Positions 1 to 64,000 of a stretch of 64,000 nucleotides of DNA are shown here, in pieces (position 1 is the first letter of the stretch; every line of letters begins with the position of its first letter). The notes below the pieces were generated by a model. It saw only the letters and a list, made by a program, of their open reading frames with translations, did not search any database and had not been told where the DNA came from. Origin of the DNA: Sphingobacterium allocomposti (GTDB taxonomy: Bacteria; Bacteroidota; Bacteroidia; Sphingobacteriales; Sphingobacteriaceae); assembly GCF_008124885.1 (NCBI RefSeq), contig NZ_VNHX01000019.1, forward strand, positions 1-64,000, in the 5' to 3' direction. The position numbers and the translations under genes are program-made.

Positions 1-114
1 CTCACTTCGTTCAGACAAGGAACGGTTCTTGACGGCTATTATGGCGGCCCGCTGACGCAGTCGAACCGATGCCGGTCCTTTCCTCCCGCACAAGGCTGCC
101 TTTCCATAGAGTTT

Positions 115-233
115 AGCCGTAAAGTTGTCGATTTGTAAAGTCGTGAAGTGAAAGGCTAATAGCGGATGGCAGATGGCTATTGGCAAATGGCTATAAGCCG
201 TAAAGTAGTGGATTTGTAAAGTCGTGAGGTGAA
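115..233. repeat. 38-bp imperfect direct repeat, two copies
   Basis: Positions 115-152 and 196-233 carry the same 38-base unit, beginning AGCCGTAAAG and ending GTGAA, with only three differences and an 81-bp period. The sequence between them (GATGGC, AGATGGCTAT, AAATGGCTAT) is itself repetitive. No gene is in the block. It looks like a locally expanded intergenic repeat; its function is unknown. Confidence 0.75.
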
Positions 234-338
234 GTTAGATGAGTGAGATTTCTCACTTCTCAATACTCACTTCTCAATACTCACTTCTCAAATCTCAAAT
301 CTCACATCTCCCATCTCCCATCTAATTTCTAACTTCCA
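221..338. repeat. Pyrimidine-rich hairpin-forming intergenic repeat
   Basis: A purine-rich arm (GAAGTTAGATGAGTGAGAT, 231-249) is followed by iterated CTCACTTCTCAATA units and then a pyrimidine-rich arm ending TCTAACTTCC near 338. The two arms are partly complementary, so the element can fold. A similar purine arm/pyrimidine arm arrangement is seen at 21880-21943 and, as a compact perfect hairpin, at 34860-34896, which suggests a dispersed family. Confidence 0.5.
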
Positions 339-468
339 TCACGGATATTTCCGGCAAAAAATATGCGGTAAACACTTTACTGTGATCTTTTTGTTGATTT
401 TTCTGTTTATTAATACTATTTTGGAGAATTCAGAACAGATATGTGTAACGTAAATTTGAGGTAGACTA

Positions 469-1656
469 GTGAGACGATTTTTTTTTAGCATCGCCGTCAT
501 AAGTGTAGTAGTAGCGGTGGGAGCCTGCTCTTCGCCCGAGGCAAAGCAAAGACAGTTAGAACAACGACAGGAAGAAAAGGACAGCATAGCGTTGCAATAC
601 GATCCTGCAGACGCAGATAAGGAAGTGGATGCTTTTATGCAGAAGCTTCATCAAAAATCGGCCTTTAATGGAAATGTGCTTATCGCAAAGAAAGGGAAGA
701 TCATCTATCAGAACTCTTTTGGTTGGGCAGACTACCTGTTGAAAGACAGTTTAAAAATCACTTCTAAATTTGAGTTGGCGTCGGTATCTAAGCCCTTAAC
801 GGCCCTCGGGATACTGAAGCTCGTTGAAAATGGTACGCTGAAACTAGATCAGACCGTAAACGACTTTTTTCCCGATTTTCCGTACCCCGGTATAACCCTG
901 CAGATGCTGTTGACCCATCGCAGTGGGCTGCCCAACTACATATATTTCGCGGAGGGCGTATGGAAGGATAAAAAGAAAGGTATGAGCAATATGGATGCCA
1001 TGGATCTGCTTATCCAGCACAAGCCCGCCCGCTATGGTGTGCCCAACGGGCGGTTTCATTACAACAACTCGAATTTCATGGTCTTAGCCTCGGTTATCGA
1101 AAAGGCTACAGGTAAAGATTTTGGCGTATACATGAAAGAAACCGTATTTGATCCCGCCGGCATGAAAAATACCGCGGTACTCTCGAAGGCGGTATACGAA
1201 AAGATACCTACAGACGTCGTAGGCCACGACAAGGTGTGGCGCCGCTCCGTCGTGCAGAACTATCTTGACGGCCCCGTTGGCGACAAAGGCATTTATAGCA
1301 CCGTTCAAGACTTGTTCTTGCTGGATATCGCCTTAAAAGAAGGGCGTATTGTCAGCAAAGCAATGCTCGATTCGGCATACGTTCCCCGAAATGATGCTAA
1401 GAAAAGCCTATTTAGCTACGGGTATGGATGGCGGACATTTTCCCCCAAAGAGGCACAGATTGTCTATCATACCGGGTGGTGGCATGGCTTCCGGAACCTG
1501 TATGTCCGCGACCTGACAGATGATATTACGATCGTCCTCTTATCCAATATGGCTAACGGAAGTTTGGTGAAATTGGACGACTTGTATAAAATCTTAAAAA
1601 TGCCTATTTTGAGGCAAAATGCTTACAATGCCAACGGTGATTTTGTCGTTAACTGA
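469..1656 (+). CDS. Serine beta-lactamase-family lipoprotein (class C/PBP-like hydrolase)
   Basis: A 395-residue secreted hydrolase of the beta-lactamase/D-alanyl-D-alanine carboxypeptidase superfamily. The N terminus is a lipoprotein signal with a lipobox ending VGAC (Cys20), so it should be membrane anchored. The catalytic SxxK motif is S105-V-S-K108, the YxN motif is Y198-N-N200, and the KTG-box equivalent is H334-T-G336 within YHTGWWHG. This HTG form is usual in esterase- and peptidase-like members rather than true beta-lactamases, so the substrate is open (peptidoglycan peptide, ester or drug). The start is GTG, with a GAGG ten bases upstream; the next in-frame Met lies beyond the signal peptide. 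It stands alone on this strand, 100 bp before the next gene. Confidence 0.88.
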   Translation: MRRFFFSIAVISVVVAVGACSSPEAKQRQLEQRQEEKDSIALQYDPADADKEVDAFMQKLHQKSAFNGNVLIAKKGKIIYQNSFGWADYLLKDSLKITSKFELASVSKPLTALGILKLVENGTLKLDQTVNDFFPDFPYPGITLQMLLTHRSGLPNYIYFAEGVWKDKKKGMSNMDAMDLLIQHKPARYGVPNGRFHYNNSNFMVLASVIEKATGKDFGVYMKETVFDPAGMKNTAVLSKAVYEKIPTDVVGHDKVWRRSVVQNYLDGPVGDKGIYSTVQDLFLLDIALKEGRIVSKAMLDSAYVPRNDAKKSLFSYGYGWRTFSPKEAQIVYHTGWWHGFRNLYVRDLTDDITIVLLSNMANGSLVKLDDLYKILKMPILRQNAYNANGDFVVN

Positions 1657-1758
1657 TGTGGACTGTTGTCAAGGAGAGAGACACTAAGTGTTGAAAGCTT
1701 ACGAGCTCATCTACACAATTGAAAATTTAAACACGCTTAGATAACTATAACTATTCTG

Positions 1759-2118
1759 ATGAAAAAGACGCTTATTTTAGGTGCAAGTACAAATCCTGCC
1801 CGGTATGCTTACCTGGTTGCCAATAAACTCGTGCGTAAAGGATACCCGATTGTTAACGTAGGAAGGAAAAAGGGATCGGTCGCCGGCGTGGAGATTGAGG
1901 AAATGGGCGAGATTCATCCCGATATAGACACCATCACCATGTACGTGGGGCCTCAGAATCAAGCTCCGTATTACGATTATATCCTGAAAACCAAACCGAA
2001 GCGGGTTATATTCAATCCTGGGGCGGAAAACGAAGAGCTAAAGGCGAAGCTCGAAGCAGCGGGTATAGAACCGGTAGAGGCCTGTACCTTAGTCATGCTG
2101 AATACAGGACAATATTAA
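1759..2118 (+). CDS. CoA-binding (YccU-like) protein
   Basis: A 119-residue Rossmann-fold protein of the CoA_binding_2 family. The N terminus MKKTLILGASTNPARYAY has the GAS/TNP nucleotide-binding loop typical of the family, and the later FNPGAENEEL segment matches its C-terminal signature. The length is normal and there is no signal peptide, so it is cytosolic. Members bind coenzyme A or a related nucleotide, but their cellular job is poorly known. It is followed after 30 bp by a rho-independent terminator, so the transcript ends here. Confidence 0.88.
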   Translation: MKKTLILGASTNPARYAYLVANKLVRKGYPIVNVGRKKGSVAGVEIEEMGEIHPDIDTITMYVGPQNQAPYYDYILKTKPKRVIFNPGAENEELKAKLEAAGIEPVEACTLVMLNTGQY

Positions 2119-2147
2119 AACATATCCAGATTTACGTCGGACGACGG

Positions 2148-2182
2148 ATCCCCGGTACTCACGTGCTGGGGATTCTTTTTTT
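2148..2182 (+). terminator. Rho-independent terminator after the CoA-binding gene
   Basis: The arms ATCCCC (2148-2153) and GGGGAT (2168-2173) form a 6-bp stem around a 14-nt loop, and a T-rich tract follows at 2173-2182. It lies 30 bp past the stop codon of the upstream gene. Confidence 0.7.
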
Positions 2183-2483
2183 AGGGCGTGTGGCAGTCTA
2201 TGTTACCGTCATCGTTTATACCATCCTTCCTGTGCGGAGAAGCGGCACTAAAGACCGTTCCCCCTACGTCGGCCATCAGCATAATCGGAGCCGGGAAAGA
2301 TAACATGGCCGGTAGGATTTTTATCCAACCACTGCTATTGGTCCTGCGGCTGCGTCTATCCGCAACCGGAAAAATGAACAATTTTTGCCATTTTTTGAAT
2401 ATTATGTGGTGCTTGTAAGCGGCTTTCTTGTTGTATCTTTACGTACCGGTTATTAACTATATGTTACTATATTAAATCAAAGT
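2183..2483. other. Gene-free spacer
   Basis: About 300 bases between the terminator and the large secreted protein gene. Short open frames on both strands show no start context, no recognisable sequence and overlap one another, so none is called. The last 70 bases are AT-rich and probably hold the promoter of the next gene. Confidence 0.5.
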
Positions 2484-4964
2484 ATGATAGAACCAAACAA
2501 TTTTAGGAAAGGAAAAGGCATATGCTTCTGGCTTTTCGCTTCGATGCTATGTATATTAACGGCTTATGCTCAGGACAACCAAGCTCGAAAAGCGCCGGCA
2601 TATCCCCTGATTACACATAATCCAAATTTTAGTATTTGGTCGACCAGTGATGTATTGACGGATAAAGCGACAGAACACTGGACCGGCGTTGCGCATGGCT
2701 TGACCGGCTATATCGAGGTGGATGGTACCTTATATCGTTTCATGGGTAAAGACGCTCCTCACTATAAAACGATAATACCGCATGCTGAAGAAGGTAAAAC
2801 GCAGGTGAGCTATACAGTGGACGGTCAAGATAAAGGATGGAGTGCGTTAGACTTTAAAGCGTCTGCCTGGAAGGAAGGACCGTTGCCCATTTCCGATAAT
2901 AAAGTCGTAGGAGGGACATTTTGGGATTCGGATAATATCTGGGTAAGACGGGAATTTTTGCTGGACCAAGTGAATATAGACGAACCACTGTATCTGAAAT
3001 TACACCACGACGATAATATTGAGGTCTACCTGAACGGTTCACCGATTTTTGAGAGAGAAGGCTGGAATCATCGCTTTGAATACTTCGACATTTCGTCCAA
3101 AGGCAAAGCACTTTTGCGCGCGGGTAAAAATGTGTTGGCTATACACCTAAAAAATACGGCCGGTGGCCGCTTTCTGGATTTTGATTTGGTAACCAAACTG
3201 CCGTCGGACAGGGAGGCGGTTGCGGTCGCAAAGCAAACAGGGGTGGAGGTCCATGCTACACAGACCATTTATACCTTTGCATGCGGCGGTGTCGCTCTGA
3301 ATGTTACTTTCACCTCGCCGCTATTGATGGAAAATCTTGATCTCTTATCGAGGCCTGTTTCTTACATCTCATACCAAGTGGTTTCGACGGATGGAAAGCA
3401 ACATGCGGTCAAGATTCACCAAGAAGTGTCTTCGGATATAGCGGTCTATATGGCCGACCAACAGGAGGTGCAGGGATGGGCTTACAATGATGGCGGACTT
3501 TCCATATTAAAAACGGGGACTGTTGAGCAGCCGATTTTGCAGAAGGCCGCCGACGATATGCGCATTGATTGGGGCTACTTATATGTGGCGGTTCCGTCGG
3601 GCAAAAATGTCAGACAGTCTGTGTCCGGACACGACAGACAGGAATCATCTGGGTCGGCCGCGTACCGTGGAAAATCGTTATCCCTGCATACTGAATTTTC
3701 GTTAGGACAGGTGGGCGCTAAATCGGTGCACCGCTTTTTAACGATAGGATACGATGAAGTTACGGCCATCCAGTATTTTAATGAGAATTTACGTCCTTGG
3801 TGGAACAAGAACGGCAATCGCTCTTTCGAGACACAGCTACATGCCGCGGCCAAGGAATACAAAAAGTTGATGCGACAGTGTGCCGATTTTGATAGCACGT
3901 TGAAGCGACAAGCAAAGGAGGCTGGCGGAGAGAAATATGTACATCTGGCTGTCTTGGCTTATCGGCAAAGCATCGCCGCCCATACCTTGGTCGAAAGTCC
4001 GAAAAAGGAGGTGCTTTGGCTTTCCAAAGAGAACAACAGCGGTGGGTTCATCAATACGGTAGATGTCACTTACCCCTCAGCACCTTTATATCTAATCTAC
4101 AACCCGATCCTATTACAGGGCATGTTGAATGGTATTTTTTACTTTAGTGAGAGTGGGAAATATCCGCATCCGTGGGCCGCGCACGATTTAGGCACGTATC
4201 CATTGGCAAACGGACAGACATACGGAGAACCGATGCCGGTGGAAGAGTCCGGAAATATGCTGATCCTGACAGCAGCTATAGCCCGCGCGGAAGGAAATGC
4301 AAAATACGCACAAAAGCATTGGAAGGTTTTAACCCAGTGGGCGGATTATCTGGTAGCGGAGGGGCTGGATCCGAAAACCCAGCTGTGCACCGACGACTTT
4401 GCAGGTCATCTTGCCCGCAATGCCAACCTATCGGTCAAGGCCATTATGGGAATAGCAAGCTATGCGCGCCTGGCAGAGATGTTAGGCTTGGATGATGTCG
4501 CCCTAAAATATCGGAAAATTGCAGAAAACATGGTGTCGAAATGGATGGTTCTGGCAGACGCCGGCGACCATTATGCATTAACTTTCGACGACCCGAACAC
4601 TTGGAGTCAGAAATATAATTTAGTTTGGGATAAAGTGCTGGATTTCGGCCTGTTCCCGAAGCATGTGGTTGATCGGGAGATTGCTTATTACCTTCCGCGG
4701 ATAAAGCGTTACGGTTTACCATTGGATAGCCGGAAGAACTATACAAAGAATGATTGGATCGTATGGACGGCAACACTCGCTGATGATCAGGAGACGTTTG
4801 ACAAATTCATTGATCCGCTATTCCGTCATGTGCTGGAGACGCCAAGCCGCGTTCCGCTAAATGACTTTTACGATGCAACAACCGGAATACGGGAGAATTT
4901 CAAGGCACGCAGTGTCGTGGGAGGCTTTTATATGAAGCTGTTGGCTGAGAAGTGGGGCGACTAA
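2484..4964 (+). CDS. Large secreted DUF4965/DUF1793 glutaminase-like protein
   Basis: An 826-residue exported protein. A signal peptide runs to about residue 30 (LTAYAQ). The next stretch, PLITHNPNFSIWSTSDVLTD (41-60), is the conserved N terminus of the DUF4964/DUF5127/DUF4965/DUF1793 family, often annotated glutaminase A. Residues about 118-236 (DDNIEVYLNGSPIF, GKNVLAIHLKNTAGGRFLDF) look like a galactose-binding jelly-roll of the type found in glycoside hydrolases, inserted after the N-terminal domain. The C-terminal half (WAAHDLGTYPLANGQ, NWSQKYNLVWDKVL-like segments) resembles the alpha/alpha-barrel part of the family. Biochemical activity is not established for most members; a glycosidase-like fold acting on extracellular polymers is likely. 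It stands alone on this strand. Confidence 0.85.
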   Translation: MIEPNNFRKGKGICFWLFASMLCILTAYAQDNQARKAPAYPLITHNPNFSIWSTSDVLTDKATEHWTGVAHGLTGYIEVDGTLYRFMGKDAPHYKTIIPHAEEGKTQVSYTVDGQDKGWSALDFKASAWKEGPLPISDNKVVGGTFWDSDNIWVRREFLLDQVNIDEPLYLKLHHDDNIEVYLNGSPIFEREGWNHRFEYFDISSKGKALLRAGKNVLAIHLKNTAGGRFLDFDLVTKLPSDREAVAVAKQTGVEVHATQTIYTFACGGVALNVTFTSPLLMENLDLLSRPVSYISYQVVSTDGKQHAVKIHQEVSSDIAVYMADQQEVQGWAYNDGGLSILKTGTVEQPILQKAADDMRIDWGYLYVAVPSGKNVRQSVSGHDRQESSGSAAYRGKSLSLHTEFSLGQVGAKSVHRFLTIGYDEVTAIQYFNENLRPWWNKNGNRSFETQLHAAAKEYKKLMRQCADFDSTLKRQAKEAGGEKYVHLAVLAYRQSIAAHTLVESPKKEVLWLSKENNSGGFINTVDVTYPSAPLYLIYNPILLQGMLNGIFYFSESGKYPHPWAAHDLGTYPLANGQTYGEPMPVEESGNMLILTAAIARAEGNAKYAQKHWKVLTQWADYLVAEGLDPKTQLCTDDFAGHLARNANLSVKAIMGIASYARLAEMLGLDDVALKYRKIAENMVSKWMVLADAGDHYALTFDDPNTWSQKYNLVWDKVLDFGLFPKHVVDREIAYYLPRIKRYGLPLDSRKNYTKNDWIVWTATLADDQETFDKFIDPLFRHVLETPSRVPLNDFYDATTGIRENFKARSVVGGFYMKLLAEKWGD

Positions 4965-5295
4965 CGACAGACAGCCTATTTAATGCTCCCGTTGTCGGCA
5001 CATCTTTGTGAGCCCTGCCTGTCAGAAGCGTGGCAATACCACACGAGGGGCAGGAGTATCCGGTAGATCGAGCGGACATCGGCACTTACCCACGATGGTA
5101 TGTGCCGATGCTTCTATAGCTAGTCATTCAAGTGGTCAGACTGTCCTTCAATAAATTCAGAAGGATTGTCCAAACGGACTGTAGAAGAAAGTAGCCTTTT
5201 CACACATGAGCTCCTTTTCGATGATTTGCAAGTAAAACATACCATCTTTTTATTACCTTTGATGATAAGGATAATGATAACCAGCAATTTAAATT
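4965..5295. other. Intergenic region with a strong hairpin
   Basis: About 330 bases without a gene. CATCGGCAC (5077-5085) pairs perfectly with GTGCCGATG (5102-5110), and the loop adds a TAC/GTA pair. No T-tract follows, so this is a structured RNA end or stabilising hairpin rather than a classic terminator. A shorter GTGG/CCAC hairpin lies just upstream. The 3' part becomes AT-rich towards the next gene. Confidence 0.5.
5225..5261 (+). promoter_or_regulatory. Candidate promoter of the duplicated secreted-protein genes
   Basis: TACCTTTG at 5254-5261 matches the Bacteroidota -7 consensus TAnnTTTG exactly. The only TTTG upstream (5225-5228) is 25 bp away, which is longer than the usual spacing, so the -33 element is doubtful. 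The start codon follows 34 bp downstream. Confidence 0.45.
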
Positions 5296-5856
5296 ATGAA
5301 AAGGATTTCCTTTAGCGTAGCCATGGTAATATCTACATCTGTTATTTTTCATGGGAAGGCTCAAACCCAAAAAGTCGATAATTGTGATTTTTTTGATGCT
5401 GTAGTAAACAATCATAATCAGATCTTTCAGTATTCAGGGATTCCTTCAGCCGTTGAAGTGATTTTAAAATACTGTAAAGCAGTTTATTTTGACTATTACG
5501 ATTTGCAAAATGAATGGAAAAACAAAGCTGATGGTTCTTTTCGTGACTTTGACAATAAAGAACTATATGGTATTACCTTTTCTCAAAAATTTAATTTACC
5601 CCGGGATGCAAATTTTCCGATAGATAGTCTTTTTCAAACTATAGAAAATGAATTAAAATCTGGCAAAAAGGTAGTTATCGCTCTGCAGGTGGAGACGGGC
5701 TGGTCTATTTTTGTCGTCTATAAAGAAAGTCTGGATGGAGAATTCGTTTCATACAGCAAATATGGCAGCCATACAACAATAGTTAGAAATACAAAAGAAA
5801 TGGTGAGAAAGTCTAACGGTACGGAAATCATGACTTACACCACCCCTCGTTTGTAG
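5296..5856 (+). CDS. Secreted C39-peptidase-like protein, copy 1, catalytic residues lost
   Basis: A 186-residue protein with a signal peptide ending near KAQ23. It is the same length as the next gene and aligns without gaps, with a near-identical centre (FDYYDLQNEWKNKADGSFRD). The segment QIFQYSGIPSAVEVILKY resembles the active-site helix of C39-like cysteine peptidases (Q, six residues, Cys, x-Pro-x-Ala), but the Cys position is Gly48 here. The putative His position, GWH in the sister copy, is Ser137. If the fold assignment is right, this copy is a pseudoenzyme. The gene is AT-rich compared with the surrounding genes, which may indicate acquisition. The fold assignment is inferred from a short motif only. 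Confidence 0.7.
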   Translation: MKRISFSVAMVISTSVIFHGKAQTQKVDNCDFFDAVVNNHNQIFQYSGIPSAVEVILKYCKAVYFDYYDLQNEWKNKADGSFRDFDNKELYGITFSQKFNLPRDANFPIDSLFQTIENELKSGKKVVIALQVETGWSIFVVYKESLDGEFVSYSKYGSHTTIVRNTKEMVRKSNGTEIMTYTTPRL

Positions 5857-6001
5857 CGAGAGGACGCCTCTCTTACGGCACATTGGAACCTGTTGCTTTT
5901 CTTTCTAACAAAAAGTGATAGATATAGAAGTAAAAAAAAGCGAAATAAAGACGTCCTTTGTAAAAGCTGGACTGAAATAATAATCAAAAATTACCTAGGT
6001 T

Positions 6002-6562
6002 ATGAAAAAGCTGCTCTTTAGTTTAGCCATGTTAATATCCACGCCTGTTATTTTTCATTTGAAGGCCCAATCACAAGAAGTTGATAGTTGTTATTTTTTT
6101 GATACCGTCGTGAATAACCACAATCAAATCTTTCAATTGTCCTGTATTCCATCAGCTGTCGAAATGGTTCTAAAGTACTATAAAGTCGTAAAATTTGATT
6201 ATTACGATTTGCAAAATGAATGGAAAAACAAAGCCGATGGTTCTTTCCGCGACTTTGACAATAAGGAACTATACGGCTTTACTTTTTCTCAGCGGTTTGT
6301 TATGCCTCGGGATGCAAACTTTCCGATAGATAGTCTTTTTCAAACTATAGAAAACGAATTGAAGTCTGGTAAAAAGGTAATTATCTCACTTCCATCGGAC
6401 ACGGGCTGGCATATGTTCGTCGTCTGCAGACAAGCTCCGGACGGGGAGTTTGTTTCATACAGTAAGCTCGGAAGTCATACATTGATAGTTAGAAATACAA
6501 AAGAAATTGTAAGAATGGCTAACGGGACGGAAATCATGACCTATACCTCTCGTCGTCTGTAG
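6002..6562 (+). CDS. Secreted C39-peptidase-like protein, copy 2, putative Cys/His retained
   Basis: A 186-residue exported protein, paralogous to the gene 145 bp upstream. QIFQLSCIPSAVEMVLKYYK (42-61) fits the C39-type active-site helix: Gln42, then Cys48-x-Pro-x-Ala. GWHMFVV (135-141) could supply the His (His137). No convincing third catalytic Asp/Asn was found, so activity is not assured. No promoter of its own was seen, so it may be co-transcribed with copy 1. Alternative reading: an unrecognised secreted family whose resemblance to C39 is superficial. Confidence 0.72.
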   Translation: MKKLLFSLAMLISTPVIFHLKAQSQEVDSCYFFDTVVNNHNQIFQLSCIPSAVEMVLKYYKVVKFDYYDLQNEWKNKADGSFRDFDNKELYGFTFSQRFVMPRDANFPIDSLFQTIENELKSGKKVIISLPSDTGWHMFVVCRQAPDGEFVSYSKLGSHTLIVRNTKEIVRMANGTEIMTYTSRRL

Positions 6563-6727
6563 CTAAGGGGATACGCTCTTCTTGATAATCTGATAGCCTT
6601 GCATAGACCCTGGTCGATCGCTGATATTATAATAGGGTTCGAAATAGGTTTTAATTTTTCAATTTTCTGTTTAGGAGGTGGTTTTTATTTCTTTGCCAAC
6701 TCCTGTTGGAATTTGTATTGAGATTTC

Positions 6728-6899
6728 TTCGGGAGTTGTTCGAGACCTGTTCGAGTCTTGTTCGACTGGGCTTCGACAGCTGTTCGACTGCTCTTCGGCT
6801 GCGAGTCGAAGGACAGTCGAAGCTCTCCCGAAGGACAGTCGAAGCGCTGCCGAAGCTGTCCCGAATAGGAGTCGACGCCGCCTCGGAGCGTACCCGAAC
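6728..6899. repeat. 11-bp-phased TTCG/CGAA inverted repeat array
   Basis: TTCG occurs at 6728, 6739, 6750, 6761, 6772, 6783 and 6794, exactly 11 bp apart. CGAA (twice CGAC/CGGA) then occurs at 6807, 6818, 6829, 6840, 6851, 6862, 6873, 6884 and 6895, again exactly 11 bp apart. The unit is TTCGRN plus five variable bases on the left arm and its reverse complement on the right arm. The arms could pair as a long imperfect hairpin, or the phased sites could bind a protein on one face of the helix. The period is not a multiple of three, which argues against coding. Confidence 0.9.
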
Positions 6900-6991
6900 A
6901 GCACAACCGAATCGGATAAATTTCTACTCCACAGACCTCATATGCCTTCAGTAGGTTTTAAGTACTCCTTGAAGTACTGATGAAGTACTAT

Positions 6992-7010
6992 TTACGCAAC
7001 CGTTGCGTAA
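6992..7010. repeat. Perfect 9-bp palindrome between the two arrays
   Basis: TTACGCAAC (6992-7000) and GTTGCGTAA (7002-7010) are perfect inverted repeats around one base. Three GTAC sites (6962, 6974, 6985) lie just upstream at 12- and 11-bp spacing. It could be a protein-binding operator. Confidence 0.6.
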
Positions 7011-7031
7011 GCGAAAAAAGGTGCAGTTAGT

Positions 7032-7102
7032 GTACGGGGAGTGTACGGGGAGTGTACGGAAAAGGTACTAAAAAGGTACTAGAGAGGTACTACAAAGGTA
7101 CG
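7032..7102. repeat. 11-bp tandem GTAC array, seven units
   Basis: GTAC occurs at 7032, 7043, 7054, 7065, 7076, 7087 and 7098, exactly 11 bp apart. Each unit is GTAC followed by seven mostly purine bases (GGGGAGT, GGAAAAG, TAAAAAG, TAGAGAG and so on). An inverted unit (GTACCTTCCCC, 7119-7129) follows downstream. The phase matches that of the TTCG array 130 bp upstream although the core sequence differs. Confidence 0.9.
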
Positions 7103-7139
7103 GGCATGGCCTACGCTCGTACCTTCCCCGTATTTTTTT
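7095..7139 (+). terminator. Hairpin with T-run closing the GTAC array
   Basis: AAGGTACG (7095-7102) pairs perfectly with CGTACCTT (7118-7125), and seven T residues follow at 7133-7139. The 7-nt gap between stem and T-run is unusual, but the array offers alternative pairings with the CCCCGTA segment. It may isolate the ribosomal operon from upstream transcription. Confidence 0.5.
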
Positions 7140-7269
7140 GCCGGAACAGTCGTAAAGATATAATGTAATCGCGTGTAATGGACTACACTTTAACGTGGAA
7201 GAAGTCGAGGGTTTTTCCGAGTTACGATCTTTTGGAGAACATAAATAAAAAAAAATAATTAACTAATTG

Positions 7270-7300
7270 TTTGACAGTTATAAAAATGTTTGTACTTTTG
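7270..7300 (+). promoter_or_regulatory. Promoter of the S10/spc ribosomal operon
   Basis: TTTG at 7270-7273, a 19-bp spacer, then TACTTTTG at 7293-7300 fits the Bacteroidota housekeeping promoter exactly. Transcription would start near 7306, giving a leader of about 70 nt before rplC. Confidence 0.8.
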
Positions 7301-7301
7301 C

Positions 7302-7356
7302 AGTCCCTTATTGGGAAAAGTATGTCTTGAGCGAAGCCCTACTGCTTCGATGGACT
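7302..7356 (+). promoter_or_regulatory. Structured leader of rplC
   Basis: CGAAGC (7332-7337) and GCTTCG (7344-7349) form a perfect hairpin, enclosed by AGTCC (7302-7306) pairing with GGACT (7352-7356). The fold lies between promoter and start codon, where ribosomal protein operons often carry autoregulatory sites. Regulation by a ribosomal protein is inferred, not shown. The 5' strand of the outer stem lies at or just before the predicted start site. Confidence 0.4.
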
Positions 7357-7377
7357 TTAATTAATTTAATTTATAAC

Positions 7378-7995
7378 ATGTCAGGAATTATTGGTAAAAA
7401 AGTAGGAATGACCAGCCTGTTCGATGCGGAAGGGAAGAATATCCCTTGTACAGTAATTGAGGCTGGGCCGTGCGTGGTAACGCAGATACGTACGGTTGAA
7501 AAGGATGGCTATGCAGCTGTTCAGCTTGGCTATGATGATGCCAAAGAAAAGAACACTACGGCTCCTTTAAAAGGACACTTCGCAAAAGCGGGAGTGACTC
7601 CTAAGCGTAAGCTAGTTGAATTCAAAACTTTTGAAGATGAGAAACAACTAGGAGACATCGTGGATGTAACTATTTTTGCCGAAGGTGAGTATGTAGACGT
7701 AGTCGGTACTTCCAAAGGTAAAGGTTTCCAGGGTGTAATGAAGCGTCACGGATTTGGTGGTGTAGGTGGTGCGACTCACGGTCAGCACAACAGGCTACGT
7801 GCTCCAGGTTCATTAGGTGCTTCTTCTTGGCCTTCGCGTGTATTCAAAGGGATGCGCATGGCGGGCCGTACAGGTGGTGACAGGGTAAAAGTTCAAAACT
7901 TACAAGTGTTGAAAGTGTACGCTGAGCAAAACCTAATTGTTGTTAGTGGTTCCATTCCGGGAGCTAAGGGTTCATATGTAATCGTAGACAAATAG
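7378..7995 (+). CDS. rplC: 50S ribosomal protein L3
   Basis: A 205-residue uL3, which binds near the peptidyl-transferase entrance early in 50S assembly. It starts [16 protein letters not shown] and carries the [16 protein letters not shown] signature in its second half. An open frame extends upstream to 7267, but the promoter lies inside it, so the ATG at 7378 is the true start. It is the first gene of the operon; rpsJ (S10), which usually precedes it, is absent from the window. Confidence 0.97.
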
Positions 7996-8000
7996 TAGAG

Positions 8001-8630
8001 ATGGAAGTTAACGTATTAAATTTATCAGGTAAAGAAACAGGTGCCAAGGTGCAACTACCTGAGTCGGTATTCGGTGTAGAGCCAAACGACCATGCGATCT
8101 ATTTGGATGTGAAACAATACTTAGCGAACCAGCGCCAAGGAACTCACAAATCAAAACAACGTAATGAAATCGCGGGTTCTACTCGTAAATTACACAAACA
8201 AAAAGGTACTGGTGGTGCTCGTGCGGGTTCTATCAAATCTCCATTGTTTAACGGTGGTGGTCGTATCTTCGGACCTCAACCCCGCGACTATAGCTTTAAA
8301 TTGAATAAAAAATTAAAGCAGGTTGCGCGTAAATCAGCGTTGAGCTACAAAGCACAGGAAAACAATATTTTGGTGTTGGACGAAGTAAACTTCGATACTA
8401 TCAAAACCAAGAATTATGTGGCTTTAATTAACGCGTTAAACGTAGCTGACGAAAAAACCTTATTGGTATTGCCAGCTTACAATAACAATGTTTATTTATC
8501 AAGCAGAAACTTGAAGAAAACGAAAGTAATTGCAGCTTCCGATTTGAACACGTACGATGTGTTGAACGCTACAAAGCTTTTGTTGACGACTGATTCTGTT
8601 AAAACTTTGGAGGAAGCATTCGCTAAGTAA
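8001..8630 (+). CDS. rplD: 50S ribosomal protein L4
   Basis: A 209-residue uL4. The extended loop that lines the exit tunnel is visible ([20 protein letters not shown], then [18 protein letters not shown]). It follows rplC by five bases. In enterobacteria L4 represses the S10 operon; whether it does so here cannot be read from sequence. Confidence 0.97.
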
Positions 8631-8631
8631 T

Positions 8632-8922
8632 ATGGAAATTATTAAAAAACCTATTTTGACTGAGAAAGCTTCGTTATTAACGGAGAAATTAAACCGTTAT
8701 GCTTTCAAAGTAGATCACAGAGCTAATAAGATTCAGATCAAACAAGCTGTTGAAGAGATGTTTGGCGTAACTGTAGTTGCTGTAAACACTGCAGTCGTTG
8801 CTGGAAAAGCAAAAAGCCGTTACACAAAAGCAGGTTTCGTTTCTGGAAGAAGCCCTAAGTATAAAAAAGCCATCATCACGGTGAAAGATGGTGAAACTAT
8901 TGACTTTTACAGTACACTATAA
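8632..8922 (+). CDS. rplW: 50S ribosomal protein L23
   Basis: A 96-residue uL23, located at the tunnel exit where trigger factor and SRP dock. It begins MEIIKKPILTEKASLL and has the IKQAVEEMFGV helix and VNT strand typical of the family. Its ATG follows the rplD stop by one base, implying translational coupling. Confidence 0.97.
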   Translation: MEIIKKPILTEKASLLTEKLNRYAFKVDHRANKIQIKQAVEEMFGVTVVAVNTAVVAGKAKSRYTKAGFVSGRSPKYKKAIITVKDGETIDFYSTL

Positions 8923-8928
8923 TAAGAA

Positions 8929-9753
8929 ATGGCAGTTAAAAGATTCAAACCGGTTACCCCTGGTACTCGTTTCAGAGTAGGTGCTGATTATTCAGACGTT
9001 ACAACTAACGTTCCTGAGAAATCATTAGTAGTTAGCATCAAGAAGTCAGGCGGTCGTAACAATACCGGTAAAATGACTATGCGTTACATCGGTGGGGGAC
9101 ACAAAAAATCATACCGATTAATTGATTTCAAACGCGATAAAAAAGATGTCCCTGCAACAGTTGCCACTATCGAGTACGATCCAAATCGTACAGCACGTAT
9201 TGCTTTATTGCACTACGCTGATGGTGAGAAACGTTATATCATTGCTCCTGCTGGTTTAACAGTAGGTCAGACAGTGGTAGCAGGAGACACAGTAGCCCCG
9301 GAAGTTGGTAATACATTGCCACTGGCAAACATCCCATTGGGTTCTATCATTCACAACATTGAATTGAATCCAGGTCAAGGAGGTTCCATTGCACGTTCCG
9401 CAGGAACATATGCGCAATTGTCTGCTCGTGACGGTAAGTATGCCATCATTAAATTGCCTTCTGGCGAAACACGTATGATTTTATCAACGTGTGTTGCAAC
9501 GATCGGTTCTGTATCAAATGCAGAGCGTGCTAACCAGGTATTGGGTAAAGCAGGTCGCAAGCGTCACTTGGGCCGTCGCCCTCGCGTACGTGGTGTGGCA
9601 ATGAACCCAGTAGATCACCCAATGGGTGGTGGTGAAGGTCGTGCTTCAGGAGGTCACCCTCGCTCACGTACAGGTGTGTTGGCTAAAGGTTACAAAACAC
9701 GCTACAAGAAGAAAACATCGAATCGTTACATCATTGAGAGAAGGAAAAAATAA
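8929..9753 (+). CDS. rplB: 50S ribosomal protein L2
   Basis: A 274-residue uL2, required for subunit association and peptidyl-transferase activity. The signature [17 protein letters not shown] is present near the C terminus, including the conserved histidine of that loop, followed by the basic tail [16 protein letters not shown]. Its stop codon overlaps the start of rpsS by one base. Confidence 0.98.
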
Positions 9754-10019
9754 TGGCTCGTTCAATTAAAAAAGGTCCTTATATCGATCACAACTTAGAA
9801 AGAAAAGTTCTTTCTATGAATGAAACAAACAAGAAGTCAGTAATTAAGACTTGGTCTCGTAGATCAATGATTTCACCTGATTTTGTTGGCCATACCTTCG
9901 CAGTGCACAACGGGAATAAATTTATCCCTGTTTATGTAACAGAAAATATGGTTGGTCACAAGCTTGGTGAATTCGCGCCTACGCGTACATTCAAAGGCCA
10001 CGCAGAAAAGAAAAAATAA
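9753..10019 (+). CDS. rpsS: 30S ribosomal protein S19
   Basis: An 88-residue uS19 of the 30S head. It starts [16 protein letters not shown] and contains the [20 protein letters not shown] core and the [14 protein letters not shown] signature. It overlaps the rplB stop (TAATG). Confidence 0.97.
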
Positions 10020-10026
10020 TTAGGTA

Positions 10027-10458
10027 ATGGAAGCAACAAAGAAACTTAAGAAATCTGTCCTTATTAGACAGCGCAAAGAGCAGGAAAAAGCTCAAGTAGG
10101 AGGAGCTTCTACTGCCAAGTTATTGAACTGCCCTACTTCGCCGCGTAAAATGCGCCTAGTAGTGGATCTTATCCGTGGCGAGAAAGTGGAGACCGCTCTT
10201 TATATCTTGAAACACACAGGAAAAGAAGCAGCTGCCCGTGTTGAGAAATTATTATTATCAGCTATTAAAAACTGGGAAGCTAAAAACGAAGGTGCTTCGT
10301 TGGAAGACAGTGCTTTATTTGTAAAAGAGATATCGGTAGGCGGAGGTCGTCAACTGAAAAGGTTACGTCCAGCTCCGCAAGGCCGTGGTTATAGAATCCG
10401 TAAACGTTCAAACCATGTAACTTTGGTAGTAGACAGTTTAAACAACGTTAACAACTAA
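10027..10458 (+). CDS. rplV: 50S ribosomal protein L22
   Basis: A 143-residue uL22 whose hairpin reaches into the exit tunnel. The start of the conserved core is at [17 protein letters not shown], and the hairpin and C-terminal signature are [20 protein letters not shown]. It has an N-terminal extension of about 30 basic residues ([20 protein letters not shown]) beyond the minimal family length. Confidence 0.97.
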
Positions 10459-10470
10459 TTTATTATAAGA

Positions 10471-11244
10471 ATGGGACAAAAAGCAAATCCAATAGGTAGC
10501 AGATTAGGTATCATCAAAGGATGGGACTCTAATTGGTTCGGAGGCAACAACTATTCTGATAAGTTAGTTGAGGACGAAAAAATCAGAAAATATCTTTCTG
10601 TACGTATCGCAAAAGGTGGTGTAGCAAAAGTTGTTATTGAAAGAACTTTGAAACGCATCACGGTTACAATTCACACGGCACGTCCAGGTATCGTTATCGG
10701 TAAAGGCGGTCAGGAAGTTGACAAGATCAAGGAAGAGTTGAAGAAGTTGACAAAAAAAGACGTTCAAATCAACATCTTTGAGATCAAACGTCCTGAGCTT
10801 GACGCGAAATTGGTTGCAGAAGGTATTGCAAAACAATTGGAAGCCCGTATTTCATTCCGTCGTGCCATGAAGACAGCTATCGCGTCTACGATGCGCATGG
10901 GGGCTGAAGGTATCAAGGTAATGTGTTCTGGCCGTTTAGGTGGTGCCGAGATGGCGCGTACCGAGCAGTACAAGGAAGGAAGAACTCCGCTACACACGTT
11001 GCGCGCAGATATCGATTATGCGTTGGCAGAAGCGTTGACTACATATGGTAAGATCGGTGTGAAAGTGTGGATCTGTAAAGGAGAAGTTTACGGTAAACGT
11101 GATTTGTCTCCGAACATCGGACAGACTTCCAACACGAAGACACGTGGCGGAATCGAAGGCGGCGAGCGCCGTGATAACCGCAAAGGCGGTGGTCGTGGCG
11201 GAAACCGTGGTGGTAATAACCGTGGTGGAGCGAGAAAAGGTTAA
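10471..11244 (+). CDS. rpsC: 30S ribosomal protein S3
   Basis: A 257-residue uS3. The KH domain has its GxxG loop in [16 protein letters not shown], and the C-terminal domain carries GTRTEQY-like and [14 protein letters not shown] segments. A Gly/Arg/Asn-rich tail of about 30 residues ([15 protein letters not shown]) extends the protein beyond the E. coli length. S3 forms the mRNA entry site and helicase centre of the 30S. Confidence 0.97.
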
Positions 11245-11297
11245 TTAATTTATTAGATTGAATTTTATCTGTTTTTACAGATTTTAATAATACGAAC

Positions 11298-11720
11298 ATG
11301 TTACAGCCAAAAAGAACGAAGTTCAGAAAGATGCAGAAAGGACGCATGAAAGGTAACGCTTCCCGTGGAGCGGAATTAGCTTTCGGTTCTTTCGGTATCA
11401 AGTCACTGGAGCCAGCATGGATCACTAGCCGTCAGATTGAGGCTGCACGTATTGCCGTGACACGTTATATGAAGCGTGAAGGTCAAGTGTGGATCCGTAT
11501 CTTCCCTGACAAACCCGTTACGAAAAAACCTGCAGAGGTACGTATGGGTAAAGGTAAGGGTGCTCCTGAATACTGGGTAGCCGTAGTACGCCCAGGCCGT
11601 ATGTTATTTGAAGCAGAAGGCGTGCCTTTAGAGGTTGCTAAAGAAGCTTTGCGTTTAGCTGCTCAAAAATTACCGGTTCAAACTAAGTTTGTTATACGTA
11701 GAGATTACGTAGAAGCATAA
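11298..11720 (+). CDS. rplP: 50S ribosomal protein L16
   Basis: A 140-residue uL16, contacting the A-site and helping 5S and tRNA positioning. It starts [19 protein letters not shown] and has the [18 protein letters not shown] signature. The preceding spacer is 53 bp, longer than most in this operon. Confidence 0.97.
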
Positions 11721-11746
11721 AAATCGTCGGTAATGTCAATGGTTTA

Positions 11747-11773
11747 AGTCTTGTGGCCGTTACCCGCAAGACT
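11747..11773 (+). other. Hairpin in the rplP-rpmC spacer
   Basis: AGTCTTG (11747-11753) pairs perfectly with CAAGACT (11767-11773) in the 95-bp spacer before rpmC. No T-tract follows. It may tune translation or processing between L16 and L29. Confidence 0.35.
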
Positions 11774-11815
11774 ATCATCAACCGAATTGATAACCCGACA
11801 CAACACTGAAAGAAA

Positions 11816-12034
11816 ATGAAAAATTCAGAAATCATCGAATTATCACAAGAGGAACTTACAGCTCGTCTTAAGGAAGAGAAAGCTGCTCTTAACAAGTTGA
11901 AATTTGCACATGCTGTTTCTGCTATTGAGAACCCTAACGCGATCAAGGCAGCGCGCAAGACTATCGCCCGTATCTCAACTGAGATATCGAAACGTAGAAT
12001 TGCTGCTAAATCTGAAACAGCCGCTGAGGCATAA
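11816..12034 (+). CDS. rpmC: 50S ribosomal protein L29
   Basis: A 72-residue uL29, a helical hairpin at the tunnel exit next to L23. The first helix is [20 protein letters not shown] and the second has the [16 protein letters not shown] signature. The length is normal, with a short Ala/Glu tail. Confidence 0.96.
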
Positions 12035-12048
12035 AAAGTAAAGTCGAA

Positions 12049-12303
12049 ATGGAAAGAAAATTAAGAAAAACAAGAATCGGCTTAGTAGTTAGCAACAAGA
12101 TGGACAAGTCTATCGTAGTGGCTGTTGAACGTAAAGTGAAGCACCCCATCTACGGTAAGTTCGTGAAAAAAACTACTAAATTCAAAGCTCATGACGAAAC
12201 AAATACCTGCGGTATCGGCGATACGGTATTAATCATGGAAACTCGTCCGCTGAGTAAGACAAAGAACTGGAGATTAGTTGAAATTTTAGAAAGGGCTAAA
12301 TAA
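12049..12303 (+). CDS. rpsQ: 30S ribosomal protein S17
   Basis: An 84-residue uS17, an OB-fold primary binder of 16S rRNA. It begins [20 protein letters not shown] and carries the [20 protein letters not shown] signature. Its stop overlaps the rplN start by one base. Confidence 0.97.
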
Positions 12304-12671
12304 TGGTACAACAGGAATCAAGATTAAATGTGGCCGACAACTCAGGAGCTAAAGAGGTTTTAGTGATCCGTGTATTGGGCGGTACGCGTAAGCGTTATGC
12401 ATCTATCGGTGATAAAATTGTTGTTACCGTAAAAAGCGCTTTACCTTCTGGAAACGTGAAAAAAGGATCAGTTTCTAAAGCGGTAGTTGTACGTACGAAA
12501 AAAGAAATCCGTCGTAAAGATGGTTCTTATATCCGTTTTGATGACAACGCTGCAGTATTATTAAATAATAACGATGAACCACGCGGTACGCGTATTTTCG
12601 GGCCAGTAGCCCGTGAGCTACGCGAGAAGCAGTTCATGAAGATTGTATCACTAGCACCGGAGGTTTTATAA
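12303..12671 (+). CDS. rplN: 50S ribosomal protein L14
   Basis: A 122-residue uL14, at the subunit interface. It begins [20 protein letters not shown] and has the [20 protein letters not shown]-type signature near residue 80-100. The length matches the family. Confidence 0.98.
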
Positions 12672-12673
12672 TT

Positions 12674-13015
12674 ATGGCACAGAAGACACAAACAACTCAC
12701 AAAATCAAAATTAAAAAAGGTGATTTAGTGAAAGTTATCGCTGGAAACTCTAAAGGTGTTCAAGGAAAAGTATTGCAAGTTTTAGTGGATGCTAACAGAG
12801 CAGTCGTTGAAGGCGCTAACATCGTTAAGAAACACACTAAACCTAGCGCAGCTAATCCTAACGGTGGTATCATCGAAAAAGAAGCTGCAATCCACATCTC
12901 AAACTTAGCTTTGATCGATCCAAAAACAGGTGAACCTACCCGTGTCGGTCGCAAAGTTAATGCAGATGGCAAAATTGTTCGTTACGCAAAAAAATCAGGG
13001 GAGGAAATTAAATAA
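12674..13015 (+). CDS. rplX: 50S ribosomal protein L24
   Basis: A 113-residue uL24 with the KOW motif [20 protein letters not shown] near the N terminus. It is an assembly initiator for the 50S. It starts two bases after rplN and overlaps rplE by one base. Confidence 0.97.
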
Positions 13016-13584
13016 TGACTTACGTACCAAGATTAAAAGCGAAATATGCGGAGGAAATCCGTACTGCGCTTAAAGAAAAATTCCAGTATAAAAGCGTTAT
13101 GCAAGTTCCGAAACTGGAGAAGATCGTTGTATCGCAAGGTGTTGGTGCTGCTACAGCTGATAAGAAATTGATCGATAACTCTGTTTCAGAGTTGACATTG
13201 ATCACCGGTCAGCAAGCCGTTCCTACGAAATCTAAAAAGGATATTTCGAACTTCAAATTGCGTAAAGGCATGCCGATTGGTGCACGTGTAACATTGCGTG
13301 ACAATAACATGTACGAGTTCTTAGACCGTTTGATTTCTGTGTCGTTGCCTCGTATCCGCGACTTCCGTGGTATTAACGACAAGGGATTTGATGGAAGAGG
13401 TAACTATAATTTGGGTATTACAGAACAAATTATCTTCCCTGAGATCAACATTGATAAAATCAACAAGATCCAAGGTATGGATATTACTTTCGTAACTTCT
13501 GCAGACAACGATGTTGAAGCGTTGGAGTTATTGAAGCAGTTCGGTTTACCATTCAAAAATCAAAACACAAACAACAATGGCTAA
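13015..13584 (+). CDS. rplE: 50S ribosomal protein L5
   Basis: A 189-residue uL5, which binds 5S rRNA in the central protuberance. Visible signatures are [18 protein letters not shown] near the N terminus and [20 protein letters not shown]. The ORF ends in an Asn-rich tail that overlaps rpsN by eight bases. Confidence 0.98.
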
Positions 13585-13846
13585 AGAAGGATTAAAAGCA
13601 CGCGAACTAAAGCGTCAGAAATTGGTAGCTAAATATGCAGAGAAACGTGCGGCATTAAAAGCAGCAGGTGACTACGCAGCTTTGGATAAGTTGCCAAAGA
13701 ATGCTTCCCCGGTACGTTTGCACAACCGTTGTAAACTAACTGGTCGTCCAAGAGGATATATGCGTCAGTTCGGTATCTCCCGCGTAACTTTCCGCGAGAT
13801 GGCATTAGACGGCAAGATCCCGGGAGTGAAAAAAGCTTCTTGGTAA
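13577..13846 (+). CDS. rpsN: 30S ribosomal protein S14, zinc-free form
   Basis: An 89-residue uS14 of the long, C-minus type: the two CxxC pairs of the zinc form are absent and only one Cys remains ([12 protein letters not shown]). The C-terminal [20 protein letters not shown] signature is intact. It overlaps rplE by eight bases and is the last gene before the terminator at 13872. Confidence 0.97.
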
Positions 13847-13870
13847 TCAGAAAAAAAAGATTTACTTTTG
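13840..13870 (+). promoter_or_regulatory. Internal promoter for rpsH and downstream genes
   Basis: TTGG (13840-13843), a 19-bp spacer and TACTTTTG (13863-13870) match the promoter of rplC in sequence and spacing. The predicted start (about 13876) lies inside the 5' arm of the terminator stem that follows. Confidence 0.65.
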
Positions 13871-13871
13871 C

Positions 13872-13906
13872 CCGGATAAACCCCGAAAGGGTTTATCTGG
13901 TTTTTT
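13872..13906 (+). terminator. Terminator after rpsN, overlapping a promoter
   Basis: A 12-bp stem (13872-13883 with 13889-13900, one G-T wobble) closes a CGAAA loop and is followed by six T residues (13901-13906). It should stop transcripts coming from rplC-rpsN. RNAs starting at the overlapping promoter would lack part of the 5' arm and could escape. Confidence 0.8.
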
Positions 13907-14069
13907 CGTTAAGATAATAGGTTATTTATTTTGACGGACGAGAGACTTGCATAATCATGTCATGTGATGGCATGAGGTGCGTAGTTTTCCTACTAGTAAT
14001 TTATTAACAGACAACAGGTCCGGTTCTTCGGTTAGGGCGGGAAACCATTGTCATAATTTTAATCATATA

Positions 14070-14468
14070 ATGAATACAGATCCAATAGCGGATTACCTTA
14101 CACGAGTAAGGAATGCCATTAAGGCCAACCACAGGGTTGTTGAAATTCCTGCATCGAACCTTAAAAAAGAGATCACGAAAGTTCTTTTTGACAAAGGTTA
14201 CATTGCTAATTACAAATTTGAAGAGAATGGTCCTCAGGGTAACATTAAAATTGCCTTGAAATACCATCCGATTAGCAAAATTCCGGCTATTCGCACTTTG
14301 ACACGTGTGAGTAAACCTGGTTTAAGAAAATATGCAAGTGTGGACAACCTCCCTCGCGTGTTAAATGGCTTGGGCATTGCTATCTTGTCGACTTCCAAAG
14401 GAGTAATGACAGATAAAGAAGCTCGCTTACACAACGTAGGTGGTGAGGTTTTATGTTACGTTTATTAA
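14070..14468 (+). CDS. rpsH: 30S ribosomal protein S8
   Basis: A 132-residue uS8, a central-domain 16S binder. It starts [16 protein letters not shown] and ends with the [20 protein letters not shown] signature. An in-frame extension upstream to 13977 exists but shows no S8 homology, so the ATG at 14070 is chosen. The leader is about 190 nt if the promoter at 13863 is used. Confidence 0.97.
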
Positions 14469-14489
14469 TCTAGGTAAAAACACAAAGAA

Positions 14490-15044
14490 ATGTCAAGAAT
14501 TGGAAAAGCGCCTATCGCTATTCCTTCGGGAGTAACGATCACTGTATCCGATAAGAATCTGGTAACAGTAAAAGGACCAAAAGGCGAATTAACACAACAG
14601 GTAGATCGTGATATCACGGTTAAGCAAGAAGATGGGCAAATCTTGGTTACACGTCCTACTGATCAGAAAAAACACAAAGCGTTACATGGTTTGTACCGCG
14701 CCCTACTTAACAACATGGTTGTAGGCGTTACAGAAGGTTACAAAACTACGCAAGAGCTAGTCGGTGTAGGTTACCGTGCAACGAACACAGGTAATACATT
14801 GGAGTTGACTTTAGGTTTCTCTCACCAGATTGTTTTTGTATTGCCAAAGGAAATTAAAGTAACAACAACTGCTGAAAAAGGAAAGAACCCGACGATTATT
14901 CTGGAGTCTGCGGACAAACAATTAATCGGTCAGGTTGCCGCGAAAATCCGTAGCTTCCGTAAACCGGAGCCTTACAAAGGAAAAGGTATCAAGTTTGAAG
15001 GTGAAGTGTTAAGAAGAAAAGCAGGTAAATCAGCTAAAAAATAA
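14490..15044 (+). CDS. rplF: 50S ribosomal protein L6
   Basis: A 184-residue uL6 near the sarcin-ricin loop. It begins [19 protein letters not shown] and the C-terminal [21 protein letters not shown] signature is complete. It follows rpsH by 21 bp. Confidence 0.98.
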
Positions 15045-15049
15045 TAACC

Positions 15050-15403
15050 ATGGCAGGAAATAAAACATCTCGCAGAGAGCGAATCAAAAAAGGAATAAGA
15101 AAACACCTGACTGGAACAGTTGAGCGTCCACGTTTATCAGTTTTTAGAAGCAATAAAGGTATCTATGCACAAATTATCGATGATGTAAACGGTAAGACTT
15201 TAGTGTCTGCATCATCTATTTCCAAGGAGTTCGCTGCAGCAGGTACAAAGGTTGAGCAGTCAAAAGCTGTAGGTAAGCTGGTAGCAGAAAAAGCGGTAGC
15301 AGCAGGTATTAGCAAAGTAGTTTTCGACCGTAATGGGTACTTATACCATGGCCGTGTTAAATCATTGGCTGAAGGTGCTCGCGAAGGCGGTTTAGACTTT
15401 TAA
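15050..15403 (+). CDS. rplR: 50S ribosomal protein L18
   Basis: A 117-residue uL18, a 5S rRNA binder. It shows the basic N terminus [20 protein letters not shown] and the C-terminal [20 protein letters not shown] signature. Confidence 0.97.
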
Positions 15404-15414
15404 TCAATAAGAAC

Positions 15415-15933
15415 ATGGCATTAAGCAATATAAAAAGAGTAAAATCAAGCGAAATTGAATTGAAAGATCGCTTAGTAAGCATCCAACGCGTAGCGAAAGT
15501 GACTAAAGGTGGTCGTACTTTCAGTTTCTCAGCTATCGTTGTTGTTGGTGACGAAAACGGTATCGTTGGCTACGGTCTTGGTAAAGCCAAAGAGGTTACG
15601 GAGGCAATTACCAAAGGGATCGATGATGCAAAAAAGAACTTAATCAAAGTTCCTGTTATCAACGGTACAGTTCCTCACGAGCAATATGGTAAGTTTTCCG
15701 GTGGTCGCGTTTTGGTGCAGCCTGCTGTACACGGTACTGGTGTACTTGCGGGAGGTGCAATGCGCGCTGTATTGGAAAGTGCGGGTATTAAGGACGTATT
15801 GGCTAAATCATTAGGATCATCGAACCCTCACAATGTTGTGAAGGCTACAATTGATGCATTAGCTAATCTTCGCGATGCGTACACTGTTGCACACAACCGC
15901 GGCGTCGATTTGAACAAAGTATTTAACGGTTAA
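15415..15933 (+). CDS. rpsE: 30S ribosomal protein S5
   Basis: A 172-residue uS5, at the mRNA entry pore and important for decoding accuracy. The double-stranded RNA-binding part includes [18 protein letters not shown] and [10 protein letters not shown]; the C-terminal part has [20 protein letters not shown] and [12 protein letters not shown]. Confidence 0.98.
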
Positions 15934-15938
15934 TTATC

Positions 15939-16118
15939 ATGGCAAAAATCAAAATCACCCAGATAAAGAGCGTTATCGACAGAAGCGAGCGCCAAAAGAG
16001 AACTATTGAGGCTTTAGGTTTGAAACGTATCAACCACTCAGTAGAAGTCGAAGCTACGCCTGCCATCATCGGTATGGTTAGAAAAGTGAATCACTTGGTA
16101 GCTATCGAAACTATTTAA
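15939..16118 (+). CDS. rpmD: 50S ribosomal protein L30
   Basis: A 59-residue uL30 in the usual place between rpsE and rplO. Translation starts MAKIKITQIKSVIDRSERQK and ends VNHLVAIETI, with the RTIEALGLKRINHSVEVE core of the family. It starts five bases after the rpsE stop. Confidence 0.95.
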   Translation: MAKIKITQIKSVIDRSERQKRTIEALGLKRINHSVEVEATPAIIGMVRKVNHLVAIETI

Positions 16119-16124
16119 TATAAT

Positions 16125-16152
16125 AATAGAAGGATCTACGGATCTTTCTATT
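16125..16152 (+). other. Intra-operon hairpin between rpmD and rplO
   Basis: A 12-bp stem (16125-16136 with 16141-16152, one G-T wobble) closes a TACG tetraloop. An AT-rich stretch without a clean T-run follows. It may be an attenuator or a processing/stability element that sets the ratio of upstream to downstream messages. Confidence 0.5.
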
Positions 16153-16226
16153 CTATTTATTAATTAATTATTCATCGTTACGACCTGTTTAGTGAGAGCG
16201 AAGGCGTAACACAATTTTAAAACAAA

Positions 16227-16673
16227 ATGAATTTAAGTAGTTTAAAACCAGCTAAAGGTTCTGTAAAAGGCAAGAAACGTATTGGTAGGGGTCAAGGATC
16301 CGGCCGTGGCGGTACATCGACACGTGGTCACAAAGGTGCAGGTTCGCGTTCAGGACATTCCACTAAGATCGGCTTCGAAGGAGGTCAAATGCCTTTGCAG
16401 CGCCGTGTCCCTAAATTTGGTTTCAAAAACATTAACCGTGTAGAGTATGTAGGTGTAAACCTGGACGTACTACAAGGTTTGGTTGAGAAACACAATTTAA
16501 CAGCTATCGATTTCGATATCTTGAAAACTTACGGTTTAGTTTCTAAAAACGATGTAGTGAAAATCTTAGGTCGTGGTGAGTTTTCTGCTAAAGTTGAAGT
16601 AAAAGCACATGCGTTTTCTGCTTCAGCTCAAAAAGCTATAGAAGCTGCAGGTGGTTCTATCGTAAAACTTTAA
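16227..16673 (+). CDS. rplO: 50S ribosomal protein L15
   Basis: A 148-residue uL15. The N-terminal Gly/Arg-rich segment (GRGQGSGRGGTSTRGHKGAG) threads into 23S rRNA, and FEGGQMPLQRRVPKFGF is the family signature. It precedes secY by six bases. Confidence 0.97.
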   Translation: MNLSSLKPAKGSVKGKKRIGRGQGSGRGGTSTRGHKGAGSRSGHSTKIGFEGGQMPLQRRVPKFGFKNINRVEYVGVNLDVLQGLVEKHNLTAIDFDILKTYGLVSKNDVVKILGRGEFSAKVEVKAHAFSASAQKAIEAAGGSIVKL

Positions 16674-16679
16674 TATTAC

Positions 16680-18023
16680 ATGAAGAAACTAATCACAACC
16701 TTAACCAATATATGGAAAATTGAAGATTTACGTAACCGTATTATTACGACGTTACTACTTCTTCTCATCTACCGTATCGGTTGTCACGTGGTATTGCCAG
16801 GTGTCAACCCAGATGCATTAGGAGCAAAGAACAGTGAGGGCAATAGCATATTAGATCTGATCAATATGTTCGCCGGAGGTTCATTCTCTCGTTCGGCAAT
16901 TTTTGCGCTAGGCGTTATGCCGTACATTTCTGCATCTATCGTTGTTCAGTTATTGGGGATCGCGGTTCCTGCATTTCAGAAGATGCAGAAAGAAGGTGAA
17001 TCTGGTCGCAAGAAGATGAATCAGATCACACGTTATCTGACATTGGCCATTACCTTGGTTCAGGCAGTAGCGTATGTTAAAACGCAAGTTCCGGCCGAAG
17101 CCAAAACGTTGGCGGAACCGATGTTTACTATTCTTTCGGCTATTGTATTGACAGCAGGTACCCTGTTTGTGATGTGGCTTGGTGAAAAAATTACGGATAA
17201 AGGTATTGGTAACGGTATCTCGCTGATCATTATGGCGGGTATCATCGCGCAGTTGCCGGCCGGTATCGTAGCAGAGTGGGGATCTCGGATGAGTCCTAGC
17301 GGCGGAGGACCTATTCCACTCTTGTTGGAGTTTGTGGCTCTTTTCTTTGTCGTCATCTTTGCTATTTTGGTTGTACAGGGGATCCGTAAGGTGCCTGTGC
17401 AATATGCCAAGAAGATCGTTGGCAACAAGCAGGTTGGTGGTGTCCGTCAGTATATTCCGTTGAAGGTTAATGCTGCGGGCGTTATGCCGATCATTTTCGC
17501 TCAGGCGATTATGTTCTTACCAATGGCTTTGTCTCAGTTTTTTCCGAATTTACAGTCTGAGTTTTTAACTTCATTAAGCAACTATACGTCAGTCGCGTAC
17601 AATGTGACTTTTGCGTTGCTGATCATTGCGTTCACGTTCTTTTATACCGCTATCATGGTGAATCCCCAACAGATGTCGGAGGATATGAAAAAGAACGGCG
17701 GATTCATTCCCGGCATTAAGCCTGGTTACGACACGAACATATTTATCGACAACGTGATCTCGCGCATTACTTTTCCAGGTGCCATCTTTATAGCGATTAT
17801 CGCTATTATGCCGGCCTTGGCAAGTAAGTTAGGTGTAAACAACCAGTTTGCGCACTTTTACGGAGGTACATCGTTATTGATTTTGGTTGGTGTGGTTTTA
17901 GATACGCTTCAGCAGATCGAGAGCCATTTATTGATGCGTCATTATGACGGATTGATGAAAACGGGAAGAGTGAAGGGGCGTTCGACGGCCACGGTAGAAG
18001 GTATGGATCAATCAGCGATTTAA
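16680..18023 (+). CDS. secY: Preprotein translocase subunit SecY
   Basis: A 447-residue, ten-helix channel of the Sec translocon. The N terminus LRNRIITTLLLLLIYRIGCH leads into the first helix; the plug region carries LDLINMFAGGSFSRSAIFAL; the second signature GVMPYISASIVVQLL follows. The length is normal. It sits, as in most bacteria, between rplO and map; adk is not interposed. Confidence 0.98.
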   Translation: MKKLITTLTNIWKIEDLRNRIITTLLLLLIYRIGCHVVLPGVNPDALGAKNSEGNSILDLINMFAGGSFSRSAIFALGVMPYISASIVVQLLGIAVPAFQKMQKEGESGRKKMNQITRYLTLAITLVQAVAYVKTQVPAEAKTLAEPMFTILSAIVLTAGTLFVMWLGEKITDKGIGNGISLIIMAGIIAQLPAGIVAEWGSRMSPSGGGPIPLLLEFVALFFVVIFAILVVQGIRKVPVQYAKKIVGNKQVGGVRQYIPLKVNAAGVMPIIFAQAIMFLPMALSQFFPNLQSEFLTSLSNYTSVAYNVTFALLIIAFTFFYTAIMVNPQQMSEDMKKNGGFIPGIKPGYDTNIFIDNVISRITFPGAIFIAIIAIMPALASKLGVNNQFAHFYGGTSLLILVGVVLDTLQQIESHLLMRHYDGLMKTGRVKGRSTATVEGMDQSAI

Positions 18024-18031
18024 ACGGATTA

Positions 18032-18814
18032 ATGTCTAAAGTTTATTATAAAACCGAAGAACAAATCGAGCAAATACGAGAGTCTGCTAATGTACTCTCG
18101 TTATTGCTTGGTGAGATTGCCAGAGAAATTAAACCTGGAATCACGACACTTTCTCTCGACAAGTTAGCCTATGATTTTATTCACGATCATGGCGGAACTC
18201 CTGCGTTTTTAAATTACCATGGTTTTCCTTTTTCGCTCTGTATCTCAGTTAACGATCAGATCGTTCATGGTTTTCCGGGCGATTATGTGATCAAGGATGG
18301 AGACTTGGTGTCTGTCGACGGTGGCGTCAACTTAAATGGTTTTATCAGTGACTCGGCATATACGTTTGGCGTGGGAGAGATTTCGCCGGAGGCCCAGCAG
18401 CTTTTGGATGTTACTAAGGCCTCATTGTTCAAAGGAATCGAACAGGCGGTGGCAGGAAAGCGGATAGGCGATATCTCGTCGGCTATCCAAGAGCATGTGG
18501 CTCCGTATAATTACGGCATAGTCAGAGAGCTGGTTGGCCATGGTGTTGGTTTACACCTGCACGAAAAGCCCGAGGTGCCAAATTATGGCAGACGGGGCAC
18601 CGGTCCGAAATTGGAGACCGGTTTGGTTATCTGTATAGAGCCAATGATTAATGCAGGTAAAGCCGGCGTGAAGTTTTGGGACGACGGGTGGACCGTGAGT
18701 ACCGTAGATGGGAAGCTATCTGCGCATTTCGAACAGATGGTAGCCATCCGCAAAGGGGAGCCCGACGTTTTGCTAACGTTCGAGCACGTAGAGAAAGTTT
18801 TGGATAAAAAGTAG
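18032..18814 (+). CDS. map: Type I methionine aminopeptidase
   Basis: A 260-residue metalloprotease that removes the initiator Met. Metal ligands can be followed through SVDGGVNLNGFISDSAY (two Asp), GHGVGLHLHEKP (His), CIEPMI (Glu) and HFEQMVAI (Glu). It follows secY by eight bases, so it is in the same transcript. Confidence 0.97.
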   Translation: MSKVYYKTEEQIEQIRESANVLSLLLGEIAREIKPGITTLSLDKLAYDFIHDHGGTPAFLNYHGFPFSLCISVNDQIVHGFPGDYVIKDGDLVSVDGGVNLNGFISDSAYTFGVGEISPEAQQLLDVTKASLFKGIEQAVAGKRIGDISSAIQEHVAPYNYGIVRELVGHGVGLHLHEKPEVPNYGRRGTGPKLETGLVICIEPMINAGKAGVKFWDDGWTVSTVDGKLSAHFEQMVAIRKGEPDVLLTFEHVEKVLDKK

Positions 18815-18844
18815 TTGGGTTTCAATATTTTTTATTTATCTTTG
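18815..18844 (+). promoter_or_regulatory. Promoter of infA
   Basis: TTG (18815-18817), a 19-bp spacer and TATCTTTG (18837-18844) form a consensus Bacteroidota promoter directly after the map stop codon. It gives infA and the alpha operon their own start. Confidence 0.7.
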
Positions 18845-18887
18845 CACTCCTGTTTGTGCAGGCTAAATGTAAATTAAGTTAGAGCAT

Positions 18888-19106
18888 ATGGCTAAACAAG
18901 CCTCAATAGAACAAGACGGTATAATTAGAGAAGCGCTTTCAAACGCTATGTTCCGCGTAGAATTGGAAAATGGTCATGAGATTATTGCTCATATCTCTGG
19001 CAAGATGCGTATGCATTACATCAAGATTCTTCCGGGGGACAAAGTGAAATTGGAAATGTCTCCTTATGATTTAACAAAAGGAAGGATTACATATCGCTAC
19101 AAGTAA
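18888..19106 (+). CDS. infA: Translation initiation factor IF-1
   Basis: A 72-residue S1-like OB-fold protein that blocks the A-site during initiation. It is essentially canonical: [17 protein letters not shown], then [20 protein letters not shown] and [15 protein letters not shown]. Confidence 0.98.
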
Positions 19107-19149
19107 CGGTGTGTTTTCTTGGTATAACTAGCTTTTAAATATTATTACA

Positions 19150-19266
19150 ATGAAAGTAAGAGCATCAATAAAAAAACGTAGCGCGGACTGCAAGATCATC
19201 CGTCGCAAAGGAAAGGTTTTTGTAATCAACAAAAAGAACCCTAAGTTTAAACAACGTCAAGGGTAG
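19150..19266 (+). CDS. rpmJ: 50S ribosomal protein L36, zinc-free form
   Basis: A 38-residue bL36 beginning [20 protein letters not shown] and ending KFKQRQG. Of the classic zinc ligands (Cys11, Cys14, Cys27, His32) only Cys14 remains; position 11 is Ser. It is therefore a C-minus L36, not dependent on zinc. Its place between infA and rpsM is standard. Confidence 0.95.
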
Positions 19267-19294
19267 TTATTAACATAATCGCTTAAAGTATTAT

Positions 19295-19672
19295 ATGGCA
19301 AGAATAGCAGGTATAGATTTACCTAAAAACAAAAGAGGCGTTATAGGCCTTACCTATATTTTCGGTATCGGTCGTGCTACTGCTGCTTATATCTTGGATA
19401 AAGCAGGTATCAGTGAGGACGTTAAGGTGTCTGAATGGAATGATGATCAATTGACAGCTATTCGTAACATCATTAACGATGAGATCAAAGTTGAAGGTGC
19501 TTTACGTTCTGAAGTTCAATTGAACATTAAACGCTTGATGGATATTGGTTGTTACCGCGGCCTACGTCACCGTAAGCACTTACCTGTTCGTGGTCAACGT
19601 ACGAAAAACAACTCCCGTACCCGTAAAGGTAAGCGTAAAACAGTTGCAAACAAGAAAAAAGCTACTAAATAA
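19295..19672 (+). CDS. rpsM: 30S ribosomal protein S13
   Basis: A 125-residue uS13 of the 30S head, contacting the P-site tRNA and the L5 bridge. It starts [20 protein letters not shown] and has the [20 protein letters not shown] signature and a basic tail. Confidence 0.98.
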
Positions 19673-19682
19673 TAATTAAGAA

Positions 19683-20072
19683 ATGGCTAAAAGTAAAAAG
19701 GTTACTAAGAAGCGTATCGTCGTTATTGAGCCTGTAGGTCAAGCTCATATCAACGCTACCTTTAACAACATTATTGTTACGTTGACAAATAATCAAGGTC
19801 AAACTATTTCATGGTCTTCGGCTGGAAAAATGGGCTTCAGAGGTTCTAAGAAGAACACTCCATATGCAGCATCTCAAGCAGCTGGCGATTGTGGTAAAGT
19901 AGCCTACGATCTTGGTTTGCGTAAAGTTGAGGTTTTTGTGAAAGGACCTGGTGCAGGACGTGAGTCAGCGATCCGTACATTGCAAACTGTTGGGATCGAT
20001 GTGACAACTATTAAGGATATCACTCCACTTCCACACAACGGTTGTCGTCCTCCAAAACGCAGAAGAGTTTAA
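19683..20072 (+). CDS. rpsK: 30S ribosomal protein S11
   Basis: A 129-residue uS11 of the platform. [20 protein letters not shown] and the C-terminal [20 protein letters not shown] are diagnostic. Confidence 0.98.
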
Positions 20073-20100
20073 TAATATTTATTGTTTAAGATAAGATTCG

Positions 20101-20115
20101 TCAGCTATAGGCTGA
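20101..20115 (+). promoter_or_regulatory. Small hairpin in the rpsD leader
   Basis: TCAGC (20101-20105) pairs with GCTGA (20111-20115) in the 68-bp spacer before rpsD. S4 is a known autogenous repressor in other phyla, so this is a plausible site, but the stem is short. Confidence 0.3.
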
Positions 20116-20140
20116 TAGATACTTCAAACAGAACGAAAAA

Positions 20141-20749
20141 ATGGCAAGATATACCGGACCTAAGTCCAAAATAGCTCGTAAATTCAGAGAACCAATTTTT
20201 GGTCCAGATAAAGCATTAGAGAAAAAAAATTATCCTCCGGGACAACATGGTCCCTCAAAAAGAAGAGGTAAACAATCTGAATATGCTGTTCAGTTGTTAG
20301 AAAAGCAAAAGGCAAAATATACATACGGTGTGTTGGAGCGTCAGTTCCGTACATTGTTTGGTAAGGCGTCTGCAAAACAAGGTATCACGGGAGAGAACTT
20401 CCTGAAATTGTTGGAAGCTCGTTTGGATAATGTGGTTTACCGTTTAGGTATTGCACCTACCCGTGCAGCAGCGCGCCAGTTGGTTTCCCATAAGCATATT
20501 ACTGTTAACGGCGAAGTTGTTAACATCCCATCATATAGCCTACGTCCCGGTGATGTAGTGTCTGTCCGTGAGCGTTCAAGAACGTTGGAAGCTATCACGG
20601 CTTCTGTAGAAGGCAGAAAGATCAACAAATTCAGTTGGTTGGAGTGGAACGCGAACGAATTAACAGGAACCTTTGTTTCTTTCCCTGAGAGAGCTGATAT
20701 TCCTGAAAACATTAAAGAGAATTTAATCGTAGAGTTGTACTCTAAATAA
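20141..20749 (+). CDS. rpsD: 30S ribosomal protein S4
   Basis: A 202-residue uS4, a primary 16S binder. The N terminus [18 protein letters not shown] is of the zinc-free type, and the S4 RNA-binding domain starts at [20 protein letters not shown]. The length is as expected. Confidence 0.98.
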
Positions 20750-20757
20750 TAATTAAT

Positions 20758-20796
20758 AGAGATAAGCGTGTGCTAAAACAGTGCATGCTTATCTCT
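20758..20796 (+). other. Hairpin between rpsD and rpoA
   Basis: AGAGATAAGC (20758-20767) pairs perfectly with GCTTATCTCT (20787-20796), and the loop can add further pairs. The following bases (GTTATATTTTAC) are not a clean T-run. It may lower or stabilise rpoA expression relative to S4. Confidence 0.55.
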
Positions 20797-20839
20797 GTTA
20801 TATTTTACGTTATTAATAAAAACTTTTAAAAAGAAATAA

Positions 20840-21832
20840 ATGGCAATTTTAGCATTTCAAAGACCGGATAAAGTTATCATGCAAAAATCGACTGATTTTG
20901 ATGGTACTTTCGAATTTCGTCCATTAGAGCCAGGTTTTGGTGTAACTATTGGTAATGCTTTGCGCCGTATTTTATTGTCCTCACTTGAAGGATATGCAAT
21001 TACGTCGGTAAGGTTTTCAGGCGTTTCGCACGAATTCTCTACTATCAAAGGTGTGGTTGAAGATGTTACGGAGATCATCCTGAACTTGAAACAGGTGCGT
21101 TTTAAAAAGACAGGTGAACAGGGTGACAATGAAAAGATCTTTGTAGTAATCAATGGTCAGGAACAATTCAAAGCCGGTGACATTACTAAGTTCTCGAATA
21201 ACTTCACGGTATTAAATCCTGACTTAGTTATCTGCAATATGGATAGCAGCGTAACTATCGAAGTGGAATTATCTGTAGCCAAAGGACGCGGTTATGTAAA
21301 TGCTGAAGAGAATAAAGTTGCTGATGGCCCTGTAGGGGTAATCGCCGTCGACTCCATCTACACGCCTATTAAAAATGTAAAATATACAATCGAGAACTAT
21401 CGTGTTGAGCAAAAAACGGATTACGAGAAGTTATTGCTTGATATTTCTACCGATGGCTCTATTCATCCTGAAGAAGCTTTGAAAGAAGCTGCCAAAATTC
21501 TGATTCAGCACTTTATGTTGTTCTCTGACGAGAACATGCTGTTGGAATCGCAGACGAAAGAAGAGACAAAAGTTGTTGATGAAGAGATTTTACATATGCG
21601 TAAAATTCTGAAAACAGAGTTGGTGGATCTAGATCTTTCTGTACGCGCATTGAACTGCCTGAAAGCTGCGGATATCCGTACGTTGGCGGAGCTTGTTACA
21701 TACGATGTGGCAGACATGTTGAAGTTCCGTAACTTCGGTAAGAAGTCGTTGAGCGAAATCCAGGAGCTAGTGAAGTCAAAAGGATTGTCTTTTGGGATGA
21801 ATTTAGCTAAGTATAAATTAGACGAAGAATAA
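20840..21832 (+). CDS. rpoA: RNA polymerase subunit alpha
   Basis: A 330-residue alpha subunit. The N-terminal dimerisation domain contains [20 protein letters not shown]; the C-terminal domain, which binds UP elements and activators, contains [16 protein letters not shown] and [15 protein letters not shown]. Both domains are complete. Confidence 0.98.
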
Positions 21833-21879
21833 AACTAGTAACAAAATAAGCGACCTGTTGCGTAATTCCTCGAACGAAG

Positions 21880-21943
21880 TCGTAAGTCAGAAAATAGAAG
21901 TCAGCGATTTTTCTCACTTCATCCTTCTTACTTCTAACTTCCG
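21880..21943. repeat. Purine arm/pyrimidine arm intergenic repeat
   Basis: In the 141-bp rpoA-rplQ spacer, a purine-rich arm (GTAAGTCAGAAAATAGAAGT) is followed by TTTCTCACTTC and a pyrimidine-rich arm ending CTTCTAACTTCC. The arms are partly complementary. The same end motif closes the element at 221-338. Confidence 0.45.
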
Positions 21944-21973
21944 CGAACGGTACGCACAAAAAACAACAAAAAA

Positions 21974-22522
21974 ATGAGACACGGAAAAAAAGTAAATCAC
22001 TTAGGCCGCACTGACAGTCACCGTAAGGCGATGTTGGCTAATATGGCGACTTCATTAATCAAACACAAACGTATTACAACAACGTTGGCGAAAGCAAAGG
22101 CGTTGCGTACATATGTTGAGCCGTTGATCACGAAATCAAAAAATGATACGACGCATTCACGTCGTACCGTATTTGCGTATTTGAAGGACAAAGAAGCCGT
22201 TACGATTCTGTTCCGCGAGATATCGGAAAAGGTAGCGTCACGTCCAGGTGGCTACACACGTATTATCAAGTTGGAAAACCGTCTAGGAGACAACGCTGAG
22301 ATGGCGTTTGTTGAATTGGTAGACTATAACGAAGTATACGGTAAAACAGCGAAAACAGAGAAGAAGTCTACGCGTCGTCGTGGCGGTGCTAAAAAGAAGG
22401 CTGCTGAAACTGCTGCTGTAGAAGCGGCCGAAGAAGTGAAGGCCGAAGAAACTCCGGTGGCAGAGGAAACACCTGCGACTGAAGCTCCAGAAGCTCCAGC
22501 TACGGAAGAGAAAAAAGATTAA
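21974..22522 (+). CDS. rplQ: 50S ribosomal protein L17 with acidic tail
   Basis: A 182-residue bL17. The first 120 residues are canonical ([40 protein letters not shown]). A Lys/Arg-rich stretch and then an Ala/Glu/Pro-rich acidic tail of about 50 residues follow. It is the last gene of the cluster and is followed by a strong terminator. Confidence 0.97.
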
Positions 22523-22543
22523 TTGAGATCTTGTCAATGATAT

Positions 22544-22570
22544 AGCCGTCCTCAAAAGGGACGGCTTTTC
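22544..22570 (+). terminator. Terminator of the alpha operon
   Basis: AGCCGTCC (22544-22551) and GGACGGCT (22559-22566) form a perfect 8-bp stem with a 7-nt loop and a T-rich tail. It lies 22 bp after the rplQ stop. Confidence 0.85.
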
Positions 22571-22792
22571 TATTTTTGTAGGGCCGGCGCGGTTTCGGCA
22601 GATGGAATCGCGGTACTATTTTAATTCGACCCTGACGGGGTCGTATCCGTCCCAACACGTATAGGCTATACACATCGGGCCGCTTCGAGGTCATTTTTAT
22701 CGAACTGAGGTTCTGAAGTCTTCACGCTCACCGAAATTGACCGAATGTCGTTGGTGTGCGCTTACCGTTATCCTGAAGGACTTGAGGAAACA
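22571..22792. other. Gene-free spacer after the ribosomal cluster
   Basis: No gene is recognised between the rplQ terminator and the convergent phytase terminator. A small CGACCC/GGGTCG hairpin is present near 22628-22645. An open frame beginning at 22745 on the plus strand runs antisense into the phytase gene and has no recognisable sequence. Confidence 0.5.
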
Positions 22793-22832
22793 ACACAGCC
22801 CGTAGTGGCCAAAGGGCTATTACGGGCTGTGT
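22793..22832 (-). terminator. Terminator downstream of the phytase gene
   Basis: ACACAGCCCGTA (22793-22804) and TACGGGCTGTGT (22821-22832) form a perfect 12-bp stem. Read on the minus strand it is followed by TGTTTCC, a weak T-tract. It lies about 75 bp past the end of the phytase gene. Confidence 0.6.
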
Positions 22833-22907
22833 GGGATTATCCGCTGTATTGCGCGGCGACAGCGTGGCGCTTGCCGCAGTACGTATCCGAAGGATCGGAC
22901 ATCTTCA

Positions 22908-23978
22908 TTATTTTTTTTCAGGAGCAGGATTCTGATCGATCCAATCCTGCAATAACCGCCAATCGTACAGCTGGAAAACCTTCCCGTTGCTCATGGCAAC
23001 AAACATACCCATCGGAAACTTATCGCCTAATGCTACGGATGTGGCATCTGCGCCGTCGCACTCTATGCTCGACAGCGGGATGTCAGCGATGAGGGTATGT
23101 GCATGAGGATCATTTTCTTCGCCTTCCCGTTTGTATACCAGGAACGTGTTGTTCTGCTGGTTTGAAACGAGAATATACCCCGTTTCCCTATCTTTCTTAT
23201 AGAGTGCGATGCCTTCGTGATCACGTTTGGCATCATGCTGTCCAAAAAAGGCAAGTTCCTCATTCCCTTTGTCCGGATCGGCATGGTACTTACGTATGCC
23301 GGCGGTTTCATCCGAGTAATAAACGTAACCCAACTCGTTGTCCACCGCGATGGCTTCTATCTCTTTCTTGCCGCTGTAGGCACCAAATTTGCGGATGACT
23401 TCTGCTTTCACGCTTCCGTCTGTGTCCGCCTGTAGTTTATATTGCCATAGATAGCTTCCCGAAGGTCCCGACTTCCTGCCGACGATGGCATGTATCTCGT
23501 TGGATGCCGAGTCAATTTGTTTCGTATACAGCGCTATACCCATGCCGTCCCGTTCTTCTTCTCCTTCGAAGATGGGAATGCCTCCATTATCTATGGGCTT
23601 TAAGTGGGGCAGTGCAAATACACGCATGGTTTGGGTTTTTCGTTCGGTGGCCACCGCTATGTCGGTTTTCACGCCATTGATCAATAGCCCATAGGCCACG
23701 TCTACGTTGTTGGGGCGTTGCATGCCTAGAAATTTGGTAACGACCTTTCCTTCTAAATCGTATACGTAAAGTCCGCCGCCCACTTCCTTGTCCGTGCCGA
23801 TAACCAAGCTTTTGGATGCGTCTTCCGGATGGATCCAGATCGCAGGGTCGTCGGTGTCGTTTTCGGTTGGTTCTGTAATGAGGGTCGGTGGAATGGCGTT
23901 ATCCGCCACCGGTGCTAATCCGCTCTGACATGAGGTCACTAATAGGACTAACGCGGGCCAGAAAAATAGTTTCTTCAT
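22908..23978 (-). CDS. Beta-propeller phytase lipoprotein
   Basis: A 356-residue 3-phytase of the beta-propeller class, which releases phosphate from phytate with calcium. A lipobox (VTSC, Cys17) anchors it to a membrane. Family segments include TENDTDDPAIWIHPEDASKS, FLGMQRPNNVDVAYG and DDE(T)AGIRKYHADPD. The length is normal. It is the last gene of a minus-strand group after a purple acid phosphatase (21-bp gap) and a TonB receptor, which points to organophosphate scavenging. Confidence 0.9.
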   Translation of the reverse strand: MKKLFFWPALVLLVTSCQSGLAPVADNAIPPTLITEPTENDTDDPAIWIHPEDASKSLVIGTDKEVGGGLYVYDLEGKVVTKFLGMQRPNNVDVAYGLLINGVKTDIAVATERKTQTMRVFALPHLKPIDNGGIPIFEGEEERDGMGIALYTKQIDSASNEIHAIVGRKSGPSGSYLWQYKLQADTDGSVKAEVIRKFGAYSGKKEIEAIAVDNELGYVYYSDETAGIRKYHADPDKGNEELAFFGQHDAKRDHEGIALYKKDRETGYILVSNQQNNTFLVYKREGEENDPHAHTLIADIPLSSIECDGADATSVALGDKFPMGMFVAMSNGKVFQLYDWRLLQDWIDQNPAPEKK

Positions 23979-23999
23979 TGTTATATGTGTTTGGTGATG

Positions 24000-25001
24000 T
24001 TATTTTGTTACTTCATATTTATACAATACGGTCGCCCCTATCTTATCGGCGCGGACAGTCTGCACGAGCATTTTGCTACCTAGGATAGAAAACGTCATAA
24101 AACCCGGTTCGGCGGCAGAAAATATTGTTCCTTCTCGACGCCCTGTTTCACGTACTTCGCTGGCTGCTCCCGAAAGGAATTGTGTAGTAAAGCGGCCTTT
24201 AGGCTTGATAATCTGTAAATCGTGTTCATGGCCACAGATATAGGCATCAACCCGGTATTCGTCAAATAAGTCAGCAAATCTTTTCTCAAATAGTTTGGTA
24301 TCGTCACTATCTTTCCGTTTCCCTCCGGAATACAACGGGTGGTGCCCTACGACAATCTTCCATTTTACCTGTGGGTCGTCTGTTTTTAGCTGTTCGACGA
24401 GCCATTTGGTTTGTTTCGCAGTGTCCTGTTCTGCTAAGCCGTTATATTTTTCAGGGCTGTTATGATAGCTCTCAATATAGGGATTGGTATCCATAACAAT
24501 TAAAAGCATCTTCTCGTTGCCGTTTATTTCAAACGTTTTGCTATAGTATCGCGCGGGCATATTCCATCGTCTGCTTACATTGGAGTAGTCGATCTGCGCT
24601 TGTACATTCCCTCGATAGTCGTGGTTACCTAGGGCTACGTACCAATCGCGATACAGGCTAGGGTCTTTATAAACAGACTCGAACGATGAGATCCAGTGAT
24701 AATCCGCTACGCTTGCTACGCCATTAGGGTAGAAGTTATCGCCCACGGAAACGATAAATTCAGCGTCAAATACAATGGTGGCATGGCCTAGTTCGCGTGC
24801 TACATCTTGTTGGTAGTAGTCGCCTACACGGCCGAAATCGCCCAAGACTAAAAAACTGTAGCTGTCTTCCAGATAGGTCAAATCGGGAATATTGTTGCCT
24901 TTGTAACCTGTTTGCTTCTCGAATTCAAACGGAATTACCTGTCCGTATACGAAGAACAGGTTGAGCGAGATTATAATCGCTAAAAGTAATTTTTTCATCA
25001 T
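24000..25001 (-). CDS. Purple acid phosphatase-like metallophosphoesterase
   Basis: A 333-residue secreted phosphatase resembling tartrate-resistant acid phosphatase type 5. A signal peptide runs to about residue 20. The five metal-ligand blocks are all visible: GDFGR (54-58), GDNFY (87-91), GNHDY (125-129), GHHPLYSGG (from 219) and GHEHDL (257-262). It likely cleaves phosphomonoesters in the periplasm or outside the cell. It lies between the receptor and phytase genes. Confidence 0.88.
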   Translation of the reverse strand: MMKKLLLAIIISLNLFFVYGQVIPFEFEKQTGYKGNNIPDLTYLEDSYSFLVLGDFGRVGDYYQQDVARELGHATIVFDAEFIVSVGDNFYPNGVASVADYHWISSFESVYKDPSLYRDWYVALGNHDYRGNVQAQIDYSNVSRRWNMPARYYSKTFEINGNEKMLLIVMDTNPYIESYHNSPEKYNGLAEQDTAKQTKWLVEQLKTDDPQVKWKIVVGHHPLYSGGKRKDSDDTKLFEKRFADLFDEYRVDAYICGHEHDLQIIKPKGRFTTQFLSGAASEVRETGRREGTIFSAAEPGFMTFSILGSKMLVQTVRADKIGATVLYKYEVTK

Positions 25002-25012
25002 GCTTTATTTAT

Positions 25013-25052
25013 GTCAAAAACCAACAAAGACGATTCTTTGCTGGTTTTTGAC
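25013..25052 (-). terminator. Strong hairpin between receptor and phosphatase genes
   Basis: An 11-bp stem (25013-25023 with 25042-25052) is extended by an inner 5-bp stem (25025-25029 with 25036-25040). The minus-strand 3' arm contains TTTTTGAC, but no T-run follows. It probably attenuates or protects the transcript, so that the receptor and the two enzymes are made in different amounts. Confidence 0.55.
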
Positions 25053-25071
25053 TTGTACAATAATCGAGTTA

Positions 25072-27870
25072 TTATAAGTCAAATTTCACTCCTAAGTTAA
25101 AGCGAGGGCGATAGTATTCCAGTTGCATAGTGCGTTCTTTGCTCCCTTGATAGTAGCGTAGGGGCTGGTTCGTTAAGTTGTTTGCTTCACCGAAAATCCG
25201 GAACTGCTTTGTAATCTTATAGGATGCATTAGCGTCTAGGAAGAATTGACGGTCGTAGTATGCATCATAGAACGAAGATTCTGTGATTTCATCCAAGTAC
25301 GCCGCGGTGTAGTTTGCCGATACCCTTGCCGAGAATTTGCTGTTTTCCCAAGACAACGAGCCGTTCAGCATGTGTGGTGCTGTCTTTGGTAAACCGAGAC
25401 CTTCTCTTTCGTCGCCATCCTCACTGGTGATGCCTTTCGCTACCGAATGGGTGTAGGTGTAGTTTGCGTAGATGCCAAAGCCTTTTAGGAATTTTCCTGG
25501 AAGAAAATCCAATTGACGTTGAAACGCTACCTCCGCGCCGTATACATCTACTTTGTCCCCATTGCGGTGTTGTACGAAAGACCATTGTCCGCTGCTGCCT
25601 GCTGGAATGGGGTTGCTTACGTTCGGGAAGTCTGCCGCGAATTTCTCGTGGCTATAGTTTGGGTCATTGTAAGTATAAATAAAGTTGCTCAGGTTTTTGT
25701 AGAAGAGACCGCCGGAAACCAAACCGATGTTTTGGAAATAATTCTCCAGCATCAAATCGAAGTTGGTCGCGTAAGTTGCTTTCAAATCCGGATTACCGGC
25801 TACAATTTCAAAATCGCCGGGCATGGAGCTAACGAATGGAGCCAGCGCATAGTAATTCGGGCGGGCTAAGCTGGTGGTTACTGCCGCGCGGATGATGAAG
25901 TCTTTGGTCACATCGTGACGCAGTGTCAAGCTAGGTAGCACATTGATGTAATCATTCTTGTTGTTGATTTGGCCAAGCAGTTCTTCCTCGTCCTGCACGT
26001 AATTACCGGTGTAGTCGATCTTAGTGTATTCCACACGGGCACCGACGATCATGGATGTTTTCTCGGTGAAGTTCTGATCCCAACGAACATAGCCTGCATA
26101 TATCTGCTCCTTGGCATGGTAGTTCTCTGCTAGGTACTCGTCAGGGACGGTTTCTTGCTCAAACAAGGAAGTGTTGTTAAGATCCAGTCCGCCTAGGTAT
26201 TTTTTATCGACGAAAGCGCCCGGATTATATTGGTTTCCTTGAGCAAAGGTAAGATTTGACCAATCTTCCATTGGTAAAGTGTTCATCCCTCCGAAATCTT
26301 CCGTTGGGGTATAAGAGTAGAAAATGTTATCTCTTTTCTTGTTTTTGAGACGTATCCGCGCACCGAAGCGGAATCTGCCTTTTTGATCGGCGATGACACT
26401 TAAAGGCACCCGGAAATTGATTTTCGCGCCAAACTCATCTTCTTCTGTATAGTCTTGATTATCGGTTAACTCACGGAAGCCGAATTGTGAATAATCGTGG
26501 TAGGTATCTGTAATGAAAGGCTTGCGGGGGTCGGATAAATCTTGGTTGAGGACTACGTCACCTTGATCATATTCAATATAGCGCTCATTCGGACGATCTT
26601 CCGAAGCTTTGGAGTAAGAAGCGGCCCAATCCATGTCGAGTTTAGGGCTCAAAAGGTGCTCACCACGTAGGGAAAAGTTCAGTACTTTTTGACGCTCCAG
26701 ACGCGTGTTTTTATTGCTATTGTCGCCAATACCGCCTTTTGTTTGCCGACGAATATCGCCCACATAAGCCTGCTCGTCTTCATTCCACTCTATTCCTCTG
26801 TAGCGCGCGCGGTAGCGGTTCTCGCGATCGTCGCGCCAGTTATATATCGCATTTAACTCCAAGCGGTGTCTGGAGTTGAATGCGTAATCGGTAGCCAAGG
26901 AGAAACTGCGGCGGATACGCTGTACATCGTATTTACGGATATCCATTTCTTCCACAAAGGTTCTTCCGCCATCTTCTTCCCAAACAGCCTCGATGTTATC
27001 AGAACCGAAATTTTGCGTTTGGATGGTACCACTTAATACAACGCCGAGTTTGTTATCTGCGAATCGATTACCGTACACGAGTGATCCATTATAGATGCCC
27101 TGTTCGCGGATTGGCATGTATCCACCGCCTAAGGTAGCGGAGATACGTTGTTTATTCGGCACTGCCCGGGTAATCAGGTTTACTGAGCCCCCAATAGCGT
27201 CAGCATCCATATCCGGTGTTAGGGTTTTATTGACCTCAATCGTCGAGATCATATCCGAAGGGATGAGATCCATCTGTACGTTCCGGTTATCGCCTTCAGC
27301 CGATGGAATACGGTCGCCGTTCAGGGTTACGGAGTTCAGTTCGGGTGATAGACCGCGTATGATGATGTTGCGTGCTTCCCCTTGGTCGTTTTGCATCGTG
27401 ATACCAGGGACACGTTTCAATGCATCACCGATATTCTGGTCAGGAAAACGTCCAACTTGATCGCTCGAGATGATGTTGGTGATATTGCCGTTATTTTTCT
27501 GCTGGTTTAAGGCTCTGGCCTGTCCCTTGGCGATATCTCCCATGACGCTGACTTCCCCGATGGTCTGGGTGGAGGGAGATAGCAGAACTTCTAATTGCTC
27601 TTGCTTACCGTTCACGGAAATCTGCATGGTGTACGTTTGATATCCCATATAGTTTACGCTGAGGGTATAAGTGCCCGCAGGAAGATTCAAAAACTCGAAA
27701 TCGCCAGTAACATTCGAGACCGTGTGGCGGTTGCCTTGCTCTAGACGGAGGGTAGCTCCCGGTAAAGAAAAGCGATCGGAAGCATCCATGACCTTACCTT
27801 TCAGGATTGTTGTCTGCGCATAAGATGCAGAGCAGCATAATAATAGCAGAATGGTGTAAATAAGTTTCAT
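25072..27870 (-). CDS. TonB-dependent outer-membrane receptor
   Basis: A receptor of about 932 residues. Order of parts: signal peptide (MKLIYTILLLLCCSASYAQ), a carboxypeptidase-regulatory-like beta-sandwich of about 90 residues (GATLRLEQG, LPAGTYTLSVNYMGYQTY), a plug domain (FPDQNIGDALKRVPGITMQ, IIIRGLSPELNSVTLNGDR), then the 22-strand barrel ending LGVKFDL with a terminal hydrophobic residue. No SusD partner is nearby, so it is not a classic SusC pair. Cargo is inferred to be an organophosphate such as phytate, from the two phosphatase genes that follow. A GTG eight codons upstream could also serve as start; the ATG at 27870 gives a better signal peptide. Confidence 0.9.
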   Translation of the reverse strand: MKLIYTILLLLCCSASYAQTTILKGKVMDASDRFSLPGATLRLEQGNRHTVSNVTGDFEFLNLPAGTYTLSVNYMGYQTYTMQISVNGKQEQLEVLLSPSTQTIGEVSVMGDIAKGQARALNQQKNNGNITNIISSDQVGRFPDQNIGDALKRVPGITMQNDQGEARNIIIRGLSPELNSVTLNGDRIPSAEGDNRNVQMDLIPSDMISTIEVNKTLTPDMDADAIGGSVNLITRAVPNKQRISATLGGGYMPIREQGIYNGSLVYGNRFADNKLGVVLSGTIQTQNFGSDNIEAVWEEDGGRTFVEEMDIRKYDVQRIRRSFSLATDYAFNSRHRLELNAIYNWRDDRENRYRARYRGIEWNEDEQAYVGDIRRQTKGGIGDNSNKNTRLERQKVLNFSLRGEHLLSPKLDMDWAASYSKASEDRPNERYIEYDQGDVVLNQDLSDPRKPFITDTYHDYSQFGFRELTDNQDYTEEDEFGAKINFRVPLSVIADQKGRFRFGARIRLKNKKRDNIFYSYTPTEDFGGMNTLPMEDWSNLTFAQGNQYNPGAFVDKKYLGGLDLNNTSLFEQETVPDEYLAENYHAKEQIYAGYVRWDQNFTEKTSMIVGARVEYTKIDYTGNYVQDEEELLGQINNKNDYINVLPSLTLRHDVTKDFIIRAAVTTSLARPNYYALAPFVSSMPGDFEIVAGNPDLKATYATNFDLMLENYFQNIGLVSGGLFYKNLSNFIYTYNDPNYSHEKFAADFPNVSNPIPAGSSGQWSFVQHRNGDKVDVYGAEVAFQRQLDFLPGKFLKGFGIYANYTYTHSVAKGITSEDGDEREGLGLPKTAPHMLNGSLSWENSKFSARVSANYTAAYLDEITESSFYDAYYDRQFFLDANASYKITKQFRIFGEANNLTNQPLRYYQGSKERTMQLEYYRPRFNLGVKFDL

Positions 27871-27910
27871 AAAGAATTGTTTGATGTGTTGCACATAACG
27901 TTAGTTAATA

Positions 27911-27946
27911 CTTCGACAAAGGTTAAAGACCTTGCCGGCAATCACA
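27911..27946 (-). promoter_or_regulatory. Candidate promoter of the TonB receptor gene
   Basis: On the minus strand a TTG is followed after about 20 bp by AACCTTTG, one mismatch from TAnnTTTG. It lies about 45 bp upstream of the preferred start. Confidence 0.4.
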
Positions 27947-28022
27947 ATTTTCTGCCGTAAACAAAACATTAACACCTTCTTTTGGATCATATACAACATG
28001 GCAACATAACGTCTTTGGGGTT

Positions 28023-28042
28023 TCATAAACGATTGTTTATGA
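28023..28042. promoter_or_regulatory. 8-bp inverted repeat upstream of the receptor gene
   Basis: TCATAAAC (28023-28030) and GTTTATGA (28035-28042) are perfect inverted repeats with a 4-bp spacer, in the region between the regulator and receptor genes. No T-run follows on either strand, so an operator is more likely than a terminator. Confidence 0.45.
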
Positions 28043-28112
28043 GTGATTTGTCTTATTGACTTTTAGCCATTAAGTTTGTGTTAAGTAAAAGCAGCGCTGC
28101 GTTGAGCGGAAG

Positions 28113-29744
28113 TTAAAGATCCTGGATAAATGCGCTTAAGCTTTTTCCTTCCGGAAGATCGAGCTTTTTTCGCAGCCGGTACCGGGCGATTCGAAGGCTA
28201 TCTTGTGATATGCCAAGCATCGTTGATATGTCGGCCGAACTCAGGTTCATTTTTAACAAGGCGGCTAGTCGCAGGTCGGCCGAACTTAGTTTGCTGCAGT
28301 GTTCCTTTAGGCCATCGAAGAAATGTTCGTGCACACGTTCAAAAACAACACGGAAGTCTTCCCAGTTTTTGTCCTGGTTGTGGTTGAGCTGGAGGAGATT
28401 CAAAAGTTGTTTTAGTTCTTTACGCTGATCTCTCTTGTCGCTTTTCACGATTTCGCTGAGTTTTTCCTTTAGCTCTTCGAGTAGTTGATTCTTCTGGATC
28501 AGGTGGAGGGTGTGGCTTGTCAGCTCTTTGCTTTTGAGCTCTAATTCGTTGCGGAGGTTTTCAGCTTTCAGCTGCTTGTTATAGAGGTCGGTCTCCATCG
28601 CGATCTTCTGTGTCTCGTAGAGCTTCTGGTTTTGCTCATTAAGCTTGCGTTCGTTTGCAATTTTTAACCGCTGCCGGCTGATGATGCTCAGGCCTAAGAA
28701 TAATAAGAGCAGGACAATCGCCGCGCCGAACAGTAATAGGGTAAAGTGTATTCGCCGTTCCCGTTCGTATTGTGTAATTGCGTCTTCTTTCTGTTCAAGT
28801 TCAAATAAGGTCTGCAGTATCGTCAGCTGTTTGGCATTATCTTCCGAGAATATATCGGCATGTATATTCCTGCCGGCCTCACTGTAGTGGTAGGCGCTGT
28901 CGTGTTGCCCCATCAGGGAAAATATTTTGGCGAGATCGCGGTAGGCGCTGGCCAGCTGATAATGCTCGTTCATCCGTTTTGCTAGAGAGGCCGCCTGGCG
29001 CGTATAGCGTAAGGCGGTGTTGTATTCGCCTGTTTTTCGATAGATGTCGCCCATATTGTTGGTGATTTCGATATGGAGCGTCTTATCATCTGTCTTCATG
29101 GCAATTTCCAGCGCTCTGCTGAAGTACAAACGGGCCGAGTCCAGCTGAAGCTTATCTTCATAGATGCTACCGATATTTTCATGGATTTTGGCGGCAAGGG
29201 CCGAATCATTTTTCTCGTCCAGTTGGGCCAGTGCCATATGCTGGTAGTGTTTAGCCTCTTCAAGGTTGCCGTTTTTCTCGTGCACCTGTCCGATATGTGC
29301 GAGGGCATCGGCGATACCTTCCTGTGCGTCGGCCGACTTATATAAAGTAAGCCCCTGTTCGAAGGCCTCCAGGGACGAAGGATATTGTTTGTTATGAAAC
29401 CTCGTTTCGCCGATTTTAATCCATATCGCGGCCAGTTCCGCTATCTGGTTTTGTTTTCTAAATAGCGATTCGGCCCGATAAAAGTTGTCAAGCGCCTGTA
29501 GATAGGCCGCCTGAAAATAGTATAATTCGCCGATCTGCCCGTAGCAGACAGCGGCCTGGCAGTCGTTGTCATCCGCTAAAGCGGCATGGAGCGTCCGTCT
29601 TATCTGCTTAAATGCCATATCCGGATTTTCACGCATCGATTCCCGCGACAGCGGCGCATAGGACGTGCTTTTCTGGGCAAAAAGCAGATTGCCCACACAC
29701 AACAGGAGTATCGGAAGAAATAAATATCGGGATAAAATAGCCAT
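28113..29744 (-). CDS. TPR-containing membrane regulator with LuxR-like HTH
   Basis: A 543-residue protein of a type common in Bacteroidota. Order of parts: signal peptide or first membrane segment (1-24), about six tetratricopeptide repeats (roughly 40-290; for example ALAHIGQVHEKNGNLEEAKHY), one transmembrane segment (LLLFGAAIVLLLLFLGLSII), a long coiled coil, and a C-terminal helix-turn-helix (LSSADISTMLGISQDSLRIA, RYRLRKKLDLPEG). The periplasmic repeats may sense a signal and the cytosolic helix-turn-helix may act on DNA. Its place upstream of, and codirectional with, the receptor/phosphatase genes suggests it controls them. Confidence 0.85.
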   Translation of the reverse strand: MAILSRYLFLPILLLCVGNLLFAQKSTSYAPLSRESMRENPDMAFKQIRRTLHAALADDNDCQAAVCYGQIGELYYFQAAYLQALDNFYRAESLFRKQNQIAELAAIWIKIGETRFHNKQYPSSLEAFEQGLTLYKSADAQEGIADALAHIGQVHEKNGNLEEAKHYQHMALAQLDEKNDSALAAKIHENIGSIYEDKLQLDSARLYFSRALEIAMKTDDKTLHIEITNNMGDIYRKTGEYNTALRYTRQAASLAKRMNEHYQLASAYRDLAKIFSLMGQHDSAYHYSEAGRNIHADIFSEDNAKQLTILQTLFELEQKEDAITQYERERRIHFTLLLFGAAIVLLLLFLGLSIISRQRLKIANERKLNEQNQKLYETQKIAMETDLYNKQLKAENLRNELELKSKELTSHTLHLIQKNQLLEELKEKLSEIVKSDKRDQRKELKQLLNLLQLNHNQDKNWEDFRVVFERVHEHFFDGLKEHCSKLSSADLRLAALLKMNLSSADISTMLGISQDSLRIARYRLRKKLDLPEGKSLSAFIQDL

Positions 29745-29860
29745 ATTAAAATTGTGTCCTGTATCAGATGGAGGTAATAGCTTTAAAAGTAAAAGGCTGA
29801 TATGATCTTAGTGTTATGTAGGTGTTAATTTAATATTTAATGGTGTTAACTATGGCCACC

Positions 29861-29893
29861 TTGCTGTTTTTTAGCCGCTCTTCGTTATCTTTG
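29861..29893 (+). promoter_or_regulatory. Promoter of the arginine/proline operon
   Basis: TATCTTTG at 29886-29893 fits the -7 consensus; TTG at 29861-29863 is 22 bp upstream. Two GGTGTTAA direct repeats (29821-29828 and 29842-29849) lie immediately upstream and may be an operator. Confidence 0.6.
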
Positions 29894-29913
29894 CTAGCAA
29901 TCATTTAATTTAC

Positions 29914-31047
29914 ATGGATTTATTTAACGTCTATCCAATCAATCCCATCAATATTGTTAGAGCGGAGGGGTCTACAGTCTGGGATAGCCAAGGTAACGAA
30001 TACCTTGATCTGTATGGTGGTCACGCGGTGATTTCTATTGGACACACGCATCCACATTATGTTGAAGCATTGACGTCGCAATTGAACCGAATTGGTTTTT
30101 ATTCGAATTCGGTTGAGATTCCGATTCAGAAGCAATTTGCCCAGCTGTTGGGGGAAGTGTCGGGTAAGGAAGCGTATACGCTCTTTCTTTGTAACTCGGG
30201 TGCTGAAGCAAACGAGAACGCGCTGAAACTGGCGTCTTTCCATAATAAGCGAAAAAAGGTTATTGCCTTTACGAAAGCGTTCCATGGGCGCACATCGTTA
30301 GCTGTGGCGGCGACTGACAATCGGAATATCGTGGCTCCGGTCAATGAGACCGATAACGTGTCGTTTTTGCCGTTTAACGATGAGGAAGCCTTAACAAGAG
30401 CCTTTGAGGAATATGGCCATCTGGTGTCGTCGGTCATCATTGAGGGCATTCAAGGGGTAGGAGGAATACGCGAAGCCTCCGTGTCGTTTTTGCGACTGAT
30501 CCGTCGTTTATGTGATCAATACGGTGCTGTATTTATCGCCGATTCTGTGCAGTGCGGATACGGCCGTACCGGCAATTTCTTTTCACATGATTACGCCGGT
30601 GTGGATGCCGACATCTATACGATGGCTAAAGGTATGGGAAACGGTTTTCCGATCGGGGGAATCGCAATTTCTCCAACGTTTCAAGCGTCATTTGGTATGT
30701 TGGGAACAACGTTTGGCGGAAATCATTTAGCTTGTGCCGCCGGTATAGCAGTATTGGATGTTATTAAACAGGAAAACCTATTGGATAATGCGAAGGCGGT
30801 GGGCGAATACCTTATTCAGGAGCTGAACAAATTTGAGCGCGTGCTGGAAGTCAGAGGACGTGGGCTGATGATCGGTATCGAGCTTCCTGAAGAATTAGGA
30901 AGCGTTAAGAAAGACCTCCTCGTTAAGAATCGCATATTCACGGGCGAGGCAAAGCCGAACGTCATCCGCATCTTGCCGGCGCTCAATATCACGAAGGAGA
31001 TAGCGGATAGATTTTTGACCGCGCTTGATGAGCGGCTGAAGGGATAA
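29914..31047 (+). CDS. argD: Acetyl/succinylornithine aminotransferase
   Basis: A 377-residue class III PLP aminotransferase that makes N-acylornithine from N-acylglutamate semialdehyde. The PLP lysine is K239 in YTMAKGMGNGFPIGG, and the cofactor Asp is D210 in ADSVQCGYGRTG; most relatives have Glu in place of the Ser that follows it. GAEANENALKLA is the phosphate-binding block. It is the first gene of the arginine operon. Confidence 0.92.
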   Translation: MDLFNVYPINPINIVRAEGSTVWDSQGNEYLDLYGGHAVISIGHTHPHYVEALTSQLNRIGFYSNSVEIPIQKQFAQLLGEVSGKEAYTLFLCNSGAEANENALKLASFHNKRKKVIAFTKAFHGRTSLAVAATDNRNIVAPVNETDNVSFLPFNDEEALTRAFEEYGHLVSSVIIEGIQGVGGIREASVSFLRLIRRLCDQYGAVFIADSVQCGYGRTGNFFSHDYAGVDADIYTMAKGMGNGFPIGGIAISPTFQASFGMLGTTFGGNHLACAAGIAVLDVIKQENLLDNAKAVGEYLIQELNKFERVLEVRGRGLMIGIELPEELGSVKKDLLVKNRIFTGEAKPNVIRILPALNITKEIADRFLTALDERLKG

Positions 31048-31196
31048 GGACGTTTTACTTTTGCTTTTTACTTTGAAATATCACTCGTGTTCCAGCCACA
31101 AAAACACAAGAATATTCCATAGGGCAATCGAAAATCAGAATGCGAAGCATTCACCAATACAGTTGGATGTAAGCACTAATGAATAATTAGACACAT

Positions 31197-32156
31197 ATGA
31201 AAAAATTTTTTTCCGTAGCGGACGTAGCTGATTTACATGGGGTTGTTCAGGAGGCGCTGTCGTTGAAAAGTTCGCCTCACGCCTTTGAGCACTTAGGTAA
31301 AAACAAAACATTGGGACTTGTTTTTTTGAATCCAAGCCTACGTACACGTTTAAGTACGCAGAAGGCGGCAATGAACCTTGGCATGAACGTCATGGTGATG
31401 AACATGGACAAAGACGGGTGGGCATTGGAAACACAGGACGGTGTAGTGATGGATGGAACGACAGTAGAACACATTCGGGAAGCGGCAGCTGTGATGGGCG
31501 AATATTGTGATATCCTCGGACTTCGTTCCTTTCCCGGGCTGAAAGACAGGGAAGCCGATTACACGGAGGACCTGTTTAATAAGTTTATCAGCTACTGCGG
31601 TGTCCCTGTTGTCTCGTTGGAAAGTGCGACACGGCACCCGTTGCAGAGTCTTACCGACCTTATAACTATTACAGAGCATAAAGCGGTGGAGAAGCCTAAG
31701 GTGGTCCTGGCATGGGCGCCTCACGTGAAAGCCCTGCCCCAGGCAGTTCCCAACTCGTTTTCAGAGTGGATGTGTAAAGCACAGGAACAGGGGCTCGTAG
31801 AGTTTACGATTGCCCACCCTATGGGATATGAGCTGTGTGAGGATTTTACGAAAGGGGCAAAAATAACGAACGATCTGGAAGAGGGATTGAGCGGGGCGGA
31901 CTTTGTCTATGTAAAAAACTGGTCTTCTTATGTAGATTATGGTCAGGTTTATCCGGTGGCGCAAAGCTGGATGATGGACAATCGGAAGCTACAGATGACG
32001 AACAACGCCAAGGTTATGCACTGCCTGCCTGTGCGACGTGACCTGGAACTGTCTTCAGAAATTTTGGATGGTCCGAATTCGCTGGTAATTAAGGAAGCGG
32101 GGAACCGCGTCTGGGCTGCGCAGGTCGTCTTGAAACGTATGTTGGAAAATCTTTAG
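31197..32156 (+). CDS. argF': N-acylornithine carbamoyltransferase (ArgF')
   Basis: A 319-residue transcarbamylase acting on acylated ornithine, the Bacteroidota and Xanthomonas variant of arginine synthesis. The carbamoyl-phosphate motif is SLRTR (47-51), followed by STQKAA; ATRHPLQSLTDL and MHCLPVRRDLELS complete the active site. In Bacteroides fragilis succinylornithine carbamoyltransferase residue 90 is Pro and the acetylornithine enzyme has Glu at the equivalent position; here it is Val90 (VMDGTTVEHI). Which acyl group is used is therefore open. Confidence 0.92.
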   Translation: MKKFFSVADVADLHGVVQEALSLKSSPHAFEHLGKNKTLGLVFLNPSLRTRLSTQKAAMNLGMNVMVMNMDKDGWALETQDGVVMDGTTVEHIREAAAVMGEYCDILGLRSFPGLKDREADYTEDLFNKFISYCGVPVVSLESATRHPLQSLTDLITITEHKAVEKPKVVLAWAPHVKALPQAVPNSFSEWMCKAQEQGLVEFTIAHPMGYELCEDFTKGAKITNDLEEGLSGADFVYVKNWSSYVDYGQVYPVAQSWMMDNRKLQMTNNAKVMHCLPVRRDLELSSEILDGPNSLVIKEAGNRVWAAQVVLKRMLENL

Positions 32157-32170
32157 AGATACTTATAGCG

Positions 32171-32965
32171 ATGGGAAGTGTGCTGAATATTATTAAGATA
32201 GGCGGAAATGTCATTGATGACGAGGAACAGCTTCAAAGTTTCCTCGAAAAGTTTGCGGCCCTGCAGGGAAAGAAGATTTTAGTTCATGGCGGAGGCAAGA
32301 TAGCAACGAGGGTTGCATCGGGGTTAGGCATAGAGGCAAAGATGGTGAACGGGCGGCGGATAACAGACGAAGCCATGCTGGATGTCGTGACGATGGTATA
32401 TGCTGGCTTAACCAACAAAAAAGTAGTTTCTTCGCTCCAGAAGTTCGGTTGTGATGCCGTGGGGCTGAGTGGGGCCGACGGCAATACAATTAAAGCCGTA
32501 AAACGGCCGGTGAAAGAGATTGACTACGGCTACGTAGGGGATATTTTGGTAGACTCGGTGAATCTGCTGAGCATAAAGAAATTTTTGGAGGCGGGCTTTA
32601 CGCCGGTATTCTCGGCCATCACGCATAACGGACTCGGCCAGCTATTGAATACGAATGCCGACACTATTGCTTCGGCATTGGCGGTCTCGCTGTCGAAAAT
32701 ATTCGAAACGCGTTTAATTTACTGCTTTGAAAAGAATGGTGTCCTTCGTGATGTAGAGGATCCCAACTCGGTTATAAAGTCGATTCACGCAGATGAGTTT
32801 CAGCAGCTGGTAGACAGCGGTACTATTTACGAAGGAATGATACCGAAGCTGGAAAACGCCTTTCACGCTATTGGGAAAGGAGTCAAAAATGTATATATTG
32901 GCAATGCTTTAAACCTACATCTTTATCAACAGGGAGAGTTTGGCACTTGCTTATTGGGCAAATAA
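32171..32965 (+). CDS. argB: Acetyl(succinyl)glutamate kinase
   Basis: A 264-residue amino-acid kinase that phosphorylates N-acylglutamate. KIGGNVIDDEEQL is the N-terminal ATP-binding part, HGGGKIATRVASGLGIEAKM the glycine-rich loop, and NGRRITDEAMLDVV the substrate region. It starts 14 bp after argF'. The acyl specificity should match that of the neighbouring carbamoyltransferase. Confidence 0.93.
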   Translation: MGSVLNIIKIGGNVIDDEEQLQSFLEKFAALQGKKILVHGGGKIATRVASGLGIEAKMVNGRRITDEAMLDVVTMVYAGLTNKKVVSSLQKFGCDAVGLSGADGNTIKAVKRPVKEIDYGYVGDILVDSVNLLSIKKFLEAGFTPVFSAITHNGLGQLLNTNADTIASALAVSLSKIFETRLIYCFEKNGVLRDVEDPNSVIKSIHADEFQQLVDSGTIYEGMIPKLENAFHAIGKGVKNVYIGNALNLHLYQQGEFGTCLLGK

Positions 32966-32974
32966 ACAGTTAAG

Positions 32975-33775
32975 ATGAGTAAAATAACAATAATCGGCAG
33001 CGGAAACATTGGTTTTTCCCTGGCCAAGGGGCTGGTGACGTCAGGTCAGTTTAAGCCGGACGATATTACGTTAACACGACGCAGCATTGCCGCGCTAAAG
33101 GAAGAGGCCGGATTAGGGTTTCGCGTGAGTGACAACAACCCGGAAGCATCGTCCGACGCCGATATTATCGTACTCGCCATATTGCCGCAGCAGCTGAAGA
33201 AAGTGATGGAAGAGCTAAAGCCGGTCGTACAGCCCACCCAGGTTATTGTATCGGTGGTGTCGGGTGTTAGCTGTGCCGACGTGAAGGCAATTTTAGGCCA
33301 GGACAAAATCGTGGTAAGAGCTATGCCGAATACGGCTATCGCCATCGGGCAATCCATGACCTGTATCGCCAGCGATGACGCGCCGGGCGAAAAGGTGGCT
33401 GTCGTTGAACGTCTTTTCGAGGCAGTAGGCTCAGTTGTTATCATTCAGGAAGACCTGATGACGTCGGCGACAGCCTTATGCGCATGTGGTATCGCCTTTT
33501 TCCTGCGCGCCATCCGGGCAGCATCTCAAGGTGGCGTTGAAATCGGTTTCCATGCCCATGACGCGCTGAAGATGGCAGTTCAAACGGCCAAGGGAGCTGC
33601 GGACCTGCTGTTGCAAACGCAAAATCATCCGGAAGGTGAAATTGACAAGGTTACATCACCCAAAGGATGTACCATTGCGGGTCTTAACGAAATGGAGCAC
33701 TATGGCTTTAGCTCCGCCTTTATCAAAGGAATTAAACTATCGGCAAAAAAAGCGGGAGGGCTGTATAATGATTAA
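32975..33775 (+). CDS. proC: Pyrroline-5-carboxylate reductase
   Basis: A 266-residue NAD(P)H enzyme for the last step of proline synthesis. The Rossmann motif is IIGSGNIGFSLAKGL at the N terminus; VVRAMPNTAIAIGQSMT and the C-terminal VTSPKGCTIAGLNEME are family signatures. Its place between argB and argE couples proline with arginine synthesis. It overlaps argE by eight bases. Confidence 0.93.
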   Translation: MSKITIIGSGNIGFSLAKGLVTSGQFKPDDITLTRRSIAALKEEAGLGFRVSDNNPEASSDADIIVLAILPQQLKKVMEELKPVVQPTQVIVSVVSGVSCADVKAILGQDKIVVRAMPNTAIAIGQSMTCIASDDAPGEKVAVVERLFEAVGSVVIIQEDLMTSATALCACGIAFFLRAIRAASQGGVEIGFHAHDALKMAVQTAKGAADLLLQTQNHPEGEIDKVTSPKGCTIAGLNEMEHYGFSSAFIKGIKLSAKKAGGLYND

Positions 33776-34844
33776 TGACAAAGCCGCTATCGACATGCTT
33801 TACGACGATGCTTTGGGTCTGCTCAAGAAGCTTATACAGATTCCCTCCTTCAGCAGAGAGGAACAGGACACGGCAGATCTGCTGTGTCTTTTTTTTGATG
33901 AAAGACAGGTATCCTACCAGCGGGTCGGAAACAACGTGTGGGCATATAACAGGTACGCAGATGCGGACAAGCCCACTATTTTATTGAACTCGCACCATGA
34001 TACCGTAAAACCTAACCCGGGATACACCCGGGATCCTTTTGCTGCAGTTATTGAGGAAGACAGACTGTACGGCTTAGGCAGCAACGATGCCGGCGGTTGC
34101 CTGGTGTCGCTTATCGCCGCCTTTCTTTATTACCATAAGGCCGAAGATCTGTCGTATAACCTGTGTTTGCTGGCGTCGGCGGAGGAGGAAATTTCGGGTA
34201 AGGACGGTATAGAAGAAGCTATCCGGCATACCGGACCGTTGGCCTTTGCTATTGTCGGCGAACCTACGCTGTTGAATCTGGCGGTCGCGGAGAAAGGCCT
34301 TATGGTCCTGGACTGCGAAGCGTACGGCAAGGCAGGACATGCGGCGAGAGAGGAGGGTGAAAATGCTATCTATAAGGCAATGGATGCTATAGGGTGGTTC
34401 CGTGGCTTTCAGTTTCCGAAGGTGTCGCCCTACCTTGGACCGGTTAAGATGTCGGTCACGGTAATAAATGCCGGCTCGCAGCATAACGTAGTGCCCGCGT
34501 CGTGCAAGTTCGTTGTTGACGTAAGGACGACGGAAATGTATAGCCATGACGAGGTTTTGGCAATCATCCGGGAGCACGTGCACGTCGACGTGAAGCCTAG
34601 ATCTACGAGGCTCACGCCATCCACGATTCCGCTGGACCATCCCCTCGTACAGTCGGGAATCCGGCTTGGGGCCAGCACGTATGGAAGCCCGACGATGAGC
34701 GATCAGGCGTTACTGTCCGTGCCCTCATTGAAGGTCGGGCCCGGCGACTCTGCCCGTTCTCATATGGCAGACGAATTCATCTTTTTGTCGGAAATCAGAC
34801 AAGGGATAATGTTCTATATAGACTTATTGGGAGGCGTCCTGTAG
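33768..34844 (+). CDS. argE: M20-family acylornithine/acylcitrulline deacetylase
   Basis: A 358-residue zinc deacylase. Metal ligands are H76 and D78 (SHHDTVKPNPG), D107 (GLGSNDAGG) and the Glu pair 139-140 (ASAEEEISGKDG). The dimerisation domain follows VGEPTLLNLAVAEKG. In a pathway using ArgF' the substrate would be N-acylcitrulline. The frame is open upstream to 33636, but the ATG at 33768, overlapping the proC stop, gives the normal N terminus. argG, argC and argH are not in the window. Confidence 0.9.
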   Translation: MINDKAAIDMLYDDALGLLKKLIQIPSFSREEQDTADLLCLFFDERQVSYQRVGNNVWAYNRYADADKPTILLNSHHDTVKPNPGYTRDPFAAVIEEDRLYGLGSNDAGGCLVSLIAAFLYYHKAEDLSYNLCLLASAEEEISGKDGIEEAIRHTGPLAFAIVGEPTLLNLAVAEKGLMVLDCEAYGKAGHAAREEGENAIYKAMDAIGWFRGFQFPKVSPYLGPVKMSVTVINAGSQHNVVPASCKFVVDVRTTEMYSHDEVLAIIREHVHVDVKPRSTRLTPSTIPLDHPLVQSGIRLGASTYGSPTMSDQALLSVPSLKVGPGDSARSHMADEFIFLSEIRQGIMFYIDLLGGVL

Positions 34845-34859
34845 CTATGAATGATAGAT

Positions 34860-34896
34860 AGGAGATGTGAGATCATGTTGCAATCTCACATCTCCT
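34860..34896. terminator. 14-bp bidirectional hairpin between argE and the Lrp gene
   Basis: AGGAGATGTGAGAT (34860-34873) and ATCTCACATCTCCT (34883-34896) are perfect inverted repeats with a 9-nt loop, between convergent genes. T-tracts are weak on both sides. The sequence resembles the pyrimidine-rich intergenic repeats elsewhere in the window. Confidence 0.65.
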
Positions 34897-34908
34897 GTTT
34901 CACACCTC

Positions 34909-35379
34909 TTACAATGTGATTTGTCGTTTAATACTTTCTTCCAGGGAAATGATCGTCTCGGTGCGCTGTATTCCTGTTAAGGCCTGAATGTCTTCATTTA
35001 AAACTTTCCGTAAATGGGCGGTGTCCCGACATACGATTTTCGCGAACATGCTGTATTGCCCCGTGCAATAATGTAGTTCGACAACCTCTTTGATTTCACG
35101 CAGCTGTTTTACCGCGTCAGCGTATTGAGATCCTTTTTCGAGATAGATTCCCAGAAACGCGGTGATGTCGAATCCGACTTTTTGCGGGTTAATAATTAGC
35201 TCCGACCCTTTAATTATTCCGAGTTCTTCCATCTTTTTCATGCGAACATGGATTGTTCCGCCCGAAACTATTAGCTTTTTTGCTATTTCAGTGTATGGAA
35301 TTGAGGCATCTTCCATTAAAATAGATAGAATTTGAACATCTAAATTGTCTAAATCGTAATTTGAATACTTTTTATCCAT
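34909..35379 (-). CDS. Lrp/AsnC-family transcriptional regulator
   Basis: A 156-residue regulator. The helix-turn-helix is at about residues 12-60 (LDNLDVQILSILMEDASIPY, TEIAKKLIVSGGTIHVRMKK), followed by the RAM ligand-binding domain (VELHYCTGQYSMFAKIVCRD). Such proteins sense amino acids. Convergent with the arginine operon, it may respond to or control amino-acid genes; the target is not shown. Confidence 0.92.
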   Translation of the reverse strand: MDKKYSNYDLDNLDVQILSILMEDASIPYTEIAKKLIVSGGTIHVRMKKMEELGIIKGSELIINPQKVGFDITAFLGIYLEKGSQYADAVKQLREIKEVVELHYCTGQYSMFAKIVCRDTAHLRKVLNEDIQALTGIQRTETIISLEESIKRQITL

Positions 35380-35444
35380 AAAAAATGGTGTTTTTGTTTA
35401 AAATTTTTACTCTTTTTTGTAAAATAACTAAAAATCAAATAAAG

Positions 35445-35476
35445 TTTGCAGATATTTTGAGAACATTTTATATTTG
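35445..35476 (+). promoter_or_regulatory. Promoter of a candidate small RNA
   Basis: TTTG (35445-35448), a 20-bp spacer and TATATTTG (35469-35476) match the Bacteroidota consensus. No protein gene follows before the terminator at 35566. Confidence 0.6.
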
Positions 35477-35481
35477 TATTA

Positions 35482-35597
35482 ACAAAACGGGATAAAAGTT
35501 GAAAGTTTTGTTAACAAGGCATGTTACTTCCCTCAAAATAACATAGGTTTATAATTGGTTAGCGTAGAAGCTCCTCGCCCGGGGAGCTTCTTCCTTT
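35482..35597 (+). ncRNA. Candidate intergenic small RNA, about 115 nt
   Basis: A consensus promoter ends at 35476 and an intrinsic terminator ends near 35597. Between them no open frame of note exists. TTAACAAAAC (35479-35488) and GTTTTGTTAA (35505-35514) form a perfect 10-bp stem at the 5' end. The first stem arm begins at or slightly before the predicted start site, so the 5' hairpin may be shorter in the RNA. No known RNA family was recognised. Confidence 0.45.
35566..35597 (+). terminator. Terminator of the candidate small RNA
   Basis: AGAAGCTCC (35566-35574) and GGAGCTTCT (35583-35591) form a perfect 9-bp stem with an 8-nt loop, followed by TCCTTTTT. No protein gene lies upstream on this strand. 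Confidence 0.7.
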
Positions 35598-35968
35598 TTG
35601 AACTACCGTTATACAAACCTGCTTATTTTTATTTTTTTTGTAAAAATACTAAGTATTTTTCGAATGTTATTTTATATTTTTCAAAAATAAGTCGAATTAT
35701 TGTAAATGTTTTATTTTTACCGGCTTTCCTCTGGGCCCCTCGGCGTATTACGCACGGAAATTTCCGTATCTTTCCTCTATAAATTAACTATAAAACAGTC
35801 CCTTGCGCATTGGGATTTGCGATTTTCCTCTTCGAGTTTGGTCTACCAAAGTGTGGCATTAACTCATGCTTGTGTACTTATAGCCTTTTCAGGCATGTTG
35901 CATTGGCCAATTTAAAAACGGGGTCTTTTAGCCACCATAAAGATACCCGGCCTTTACGCAAAAAAATG

Positions 35969-37165
35969 TCATGGTTTAAGTTTCGCTATGCGTTCCATTT
36001 CCTTTTGGTGATACCGTATCCTTACATCTAGTTTGGCTGGTTCGTAGATCACCTGTAGTGCCGGATTATAAGGAGTTAGGTCTTTTAGGATATTCCATAC
36101 AACAACGGATATTTTTCGTGCAATAGCGATCAGGGCCTTTTTCGAGGATTTTCTTATACTTAGACGGTTGAATTTATCTTTAAAATAGGAGCCTTTACAG
36201 CGGCTTGCCGCCCAGGCAACCTGTACCAGTATTGGCTTGAGATATCTGTTTCCTTTAGTGATCGCTGTACTTTTATATTTCCCTGCGCTTTCATCATTCT
36301 TTGGTCGTAATCCGACCCATCCGCTGAGTTTACCGCTGTTTTCAAAAACTTTCATGTCTGCGCCGGTCTCGGCGATGATCACAGCGGAACTGATACGGCT
36401 TACCCCGGGAATCGTCTTTAGCAGGGCACTCTGCCGTGGAAAATCACGTCTGCAGATGGCTTCGATCTTCTCCAGGTATTCGCCCGACTGCTTATTCAAC
36501 AGGTCATATTCAGCTTTTGCCATCTGCAGGTTGAAGCGGTGGTGTTCCTTCATGCAGCCGGTCAGGGCCGATGCCAGCTTTCCGTTTTCTTTGTTCTTCT
36601 TACTGGCATAGACCAGTTTGCTAAATCTTGCAGGATCAGTTTCGCCTGCTATCAGCGCATCAATGACACTCAGCATACTTTTCCCTCCGATATCACTCAC
36701 AAGACTACCCAAACGGATACCTGCCTGTACGAGGATATTGTCCATTTTGGTAAGCATGCGCGCTATCCGCTGCTGTAGCTTACCATAAGCCCGGGTATAG
36801 CTCCTGAGTTCCTGTATCCGCTCCCCGGGCACAAAACTCCCGGCAAGCATATCCTTGTGAAGCAGCTGGGCAATCCACTGTGCATCCTTTACATCGCTTT
36901 TGCGGCCGGGAAGCTGCTTGATCAGAAAGGGGTTCACCAGCATCAGATCAAACCCCATTTCACTGAGAATATTCCAGAACGGGATCCAGTAGATACTGGT
37001 GCTCTCCATGGCGACACGTTTCACATCTGAAGTTCTAAGGTATTCACCAAGCTTTCGAATGCTTGTACTGAAGGTTTCGAAAACCTCCACATCCGAGTAA
37101 TGTTTTCCATCAAATACGGCACAAAAAATACTATCTTTGTGTACGTCAAGTCCTGCTGTTTTCAT
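35969..37165 (-). CDS. IS110-family transposase
   Basis: A transposase of about 398 residues (405 if an upstream ATG at 37186 is used). The N-terminal DEDD RuvC-like domain is seen in TAGLDVHKDSIFCAVFDG, VAMESTSIYWIPFWN and LPGRKSDVKDAQWIAQLL. The C-terminal Tnp_20 domain has IPGVSRISSAVIIAETGADM, KLSGWVGLRPKNDESAGK and KGNRYLKPILVQVAWAA, where the catalytic Ser lies. Both domains are intact, so the element may be active. MKTAGLDVHKDS is preferred as the start because it matches the family N terminus. Confidence 0.92.
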   Translation of the reverse strand: MKTAGLDVHKDSIFCAVFDGKHYSDVEVFETFSTSIRKLGEYLRTSDVKRVAMESTSIYWIPFWNILSEMGFDLMLVNPFLIKQLPGRKSDVKDAQWIAQLLHKDMLAGSFVPGERIQELRSYTRAYGKLQQRIARMLTKMDNILVQAGIRLGSLVSDIGGKSMLSVIDALIAGETDPARFSKLVYASKKNKENGKLASALTGCMKEHHRFNLQMAKAEYDLLNKQSGEYLEKIEAICRRDFPRQSALLKTIPGVSRISSAVIIAETGADMKVFENSGKLSGWVGLRPKNDESAGKYKSTAITKGNRYLKPILVQVAWAASRCKGSYFKDKFNRLSIRKSSKKALIAIARKISVVVWNILKDLTPYNPALQVIYEPAKLDVRIRYHQKEMERIAKLKP

Positions 37166-37205
37166 ATGACTTTTTTTTATCAACATAAAGATAATCAGCA
37201 GGACT
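37149..37205 (-). promoter_or_regulatory. Inverted repeat around the transposase start codon
   Basis: AGTCCTGCTG (37149-37158) and CAGCAGGACT (37196-37205) are perfect 10-bp inverted repeats; both candidate ATGs lie in the 37-nt loop. In mRNA the upstream arm would pair with codons 3 to 5 or so of the gene. Such stems limit transposase translation from read-through transcripts in other IS families. Confidence 0.5.
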
Positions 37206-37328
37206 GACTTTTTTGGGGGGGGGCATCCCCTCGATTTTTATCCGCTTGTGTGTAATTAAAAAATTAAATGTAGATTTATAGGAGAAGCGTTGCCCTAGGC
37301 TGTGACGCACAGAAGGCAAGGGAAACAT

Positions 37329-38372
37329 ATGCAAATAGAAGATGTAACAATATCGCGGAAAAAGCCGGTATATCCGGTCGGTCCCGGATTGGCCAAATAT
37401 CTTCGTATTTACCAGCGGGATGCTAAGCTGCCGGTATGTTATCGGGATCTGCTTGAGTTTACGGAGACGGTACCCGTCATGGATAAATACGGGAACGATA
37501 CGTTCTGGGAGACGCCGCTGTATCCGCCTCATCTGCAGGATCGTCTATACGACGGGCTGAAAGTGGTGTACGCGATCTTGAAAGCGTCGGGAAATACGAA
37601 AATTGTACAGCACAAGATAATTGATCGGATCGAGTACTGTGCGTTCGGCAATACAAAGCCGTTCCGCATCCGTATTATCAACAGGCTAAACGATGTTTAT
37701 GATTATTTTTATATCAAGAAGGCAGACGCCTCGCGTATTTATGGGCTCGAGCTCGAAGAAATTCTGTCCCCCAATCAGGTGAACTATCTGGTCGATCGTG
37801 ACACGCTGGTTGAAGAACATATTGTTGGCATTCCGGGGGATGTATTCAGCAAAGGAGGTATCCATACCCCCGATTACAACCAGACCCGCATAGCAAAGGA
37901 ATTCGTGAAATTTAATGAGCGTTGTATTATCTCCTTGCTGGGCGATATGCGGGCGTATAATTTTGTGATGCAGATCACGCCGGATTTTGATGATTTTCAA
38001 TTCCGTATCCGTGCAATCGACTTCGATCAGCAGTTCTACGAAGGCAATCCTAAGGTTTATATGCCCCAGTATTTTAAGGAAAACCTGCCGTATGTGAAAC
38101 TGGCAATGGAATACCTGAACGAAAAGACCGTTCTTCAATATCAGCAGGAGGAGCGCTCTTCTATAGTTCATCGGGTTAGGAGTGAGCGCCACCGGATCAA
38201 AGACCTCCGGGATGCGTCTCAGCTTCAGGAGCTATCCACGCCCGGAAACATACTTCGCCTGCGCGAGGGGTATGCAAAGTTTTATAACAACGAAGCTTAT
38301 TTTAACTGCCGTACAATGACGGATATTGTAGAACTGAATGTGAAGAACGTTATACGGCAGGTTAAACTTTAG
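37329..38372 (+). CDS. Conserved protein of unknown function
   Basis: A 347-residue protein that I do not recognise. It has no signal peptide or membrane segment and is rich in charged and aromatic residues, so it is probably cytosolic. Notable stretches are FCNRI-free NKPFRIRIINRLNDVYDYFY-like core (FGNTKPFRIRIINRLNDVYD), FNERCIISLLGDMRAYNFVM and RIRAIDFDQQFYEGNPKVYM. The GDMRAYNF...AIDFDQ pair is reminiscent of the catalytic and metal-binding loops of kinase-like folds (HxDxxxxN and DFD), but this is only suggestive. An upstream GTG at 37302 is possible; the ATG at 37329 is preferred. It converges on ruvC. Confidence 0.75.
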   Translation: MQIEDVTISRKKPVYPVGPGLAKYLRIYQRDAKLPVCYRDLLEFTETVPVMDKYGNDTFWETPLYPPHLQDRLYDGLKVVYAILKASGNTKIVQHKIIDRIEYCAFGNTKPFRIRIINRLNDVYDYFYIKKADASRIYGLELEEILSPNQVNYLVDRDTLVEEHIVGIPGDVFSKGGIHTPDYNQTRIAKEFVKFNERCIISLLGDMRAYNFVMQITPDFDDFQFRIRAIDFDQQFYEGNPKVYMPQYFKENLPYVKLAMEYLNEKTVLQYQQEERSSIVHRVRSERHRIKDLRDASQLQELSTPGNILRLREGYAKFYNNEAYFNCRTMTDIVELNVKNVIRQVKL

Positions 38373-38932
38373 CGGATGCGTTTTTGATTCTCTTTGACAA
38401 AAGCAGCCCACCCTGAATAACCTTTAGATTCCACCGCGTTGTTTTGTTGGAAGGCATGGCATACGGCGACAGCGAGGCCATCCGTTGCATCTAAAAATTC
38501 AGGTGTTTCATTAAATTTCAGGATCGTCTTTAGCATGGCTGCGACCTGCTCTTTGCTGGCATTTCCGTTGCCGGTAACAGATTGTTTGATTCTGCGCGGA
38601 GAGTATTCTGCGATGGGTATGTCATAATTCAGTGCGGCGGCCATGGCAACGCCCTGAGCTCTTCCCAGCTTAAGCATGACCTGTATGTTTTTTCCGTAGA
38701 AAGGGGATTCCAATGCAACGTAGTCGGGTTTATATTCCTCGACCAGCGCCGAAGTTTTTTTGAATATGCGCTGTAGTTTGAGCGCATGGTCTTCCAGATG
38801 CCCCATCTTTACCACCCCCAATGAAACCAATGTCAGCTGCTGCCCTGTCTGTTTAATGACCCCGTAGCCCAGGATGGCTGTTCCGGGGTCGATGCCCAGT
38901 ATAATTCTTTCCTTTGCTTTCTCTCGCTGCAT
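38369..38932 (-). CDS. ruvC: Holliday junction endonuclease RuvC
   Basis: A 187-residue resolvase that cuts Holliday junctions with RuvAB. Acidic active-site residues are D15 (ILGIDPGTAILGYG), E in VALESPFYGKN, and the pair in LDATDGLAVAVCHA. It overlaps the convergent unknown gene by four bases. Confidence 0.95.
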   Translation of the reverse strand: MQREKAKERIILGIDPGTAILGYGVIKQTGQQLTLVSLGVVKMGHLEDHALKLQRIFKKTSALVEEYKPDYVALESPFYGKNIQVMLKLGRAQGVAMAAALNYDIPIAEYSPRRIKQSVTGNGNASKEQVAAMLKTILKFNETPEFLDATDGLAVAVCHAFQQNNAVESKGYSGWAAFVKENQKRIR

Positions 38933-39056
38933 GGTGCAATATTACGATTTTATGCTTGTATTAAATATGAAAAACTGTGAATGGGCATCGGTGGGAATTT
39001 ATCACAGAAGGTTGCGTTAAGATTTCGTTAAAAATTAGTAACATTGTGCTTCGATT

Positions 39057-40040
39057 TTGAAACCATTGACAAAACAGCAGAAAAAATACTTAAACTTCGG
39101 GATCAAACTTGCGATAGTAGGTCTTGCAACGTGGTTTATCTTTACGAAAGTCAATAATCAGAAAAACCTTCGCGAGTTCCAGATGCTGCTGCAGGGCATC
39201 CAGCCTTGGGTAGTCCGCGGAACGTTGGCTGCGGTTATGCTGCTGATGCTGATGAATTGGGCACTCGAGGTTGTAAAGTGGAAATACCTGAGCCGGCGTG
39301 TAGAGCACATCGGGTGGTGGAAAGCCATAAAATCTGTCTTTTGTGGTCTTACCTGGGCGATTTTTACGCCAAATCGAATTGGGGAATATGGGGGGCGTGT
39401 GCTGTTGCTTAAGCCGCAGAACCGGGCTTCCGGCGCTGTGGCGATGGGTGTCGGCCTTTTTGCGCAGCTCGTGTTGACGAGCGTTTTCGGTGCGTTAAGT
39501 ATTGCATGGTTTGTGTCTACCTTTTTACCCACGCCAGATTCCGTAAAATTTGGAATCTGGTTGTTGGCGATCATATATGCGGCGGCTTTTCTGGTGCTTT
39601 ATTTCAATGTCCACTGGGTGGACGCTCTTGTAGGGAAGTTTGGGTTTTTAAAAACGATTAAACCTTTCTTCGCGGTTCTGGAAGATTTTAAGGCGCGCGA
39701 GCTACTGCATGTGCTTGTGTTGTCGCTGGCACGCTTCATCATCTTCACATCGCAGTATATCTTATTGATGTCGGTGTTCCTGCCAGAGATGCCTTTCCTG
39801 TCGATGGTGCTGATGATTTTTATCCTATTTTTCATCCAGTCGGCCGTGCCTTCGTTGGATATCTTTGACTTCAGCGTGAGAAGTTTTGTTGCGAGCAATC
39901 TATACAGCTATATCACGACACAGGACATTGCTGTTATGGCGATCGTGTCCTGTATTTGGTTTGTCAATCTTATTTTACCCGCGATCGTTGGGGCTGTTTT
40001 TGTTTTTAATGTGAACTATGTCGGCGGTAACAAGTCTTAA
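39057..40040 (+). CDS. Flippase-like integral membrane protein (UPF0104/LPG-synthase TM)
   Basis: A 327-residue polytopic protein with about eight hydrophobic segments of the lysylphosphatidylglycerol-synthase transmembrane family. The signature FTPNRIGEYGGRVLLLK matches the PxxxGxxE motif of the family. It starts at TTG; the first in-frame ATG would remove the first membrane segment. Its end overlaps a glycosyltransferase gene by 23 bases, so the two probably act on the same lipid-linked substrate. Confidence 0.82.
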   Translation: MKPLTKQQKKYLNFGIKLAIVGLATWFIFTKVNNQKNLREFQMLLQGIQPWVVRGTLAAVMLLMLMNWALEVVKWKYLSRRVEHIGWWKAIKSVFCGLTWAIFTPNRIGEYGGRVLLLKPQNRASGAVAMGVGLFAQLVLTSVFGALSIAWFVSTFLPTPDSVKFGIWLLAIIYAAAFLVLYFNVHWVDALVGKFGFLKTIKPFFAVLEDFKARELLHVLVLSLARFIIFTSQYILLMSVFLPEMPFLSMVLMIFILFFIQSAVPSLDIFDFSVRSFVASNLYSYITTQDIAVMAIVSCIWFVNLILPAIVGAVFVFNVNYVGGNKS

Positions 40041-41157
40041 TACATTTTTAATCCTGATGACGGTGATCTATATAGGGCTCGTTCTCTATATGCGGCGCGG
40101 TTGGTTCCTTATTCCGTATTTCAGAAGGACCGGGGAAGATGTAAAGACGCAGGTATCGGTATTGATAGCGGCCCGAAATGAGGAAGAAAATATCGGTAGA
40201 ACAATAGAGGCGATATTGGCACAGACTTACCCGCAGAATCTGTTGGAGATCATTGTGGTAGACGATCATTCTACTGACCGGACTGCAGCCATCATTGCTT
40301 CTTATGCCGATAGAGGTGTCAGGTTGATTCAACTTAATGAGGGGGATAAGCTCAACTCGTATAAAAAACTGGCAATAAGCCGGGCCATCTCCGGGGCGAC
40401 GGGCGAGCTGATTGTAACTACCGACGCCGACTGCAGGATGGGGCCGGAATGGTTGCTTACCATTGTTTCTTATTTTGAGCGGACCGGCGCCTATATGGTT
40501 TCTTCTCCTGTCATATACTCGGAAGAAAAAAGCTATTTCGAAAGACTGCAGACCCTTGAGTTTTTATATTTAATCGGCCTCGGAGCAGCGGGGATCGGAA
40601 ATGGCAGTCCGACGACCTGCAATGGAGCGAACCTCGCTTACCGTAGGGATGTTTTCTATGAAATGGGAGGTTTTCGCGGCATAGATAATGTAGCGTCGGG
40701 CGACGACGAGCTGTTTTTACATAAGGTTGCCGAGCGTTACGCCGACAGAATTAAGTTTTGCAAGTCTATTGCAGCGGCCGTTTTTACGGACGCTAAACCT
40801 ACGGTTTCTGCCTTCATCAGTCAGCGTAAGCGATGGGCCTCGAAAAGTACGAAATACAAAGATAAGCGTGTTGTATGGTTGGGTATCAGCATATGGGCAT
40901 TCAATCTGGCGCTGGTAAGCGCAGCGGTACTCTTCTTCGTGTACCTTCCTGATGTCCACTGGCTCTTTGCAGCGGCTCTTGCCCTGAAAATATTCGCCGA
41001 ATACTTATTTATCCGTCCGCTTTGCCGCTTTGCCGGCCGAATGGAGTTGCTGTGGAACCTGCCGCTACTGTCTTTTGCCCATGCCGTATATTTAGTATAT
41101 ATTGGCGTAGCGGGTAACGTAGGAAAATACGACTGGAAGGGTAGGAAGGTTCATTAA
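40018..41157 (+). CDS. Membrane-bound family 2 glycosyltransferase
   Basis: A 379-residue GT-A enzyme. An N-terminal membrane anchor precedes the catalytic domain: SVLIAARNEEENIGRTIEAI, VVDDHSTDRT, VTTDADCRMG (DxD), SGDDELFLHKV and QRKRWASKS (QxxRW). Three C-terminal hydrophobic segments follow. It probably transfers sugar from a nucleotide donor to a lipid or polysaccharide. Its stop abuts that of the convergent acyltransferase with no spacer. Confidence 0.9.
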   Translation: MSAVTSLNTFLILMTVIYIGLVLYMRRGWFLIPYFRRTGEDVKTQVSVLIAARNEEENIGRTIEAILAQTYPQNLLEIIVVDDHSTDRTAAIIASYADRGVRLIQLNEGDKLNSYKKLAISRAISGATGELIVTTDADCRMGPEWLLTIVSYFERTGAYMVSSPVIYSEEKSYFERLQTLEFLYLIGLGAAGIGNGSPTTCNGANLAYRRDVFYEMGGFRGIDNVASGDDELFLHKVAERYADRIKFCKSIAAAVFTDAKPTVSAFISQRKRWASKSTKYKDKRVVWLGISIWAFNLALVSAAVLFFVYLPDVHWLFAAALALKIFAEYLFIRPLCRFAGRMELLWNLPLLSFAHAVYLVYIGVAGNVGKYDWKGRKVH

Positions 41158-41895
41158 TTACCCTTCTACCTGTACCCTAATCACTTCTTCCGCCTTTTTA
41201 ACGATCTCTTCGGCGTTTAGACCGGTGGTGTCGATCGGATCCAGGACTTCCCAGCTCATCGATGTAAAGGGGCGTAAAGGAAACATGCCATATTTTACCA
41301 TGAGATAAGAGCCTTTGATGGCGACGGGCACAACAAGCGCCTCCGGATTTTTCTTTAGTAAGGTAGCAATACCGCCCACCGAGAATGGTTTCATTTTGCC
41401 TGTTTTCGTTCTCGTTCCTTCCGGAAAGATAAAGGCCGACCAGTTTTTCATCTTCATATTGTTGGCAAGCTTTAGTATCTCTGCAATGGACTGCTTGGCG
41501 TCTTTCCTGTCTATATTAGCAGCGCCTCCGTGCACGAGGTTGAACGATATGCTCGGAATACCTGCCTGGGCCAATTCTATTTTAGAGATAAATTTTCCAT
41601 GGAACCTACGCAGGAAATATATAAGGGGAGGAATGTCAAACGTACTTTGGTGGTTTGCAACAAAAATTATAGGACGACCGATGGGGAGCCTTTTGTTGTC
41701 GATAAAACGTGTTCGATTGAAAAGTGTATAGTTGCAAGCTACCAGAAAACCGTTCAAAATGTCCACGCTTTTTTTGTGCGCACGGTACCCGCCCAGTTTT
41801 AGGCAGAGCCATTGAATAGGGTGGAATACAATTAATGACAAAGAAAAGCACAGATAAAAAATCGGTGTAAGGATAAAGCCCAGTAGTTTTCTCAT
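41158..41895 (-). CDS. plsC: 1-acyl-sn-glycerol-3-phosphate acyltransferase
   Basis: A 245-residue membrane enzyme making phosphatidic acid. The catalytic HX4D box is H82-QSTF-D87, the substrate box is FPEGTR (157-162), and GGAANIDRKD (from 123) is the third family block. A hydrophobic N terminus anchors it at the inner membrane. Confidence 0.92.
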   Translation of the reverse strand: MRKLLGFILTPIFYLCFSLSLIVFHPIQWLCLKLGGYRAHKKSVDILNGFLVACNYTLFNRTRFIDNKRLPIGRPIIFVANHQSTFDIPPLIYFLRRFHGKFISKIELAQAGIPSISFNLVHGGAANIDRKDAKQSIAEILKLANNMKMKNWSAFIFPEGTRTKTGKMKPFSVGGIATLLKKNPEALVVPVAIKGSYLMVKYGMFPLRPFTSMSWEVLDPIDTTGLNAEEIVKKAEEVIRVQVEG

Positions 41896-42112
41896 ATTCT
41901 AAATTCTGCAAACATATATAAAATTGACTTTATATGCAATACGGCGGTATGCTACCACTGCGGGATGCATGCCCCGCATCATCGCCAGAGTGTACAGCTG
42001 ACAGTTGTCGCTCGCCTAATTAAAAAATAATTGTATTTTTAAGAAATGGCGTAGGGGAGAAGTACGGGTTGTTGCGGTCGTTCTCTAACGCTAGTGGATA
42101 TAATTAAATTTC

Positions 42113-43471
42113 ATGGAACGGATATTATTAATTGTTTTGCTTTTTTTTCAGTCTTGTTTGGGATTTACACAGTCTTTTAAAGGGAGTTGGCGCGGCAGTA
42201 TCGAGGTACAGGGTACGCAGCTTCCTCTCGTGTTTCATTTGACGGAGGATGATGGAGGCGCATGGCAGGGCAAACTGGTCAGCCCGGCACAGTCGTCAGC
42301 ACATCTTCCGTTGAGCAAGGTGGAGGTCTTCGGCGATTCCCTCCGGCTGGCCGCGGCTTCGTTGGGTTTATCTTACACAGGACGGCGCGTGGACGATTCT
42401 ACGATCAACGGTGTCTTCGCACAGGGACCTCTACGTGCACCGTTGACGCTACGGCGGTTTGTCGAAAAGGTACGTCTAAGACCGCAGACACCGGAGCCTC
42501 CGTATGGGTATGACACGCTCGATGTGGAATTTACCAACAGTTTCGACGGTACAACATTAGCAGGCACGGTTACAACACCACGTGGCAAAGGCCGTTTTCC
42601 GGCTGTCATCCTCGTCACGGGAAGCGGGCCCCAGGATCGGGACGAGACCATTGAAGGACACAGACCGTTTAAGGTGATTGCCGATTACTTAACCAAGCGC
42701 GGTATTGTGGTCTTACGCTATGATGAACGCGGGGTGGGGCAGTCGACGGGAAATTATACGAAAAGTACGATTGGCGATTTCAGCAAAGATGCGATCGCTG
42801 CAATAGACTTTTTGCGGGGGCAGAGCAAAGTTAATCCGAAGAAAATCGGTATTGTTGGCCATAGTGAAGGTGCGCTGATCGCTAAACTTATCGCAGGGCA
42901 GCAATCGGCGGAGCTAAATTTTATCGCCCTTCTCGCCGGGCCTGCTATTCCCATCGACTCTTTAATGGTGCTGCAGGCGTATGAAATCGGACGTTTGGGG
43001 GGCATGAATGAAAGGCAGCTGCAACAGGCAAAGGTGATTAATCGGAAAAACTTCGCTATTGTGAAAAGCGAACTGGGCGATGAACATGCCTATCGGCAGC
43101 TATTGGCAAATATGTCATCGATTATTCCGGAGCCCACGCAGGCCCAGAAAAACGAGTTTAGGATGATGGTTATGCCTTCCTACCGGTATTTTATGCGAAT
43201 CAACCCCGTCCCGTTTATAAGTAAGATTAAGATACCGGTCTTTGCGGCGTTTGGGACAAAAGACATTCAGGTACCCTTTGCGGCAAACATGGAAAGTTTG
43301 ACGGATAATCTACCGCCGAACCGTCAGAACCGATTACAGGTATACGAAGGACTCAACCATCTTTTCCAGAATGCAAGGACAGGCGCTATCAGCGAATATG
43401 CAGAACTGGAGGAGACCTTTGATACCGACGTGATGCGTGATCTGGCCGACTGGATACTAAGATTGAAGTAG
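42113..43471 (+). CDS. Secreted alpha/beta hydrolase
   Basis: A 452-residue exported hydrolase. The signal peptide ends near FTQ20. An N-terminal beta-rich domain (about 21-120, GSWRGSIEVQGTQLPLVFHL) precedes the hydrolase fold. The nucleophile is S251 in IVGHSEGALIA, the acid probably the Asp in GTKDIQVP, and the His in GLNHLFQNA. This architecture is common among periplasmic Bacteroidota esterases or peptidases; the substrate is unknown. Confidence 0.87.
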   Translation: MERILLIVLLFFQSCLGFTQSFKGSWRGSIEVQGTQLPLVFHLTEDDGGAWQGKLVSPAQSSAHLPLSKVEVFGDSLRLAAASLGLSYTGRRVDDSTINGVFAQGPLRAPLTLRRFVEKVRLRPQTPEPPYGYDTLDVEFTNSFDGTTLAGTVTTPRGKGRFPAVILVTGSGPQDRDETIEGHRPFKVIADYLTKRGIVVLRYDERGVGQSTGNYTKSTIGDFSKDAIAAIDFLRGQSKVNPKKIGIVGHSEGALIAKLIAGQQSAELNFIALLAGPAIPIDSLMVLQAYEIGRLGGMNERQLQQAKVINRKNFAIVKSELGDEHAYRQLLANMSSIIPEPTQAQKNEFRMMVMPSYRYFMRINPVPFISKIKIPVFAAFGTKDIQVPFAANMESLTDNLPPNRQNRLQVYEGLNHLFQNARTGAISEYAELEETFDTDVMRDLADWILRLK

Positions 43472-43618
43472 CCGACAACAGCATTGTCCAGATGGCGGCA
43501 CTTTTATTGAGGCCGAATAGCGCTTTTGTCGACTAAAACAGGCTTAAATGTCATGACGGTTCCTATCTGTGCGGAGTCGACGGTAGCCATGCCGGGGCAT
43601 TTACCGTCTCCGGTTGAT

Positions 43619-44329
43619 TTATGGTGTTGTTCCGGCGACAGGTAGGATCTTGCCGTTATAATATTTATGCCCATTCTGCGCGAAATCAGCAACATAGCGT
43701 CCCATTTCGAATGCGAGCGTGCCTGCCTCCAGGCCGGGAAAGGCTTTCTCGAACATCTCTGTCTGGGAGGAACCCAGCGCAAGGCAGTTGACTTTGATAT
43801 TCCTATCCTTGAGTTCTTCGGCAAGGCATTCTGTTAATGTTGCCAAAGCGCCTTTACTTGCTGAGTAAGCAGACAGCCCGGCAAATTTTGCTGAGCCCTG
43901 ATAACCGCCCATACTGCCGATATTTACAATATGACCACCATTTTTCATCATCGGGACGATATGTTTGATCATGTTTACATGCCCGAGCAGATTGGTCTGA
44001 AATACCTGTGCAAAATCTTCTAGCGACGTTTCCATAAAAGGCTTGTTGATCAGCACCCCCGCATTGTTGATTAAAACGTCGACAGTTTCGAACTTGGACT
44101 GTATGAATGGAACCAGGGAGTCCGGGTAATTGTCGTATACGATGTCAAACTGGGCGGGGTACAGTTTTCCGCCTTCGGGGTTCAGAGAGGTTGCAATTTC
44201 GTGCAGTTTGCGCAGTTTATCCGCTGAGCGTGCCAGGGCAATAACCTGATTGTCTTTATTTGCAGTTAAATCCAGGACTGACTCAAATCCAATCCCATTG
44301 CTTGCTCCGGTAATGATAATATTTGCCAT
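43619..44329 (-). CDS. Short-chain dehydrogenase/reductase
   Basis: A 236-residue classical SDR. The cofactor loop is T-G-A-S-N-G-I-G (7-14), the structural NNAG is at 88-91, and the catalytic set is S139, Y155 and K159 (AYSASKG). It likely uses NAD(P)H on an unknown alcohol or ketone. It follows a flippase-like gene by two bases, so it is the end of a three-gene minus-strand operon. Confidence 0.9.
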   Translation of the reverse strand: MANIIITGASNGIGFESVLDLTANKDNQVIALARSADKLRKLHEIATSLNPEGGKLYPAQFDIVYDNYPDSLVPFIQSKFETVDVLINNAGVLINKPFMETSLEDFAQVFQTNLLGHVNMIKHIVPMMKNGGHIVNIGSMGGYQGSAKFAGLSAYSASKGALATLTECLAEELKDRNIKVNCLALGSSQTEMFEKAFPGLEAGTLAFEMGRYVADFAQNGHKYYNGKILPVAGTTP

Positions 44330-44331
44330 AG

Positions 44332-45246
44332 TTATTCTTCGTTTTCTAGTTCTTTCTCAACTTCCGCAACGGATGGTAGCCGATCTGCGCCGAGACGTTG
44401 CGTTCTAAAAATATAGTATACACCCGTGGAGGCAACGGCTAGCGATATAGTGTAAAATATCAAGCTCATTAAAACGGCCAGGTGAGGGTCGAGCTGAAAA
44501 TAGCGGGCGCCAAAGTCCATGATGGTTTCCCGCAGGCCGAGGCCGCCCAATATGGATGGTACAATGGCTACGAGCGACGACAGCAGGAAAATCAATAAAT
44601 AGGGCGAAAATTTACCATCGAAACTTAGTGCATAAAGAATGGTAATTGCGCTCAAGGTCTGGAATCCCTGGACAGCCAATGCTTTTATGTGGGTGATTAC
44701 AAAGCTGGACAAAAACTCCCTAAAGAAAAGGCGTAAAAAATAGACGTACGTCACCGTGCCGATAACAAGTGCACCGACGACGACAATGGGCGGAATGGCA
44801 AGACGGGGCATAAAGATGATGAGACATCCTGTGATGACTGATAGCGCCCACAGACCGCTGAGACGGTCGAAGAAGACCGCACTTAATACCCGTCGGCCCT
44901 TTACTGGATAATTCTTCTTTAAGAAGTAAATCTTATAACCATCCCCGCCGATTCCTCCGGGGAGGAAAAAATTATAGAGTAGCCCGAGTTGATAAAGCCG
45001 TAGGTTATAGCGTTCCGTAAGGTTTAAACCGATTACCTTCAGGAAGCTGTTTAATCGTGAAGATGCCACTAACTGCGATATAGCATAGAAAATCAGCGCC
45101 AGAAAAAGATAAAGCGGATTCGTTTTTTCCATCACCTCTTTTAAATCGTCCAGCGATATCTTTCTGGATACCCAGTATAGGGCGGCTACCGTGATGATTA
45201 TTTTGAATCCGTTTTTTAGCGTAGACCAGTATTTGTTTTTCTTCAT
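44332..45246 (-). CDS. Second flippase-like integral membrane protein (UPF0104)
   Basis: A 304-residue protein with about eight hydrophobic segments, of the same transmembrane family as the gene at 39057. Family features are NFFLPGGIGGDGYKIYFLKK and VPSILGGLGLRETIMDFGAR. An in-frame extension reaches 45453 but overlaps the upstream gene and is not membrane-like; the start at 45246 (MKKNKYWSTLKNGFKI) is chosen. Confidence 0.85.
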   Translation of the reverse strand: MKKNKYWSTLKNGFKIIITVAALYWVSRKISLDDLKEVMEKTNPLYLFLALIFYAISQLVASSRLNSFLKVIGLNLTERYNLRLYQLGLLYNFFLPGGIGGDGYKIYFLKKNYPVKGRRVLSAVFFDRLSGLWALSVITGCLIIFMPRLAIPPIVVVGALVIGTVTYVYFLRLFFREFLSSFVITHIKALAVQGFQTLSAITILYALSFDGKFSPYLLIFLLSSLVAIVPSILGGLGLRETIMDFGARYFQLDPHLAVLMSLIFYTISLAVASTGVYYIFRTQRLGADRLPSVAEVEKELENEE

Positions 45247-45278
45247 AGGAATCGTTGCTCCGACGGCAGCGGAGGCTG

Positions 45279-45596
45279 TTAGTGAAATATATGGAGGACT
45301 TTTACGTAGAACAGTACAAGGTACAGGCAGACGAACAATCCGGATAATGTAAGAAGCCAGTTGTATTCGATTTTGCCGTATTTGTGCCGTAATACTAGCG
45401 TAAGCAGTACAACAAATGTAAGTAACAACAGAAGTGGAGCGGCCACAGCCCATAAATTAGGAAAAGAAACCCGCTGCGCCATGATGGTTGGAGAGGTGAA
45501 GTAAGCGATGACGGGAAGCGCTATGAGCAATACCACGATCCGCACAACAGCTTTCGCAACAATTTTGCTTATGGTATGATTTTTGGGTAGACTCAT
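45279..45596 (-). CDS. Small membrane protein of unknown function
   Basis: A 105-residue protein with three hydrophobic segments (IVVLLIALPVIAYFTS, LWAVAAPLLLLLTFVVLLTL, LLTLSGLFVCLYLVLFYV). I do not recognise a family. It is the first gene of an operon with a flippase-like protein and a dehydrogenase. TAACTTTG on the minus strand (45609-45602) fits a -7 element very near the start codon, which would give a leaderless message; the upstream ATG at 45650 is less likely. Confidence 0.65.
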   Translation of the reverse strand: MSLPKNHTISKIVAKAVVRIVVLLIALPVIAYFTSPTIMAQRVSFPNLWAVAAPLLLLLTFVVLLTLVLRHKYGKIEYNWLLTLSGLFVCLYLVLFYVKVLHIFH

Positions 45597-45680
45597 CAAT
45601 GCAAAGTTAACATTTCCTCTATAATTCTTAATCGTAGGGGAGATGACCATAAATTCCTTTTATATGCGAAGGTAAATATA

Positions 45681-45711
45681 TTGCACATAAAAATGAATTT
45701 ATCTAAGTTTG
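45681..45711 (+). promoter_or_regulatory. Promoter of the lipocalin-like lipoprotein gene
   Basis: TTG (45681-45683), a 20-bp spacer and TAAGTTTG (45704-45711) match the Bacteroidota consensus. The start codon lies 36 bp downstream. Confidence 0.7.
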
Positions 45712-45747
45712 CGAATATACTTAAAATAGAAAACTAATTTTTACATT

Positions 45748-46314
45748 ATGCGAAAACATATCTTGTCTGTATTCACGTTGGTAGCTCTTGTGCTCGTGTT
45801 GGCGTCGTGCGGCGCACAGCGTAAATCGCCGGTTGGGGGGAATAATGGAGCTTCTACGTCGGCGGGTGGCAGCGGACCTTCTGCTGCGCAGTGGAGAAGC
45901 GGCTTAAAAGGTAAATGGGTGTTGAACTCTGTTGATCGGGAGAACATCCCTTCGGCCTACACGGTTAAAAATATCTTTGATGAAGCTCCTGTGGAATGTT
46001 TTATTGGAAGCATATGGAACCTTCCGGGCGGAAACTACCGCGGAAGCATTACATTTAACGCGTCGGGTACGCTCTGTGCAGATGGTGCCGTTAGAACTAT
46101 AGTCTGGTCTGTTTATGATGGGAGGACCGAGGGCGTGCATCCGCAGTTCCAGTTTAAAAAAATATATTCGGGAGAGAAGGCTGCGAATGTAACCAGCGGA
46201 TATCGCCTGAACCTTTCGTACTCAGATGGTCAATCGCTGGTGATGCGCATGCCGATTCCATTGGATAACGGTACAGGCAACCTCGTATTTAACTTCACGA
46301 GAGCAGAACAGTAA
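45748..46314 (+). CDS. Lipocalin-like lipoprotein
   Basis: A 188-residue lipoprotein with lipobox LASC near residue 21 and a Gly/Ser-rich linker (GGNNGASTSAGGSGPSAA). The beta-rich body (LKGKWVLNSVDRENIPSAY) starts with the GxW signature of lipocalin-like domains. It probably sits in the outer membrane facing the periplasm; the ligand is unknown. It is monocistronic, with its own promoter and terminator. Confidence 0.78.
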   Translation: MRKHILSVFTLVALVLVLASCGAQRKSPVGGNNGASTSAGGSGPSAAQWRSGLKGKWVLNSVDRENIPSAYTVKNIFDEAPVECFIGSIWNLPGGNYRGSITFNASGTLCADGAVRTIVWSVYDGRTEGVHPQFQFKKIYSGEKAANVTSGYRLNLSYSDGQSLVMRMPIPLDNGTGNLVFNFTRAEQ

Positions 46315-46336
46315 ATCTCCCATACCGGAGTATAAT

Positions 46337-46375
46337 AAAAAAGCCACTGTAGTGTATAACTGCGTGGCTTTTTTT
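46337..46375. terminator. Terminator after the lipoprotein gene
   Basis: AAAAAAGCCAC (46337-46347) pairs with GTGGCTTTTTT (46364-46374), and the T-run ends at 46375. The A-run on the other arm would also let it work on the minus strand. Confidence 0.85.
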
Positions 46376-46661
46376 GCTGTTGGCCCCCCACCAGTCTTTT
46401 TAACCCGCTCCAGAACAGCCGTAGTGCTTTATAGAGCCCCATTATAGCCTGAAAGTCCAGATACGCGTCCTGAGTCTTTGACAATAGCTGTACCGTACCG
46501 AGCCTGCCGAAGTGCTCAGCCCGACAACGTTGCTCCGGTTTGTCTATTCTATTGTAAGCTTAAGGCCCGCAATGCAGCCTTTTTTCAATAACAGATTTTG
46601 TCATGCAGCGCTATGTAGTTAAACTCCCAAATATTTTTAAATTTGTCTTATATTCAAAAAT
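46376..46661. other. Gene-free spacer upstream of gmd
   Basis: Nothing recognisable is seen in the 286 bases before gmd. A minus-strand open frame (46484 down to 46230) crosses the terminator and the lipoprotein gene and is rejected. The last 50 bases are AT-rich and probably include the gmd promoter. Confidence 0.5.
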
Positions 46662-47813
46662 ATGGACGCAAGGAAACCCAAGGTCGCTTTTGTAACGGGA
46701 ATAACCGGGCAAGACGGAGCATATCTCGCAGAATTTTTACTGAGAAAAGGTTATATCGTTCACGGTCTAAAAAGGCGTTCGTCGCTTTTTAACACAGACC
46801 GTATAGATCACCTATATCAGGACCCTCACCTAAGCCAGCGAAATTTTATTTTGCACTATGGCGACTTAACGGACTCGAGCAACTTAATCCGTATCATACA
46901 GGAAGCTCAGCCGGACGAAATCTATAACCTCGCGGCCCAGTCGCATGTGAAGGTCAGCTTTGACGCGCCCGAGTATACGGCGAACGCTGATGGAATCGGT
47001 GCTTTGCGTATCTTGGACGCCGTGCGTCTGCTGGGGCTGACACAAAAAACGAGAATCTATCAGGCGTCTACTTCGGAGCTGTATGGACTGGTGCAGGAGG
47101 TGCCGCAGCGTGAGACCACTCCTTTTTATCCGCGCAGTCCTTATGCGGTAGCTAAGCTATATGGTTACTGGATTACGGTGAACTATAGAGAAGCTTATAA
47201 TATGTATGCATGCAACGGCATTCTGTTTAATCACGAAAGTCCTGTGCGGGGCGAAACTTTTGTGACCCGGAAAATTACGCGTGCGGTGGCCAAGATAGCG
47301 CTGGGATTGCAGGACAAGCTCTATCTGGGAAATCTTTCGGCGAAGCGCGATTGGGGACATGCAAAAGATTACGTGGAAGCCATGTGGTTGATCCTTCAGC
47401 AGGAGCAGCCGGAAGATTTTGTAATCGCGACGGGCATTACAACAACTGTCAGGGATTTTGTTCGGATGGCTTTCGCGGAACTCGGCATCGAAGTGGAGTT
47501 TAGTGGAAAAAATGAAGCGGAAAAAGGCGTGATCATAGATCGCGACGAAGAGCGGCTTGCGGCTCTTGATATTCCCGCCGAGAACGTCAAGCTGGGGCAA
47601 ACTGTGGTTAAAATCGATCCACGCTATTTCCGTCCGACGGAAGTCGACCTGCTCGTTGGAGATCCGTCAAAGGCAAAGGCAAAACTGGGATGGGAACCCA
47701 AATATACGCTGCCTATGCTAGTCAGTGAAATGGTGGATAGTGATCTGCAACTGATGCGTAAAGAGGAATACCTCAAAAGAGGAGGCTTCACCACCTTGAA
47801 TTATTTCGAATAA
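46662..47813 (+). CDS. gmd: GDP-mannose 4,6-dehydratase
   Basis: A 383-residue extended SDR making GDP-4-keto-6-deoxymannose, the precursor of GDP-fucose, rhamnose and perosamine. The cofactor loop is [12 protein letters not shown] (13-24); [10 protein letters not shown] and [14 protein letters not shown] give the Ser/Thr, Tyr and Lys of the active site; [20 protein letters not shown] is specific to GMD. It has no fcl or GT neighbours here, so the sugar may feed a distant surface-polysaccharide locus. Confidence 0.95.
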
Positions 47814-47915
47814 CGCACTCCTATTGTGGTAAGAGTCGGACTTGGAATAGTTTTTGTTATGGTAACATGTTGTTAATAATAATGTTACTTTGTAGCACTT
47901 ACGTTTAAAAGGATA

Positions 47916-48869
47916 ATGTACAAACAAGAAGATATTGAGAAAGTAGAACCTTACGATTCGGCGAAAGCTTATCATGAAGAACCCCCCAAGCGGAACAATT
48001 CGAAAATTTACTTTTTCATCATAGCAATCGCGGCGCTGCTGGCCACTAACATATATTTTTACGTAAAATTTAAATCTTCTGGGGAGAAGCTTTATACTAT
48101 GGCTATCCAGAAGCAGGATCTGCAGACAGAAATAGACCGTATAGAAGCGGAGCTTGATAACCTTATTGCTCTCAGAGCGGCTGATACCGATGCCTCGTTA
48201 GAGGCCTCCGAACAACGGGCCAGAGAAGCAATCAGTGTATTAAGATCGAAGCTGGAAACGCAGACTATTACCGAAGAAGACATCCTCATTGCAAAAAGAG
48301 AGGTGGCAAAACTAAAAGACGATGTGTCCGGCTTACGGACGGCCCTTAACGAACTCAAGATGCGAAACGAACTTCTGCAACGGGAAAATGCAAATCTTTC
48401 TGATCAGGTTTCGTCGACGGGTAAACAGGTCGATGTCCTTTCCCAGGAGAATAGCAGGTTGAAGGATAAGGTGGTGGCTGCTTCTGCATTGAAGGTTTCA
48501 AATATGCAGGTTAACGGCGTGTCGGTCTCAAAGAAAGGCAAGATCGAGACGGAGTCCAGAGCAAGACGGGTAGAGCAGCTACAGATCTTGTTTTCCATTG
48601 CAGATAACACCTTGGCTAAAGTTGGAGACAAAGAGGTCTTCGTCCGGATAATTGATCCGGTAGGCAATTTATTCGGCGACGCGAACAATATCTTTTATGT
48701 ACACGGCGAGAAATTGCAATACACATTTAAAGATGTGATAAACTTCAGCAACAATGGAGAGGAATACCAGTTTCTCTGGCCGTTGGATAAGTTTCGTAAA
48801 GGGGCGTATACCGTCTTATTATATAACGACAACGCTATTATGGGCCGCGGAGGAGTTGTTCTGAAGTAG
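47916..48869 (+). CDS. Coiled-coil membrane protein of unknown function
   Basis: A 317-residue protein. A charged N-terminal tail of 30 residues is followed by one membrane segment (31-51, IYFFIIAIAALLATNIYFYV), a long coiled coil (about 60-195, rich in Glu, Lys, Leu heptads), and a C-terminal globular domain (about 215-317, VEQLQILFSIADNTLAKVGD, EEYQFLWPLDKFRKGAYTVL). It is probably an inner-membrane protein with a periplasmic domain. I do not recognise its role. A terminator follows. Confidence 0.8.
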   Translation: MYKQEDIEKVEPYDSAKAYHEEPPKRNNSKIYFFIIAIAALLATNIYFYVKFKSSGEKLYTMAIQKQDLQTEIDRIEAELDNLIALRAADTDASLEASEQRAREAISVLRSKLETQTITEEDILIAKREVAKLKDDVSGLRTALNELKMRNELLQRENANLSDQVSSTGKQVDVLSQENSRLKDKVVAASALKVSNMQVNGVSVSKKGKIETESRARRVEQLQILFSIADNTLAKVGDKEVFVRIIDPVGNLFGDANNIFYVHGEKLQYTFKDVINFSNNGEEYQFLWPLDKFRKGAYTVLLYNDNAIMGRGGVVLK

Positions 48870-48916
48870 GCGAAACTTAAGAGTATATACGTGTAATACC
48901 TTGGAAAACATGTGAT

Positions 48917-48949
48917 AAGAGCAGCGCTGATGGCGTTGCTCTTTTTTTT
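48917..48949 (+). terminator. Terminator after the coiled-coil protein gene
   Basis: AAGAGCAGCG (48917-48926) pairs with CGTTGCTCTT (48934-48943, one wobble), followed by a run of eight T residues. It lies between convergent genes. Confidence 0.85.
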
Positions 48950-48990
48950 GATCAATGGTTTTTAGAAATACGGGAAAGCAAAGCGGGCAC

Positions 48991-51900
48991 CTAGGGTCTA
49001 TAGATCGGCAGTGTGATAATAAATGTGGTGCCGGTATTCGCTTTGGTAATAAATTCAATCTTGCCACCTATGCCCGTTACGGTCTGTTTGACGAACGCCA
49101 ATCCGAGCCCCGTCCCCGAACTTTTTGTCGTAAAATTAGGTTTAAATATATTTGGAATTACCTCCTCGGAGATGCCATATCCATTATCCTGGATATGTAT
49201 CTGGACAAAACCTTTGTCCTTATAGCTCAAAGTTACACTAATCCGTGTTTTTTTTCGGCCCACAGCTGCCTCGATGGCATTTTTGAACAGGTTATTGAAA
49301 GATCTTAATATCTGGTCGTGGTCGCCAAGGATATAGATGTTTTTCTCGTTGGTTTCGTTGATTAGGATAATAGACGTGTTCGATGAGTTGTTAAAGAGGT
49401 TCATCACCTTCAATATCTCTTCGACGAGGTTGATCTTGACGAGGTTGGTTTCCGGAAGTTTGGCAAAGGCCGAGAACTCGGTCGCAATTTTCGACAAGCT
49501 GTCGATCTGCTCGATGATCGAATTCGATATCCGGTGGAAGCGTTCGGCAAACCGCGAGTCGCCTTCGTTGTAGGAGCGCACCAGCTGCTGAATGCCCAGC
49601 TTCATCGGTGTCAGCGGGTTTTTAATTTCGTGGGCGACCTGCTTCGCCATCTCGCGCCATGCCTTTTCCCGCTCGGCATCGCGAAGTTGCTTCGCACTCT
49701 CTTCGAGCTTGATCAACATGTAGTTATATTCTTTTATCAGCATTCCGATCTCGTCATTCCGTTCCCAATATAAGGGCTCGTTAATCTTGTTGGAAAGCTG
49801 CGTCTCGGCGAGCTTCTGCCTGACGATATCAAGCGGCTTTGTAATTTTGCTGGACAGTGCCACCGCGATAAAGCCAAACAGGATAATGATAAAGGTATAA
49901 ATGTTTAAGATGGTATTCAAAAGCAGGTTCTTGCTGGCCGTTGCGTCTTTCTCCGTGGTATAATAGGGGATGTTTAGATACGCAACGGTCTTGTATTCTT
50001 CGTTCTTTATGGCCGCATATGCCGACGAAAACCGGAAGTTCGAAATCTGCTCCTGCTCATATGCCTCAGACTTCCGTAGGACGGCGAGCTTGTTGAGGGC
50101 AGTCGGATTGATATATTCCGAAACGAGCTTAAGATCAAAGATCCGAGGCTGGGAGGAGTACAGAAGCTTTCCCGACTTATCGTATAGGTTGAAATTCGTC
50201 AGCGTAGACGGGGCCATCTCTTTCAGCATCCCGACCAGCTTGCTTTGAAATCCATCGCCTTGGCTCCCTAAATTGTTTTCCAGTTTTTTTGTGACCTCTG
50301 CAATCTCCTTCAGCCTATTTGCGGAGGTTGTTTCTTCCAGCTGCCGGTTTATACTAATAAATGCAATTGCTCCCGAGATCAAGATACCCAATAACACCGA
50401 CATGATAACGAGCGTCTGTATCCGTGTACTGTATTGTACACTGTTGAAAAGCACCCTGAAATGGTAGCGGATGCGGTTCCAGCGGAAAGACTTATCAGAG
50501 AATGTCGTGACGAGGTAGTTGGTGATGTTGAATAAGCCAAAAAATGTCAGGAGAACAATAAAAACAATTGAACCTAAGGCAAGGTATTCCCACAGCGTTG
50601 TTTTCTGTTTACTGAATATGATGGTCGTATACTGATCTGGTCTGTACGCGAGATGTAAGAAGCTATCGTTCTCTTTAATGTTTATATACTGTCTCAGCTC
50701 ATTCGGAATCTGGATGTCGTTTTCGGGATAGTTATACGTTCCGTATTGGGTAACCAGATTATTACCCTTGTATAACGCATATGAGTTGTTGCGGAACGCG
50801 TCCAGCTGCCAGCTGGATGTTTTGTTGTCGGACAGCACGTCCGGATAGGGCAGGAGGGTGCTGTAGGAGAGATTTTTTAAATTTAAATAAATATGATACG
50901 ACTTGTCCGGAGCGTTTTCATACGGTACGGAAAGGTGGGTGAAGTACTCGTGCGTTCCCAGTTCGCTTCGTAGGCGGTAGAAGTTGCTGGTGAAGGGAAT
51001 CTTGATCGCGCTTTTGATAACCTTTTCGCGGTATTCAGCTGCCTTGTCTACGGGGTAGTCTTCTAAGGGAAGCCCTTCGTTGTCATAGTAATAAGCCTGG
51101 AATTCGAACTTGGATAAGTAGCCGCTTAAATACCGTGTTTTGATGTAGTCCGTGATATAATCAATATCCGGCCGCTCCCGATTCAGGCTTAGCAGTTTCT
51201 CCAGCTTATAGTCTTCGTTGATGTTCTTTTCAAGATCTATAAAGAGAGATACGGCGTTTACATCGTCTTCGGCCAGCAGGTGCGATATCGACTGCTTCAT
51301 GCCGTCGATCTTTTTGATGCTGTTGTAATGGTTATAGGATATCACCGAAATGCAGGACAGCAGCAGAACCGTTGTAATAAAAATTGACAGGCGATAAGGA
51401 GTCGAGAAATTATACGTTTTGTAGGTTCTTAAAAACACGAGAATCCCAAAAAGGATACAGAAAAATACGTTGAATCCTATGATCGCGGTGAATATCAATG
51501 CGACCACGAGACAGATCAGTTCGATGTTCAACATCAGCGTAATGTTGTTCAGAAAATAGCGTACCATCTGTACAATGCTATCGGTGTAGAGCACCAAGGT
51601 AGCGACGTTGAAACAGAACAGGATGATGCATAGCCAGCCATAGAGGCCGAGATTCAATATTTTGGTGAAATCGTTCTCGTAAAGAGGGGAGTGGGTGAGC
51701 AACGTGCCTAAAAAATAATACATCACCTGCGCGGCAACGTACAGACTGGCCATTCCCAGAATTGAGATAACGACGGAGCAGTTTTTTTTTCGGGTCCAGG
51801 CGGGTACGGGCAGGTAGTTTTGCACTATTCTAACAAAGCATATTAACCAAAATATACTACCGGTGGTCATCAGATAAGACCATATGTTTGGAAGAAACTC

Positions 51901-52734
51901 GTTGTAGGCATAATACTTTGGATCGAACAACTCCAAACTGGAATGGATGGATAGCCAGTTCGATTTCAGATCGATGTAACGCACAAGTATCAGGACGGCG
52001 GTAAAGAGCAAAACGCTGAGCCAGGCATGGTCTTTCTTTGCAAAATGTAGGCAGACGCTGTTAGTCAGAACGACTATACATATCAACGCTGCCACCCAGC
52101 AAAAAAACTGTAAGGTGATATAAATGTTATCTTTCTTACCGCTGATCAGTTTGATCGAGAAGAGGTAGTTATTGTCCTTGCTGTAGATATTTCGGATATT
52201 TCCGTTATCGTCGTATTGGGCAATCTCCACATTTTTGACGTCGATGGTTGGAAGAAAGCTGTTCGTCAGATAGGAATTAACCGTTTCGAAGTTTCGCTTG
52301 ATTGGAACCATCGCTACAACGGATATGCCGTTCCCGAGCAGTTTTTTCTTTACGAGGAACGATCTGTTTTCGGATTGAAGGTAGGAGGTGTTATTTCTTA
52401 GACCGACATCCGTGACCGGAACATAGATGTTGGTGGACCAGTGCACCAGCTGATTGTTTCGGTATACATAGAAGAAGATGAACTCCTTAGCAATGTCGTC
52501 GGTAAGTTTTGCTATTTGTACAGGATATTTGTCGACGTTCTGAAAGGTTTTTAGCGTGAGACTGTCCTGCAGTATCTCGTCTATTCTATCTTCAAACCGG
52601 TGAATACTTTTCGTGAGCTTTTTTTCGTCCAGTCCAAGCATATCCTCGTCCGAAATCGTGAAATGGATCGTGACAGCGGTCCCGACCAAAGAGAGCGTTA
52701 AAACTAAAAGCAGGAATCGAATCTTCGTTAACAT
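48991..52734 (-). CDS. Very large NtrY-like sensor histidine kinase
   Basis: A 1247-residue membrane sensor. The N terminus has one membrane segment and a periplasmic domain, then a block of about eight membrane helices (about 200-460), a second extracytoplasmic region (about 480-720), two further helices flanking a third periplasmic domain, and a HAMP-like linker (SSKITKPLDIVRQKLAETQL). The kinase core has the H-box at His1035 (VAHEIKNPLTPMKLG), N-box NLFKNAIEAA, G1 DNGYGI, F-box PNFTTK and G2 GTGLGLAF. No response regulator is adjacent. Length is far above a typical kinase of about 500 residues. Confidence 0.92.
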   Translation of the reverse strand: MLTKIRFLLLVLTLSLVGTAVTIHFTISDEDMLGLDEKKLTKSIHRFEDRIDEILQDSLTLKTFQNVDKYPVQIAKLTDDIAKEFIFFYVYRNNQLVHWSTNIYVPVTDVGLRNNTSYLQSENRSFLVKKKLLGNGISVVAMVPIKRNFETVNSYLTNSFLPTIDVKNVEIAQYDDNGNIRNIYSKDNNYLFSIKLISGKKDNIYITLQFFCWVAALICIVVLTNSVCLHFAKKDHAWLSVLLFTAVLILVRYIDLKSNWLSIHSSLELFDPKYYAYNEFLPNIWSYLMTTGSIFWLICFVRIVQNYLPVPAWTRKKNCSVVISILGMASLYVAAQVMYYFLGTLLTHSPLYENDFTKILNLGLYGWLCIILFCFNVATLVLYTDSIVQMVRYFLNNITLMLNIELICLVVALIFTAIIGFNVFFCILFGILVFLRTYKTYNFSTPYRLSIFITTVLLLSCISVISYNHYNSIKKIDGMKQSISHLLAEDDVNAVSLFIDLEKNINEDYKLEKLLSLNRERPDIDYITDYIKTRYLSGYLSKFEFQAYYYDNEGLPLEDYPVDKAAEYREKVIKSAIKIPFTSNFYRLRSELGTHEYFTHLSVPYENAPDKSYHIYLNLKNLSYSTLLPYPDVLSDNKTSSWQLDAFRNNSYALYKGNNLVTQYGTYNYPENDIQIPNELRQYINIKENDSFLHLAYRPDQYTTIIFSKQKTTLWEYLALGSIVFIVLLTFFGLFNITNYLVTTFSDKSFRWNRIRYHFRVLFNSVQYSTRIQTLVIMSVLLGILISGAIAFISINRQLEETTSANRLKEIAEVTKKLENNLGSQGDGFQSKLVGMLKEMAPSTLTNFNLYDKSGKLLYSSQPRIFDLKLVSEYINPTALNKLAVLRKSEAYEQEQISNFRFSSAYAAIKNEEYKTVAYLNIPYYTTEKDATASKNLLLNTILNIYTFIIILFGFIAVALSSKITKPLDIVRQKLAETQLSNKINEPLYWERNDEIGMLIKEYNYMLIKLEESAKQLRDAEREKAWREMAKQVAHEIKNPLTPMKLGIQQLVRSYNEGDSRFAERFHRISNSIIEQIDSLSKIATEFSAFAKLPETNLVKINLVEEILKVMNLFNNSSNTSIILINETNEKNIYILGDHDQILRSFNNLFKNAIEAAVGRKKTRISVTLSYKDKGFVQIHIQDNGYGISEEVIPNIFKPNFTTKSSGTGLGLAFVKQTVTGIGGKIEFITKANTGTTFIITLPIYRP

Positions 52735-52863
52735 GTATTCCTCTGACTACCTAAACTGTAAACTTAGATAAATTTGGCCTTATATCCAATACAAATAGCT
52801 TCGGATAGGCCGTGTAAGATTTGCCCGTATGCCCGATTACCAGAGCTACTTAAAGAAACAAAA

Positions 52864-52891
52864 AATCCCCGTGCAGGTTTTGACGAGGATT
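52864..52891 (-). terminator. Terminator of the sdh operon
   Basis: AATCCCCGT (52864-52872) pairs with ACGAGGATT (52883-52891, one wobble); read on the minus strand it is followed by TTTTTTG. It lies 25 bp past the sdhB stop. Confidence 0.8.
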
Positions 52892-52916
52892 CTTTGTTTT
52901 ATAACGTTTTTTGCAT

Positions 52917-53696
52917 TTAATTGTGGGTATGTACATCTTCTTCGCGGAAGAATTTCGCTGTGAAATATTCACGGTTCATTCTTGCGATGTTCGATAGCTT
53001 GATACCTTTTGGACATTCTGCTTCACATGCTCCGGTATTTGTACAGTTACCGAATCCTTCTGCGTCCATTTGGTCTACCATAGCCTGTGCCCGTTCGTAG
53101 CGCTCTGTCTGTCCTTGCGGAAGAAGTGCAAACTGAGAGATCTTCGCGGACACAAATAACATGGCCGACGCATTTTTACATGCTGCCACGCAAGCTCCGC
53201 ATCCGATACATGTAGCAGATTCAAAGGCCTCATCAGCGATACGCTTCGGAACAGGAATAGCGTTGGCATCAGGTACGCCACCTGTGTTGACGTTTACATA
53301 TCCGCCAGCTTGCTGGATACGGTCGAAGGCTGTACGGTCTACGGCCAGGTCTTTTAGTACCGGAAATGCCGCTGCACGCCAAGGTTCGATCACTATGGTT
53401 TGCCCGTCGTGGAACGAGCGCATGTGAAGCTGACAGGTCGTGATGCCGTATTTCGGTCCATGGGGGCGTCCGTTAATCACTAGCGAACACATGCCGCAGA
53501 TACCTTCGCGACAATCGTGGTCAAAGTAAATAGGATCTTCTCCTTTGCGGGTGAGGTCTTCGTTTACAACATCAAGCATTTCCAGGAATGACATGTCATC
53601 AGCAATGTCGTTCGCTTGAATTGTCACAAACTGACCTTTGGATTTATCATTTTTTTGACGCCAGACTTTTAGCGTTAAATTCATATGTTGTGCCAT
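52917..53696 (-). CDS. sdhB: Succinate dehydrogenase/fumarate reductase iron-sulfur subunit
   Basis: A 259-residue electron-transfer subunit linking the flavoprotein to the quinone site. Cluster ligands: [2Fe-2S] in [11 protein letters not shown] plus a later Cys (TTCQLHM), [4Fe-4S] in [11 protein letters not shown], [3Fe-4S] in [14 protein letters not shown]. The start [14 protein letters not shown] at 53696 is chosen over an upstream ATG. It is the last gene of sdhCAB. Confidence 0.95.
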
Positions 53697-53749
53697 GATA
53701 ATATTGTTAAGTAATGACAAGTAAGCAAGCACGCTTGCTTACTCTACTA

Positions 53750-55684
53750 CTATTTATAACTTCTTTGTGTTAATTTAACGTTTTCGAAAACTAACTCTTC
53801 TTTGTGTAAAACTTCAGGCTGGTCTTCGCCTTTAAATTCCCAGGCTGCTACATAAGCGAAGTTCTCATCGTCGCGTTTAGCTTCTCCTTCTTCGGTCTGG
53901 GATTCAAGGCGGAAGTGGCCACCACAGGATTCGGCGCGGTTCAAGGCGTCATCAACCATCAATTCGCCTAATTCCAGGAAGTCAGCTACGCGGCCTGCTT
54001 TTTCCAATGACATGTTAAGCTCTTCATTTTCGCCCAACACCTTAACGTCAGACCAAAACTCTCTCTTCAGGTTCTGAATCAGTCCCTTTGCTTTTGTCAG
54101 TCCTTCCGCGGTTCTCGCCATACCACAATATTCCCACATGATCTTTCCAAGCTCTTTATGGATATCGTCTACCGTTTTTGATCCTTTCAGGCTAAGGAGG
54201 GTATTGATTCTGTCTTCAACTTCCTTGCGGGTCTGCTCGAATGCGGGGTGATTTTTGTCTACCGGCGCGAAGGAGCCTAGGTTTGCGAGGTAATCCCCGA
54301 CAGTATAAGGAATAACGAAATATCCGTCAGATAAGCCTTGCATTAAGGCTGAAGCGCCCAGACGGTTCGCACCGTGATCGGAGAAGTTACACTCGCCAAG
54401 CGCGTAAAGCCCAGGAACAGTCGTCATGAGATTATAATCGACCCAGATACCGCCCATGGTATAGTGCACCGCTGGGTAGATACGCATAGGCTGCTCGTAA
54501 GGATTCTCGTCGGTAATTTGATAATACATATCAAATAGGTTTCCGTATTTCGCTTCTACAGTATCTTTTCCTAAACGCTTAATGGCGTCGGCGAAGTCTA
54601 AGAATACTGCAACGCCGGATTTACCAACACCACGACCCTCGTCGACCATCTCTTTTGCGTTACGTGAAGCGACGTCACGAGGTACAAGGTTTCCGAATGA
54701 CGGATATTTTCTTTCCAGGAAGTAATCCCTGTCTTCTTCTTTAATATCGGCAGGCTTCAGTTCGCCTTTACGCAGTTTGGCAGCAAGCTCCTGTGTTTTG
54801 GGAACCCATACGCGGCCGTCGTTACGTAGAGACTCTGACATCAATGTCAGTTTCGACTGGTGATCTCCTGTAACAGGAATACATGTCGGGTGAATCTGTG
54901 TATAACATGGGTTGGCAAAGAATGCTCCACGTTTATGCGCGCGCCAGGCCGCGGTCACGTTACAGCCCATAGCGTTGGTAGATAGGAAGAACACGTTACC
55001 GTAGCCTCCGGTACACAATAATACCGCGTGTCCTTCGTGTGCTTCTACTTTACCGGTTACTAAATCTCTCGTGATAATACCACGCGCGTGTCCATCGATC
55101 TTAACAAGATCTAACATTTCGTGCCTGGTGTATGACTGTACTTTGCCTTTCTTAATTTGACGGTTTAATGCCGAGTATGCGCCCAGTAGCAGCTGCTGTC
55201 CTGTTTGACCCCGTGCATAAAACGTACGGGACACCTGTGCACCACCGAAAGAGCGGTTGTCCAATAGACCTCCGTATTCGCGGGCGAAAGGCACCCCCTG
55301 AGCGACACATTGGTCGATGATATTGACAGACACCTCTGCCAGACGGTACACGTTAGCCTCTCTTGCACGGTAATCTCCTCCTTTGATTGTATCGTAGAAT
55401 AGACGGAATACCGAGTCGCCGTCATTTTGATAATTTTTCGCGGCGTTGATACCTCCCTGCGCAGCGATGGAGTGCGCACGGCGAGGAGAATCTTGGTAGC
55501 AGAAGGTCTTCACATTGTAGCCTAGTTCTGCCAAGGAAGCTGCTGCTGACGCTCCAGCCAACCCTGTACCCACGACGATTATCGTAAACTTACGTTTGTT
55601 GGCTGGGTTGACCAACTTCATTTCAAATTTATGTTTTGACCATTTCTCCGCTAACGGGCCTGCTGGTACTTTTGAATCTAACAT
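53750..55684 (-). CDS. sdhA: Succinate dehydrogenase/fumarate reductase flavoprotein subunit
   Basis: A 644-residue catalytic subunit oxidising succinate (or reducing fumarate) with covalent FAD. The FAD-binding loop is [20 protein letters not shown] and the His-flavin segment is [32 protein letters not shown] and [20 protein letters not shown] are family blocks. It is the type found with a single five-helix cytochrome b subunit. Confidence 0.96.
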
Positions 55685-55730
55685 ATTTAAATACTTTATA
55701 TTTAACAGATATGAGTATATATCCTAAATA

Positions 55731-56504
55731 TTATTTAACGAAATAGAAATATAGGGGCATTAGTGCGAAAGCCACAGGAATGATGACTCCGAATACCCAA
55801 ACACCCAGGAATTCGATCAAGGGTACATATTTTTTGTGCGACACACCCAAGGTCTGAAATGCAGACTTGAAGCCGTGTATAAGGTGAAACGAAAGGGCTA
55901 TCATCGCAATGACGTAGAAAATAACCAGGCCGAGGTTCTGGAAAGCAAAATCAACCTGCTTATACAAATCGCGCGCTTTCACAATTTCGACGTTGTCTTC
56001 CACAGTAACCTGATAGTCCCTGAAGTCGGCCGCATCGAGTTCCTGTGATGTCGTCTTTCCCGTAGCCAGGTCTGTGCGGTACTCGATGTACGGCACCTGG
56101 TCGTTATGGTACTTCCACCAAAAGTTCTGCATGTGCGTTGCGAGGAAAACCAAAATAACCGTTCCTAAGATCCCCATATTGCGGGAACTCCATTTACTAT
56201 TCGCCTTTCCGTCGAATTGCGCATAGCCAATCGGGCGGGCAGCTCTATTCTTTAGTGTCAATACCAAAGCGTAGATTGCGTGGATAATAATAGAGGCATA
56301 AAGTAGATAAGAAACTACCTTAATGGGGGTGAAATGTGTCATGAAATACGCATAGTTATTGAACGCGTACCCCTCGTCATTTTTAAATAACTGCAAGTTA
56401 CCAATCAAGTGAACTACTAGGAATGTACATAGGAAAATTCCCGTTAAGCTCATGATTAGTTTTCTTCCTAGTGAAGAACTTAAAACTGGCTTTGAATTAC
56501 TCAT
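55731..56504 (-). CDS. sdhC: Succinate dehydrogenase cytochrome b subunit
   Basis: A 257-residue b558-type anchor with about five membrane helices. Conserved His residues that may bind heme occur in VVHLIGNLQLF, ASIIIHAIYALVL, VFLATHMQNFWWKYHN and LSFHLIHGFKSAFQ. One gene replaces separate sdhC and sdhD, as is usual in Bacteroidota. It is first in the operon. Confidence 0.93.
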   Translation of the reverse strand: MSNSKPVLSSSLGRKLIMSLTGIFLCTFLVVHLIGNLQLFKNDEGYAFNNYAYFMTHFTPIKVVSYLLYASIIIHAIYALVLTLKNRAARPIGYAQFDGKANSKWSSRNMGILGTVILVFLATHMQNFWWKYHNDQVPYIEYRTDLATGKTTSQELDAADFRDYQVTVEDNVEIVKARDLYKQVDFAFQNLGLVIFYVIAMIALSFHLIHGFKSAFQTLGVSHKKYVPLIEFLGVWVFGVIIPVAFALMPLYFYFVK

Positions 56505-56529
56505 TATCCTTGATATTTTATTTGATTCG

Positions 56530-56563
56530 CAAATCTATTTATTTGTTAACAGAAATCTGACAA
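56530..56563 (-). promoter_or_regulatory. Candidate promoter of sdhCAB
   Basis: On the minus strand TAGATTTG (56537-56530) fits the -7 consensus exactly. A TTG (56563-56561) is 23 bp upstream, slightly longer than usual. The start codon lies 25 bp downstream. Confidence 0.55.
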
Positions 56564-56601
56564 TCGGCAATAAAAACAGGCAATTTAGAACGTTTCTAAT
56601 C

Positions 56602-56636
56602 AAAAAAAGCCTTGCCGGAGAAACTCCATGCAAGGC
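56602..56636 (-). terminator. Terminator of the outer-membrane barrel gene
   Basis: GCCTTGC (56609-56615) pairs with GCAAGGC (56630-56636), with an inner GGAG/CTCC stem. On the minus strand it is followed by seven T residues (56608-56602). Confidence 0.85.
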
Positions 56637-56691
56637 GTTGTAATAAGGTGTTTTGCGTTTCGTTAGCGAGCCGCAATTAAGTTGTATTTTT

Positions 56692-57273
56692 TTATAAGAA
56701 GGAGAAACCGACACCGATGGTCCACATCCTGATTTTTTGATTGCCTGTTTCGTTGAGGTTGGTCAGGCCATGCTCGTAACGCAGATCCACTGTAAAACTG
56801 CTGATGTCGGCACCGATGCCGCCGATGATACCGGTGGAATTCTTTTTATATGCGTCCCAGTTGGTAGCTTCGCTTAGATTGACTACTTTACCATCCTGAG
56901 CAAATGAGAAAACCGGTCCGGCCTGTATGCGGGCACCGATAGGGCCTATTCCGATTCTAGTTCCCAACAGGATAGGAACATCCATACTTTTAAATGTTGC
57001 ATCTCCTTCTTCTCCATTTTCTAACGAGATACCTGCCTTTTTACTCGCGTAGTAAACTTCGGGCTGTACGTGGAATCCGGCGATGCCTACACGGCCCCAA
57101 GCACCCAATTGGAACCCTGTTTTCGTATCTGAGTTAAGAAATCTTCCTTCGGAGCGCAGACTGGAGAAGCCTAATCCGCCCTTTAATCCCACTTTAAATG
57201 TAGGGAATAATTGTGCCTGCGAAATACCGATAGCGGCAATCAAACAAATTAAAGTAAGTATAGATTTTTTCAT
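56692..57273 (-). CDS. Outer-membrane beta-barrel protein (PorT-like)
   Basis: A 193-residue secreted protein. The signal peptide ends near SQAQ20. Repeated short amphipathic strands (FKVGLKGGLGFSSLRS, FQLGAWGRVGIAGFHVQPEV, SFTVDLRYEHGLTNLNE) and the terminal Phe-containing strand WTIGVGFSFL indicate an eight-stranded barrel of the PorT/OMP_b-brl_2 type. The specific role is unknown. Confidence 0.85.
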   Translation of the reverse strand: MKKSILTLICLIAAIGISQAQLFPTFKVGLKGGLGFSSLRSEGRFLNSDTKTGFQLGAWGRVGIAGFHVQPEVYYASKKAGISLENGEEGDATFKSMDVPILLGTRIGIGPIGARIQAGPVFSFAQDGKVVNLSEATNWDAYKKNSTGIIGGIGADISSFTVDLRYEHGLTNLNETGNQKIRMWTIGVGFSFL

Positions 57274-57336
57274 ATGAAAAATATTTATTTATTTTAATAA
57301 CTACAATAATAACGTATTTGTTTTAATAATCGATAT

Positions 57337-57552
57337 ATGAGCTCACTAAAAATATCAGAAACCGAATGGGAAGTGCTGAAGATAAAATTACAGCGTAAAT
57401 ATAATCATCTGACGCCCGAGGATCTAGCTTACGCTGCTGGTCAGGAAGAAGATCTTCTGCAAAGGCTTGCTAAACGTTTGCGCAGGGACAGGGATTATGT
57501 TGTCTTCACCCTTTCGAAAGAATTAAATGATCTCACCTCGAACCGGCTATAA
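57337..57552 (+). CDS. CsbD-like small stress protein
   Basis: A 71-residue protein resembling the CsbD family: ISETEWEVLKIKLQRKYNHL and TPEDLAYAAGQEEDLLQRLA match the family pattern, with a longer C-terminal part. CsbD-like proteins are induced under stress in other bacteria but have no known activity. It is followed one base later by csaA, so the two are probably co-transcribed. Confidence 0.75.
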   Translation: MSSLKISETEWEVLKIKLQRKYNHLTPEDLAYAAGQEEDLLQRLAKRLRRDRDYVVFTLSKELNDLTSNRL

Positions 57553-57553
57553 T

Positions 57554-57895
57554 ATGGAAGAACTGATTTCGTGGCAGGATTTTGAAAAGGTAGTCTTGAA
57601 GGTGGGGACCATTTTGGAGGTTTCCGATTTTCCGAAAGCGAGGAAGCCGGCGTACCAGCTGCACATCGATTTCGGCCCTGCCGTGGGTGTGCTGAAGTCG
57701 AGTGCGCAGATTACACATCATTATAAGAAGGAGGAGCTTATCGGTAAGCAGGTTCTGGCGGTGGTCAATTTTCCGAAAAAGCAGATTGCTAATTTTATGT
57801 CGGAATGTCTGGTTACGGGTTTCGCTGACGAGAATGGCGATATTGTGCTGGCGACGGTCGATATGCCGGTACCCAACGGCGCCAAGTTGATGTAG
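57554..57895 (+). CDS. csaA: tRNA-binding-domain protein CsaA
   Basis: A 113-residue OB-fold protein: FEKVVLKVGTILEVSDFPKA, the RKPAYQLHIDFG strand and NFPKKQIANFMSECLVTGFA are CsaA signatures. CsaA acts as a secretion-related chaperone in Bacillus and binds tRNA in structures. The start MEELISWQDF at 57554 is preferred to an upstream frame extension that overlaps the CsbD-like gene. Confidence 0.9.
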   Translation: MEELISWQDFEKVVLKVGTILEVSDFPKARKPAYQLHIDFGPAVGVLKSSAQITHHYKKEELIGKQVLAVVNFPKKQIANFMSECLVTGFADENGDIVLATVDMPVPNGAKLM

Positions 57896-57896
57896 G

Positions 57897-58373
57897 ATGA
57901 GGGTATATAACTTCGAAGAAGATGCGGGCATGCTTTCCCAGGGAGACATGGATACGCTTTATATGCGGGAAGCACTTCGGCTGGCGGAAAAGGCATTTGA
58001 AGAGGACGAGGTGCCGATAGGGGCTATCATTGTAAGTCGGGGCAAGATTATAGGCAAAGGATATAATCTTACGGAGCGGCTGCATGATGTCACCGCACAT
58101 GCGGAGATGCAGGCTTTTACCGCAGCCTCTAATTTTCTGGGAGGCAAGTATTTGAGAGATTGTACATTGTATGTGACGGTAGAACCGTGCGTAATGTGTG
58201 CCGGCGCATCCTACTGGACGCAGGTATCCCGCATTGTGTACGGAGCGAAAGACGAAAAAAGAGGATCGTCGAAATACGGATCTTTATACCATCCTAAAAC
58301 GGAAGTGGTTGCAGGGGTTCTCGCTGAGCAGTGTGGAGAACTCATAAGATCATTTTTTCGTAATAAAAGATAG
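57897..58373 (+). CDS. tadA: tRNA-specific adenosine deaminase
   Basis: A 158-residue cytidine-deaminase-fold enzyme converting A34 to inosine in tRNA-Arg. The zinc site is H68-A-E70 (VTAHAEMQAF) and P97-C-V-M-C101. The start could also be the Met at 57948, as residues 1-17 are not conserved in the family. A related guanine-deaminase role is less likely given the TadA-like context motif EVPIGAIIV. Confidence 0.9.
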   Translation: MRVYNFEEDAGMLSQGDMDTLYMREALRLAEKAFEEDEVPIGAIIVSRGKIIGKGYNLTERLHDVTAHAEMQAFTAASNFLGGKYLRDCTLYVTVEPCVMCAGASYWTQVSRIVYGAKDEKRGSSKYGSLYHPKTEVVAGVLAEQCGELIRSFFRNKR

Positions 58374-58467
58374 AAAAATTGAAGATTTCGCGCTTTCATA
58401 AAACCGAAGGTGTATTGAAATTGTTATATTCGTGTTATTAAATATCTAATAATAAAACAGAAATATT

Positions 58468-59076
58468 ATGGCATTTGAATTAGAAGCATTACCATACGCA
58501 GCTGACGCGTTGGAACCACACATTGACAAGGATACAATGGAAATCCACCACGATCGTCATCATCAGGCTTACGTGGATAACTTAAACAAGGCGATCGCAG
58601 GTACAGATGCAGAGAATTTATCATTAGAGGAGATCAATAAAAACATTTCTAAATATTCAGCGGCAGTTCGTAATAACGGTGGTGGGCATTTCAATCACCA
58701 GTTGTTTTGGTCTATTTTGGGGCCTAATGCCGGTGGTGAGCCTACCGGAGAACTGGCGGAAGCCATTAACAGCACATTTGGTTCTTTTGCAGAGTTGAAG
58801 ACGCAGTTGCAGAATGCGGGAGCTACCCGTTTTGGATCTGGCTGGGCTTGGTTGATAGTGGATGGTGAAGGTAAGCTTGCTGTTACGTCTACTCCAAACC
58901 AGGACAATCCGCTGATGGATGTGGCAGAGGTTCAAGGTACGCCGATTTTAGGTATAGATGTATGGGAGCATGCATACTACCTCAAATATCAAAATAAACG
59001 TCCAGCGTATTTAGAGGCAATCTTCAATGTTATTGATTGGGGAGCTGTAACTAAACGCTATCAAGAAGCGAGATAA
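58468..59076 (+). CDS. sodA: Fe/Mn superoxide dismutase
   Basis: A 202-residue enzyme. Metal ligands are His27 ([12 protein letters not shown]), a His in the [11 protein letters not shown] block, and Asp and His in [23 protein letters not shown] is closer to the manganese type, but some Bacteroidota enzymes accept either metal. It is monocistronic with a strong terminator. Confidence 0.95.
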
Positions 59077-59096
59077 GTAGAATGTTATACGATTTT

Positions 59097-59136
59097 AACA
59101 GGCGATGGTTGTTGTGACCATCGCCTGTTTGTTTTT
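59097..59136 (+). terminator. Terminator of the superoxide dismutase gene
   Basis: AACAGGCGATGGT (59097-59109) pairs perfectly with ACCATCGCCTGTT (59117-59129), followed by TGTTTTT. It lies between convergent sod and recA. Confidence 0.9.
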
Positions 59137-59177
59137 CTGCCCGCGTGCTTCTTGGGGGCGTGGGGCCTTGAAATGTT

Positions 59178-60206
59178 TTAAGCTTCTTCTGTAAAAGCGT
59201 CGTGCTGATCCAGGTTTGTGCCGCTGACTTCCGCTCTGATTTTAGCCTCCAACTCATCGCTTAAATCCGGGTTGTCTAACAGTAAGGATTTGACGGCGTC
59301 CCGGCCCTGTCCAAGTTTCGTGTCGCCATAGCTAAACCACGAACCTGATTTTTTAATAATGTTGTATTCGACGCCGAGGTCAATAATCTCTCCTACTTTA
59401 GAGATCCCTTCGCCAAACATAATATCAAACTCCGCTACGCGGAAAGGGGGGGCAACTTTATTTTTGACGATCTTCACCTTTACACGGTTTCCGGATACTT
59501 CGTCTGAATCTTTAATCTGTGACGTACGGCGGATATCTAATCGCACGGATGCATAAAATTTAAGTGCATTTCCTCCGGTGGTTGTTTCAGGGTTTCCAAA
59601 CATGACGCCGATTTTTTCGCGTAGCTGGTTAATGAATATACAACAGCAGTTCGTCTTCGAGATAGTACCGGTCAACTTACGCAACGCCTGGGACATGAGA
59701 CGGGCCTGTAAACCCATTTTGGAGTCGCCCATTTCGCCTTCAATTTCACCTTTAGGAACCAAAGCCGCCACAGAGTCTATGACGATCACGTCAATTGCCC
59801 CCGAACGGATTAGGTTGTCTGCTATCTCCAGTGCCTGTTCTCCGTTGTCAGGTTGTGAGATTAACAGATTCTCAACGTCCACCCCTAACTTCTGTGCATA
59901 ATATTTATCGAAAGCATGCTCAGCATCGATAACCGCGGCAATACCTCCTTTTTTTTGCGCCTCAGCAACAATATGAGTCGCCAGTGTTGTTTTTCCCGAC
60001 GATTCCGGACCATAAATTTCGATGATACGGCCTTTGGGAACTCCTCCGATACCCAAAGCGATGTCAAGGCCCAGGGAACCTGTAGATATAGCTTCTACCG
60101 GTTCTACTGCCGAATCGCCTAATTTCATGATCGTACCTTTCCCGTAGGATTTTTCGAGTTTATCTAAAGTAAGCTGTAAGGCTTTTAGCTTGTCTGTGTT
60201 GCTCAT
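59178..60206 (-). CDS. recA: Recombinase RecA
   Basis: A 342-residue strand-exchange ATPase. Walker A is GPESSGKTT (66-74), Walker B lies in [14 protein letters not shown], and the DNA-binding loop region includes [16 protein letters not shown]. The C-terminal tail is short and acidic (FTEEA). No recognisable SOS box was identified upstream. Confidence 0.98.
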
Positions 60207-60225
60207 ATTTTTAGTATTTACAGTT

Positions 60226-60255
60226 CAAAAATAAAATTATTTTTTGGATTACAAA
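60226..60255 (-). promoter_or_regulatory. Promoter of recA
   Basis: On the minus strand TTTG (60255-60252), an 18-bp spacer and TATTTTTG (60233-60226) match the Bacteroidota consensus, about 20 bp upstream of the start codon. Confidence 0.65.
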
Positions 60256-60274
60256 AATTAAATTGCTAATAATA

Positions 60275-60943
60275 TTAGTTTTCTTTTGTTTCCTTTGCGG
60301 CTACTCCATAGTTTTTCTCGAAATATCGACAGAAGTAGGTGATGGGACATTCTTCACATTTCGGACGGCGCGCCAGACATATGTACCGCCCGTGAAGGAT
60401 CAGCCAATGATGGGCGATGGCAATCGTTTCTTTAGGGAGATATTGTATCAGCTGCTTCTCAACGGCCAGCGGCGTTGTCGCGCGGCTCGTCAGGCCGAGG
60501 CGGTTACTAACCCGGAACACATGCGTGTCTACCGCCATGGCGGGGTTGTTGTACACCACCGACGAAATGACGTTGGCCGTTTTTCTGCCTACACCCGGAA
60601 GTTTGACAAGGTCTTCTACTTTTTCAGGAACGACACCGCCAAACTCCTCAATGAGTTTACGGGCCATGCCGACAAGGTGTTTTGCTTTGTTGTTGGGATA
60701 ACTTACCGACCGTATATACGTAAACACTTCGTCTGCATTGCTTGCAGCCAGCGCGTCGGCTGTCGGAAAACGTTGGAACAGCGCAGGTGTCACCTGATTT
60801 ATCCGCTTGTCTGTACACTGCGCAGACAGGATAACGGCCACAAGTAATTCGTACGGATTGCTATAATGGAGTTCAGTTTGGGCGTCGGGGTTATGCGTAG
60901 AAAAGTATTTGACAAACTCTTGATATCTTTGCTTTTTTAACAT
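60275..60943 (-). CDS. nth: Endonuclease III
   Basis: A 222-residue DNA glycosylase/AP-lyase removing oxidised pyrimidines. The helix-hairpin-helix is LPGVGRKTANVI with the catalytic Asp in AVDTHVFR; the [4Fe-4S] ligands follow the C-X6-C-X2-C-X5-C pattern in CLARRPKCEECPITYFC. The Met at 60943 (MLKKQRYQEF) is preferred to one six codons upstream. Confidence 0.94.
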   Translation of the reverse strand: MLKKQRYQEFVKYFSTHNPDAQTELHYSNPYELLVAVILSAQCTDKRINQVTPALFQRFPTADALAASNADEVFTYIRSVSYPNNKAKHLVGMARKLIEEFGGVVPEKVEDLVKLPGVGRKTANVISSVVYNNPAMAVDTHVFRVSNRLGLTSRATTPLAVEKQLIQYLPKETIAIAHHWLILHGRYICLARRPKCEECPITYFCRYFEKNYGVAAKETKEN

Positions 60944-60978
60944 ACAGGCAAAGATATTCAAATCTCCCGGTAAATAAC

Positions 60979-61005
60979 AAAGTCTCTAAGATCATTAGAG
61001 ACTTT
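60979..61005 (-). terminator. Hairpin terminator between the small gene and nth
   Basis: AAAGTCTCTAA (60979-60989) and TTAGAGACTTT (60995-61005) are perfect inverted repeats with a 5-nt loop. The minus-strand arm ends in TTTGTTATTT, a moderate T-tract. Confidence 0.7.
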
Positions 61006-61011
61006 GCCATT

Positions 61012-61197
61012 TTACTTTATTAAGCTTTTCGAGTATGCTAAAATGTTCTCGATCACACGCCGGCTCGGGTCTTTTTCCAGCTGTCTGAGGCTGGATCTCA
61101 GGTTTTCCTCAAATATTTCATCTACTTTATCAACCATCGTCGCCTGCGTTTCGCTTAAGTCAGTAGCATGTTCATCTTTTGTAAAAAATTCTACCAT
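61012..61197 (-). CDS. Small acidic helical protein of unknown function
   Basis: A 61-residue protein rich in Glu, Asp and Lys with strong helix propensity (MVDKVDEIFEENLRSSLRQL). It ends seven bases before a hairpin terminator and is preceded by an AT-rich 72-bp spacer, so it looks like a true small gene. I do not recognise a family. Confidence 0.6.
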   Translation of the reverse strand: MVEFFTKDEHATDLSETQATMVDKVDEIFEENLRSSLRQLEKDPSRRVIENILAYSKSLIK

Positions 61198-61269
61198 AAG
61201 CGTTTTCGTTTTCTAAGTACATATTAAACGCAAGATAAAAAATTATAGTATACAAAATTTAACATTTTT

Positions 61270-62892
61270 TTACTTTCTCGCCGCTTTATAACGTTCAGCT
61301 TCTTCAACGGCCTTCCGGGCGTTCACAATTCCTCCCGTCACGCTGATTTCGTCCAGGTAAACTTTTTTCGTCGCGCCGTCAACCTTGATTTTCACTTTCT
61401 CGTCTACTTTGGATACGGATTTTAATATAATGTCTTTTATCTCTTTTGCTGAAAAGTCCGGATAATAAGCTCGTAACATAGCCGCAAGACCGGATACAAC
61501 GGGCGCCGCCATACTTGTCCCATCCTGCTCTTTATAGGTCGACTCCGGCATGGTCGAATTTATTTTTACGCCCGGAGCAAAGACATCCACCGATTTATAC
61601 CCGTAGTTGGAAAAGGTCGCCAGCAGGTCGCCGTCGAGTCCGGATGATGTGGCGCCGACTGTTATCCAGTTGGATGCCTCCCCAACGATAGCTTCCAAGC
61701 TGTCGGTATAGTACTTCATCGGGTAGTTTTTAACGACGTCGATGTCTTTGGAGTCGTTTCCCGCCGCGTGTACCAGAAGCACATCTTTTTCTTCGGCATA
61801 CTTAATAGCCTCGTCAACAGCTCTCTTGTTGTACACATATCCCTTACCAAAACTCATGTTGATTACTTTGGCACCGTTGTCTACAGCATACCGGATGCCA
61901 TTTGCGACGTCCTTGTCGCGTTCATCACCATCAGGTACAAGACGCACTGCCATAATCTGCACACTGTTGGCTACGCCGTCTATTCCTATTCCATTATGGC
62001 GTTTCGCTCCGATGATACCTGCCACATGCGTTCCATGGTCTGCATCGGGACCTTTGACGTCGCCGTTGCCATAGTGCCGTTCGGTGGCGTCATCATAATT
62101 GTCTCCGACGATGTTCCGTGGATCGTAATCCTTGTTGAGATGATAATCCACCTGCGCTTTGTAGTACTTGACCCCCTCTTCGAGATCCTTATAGAATTTT
62201 TCGAACGTCGTATTGTCCAGCTCGCGCTTGGTCATGCGCAAGGCCATTTTCTGGCGTTCGGAATTCGGCGTGTAGCTGTCCAGATCAGCTTTAACGATGT
62301 CCTTGGGTTCTTTGCCGATTTTCTGGATCATAATGTCGACTTCTTCTTTCAGCCTCCCGTAGTTTAAGTTCCCGAAGTTCGCTTGGTCCAGCTTGCTGGT
62401 ATAATCGCTGATCATCTTCTGGTAAGCCACGAATTCCCGACGCTCCGCTTCGCTCAGGGGAGTTGATGGCAGGACGGAGATGTACTTCGGCTCATACAAA
62501 CGGATAAGACGTGTAACTTCCAGATTGTCGTATTGTACATTCTCTCCCTGTGCGTTGCCCAGAAAGTTCCAGCCATGCACATCGTCTACATATCCGTTGT
62601 TGTCATCGTCTTTTCCGTTGCCGGCTATCTCTTTGGCGTTTGTCCACATAACATCTTTTAGATCTTCATGTTTATAGTCGACCCCCCCGTCCAAAACGCC
62701 AACGATCACCGGAGTCGGTGTTTTTCCTTTCAATAGCTCGTAGGCCTTCTCCGTGCTGATTCCCCGCACGCCATGGGTTTCATAATCCAGATTATACCAG
62801 TTGGGAGGATTTGTATTCTTCGACTGAGCATTACCCAAAAACGGCAGTATGCTCAAGCCTAATAGGGCCCAAAGTTTCAATGTTCTAGTCAT
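61270..62892 (-). CDS. Secreted subtilisin-like serine protease (S8)
   Basis: A 540-residue exported protease. The signal peptide ends near GNAQ23. The catalytic residues are D68 (VLDGGVDYKHEDLKD), H286 (DADHGTHVAGIIGA), N379 (HAAGND) and S460 (QDGTSMAAPVVSG). About 215 residues separate Asp and His, far more than in subtilisin, and the insertion is Lys/Glu-rich. The DDDNNGYVDDVHGWNF segment is typical of Bacteroidota S8 proteases. There is no type IX sorting domain. An upstream ATG at 62916 is less likely. Confidence 0.92.
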   Translation of the reverse strand: MTRTLKLWALLGLSILPFLGNAQSKNTNPPNWYNLDYETHGVRGISTEKAYELLKGKTPTPVIVGVLDGGVDYKHEDLKDVMWTNAKEIAGNGKDDDNNGYVDDVHGWNFLGNAQGENVQYDNLEVTRLIRLYEPKYISVLPSTPLSEAERREFVAYQKMISDYTSKLDQANFGNLNYGRLKEEVDIMIQKIGKEPKDIVKADLDSYTPNSERQKMALRMTKRELDNTTFEKFYKDLEEGVKYYKAQVDYHLNKDYDPRNIVGDNYDDATERHYGNGDVKGPDADHGTHVAGIIGAKRHNGIGIDGVANSVQIMAVRLVPDGDERDKDVANGIRYAVDNGAKVINMSFGKGYVYNKRAVDEAIKYAEEKDVLLVHAAGNDSKDIDVVKNYPMKYYTDSLEAIVGEASNWITVGATSSGLDGDLLATFSNYGYKSVDVFAPGVKINSTMPESTYKEQDGTSMAAPVVSGLAAMLRAYYPDFSAKEIKDIILKSVSKVDEKVKIKVDGATKKVYLDEISVTGGIVNARKAVEEAERYKAARK

Positions 62893-62951
62893 ATGTTTTT
62901 GTTTCGTCACCAACAAATATAGTGCAACTATCGCGCATCTATCGTTAAAAA

Positions 62952-62977
62952 ACGATAAAAGTCGTTAACTTTATCGT
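62952..62977. promoter_or_regulatory. Inverted repeat between divergent protease genes
   Basis: ACGATAAAAGT and ACTTTATCGT form an imperfect palindrome of about 26 bp around GTTAAC-like bases, with a perfect CGATAAA/TTTATCG core (62953-62959 and 62970-62976). It lies between the divergent S8 and S9 protease genes and may be a shared operator. Confidence 0.45.
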
Positions 62978-62992
62978 AAAAACTAACCGATC

Positions 62993-64000
62993 ATGTATAA
63001 AAAAAGAAACTATATGATTATTATTGGAGCTATGGCAATAGCGTGTTCTGATAACATAAATAAGCAGGCAGTAGTTTGGCCTGATGCATCGGCTCCGGTA
63101 GCGGAGAAGAAATCACATCTCCGTATCCTGCATGGCGATACCGTGCCGGACGATTATTACTGGATGAATGATTATTTCAAGAAGGGGCCTGATTCGGGAG
63201 CTGTGGTCAGCTACCTGGAAGCGGAGAATGCATATACTGCGGCGATGATGAAGGATACGGAGGAGCTGCAGGCTTCTTTGTTTGAAGAGATGAAGGGGCG
63301 AATAAAGGAAAAGGACGAGTCTGTTCCGTACCTGAAAAACGGGTATTATTATTATAGCCGGACAGAGGAGGGAAAGCAGTATTATAAGTTTTGCCGCAAG
63401 AAGGGAAGTCTTGATGCCGATGAGGAGGTCCTGCTGGACGTGGATGCCATGGCTGTCGGTTACCCATATTATGCCGTTGGCGGTTTTTCCGTCAGCCCGG
63501 ACAATAGGTTCTTGGCGTATGGAGTAGACACCGTATCGCGGCGGGAATACACCCTTTACGTGAAAAACCTGGAAACCGGCGAAATATTGGCGGATAGGAT
63601 CGACCGGACGACGGGCGGGGCTGTCTGGGCAAACGACAATAAGACCTTGTTTTATACCGCTAAAAATCCGGTTACATTACTGAGCGAGAAGATTAAACGT
63701 CATGTCCTCGGCACCGACAGTAGGAAAGATGCCGTGGTTTACGACGAAAAGGATAACACCAATTATATAGGCGTCGAAAAAACAAAAAACAATAGATACA
63801 TTATGATCTATTCAGGAGGGACACTCTCGTCGGAAGTGTTTATCCTGAATGCCGACACGCCGCTGGGTACGTTCCGTTCATTCCAACCGCGCCAAAAGGA
63901 GGTCCTTTATTCCGTGACTGCTTTGGAAGACCGATTTCTGATTTTAACCAACGACAATGCAAAGAACTTTAAGGTCATGGAAACACCGTTGGATAAGACG
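62993..64000 (+). CDS. S9-family peptidase lipoprotein (oligopeptidase B-like), 3' end outside window
   Basis: The open frame runs from ATG 62993 to the last base, 336 residues so far. The N terminus (MYKKRNYMIIIGAMAIACSD) is a lipoprotein signal with Cys18. HLRILHGDTVPDDYYWMND is the typical N-terminal signature of prolyl oligopeptidase/oligopeptidase B, and the visible part is the beta-propeller (FSVSPDNRFLAYGVDTVSRR, AVWANDNKTLFYTAK). The catalytic alpha/beta-hydrolase domain lies beyond the window. A membrane-anchored S9 peptidase probably trims peptides in the periplasm, alongside the divergent subtilase. Confidence 0.9.
   Translation, partial: MYKKRNYMIIIGAMAIACSDNINKQAVVWPDASAPVAEKKSHLRILHGDTVPDDYYWMNDYFKKGPDSGAVVSYLEAENAYTAAMMKDTEELQASLFEEMKGRIKEKDESVPYLKNGYYYYSRTEEGKQYYKFCRKKGSLDADEEVLLDVDAMAVGYPYYAVGGFSVSPDNRFLAYGVDTVSRREYTLYVKNLETGEILADRIDRTTGGAVWANDNKTLFYTAKNPVTLLSEKIKRHVLGTDSRKDAVVYDEKDNTNYIGVEKTKNNRYIMIYSGGTLSSEVFILNADTPLGTFRSFQPRQKEVLYSVTALEDRFLILTNDNAKNFKVMETPLDKT

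Follow-up and report, generated by a model that had tools for sequence, protein, structure and literature searches.

The window analysed here is a 64,000-nucleotide stretch of the Sphingobacterium allocomposti genome (contig NZ_VNHX01000019.1, positions 1 to 64,000), in which a composite of short phased repeats lies upstream of rplC, a gene with its own conserved promoter. The features of this region are:

6678-6980, plus strand: leader-frame remnant (100 aa) terminated by TGA, collinear with the open leader of copy C34 of the same genome
6707-7104, plus strand: probable orphan copy of the cassette (TTCG/CGAA arrays, GTAC motifs, palindrome and GTAC array), delimited by BLAST against copies in the same genome
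6728-6797, plus strand: TTCG arm, seven sites at 11-bp pitch, read from the sequence
6807-6898, minus strand: CGAA arm, nine sites in the same CpG register as the TTCG arm, read from the sequence
6962-6988, plus strand: three GTAC in AAGTACT context, spaced 12 and then 11 bp, read from the sequence
6991-7010, no strand assigned: palindrome TTTACGCAACCGTTGCGTAA, read from the sequence
7032-7101, plus strand: GTAC array, seven sites at 11-bp pitch with purine-rich spacers, read from the sequence
7248-7317, plus strand: conserved promoter region of rplC, lying beyond the cassette and also found in cassette-free relatives

Two tandem genes for 186-aa paralogues (5296-5856 and 6002-6562), with no Pfam match, lie directly upstream of the cassette, and a short 7/14-bp tandem repeat of TTCTCAC occurs at 250-336. 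The rpsJ motif RIRIKL was not found on the rplC strand up to 1.5 kb upstream of rplC in 30 loci (window 7378 and L435-L464; one with 575 bases only), so the operon seems to start at rplC.

The TTCG sites start at 6728, 6739, 6750, 6761, 6772, 6783 and 6794, exactly 11 bp apart, and the CpGs of the CGAA arm recur every 11 bp from 6807 to 6895; seven of these nine sites are exact CGAA, and the deviants read CGAC (6873) and CGGA (6884). The last TTCG and the first CGAA are 13 bp apart, a step that vanishes when the CpG step is taken as the site centre, since the 11-bp CpG register runs unbroken through the switch. Between 6730 and 6895, 16 of the 21 CpGs fall in this single register. An earlier note on this DNA, made from the letters alone, had described seven TTCG and nine CGAA-type sites with exact 11-bp phasing and a single switch of orientation, which the sequence confirms; the 4-base cores are separated by seven bases, not by the five it gave, and the repeat runs on to about 7104, past the end of its interval of 6728-6899. 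In BLAST comparisons, the window cassette is matched by copy C14 of the same genome at 85% identity over 398 bp and by copy C34 at 77.5% over 400 bp, the latter starting at 6727. The window copy is collinear with the C34 leader, lacks a leader start and has no TlpA or SusC gene behind it. Moreover, its triple-GTAC part is one base longer than that of the intact copy at C34, and the frame is therefore shifted into the TGA. The TTCG/CGAA array is most likely part of a decayed orphan copy of an operon-leader cassette, and the window copy would have descended from a leader rather than the leaders from dispersed copies.

A chance origin of the array was rejected on spacing controls. TTCGx4 at 11-bp spacing was found in 58 of 90 genus genomes (absent from 32) and in 3 of 59 others, compared with 2 of 90 and 2 of 59 at 10-bp spacing and 5 of 90 and 3 of 59 at 12-bp spacing. 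Within the S. allocomposti genome, TTCG-N7-TTCG-N7-TTCG gave 54 matches (30 + 24) against 3 + 0 for the backward pattern, and GTACN7x3 gave 66 against 0 for its backward control; the latter pattern is its own reverse complement, both strands yielding the same 66. The backward control GCTT at 11 bp, which is not independent because many units read GCTTCG, occurred in 22 of 90 genus genomes with at most seven matches each. Similar units occur in Parapedobacter, and less close ones in Daejeonella and Breznakibacter. A pattern scan of genome contigs returned at least 119 stretches, many of the rows being near-perfect tandem repeats from unrelated phyla, and a scan of viral contigs returned at least 120 arrays, 44 of those listed having all-different spacers. 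A phage or plasmid origin was considered and rejected, with no match in the phage or plasmid collection. Searching related genomes with the spaced pattern, as the earlier note had advised, thus revealed a dispersed family. Uniqueness to this strain, which the note took to speak against its regulatory or mobile-element reading, holds for the place, where none of the 29 relatives read has an array within 1 kb upstream of rplC, and not for the family.

Several further repeats were observed in these genomes. At three places in the S. allocomposti genome (L098, L100 and L101), a 10-bp-phased array around AAAGTCCGYC precedes the TTCG arrays, with 610 bp in common at 87% between L100 and L101. A common region rich in AAAATGTCC-like words precedes the GTAC arrays at L103, L106 and L108. 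Genome G038 carries a dispersed, self-inverted element of about 185 bp with 11-bp-phased TTCGGAC/TTCCACT units (L380-L384), probably a sister family, and long uninterrupted runs of the tetranucleotide GCTT, candidates for phase variation, are present in G015, G026, G071 and G084.

Among related arrays (135 pairs), the mismatch rate was 0.5-2.7% in the core and 15-27% at other positions, the core figure being lowered because the arrays were chosen by their cores. With that bias, the rates bear out the earlier view that it is the spaced core that is conserved. The unit consensus is TTCGRSWNNKS, with R/S/W/S at positions 5/6/7/11 in 1.00/0.92/0.98/1.00 of 50 units from named Sphingobacterium, 1.00/0.89/0.96/0.91 of 45 units from the S. 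allocomposti genome and 1.00/0.95/0.76/0.98 of 58 Parapedobacter units; it is weaker in 137 units of further genus relatives (0.92/0.76/0.81/0.89). The arms are convergent in 61 rows, which include overlapping fetches of identical loci, and divergent in three, and the junctions of Parapedobacter differ. Of the convergent junctions, 25 of 61 measure 13 bp and 16 more 13 + 11n.

In relatives and at one other place in the S. allocomposti genome, the composite makes up the in-frame 5' end of the gene that opens a TlpA/SusC/SusD operon. An intact cassette is preceded by an upstream ATG (often M..FY..G) and followed by the signal peptide, and these ORFs have a thioredoxin-like TlpA or a SusC (TonB plug) protein at their C-terminal end. 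In a sample of 41 arrays of at least four TTCG, seven lie in TlpA/SusC-labelled ORFs, all with at least 10 sites; the other 34, mostly short, lie outside such ORFs, so the leader is not the sole home of TTCG arrays. The window composite belongs with the leader-type arrays, not with the short ones elsewhere. Forty-eight loci were entered in the leader set. Loci with a short or absent ORF over the array (L396-L398, L400, L402, L403, L406, L408, L213 and L224) were left out as leaders, as were L386 (contig end), L404 (227 aa) and L401, L405 and L407 (short GTAC runs in other ORFs); duplicate rows of the same place are L363/L388/L218, L366/L412, L188/L385, L212/L413 and L109/L394, where L218 is from S. 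arenae (G013), L212 from S. gobiense (G050) and L188 from Sphingobacterium sp. SGR-19 (G041).

Read in the frame of the gene that follows, 20 leaders are free of stops as far as the last array, whereas each of the other frames contains 4-41. As open leaders had been picked for this set, a fairer test is a frame-agnostic search in which the C-terminal part of a single leader served as query. It matched 25 of the 90 genus genomes. At E below 1e-8 there were 24 matches, of which 21 fall in frames of 360 aa or more; the remaining three (L432, L434 and the C14 copy of S. allocomposti) have no intact in-frame TlpA/SusC gene. In the S. allocomposti genome, one of 12 matches falls within a long open frame, C34:242-1780, which comprises the leader and TlpA and has SusC behind it; the C14 copy lies upstream of a FecI-type gene. 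Of the 20 places taken, 17 are operon loci, and in every one of these the leader belongs to the first gene (11 TlpA-first and six SusC-first); where TlpA comes last in the operon (L416, L428 and L431), it has no such leader. L432 has a leader ORF of 142 aa not joined to a separate TlpA fragment of 145 aa, L434 has no TlpA/SusC label within the 9 kb taken, L430 is interrupted further along, and the open leader of L374 belongs to an ORF that ends at 343 aa without a TlpA match. A Bacteroidetes-type promoter match was found upstream of the leader ATG in one of 19 leaders checked.

The open frame carries no codon-usage signature. With a codon model built from the mature parts of the leader genes, the leaders scored -0.060 in frame, while the two shifted frames scored -0.057 and -0.080; frame 0 gave the best score in 9 of 20 leaders, and the mature parts reached +0.080 in frame. 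Substitutions within the leaders are distributed across all three codon positions; in one family, the linker and GTAC parts show a mild excess at the third position. Of 611 indels counted across 53 leader pairs, 415 have lengths not divisible by 3, a count affected by noisy gap placement, and the clearest pair (L387/L388) shows indels of -4, +4, +1 and -1. Pfam matches of the scanned ORFs are confined to the mature part, with none in the leader, and an AlphaFold2 model of the leader from 11 sequences had a mean pLDDT of 42. Some residues of the linker and GTAC part are kept in all 11 aligned leaders, which together with the third-position excess leaves room for some peptide constraint. Regarding a conserved coding gene in relatives, which the earlier note also took to speak against its reading, the composite does lie inside an ORF there, in a frame without a codon-usage signature. 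As the leader is stop-free yet lacks that signature, a function at the DNA or RNA level inside a translated leader appears likely. The reading that we tentatively prefer, with somewhat less than even confidence, is a protein-docking array inside a translated operon leader.

Other readings of the leader were weighed against the docking array. If the array instead encoded a functional 11-residue repeat peptide, the open frame, the kept residues and the same 11-residue pattern in every frame would be accounted for; this is very improbable, because the unit constraints hold although successive units fall in different frames, there is neither a marked codon-position bias nor a coding codon score, and the leader has no Pfam match and a model of low pLDDT. 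We give equally little credence to a phase-variation switch, in which gain or loss of 11-bp units, a length that is not a multiple of 3, would toggle the frame of the first gene. Such a switch is consistent with the unit length within the open frame, with unit numbers that vary between homologues, with the many indels that are not multiples of 3 and with the unjoined leader and TlpA fragment of L432. However, none of the 24 strong frame-agnostic matches is an intact operon with an out-of-frame leader, the kind of variant expected of a phase-variation tract, and slippage is disfavoured because the units are degenerate. An RNA element, in which the TTCG and CGAA arms of the leader transcript would form a hairpin controlling translation or termination, is improbable as well. 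The pitch of an A-form helix is 11 bp, and the predominance of the convergent order, with its frequent 13-bp junction, is consistent with such a hairpin, as are apex stems that are fully Watson-Crick in 9 of 30 junctions (a count without a control) and fold z-scores of -3.5 as RNA (6720-6912) and -4.2 as DNA (6720-7145). Inverted cores by themselves can give such z-scores by lowering the folding energy. Spacers of the two arms paired at 2.56 of 7 positions, versus 2.50 when the same locus was read in a wrong register and 2.58 for spacers from different loci (30 junctions, of which three tandem-repeat loci outside the family supplied six), which is not above chance, and sliding one arm by 11 bp gave about the same pairing as the true register. 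The ladder-like hairpin that the earlier note had offered as an option therefore fails, and a long hairpin was rejected; the folding that it proposed did give low z-scores, without arm pairing beyond chance. An Rfam search of window 5000-8000 gave no match up to E 1. The two arms look like one oriented site on opposite strands rather than a maintained hairpin.

The main rival to the docking array is block exchange, which we consider unlikely at roughly one chance in four. Here, a cassette that moves or recombines (RPE-like, or acting as a crossover block) would be exchanged between operons with the arrays as exchange substrate, and the open frame would only keep the host gene intact, the peptide being removed with the signal peptide. 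In Sphingobacterium sp. SGR-19, a TlpA-first and a SusC-first leader are 92% identical over 675 bp, in a common block that starts no more than about one base from the first TTCG and stops near the end of the signal peptide, while the flanks of the two operons have no BLAST match to each other. The shared stretch likewise starts near the array in two pairs of G034 and in G013. Such sharing suggests that the block was duplicated, moved or spread by gene conversion. Further copies in the S. allocomposti genome, the many short arrays outside leaders and the rplC locus also fit a mobile cassette: no array lies within 1 kb upstream of rplC in the 29 relatives read (35 searched; 28 loci with 1.5 kb upstream and one with 575 bases), the array of L461 being at about -1089 relative to rplC. 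On the same count (0 of 29), a role of the array as regulator of the rplC operon was rejected. Against a mobile cassette, the in-frame copies among the strong matches are all on first genes of TlpA/SusC operons (17 of 17), and homology reaches beyond the block in G058, G047, G007 and a third pair of G034, so the block border is not universal.

Repeats of the REP, BIME and MITE type are short dispersed inverted structures between genes. The cassette differs from them in consisting of degenerate sites phased at one turn rather than a conserved hairpin, and complementary arms kept by covariation, a feature of REP and BIME, were not found in its arms. Rickettsia palindromic elements (RPEs) are described as dispersed repeats that occur outside genes and in frame within ORFs (PMC10969869). 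The cassette homologues likewise occur both in frame inside ORFs and outside; unlike RPEs in assorted genes, in-frame copies are seen at one position of one kind of operon only (17 of 17), and the block spans about 400-675 bp, versus a palindrome of about 150 bp in RPEs, with arms unpaired beyond the cores. The parC centromere of plasmid R1 consists of arrays of 11-bp repeats, of which ParR needs at least two (PMC9426499). The cassette is also an array of direct repeats of about 11 bp, but it lies on chromosomal contigs, is dispersed, sits inside leaders and has two different cores; moreover, no Pfam match to parM or parR was found among 46 window, neighbour and leader proteins. In Bacteroides fragilis, recombination by shufflons (Tsr0667) occurs at SusC/SusD gene clusters (PMC4747536). 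A shufflon is a segment inverted locally by a site-specific recombinase; the copies of the cassette lie far apart or on different contigs. Neither the RPEs nor the parC centromere agrees with the cassette in all defining features. No description of the element or of a named family was found in the literature covered, which included few subscription papers; together with the Rfam result, this agrees with the earlier statement that no named element is known to have this phased-array form.

For the docking array, we propose that the upstream ATG of an intact leader is used and the leader is translated, and that an oligomerising DNA-binding protein would dock on the arrays at one site per helical turn. 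The protein-binding option of the earlier note, one site per turn, is thus retained as the best reading of the array, with the protein itself putative. With 10.5 bp per turn in relaxed B-DNA, 16 sites at a pitch of 11.0 bp would not stay on one face of the helix unless the DNA were wrapped. This putative protein may control, or less likely recombine, the TlpA/SusC/SusD operons. The frame would have to stay open because ribosomes would need to read through the leader to reach the signal peptide; cleavage of the signal peptide would then remove the leader peptide as well. Two helix-turn-helix matches, one below the curated cut-off (L418) and one above it (L427), were obtained from six upstream ORFs of leader operons and are candidates at most. 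The window copy would have no expected role for rplC, beyond possibly still binding the docking protein. That the cassette represents a new kind of element, namely a translated non-coding leader with phased, switching arrays for one oligomeric protein, exchange of the block between unrelated surface-uptake genes and selection for the absence of stops rather than for an amino-acid sequence, is possible but rather doubtful. If the proposal is true, the uptake operons of Sphingobacterium begin with a translated stretch that doubles as a DNA rail for protein docking, and the leader array would offer a defined DNA bait for finding the binding protein. The docking block would be common to non-homologous genes, its reading frame would be kept open without being kept as protein, and gene finders would annotate the leader as a long, odd N-terminus.
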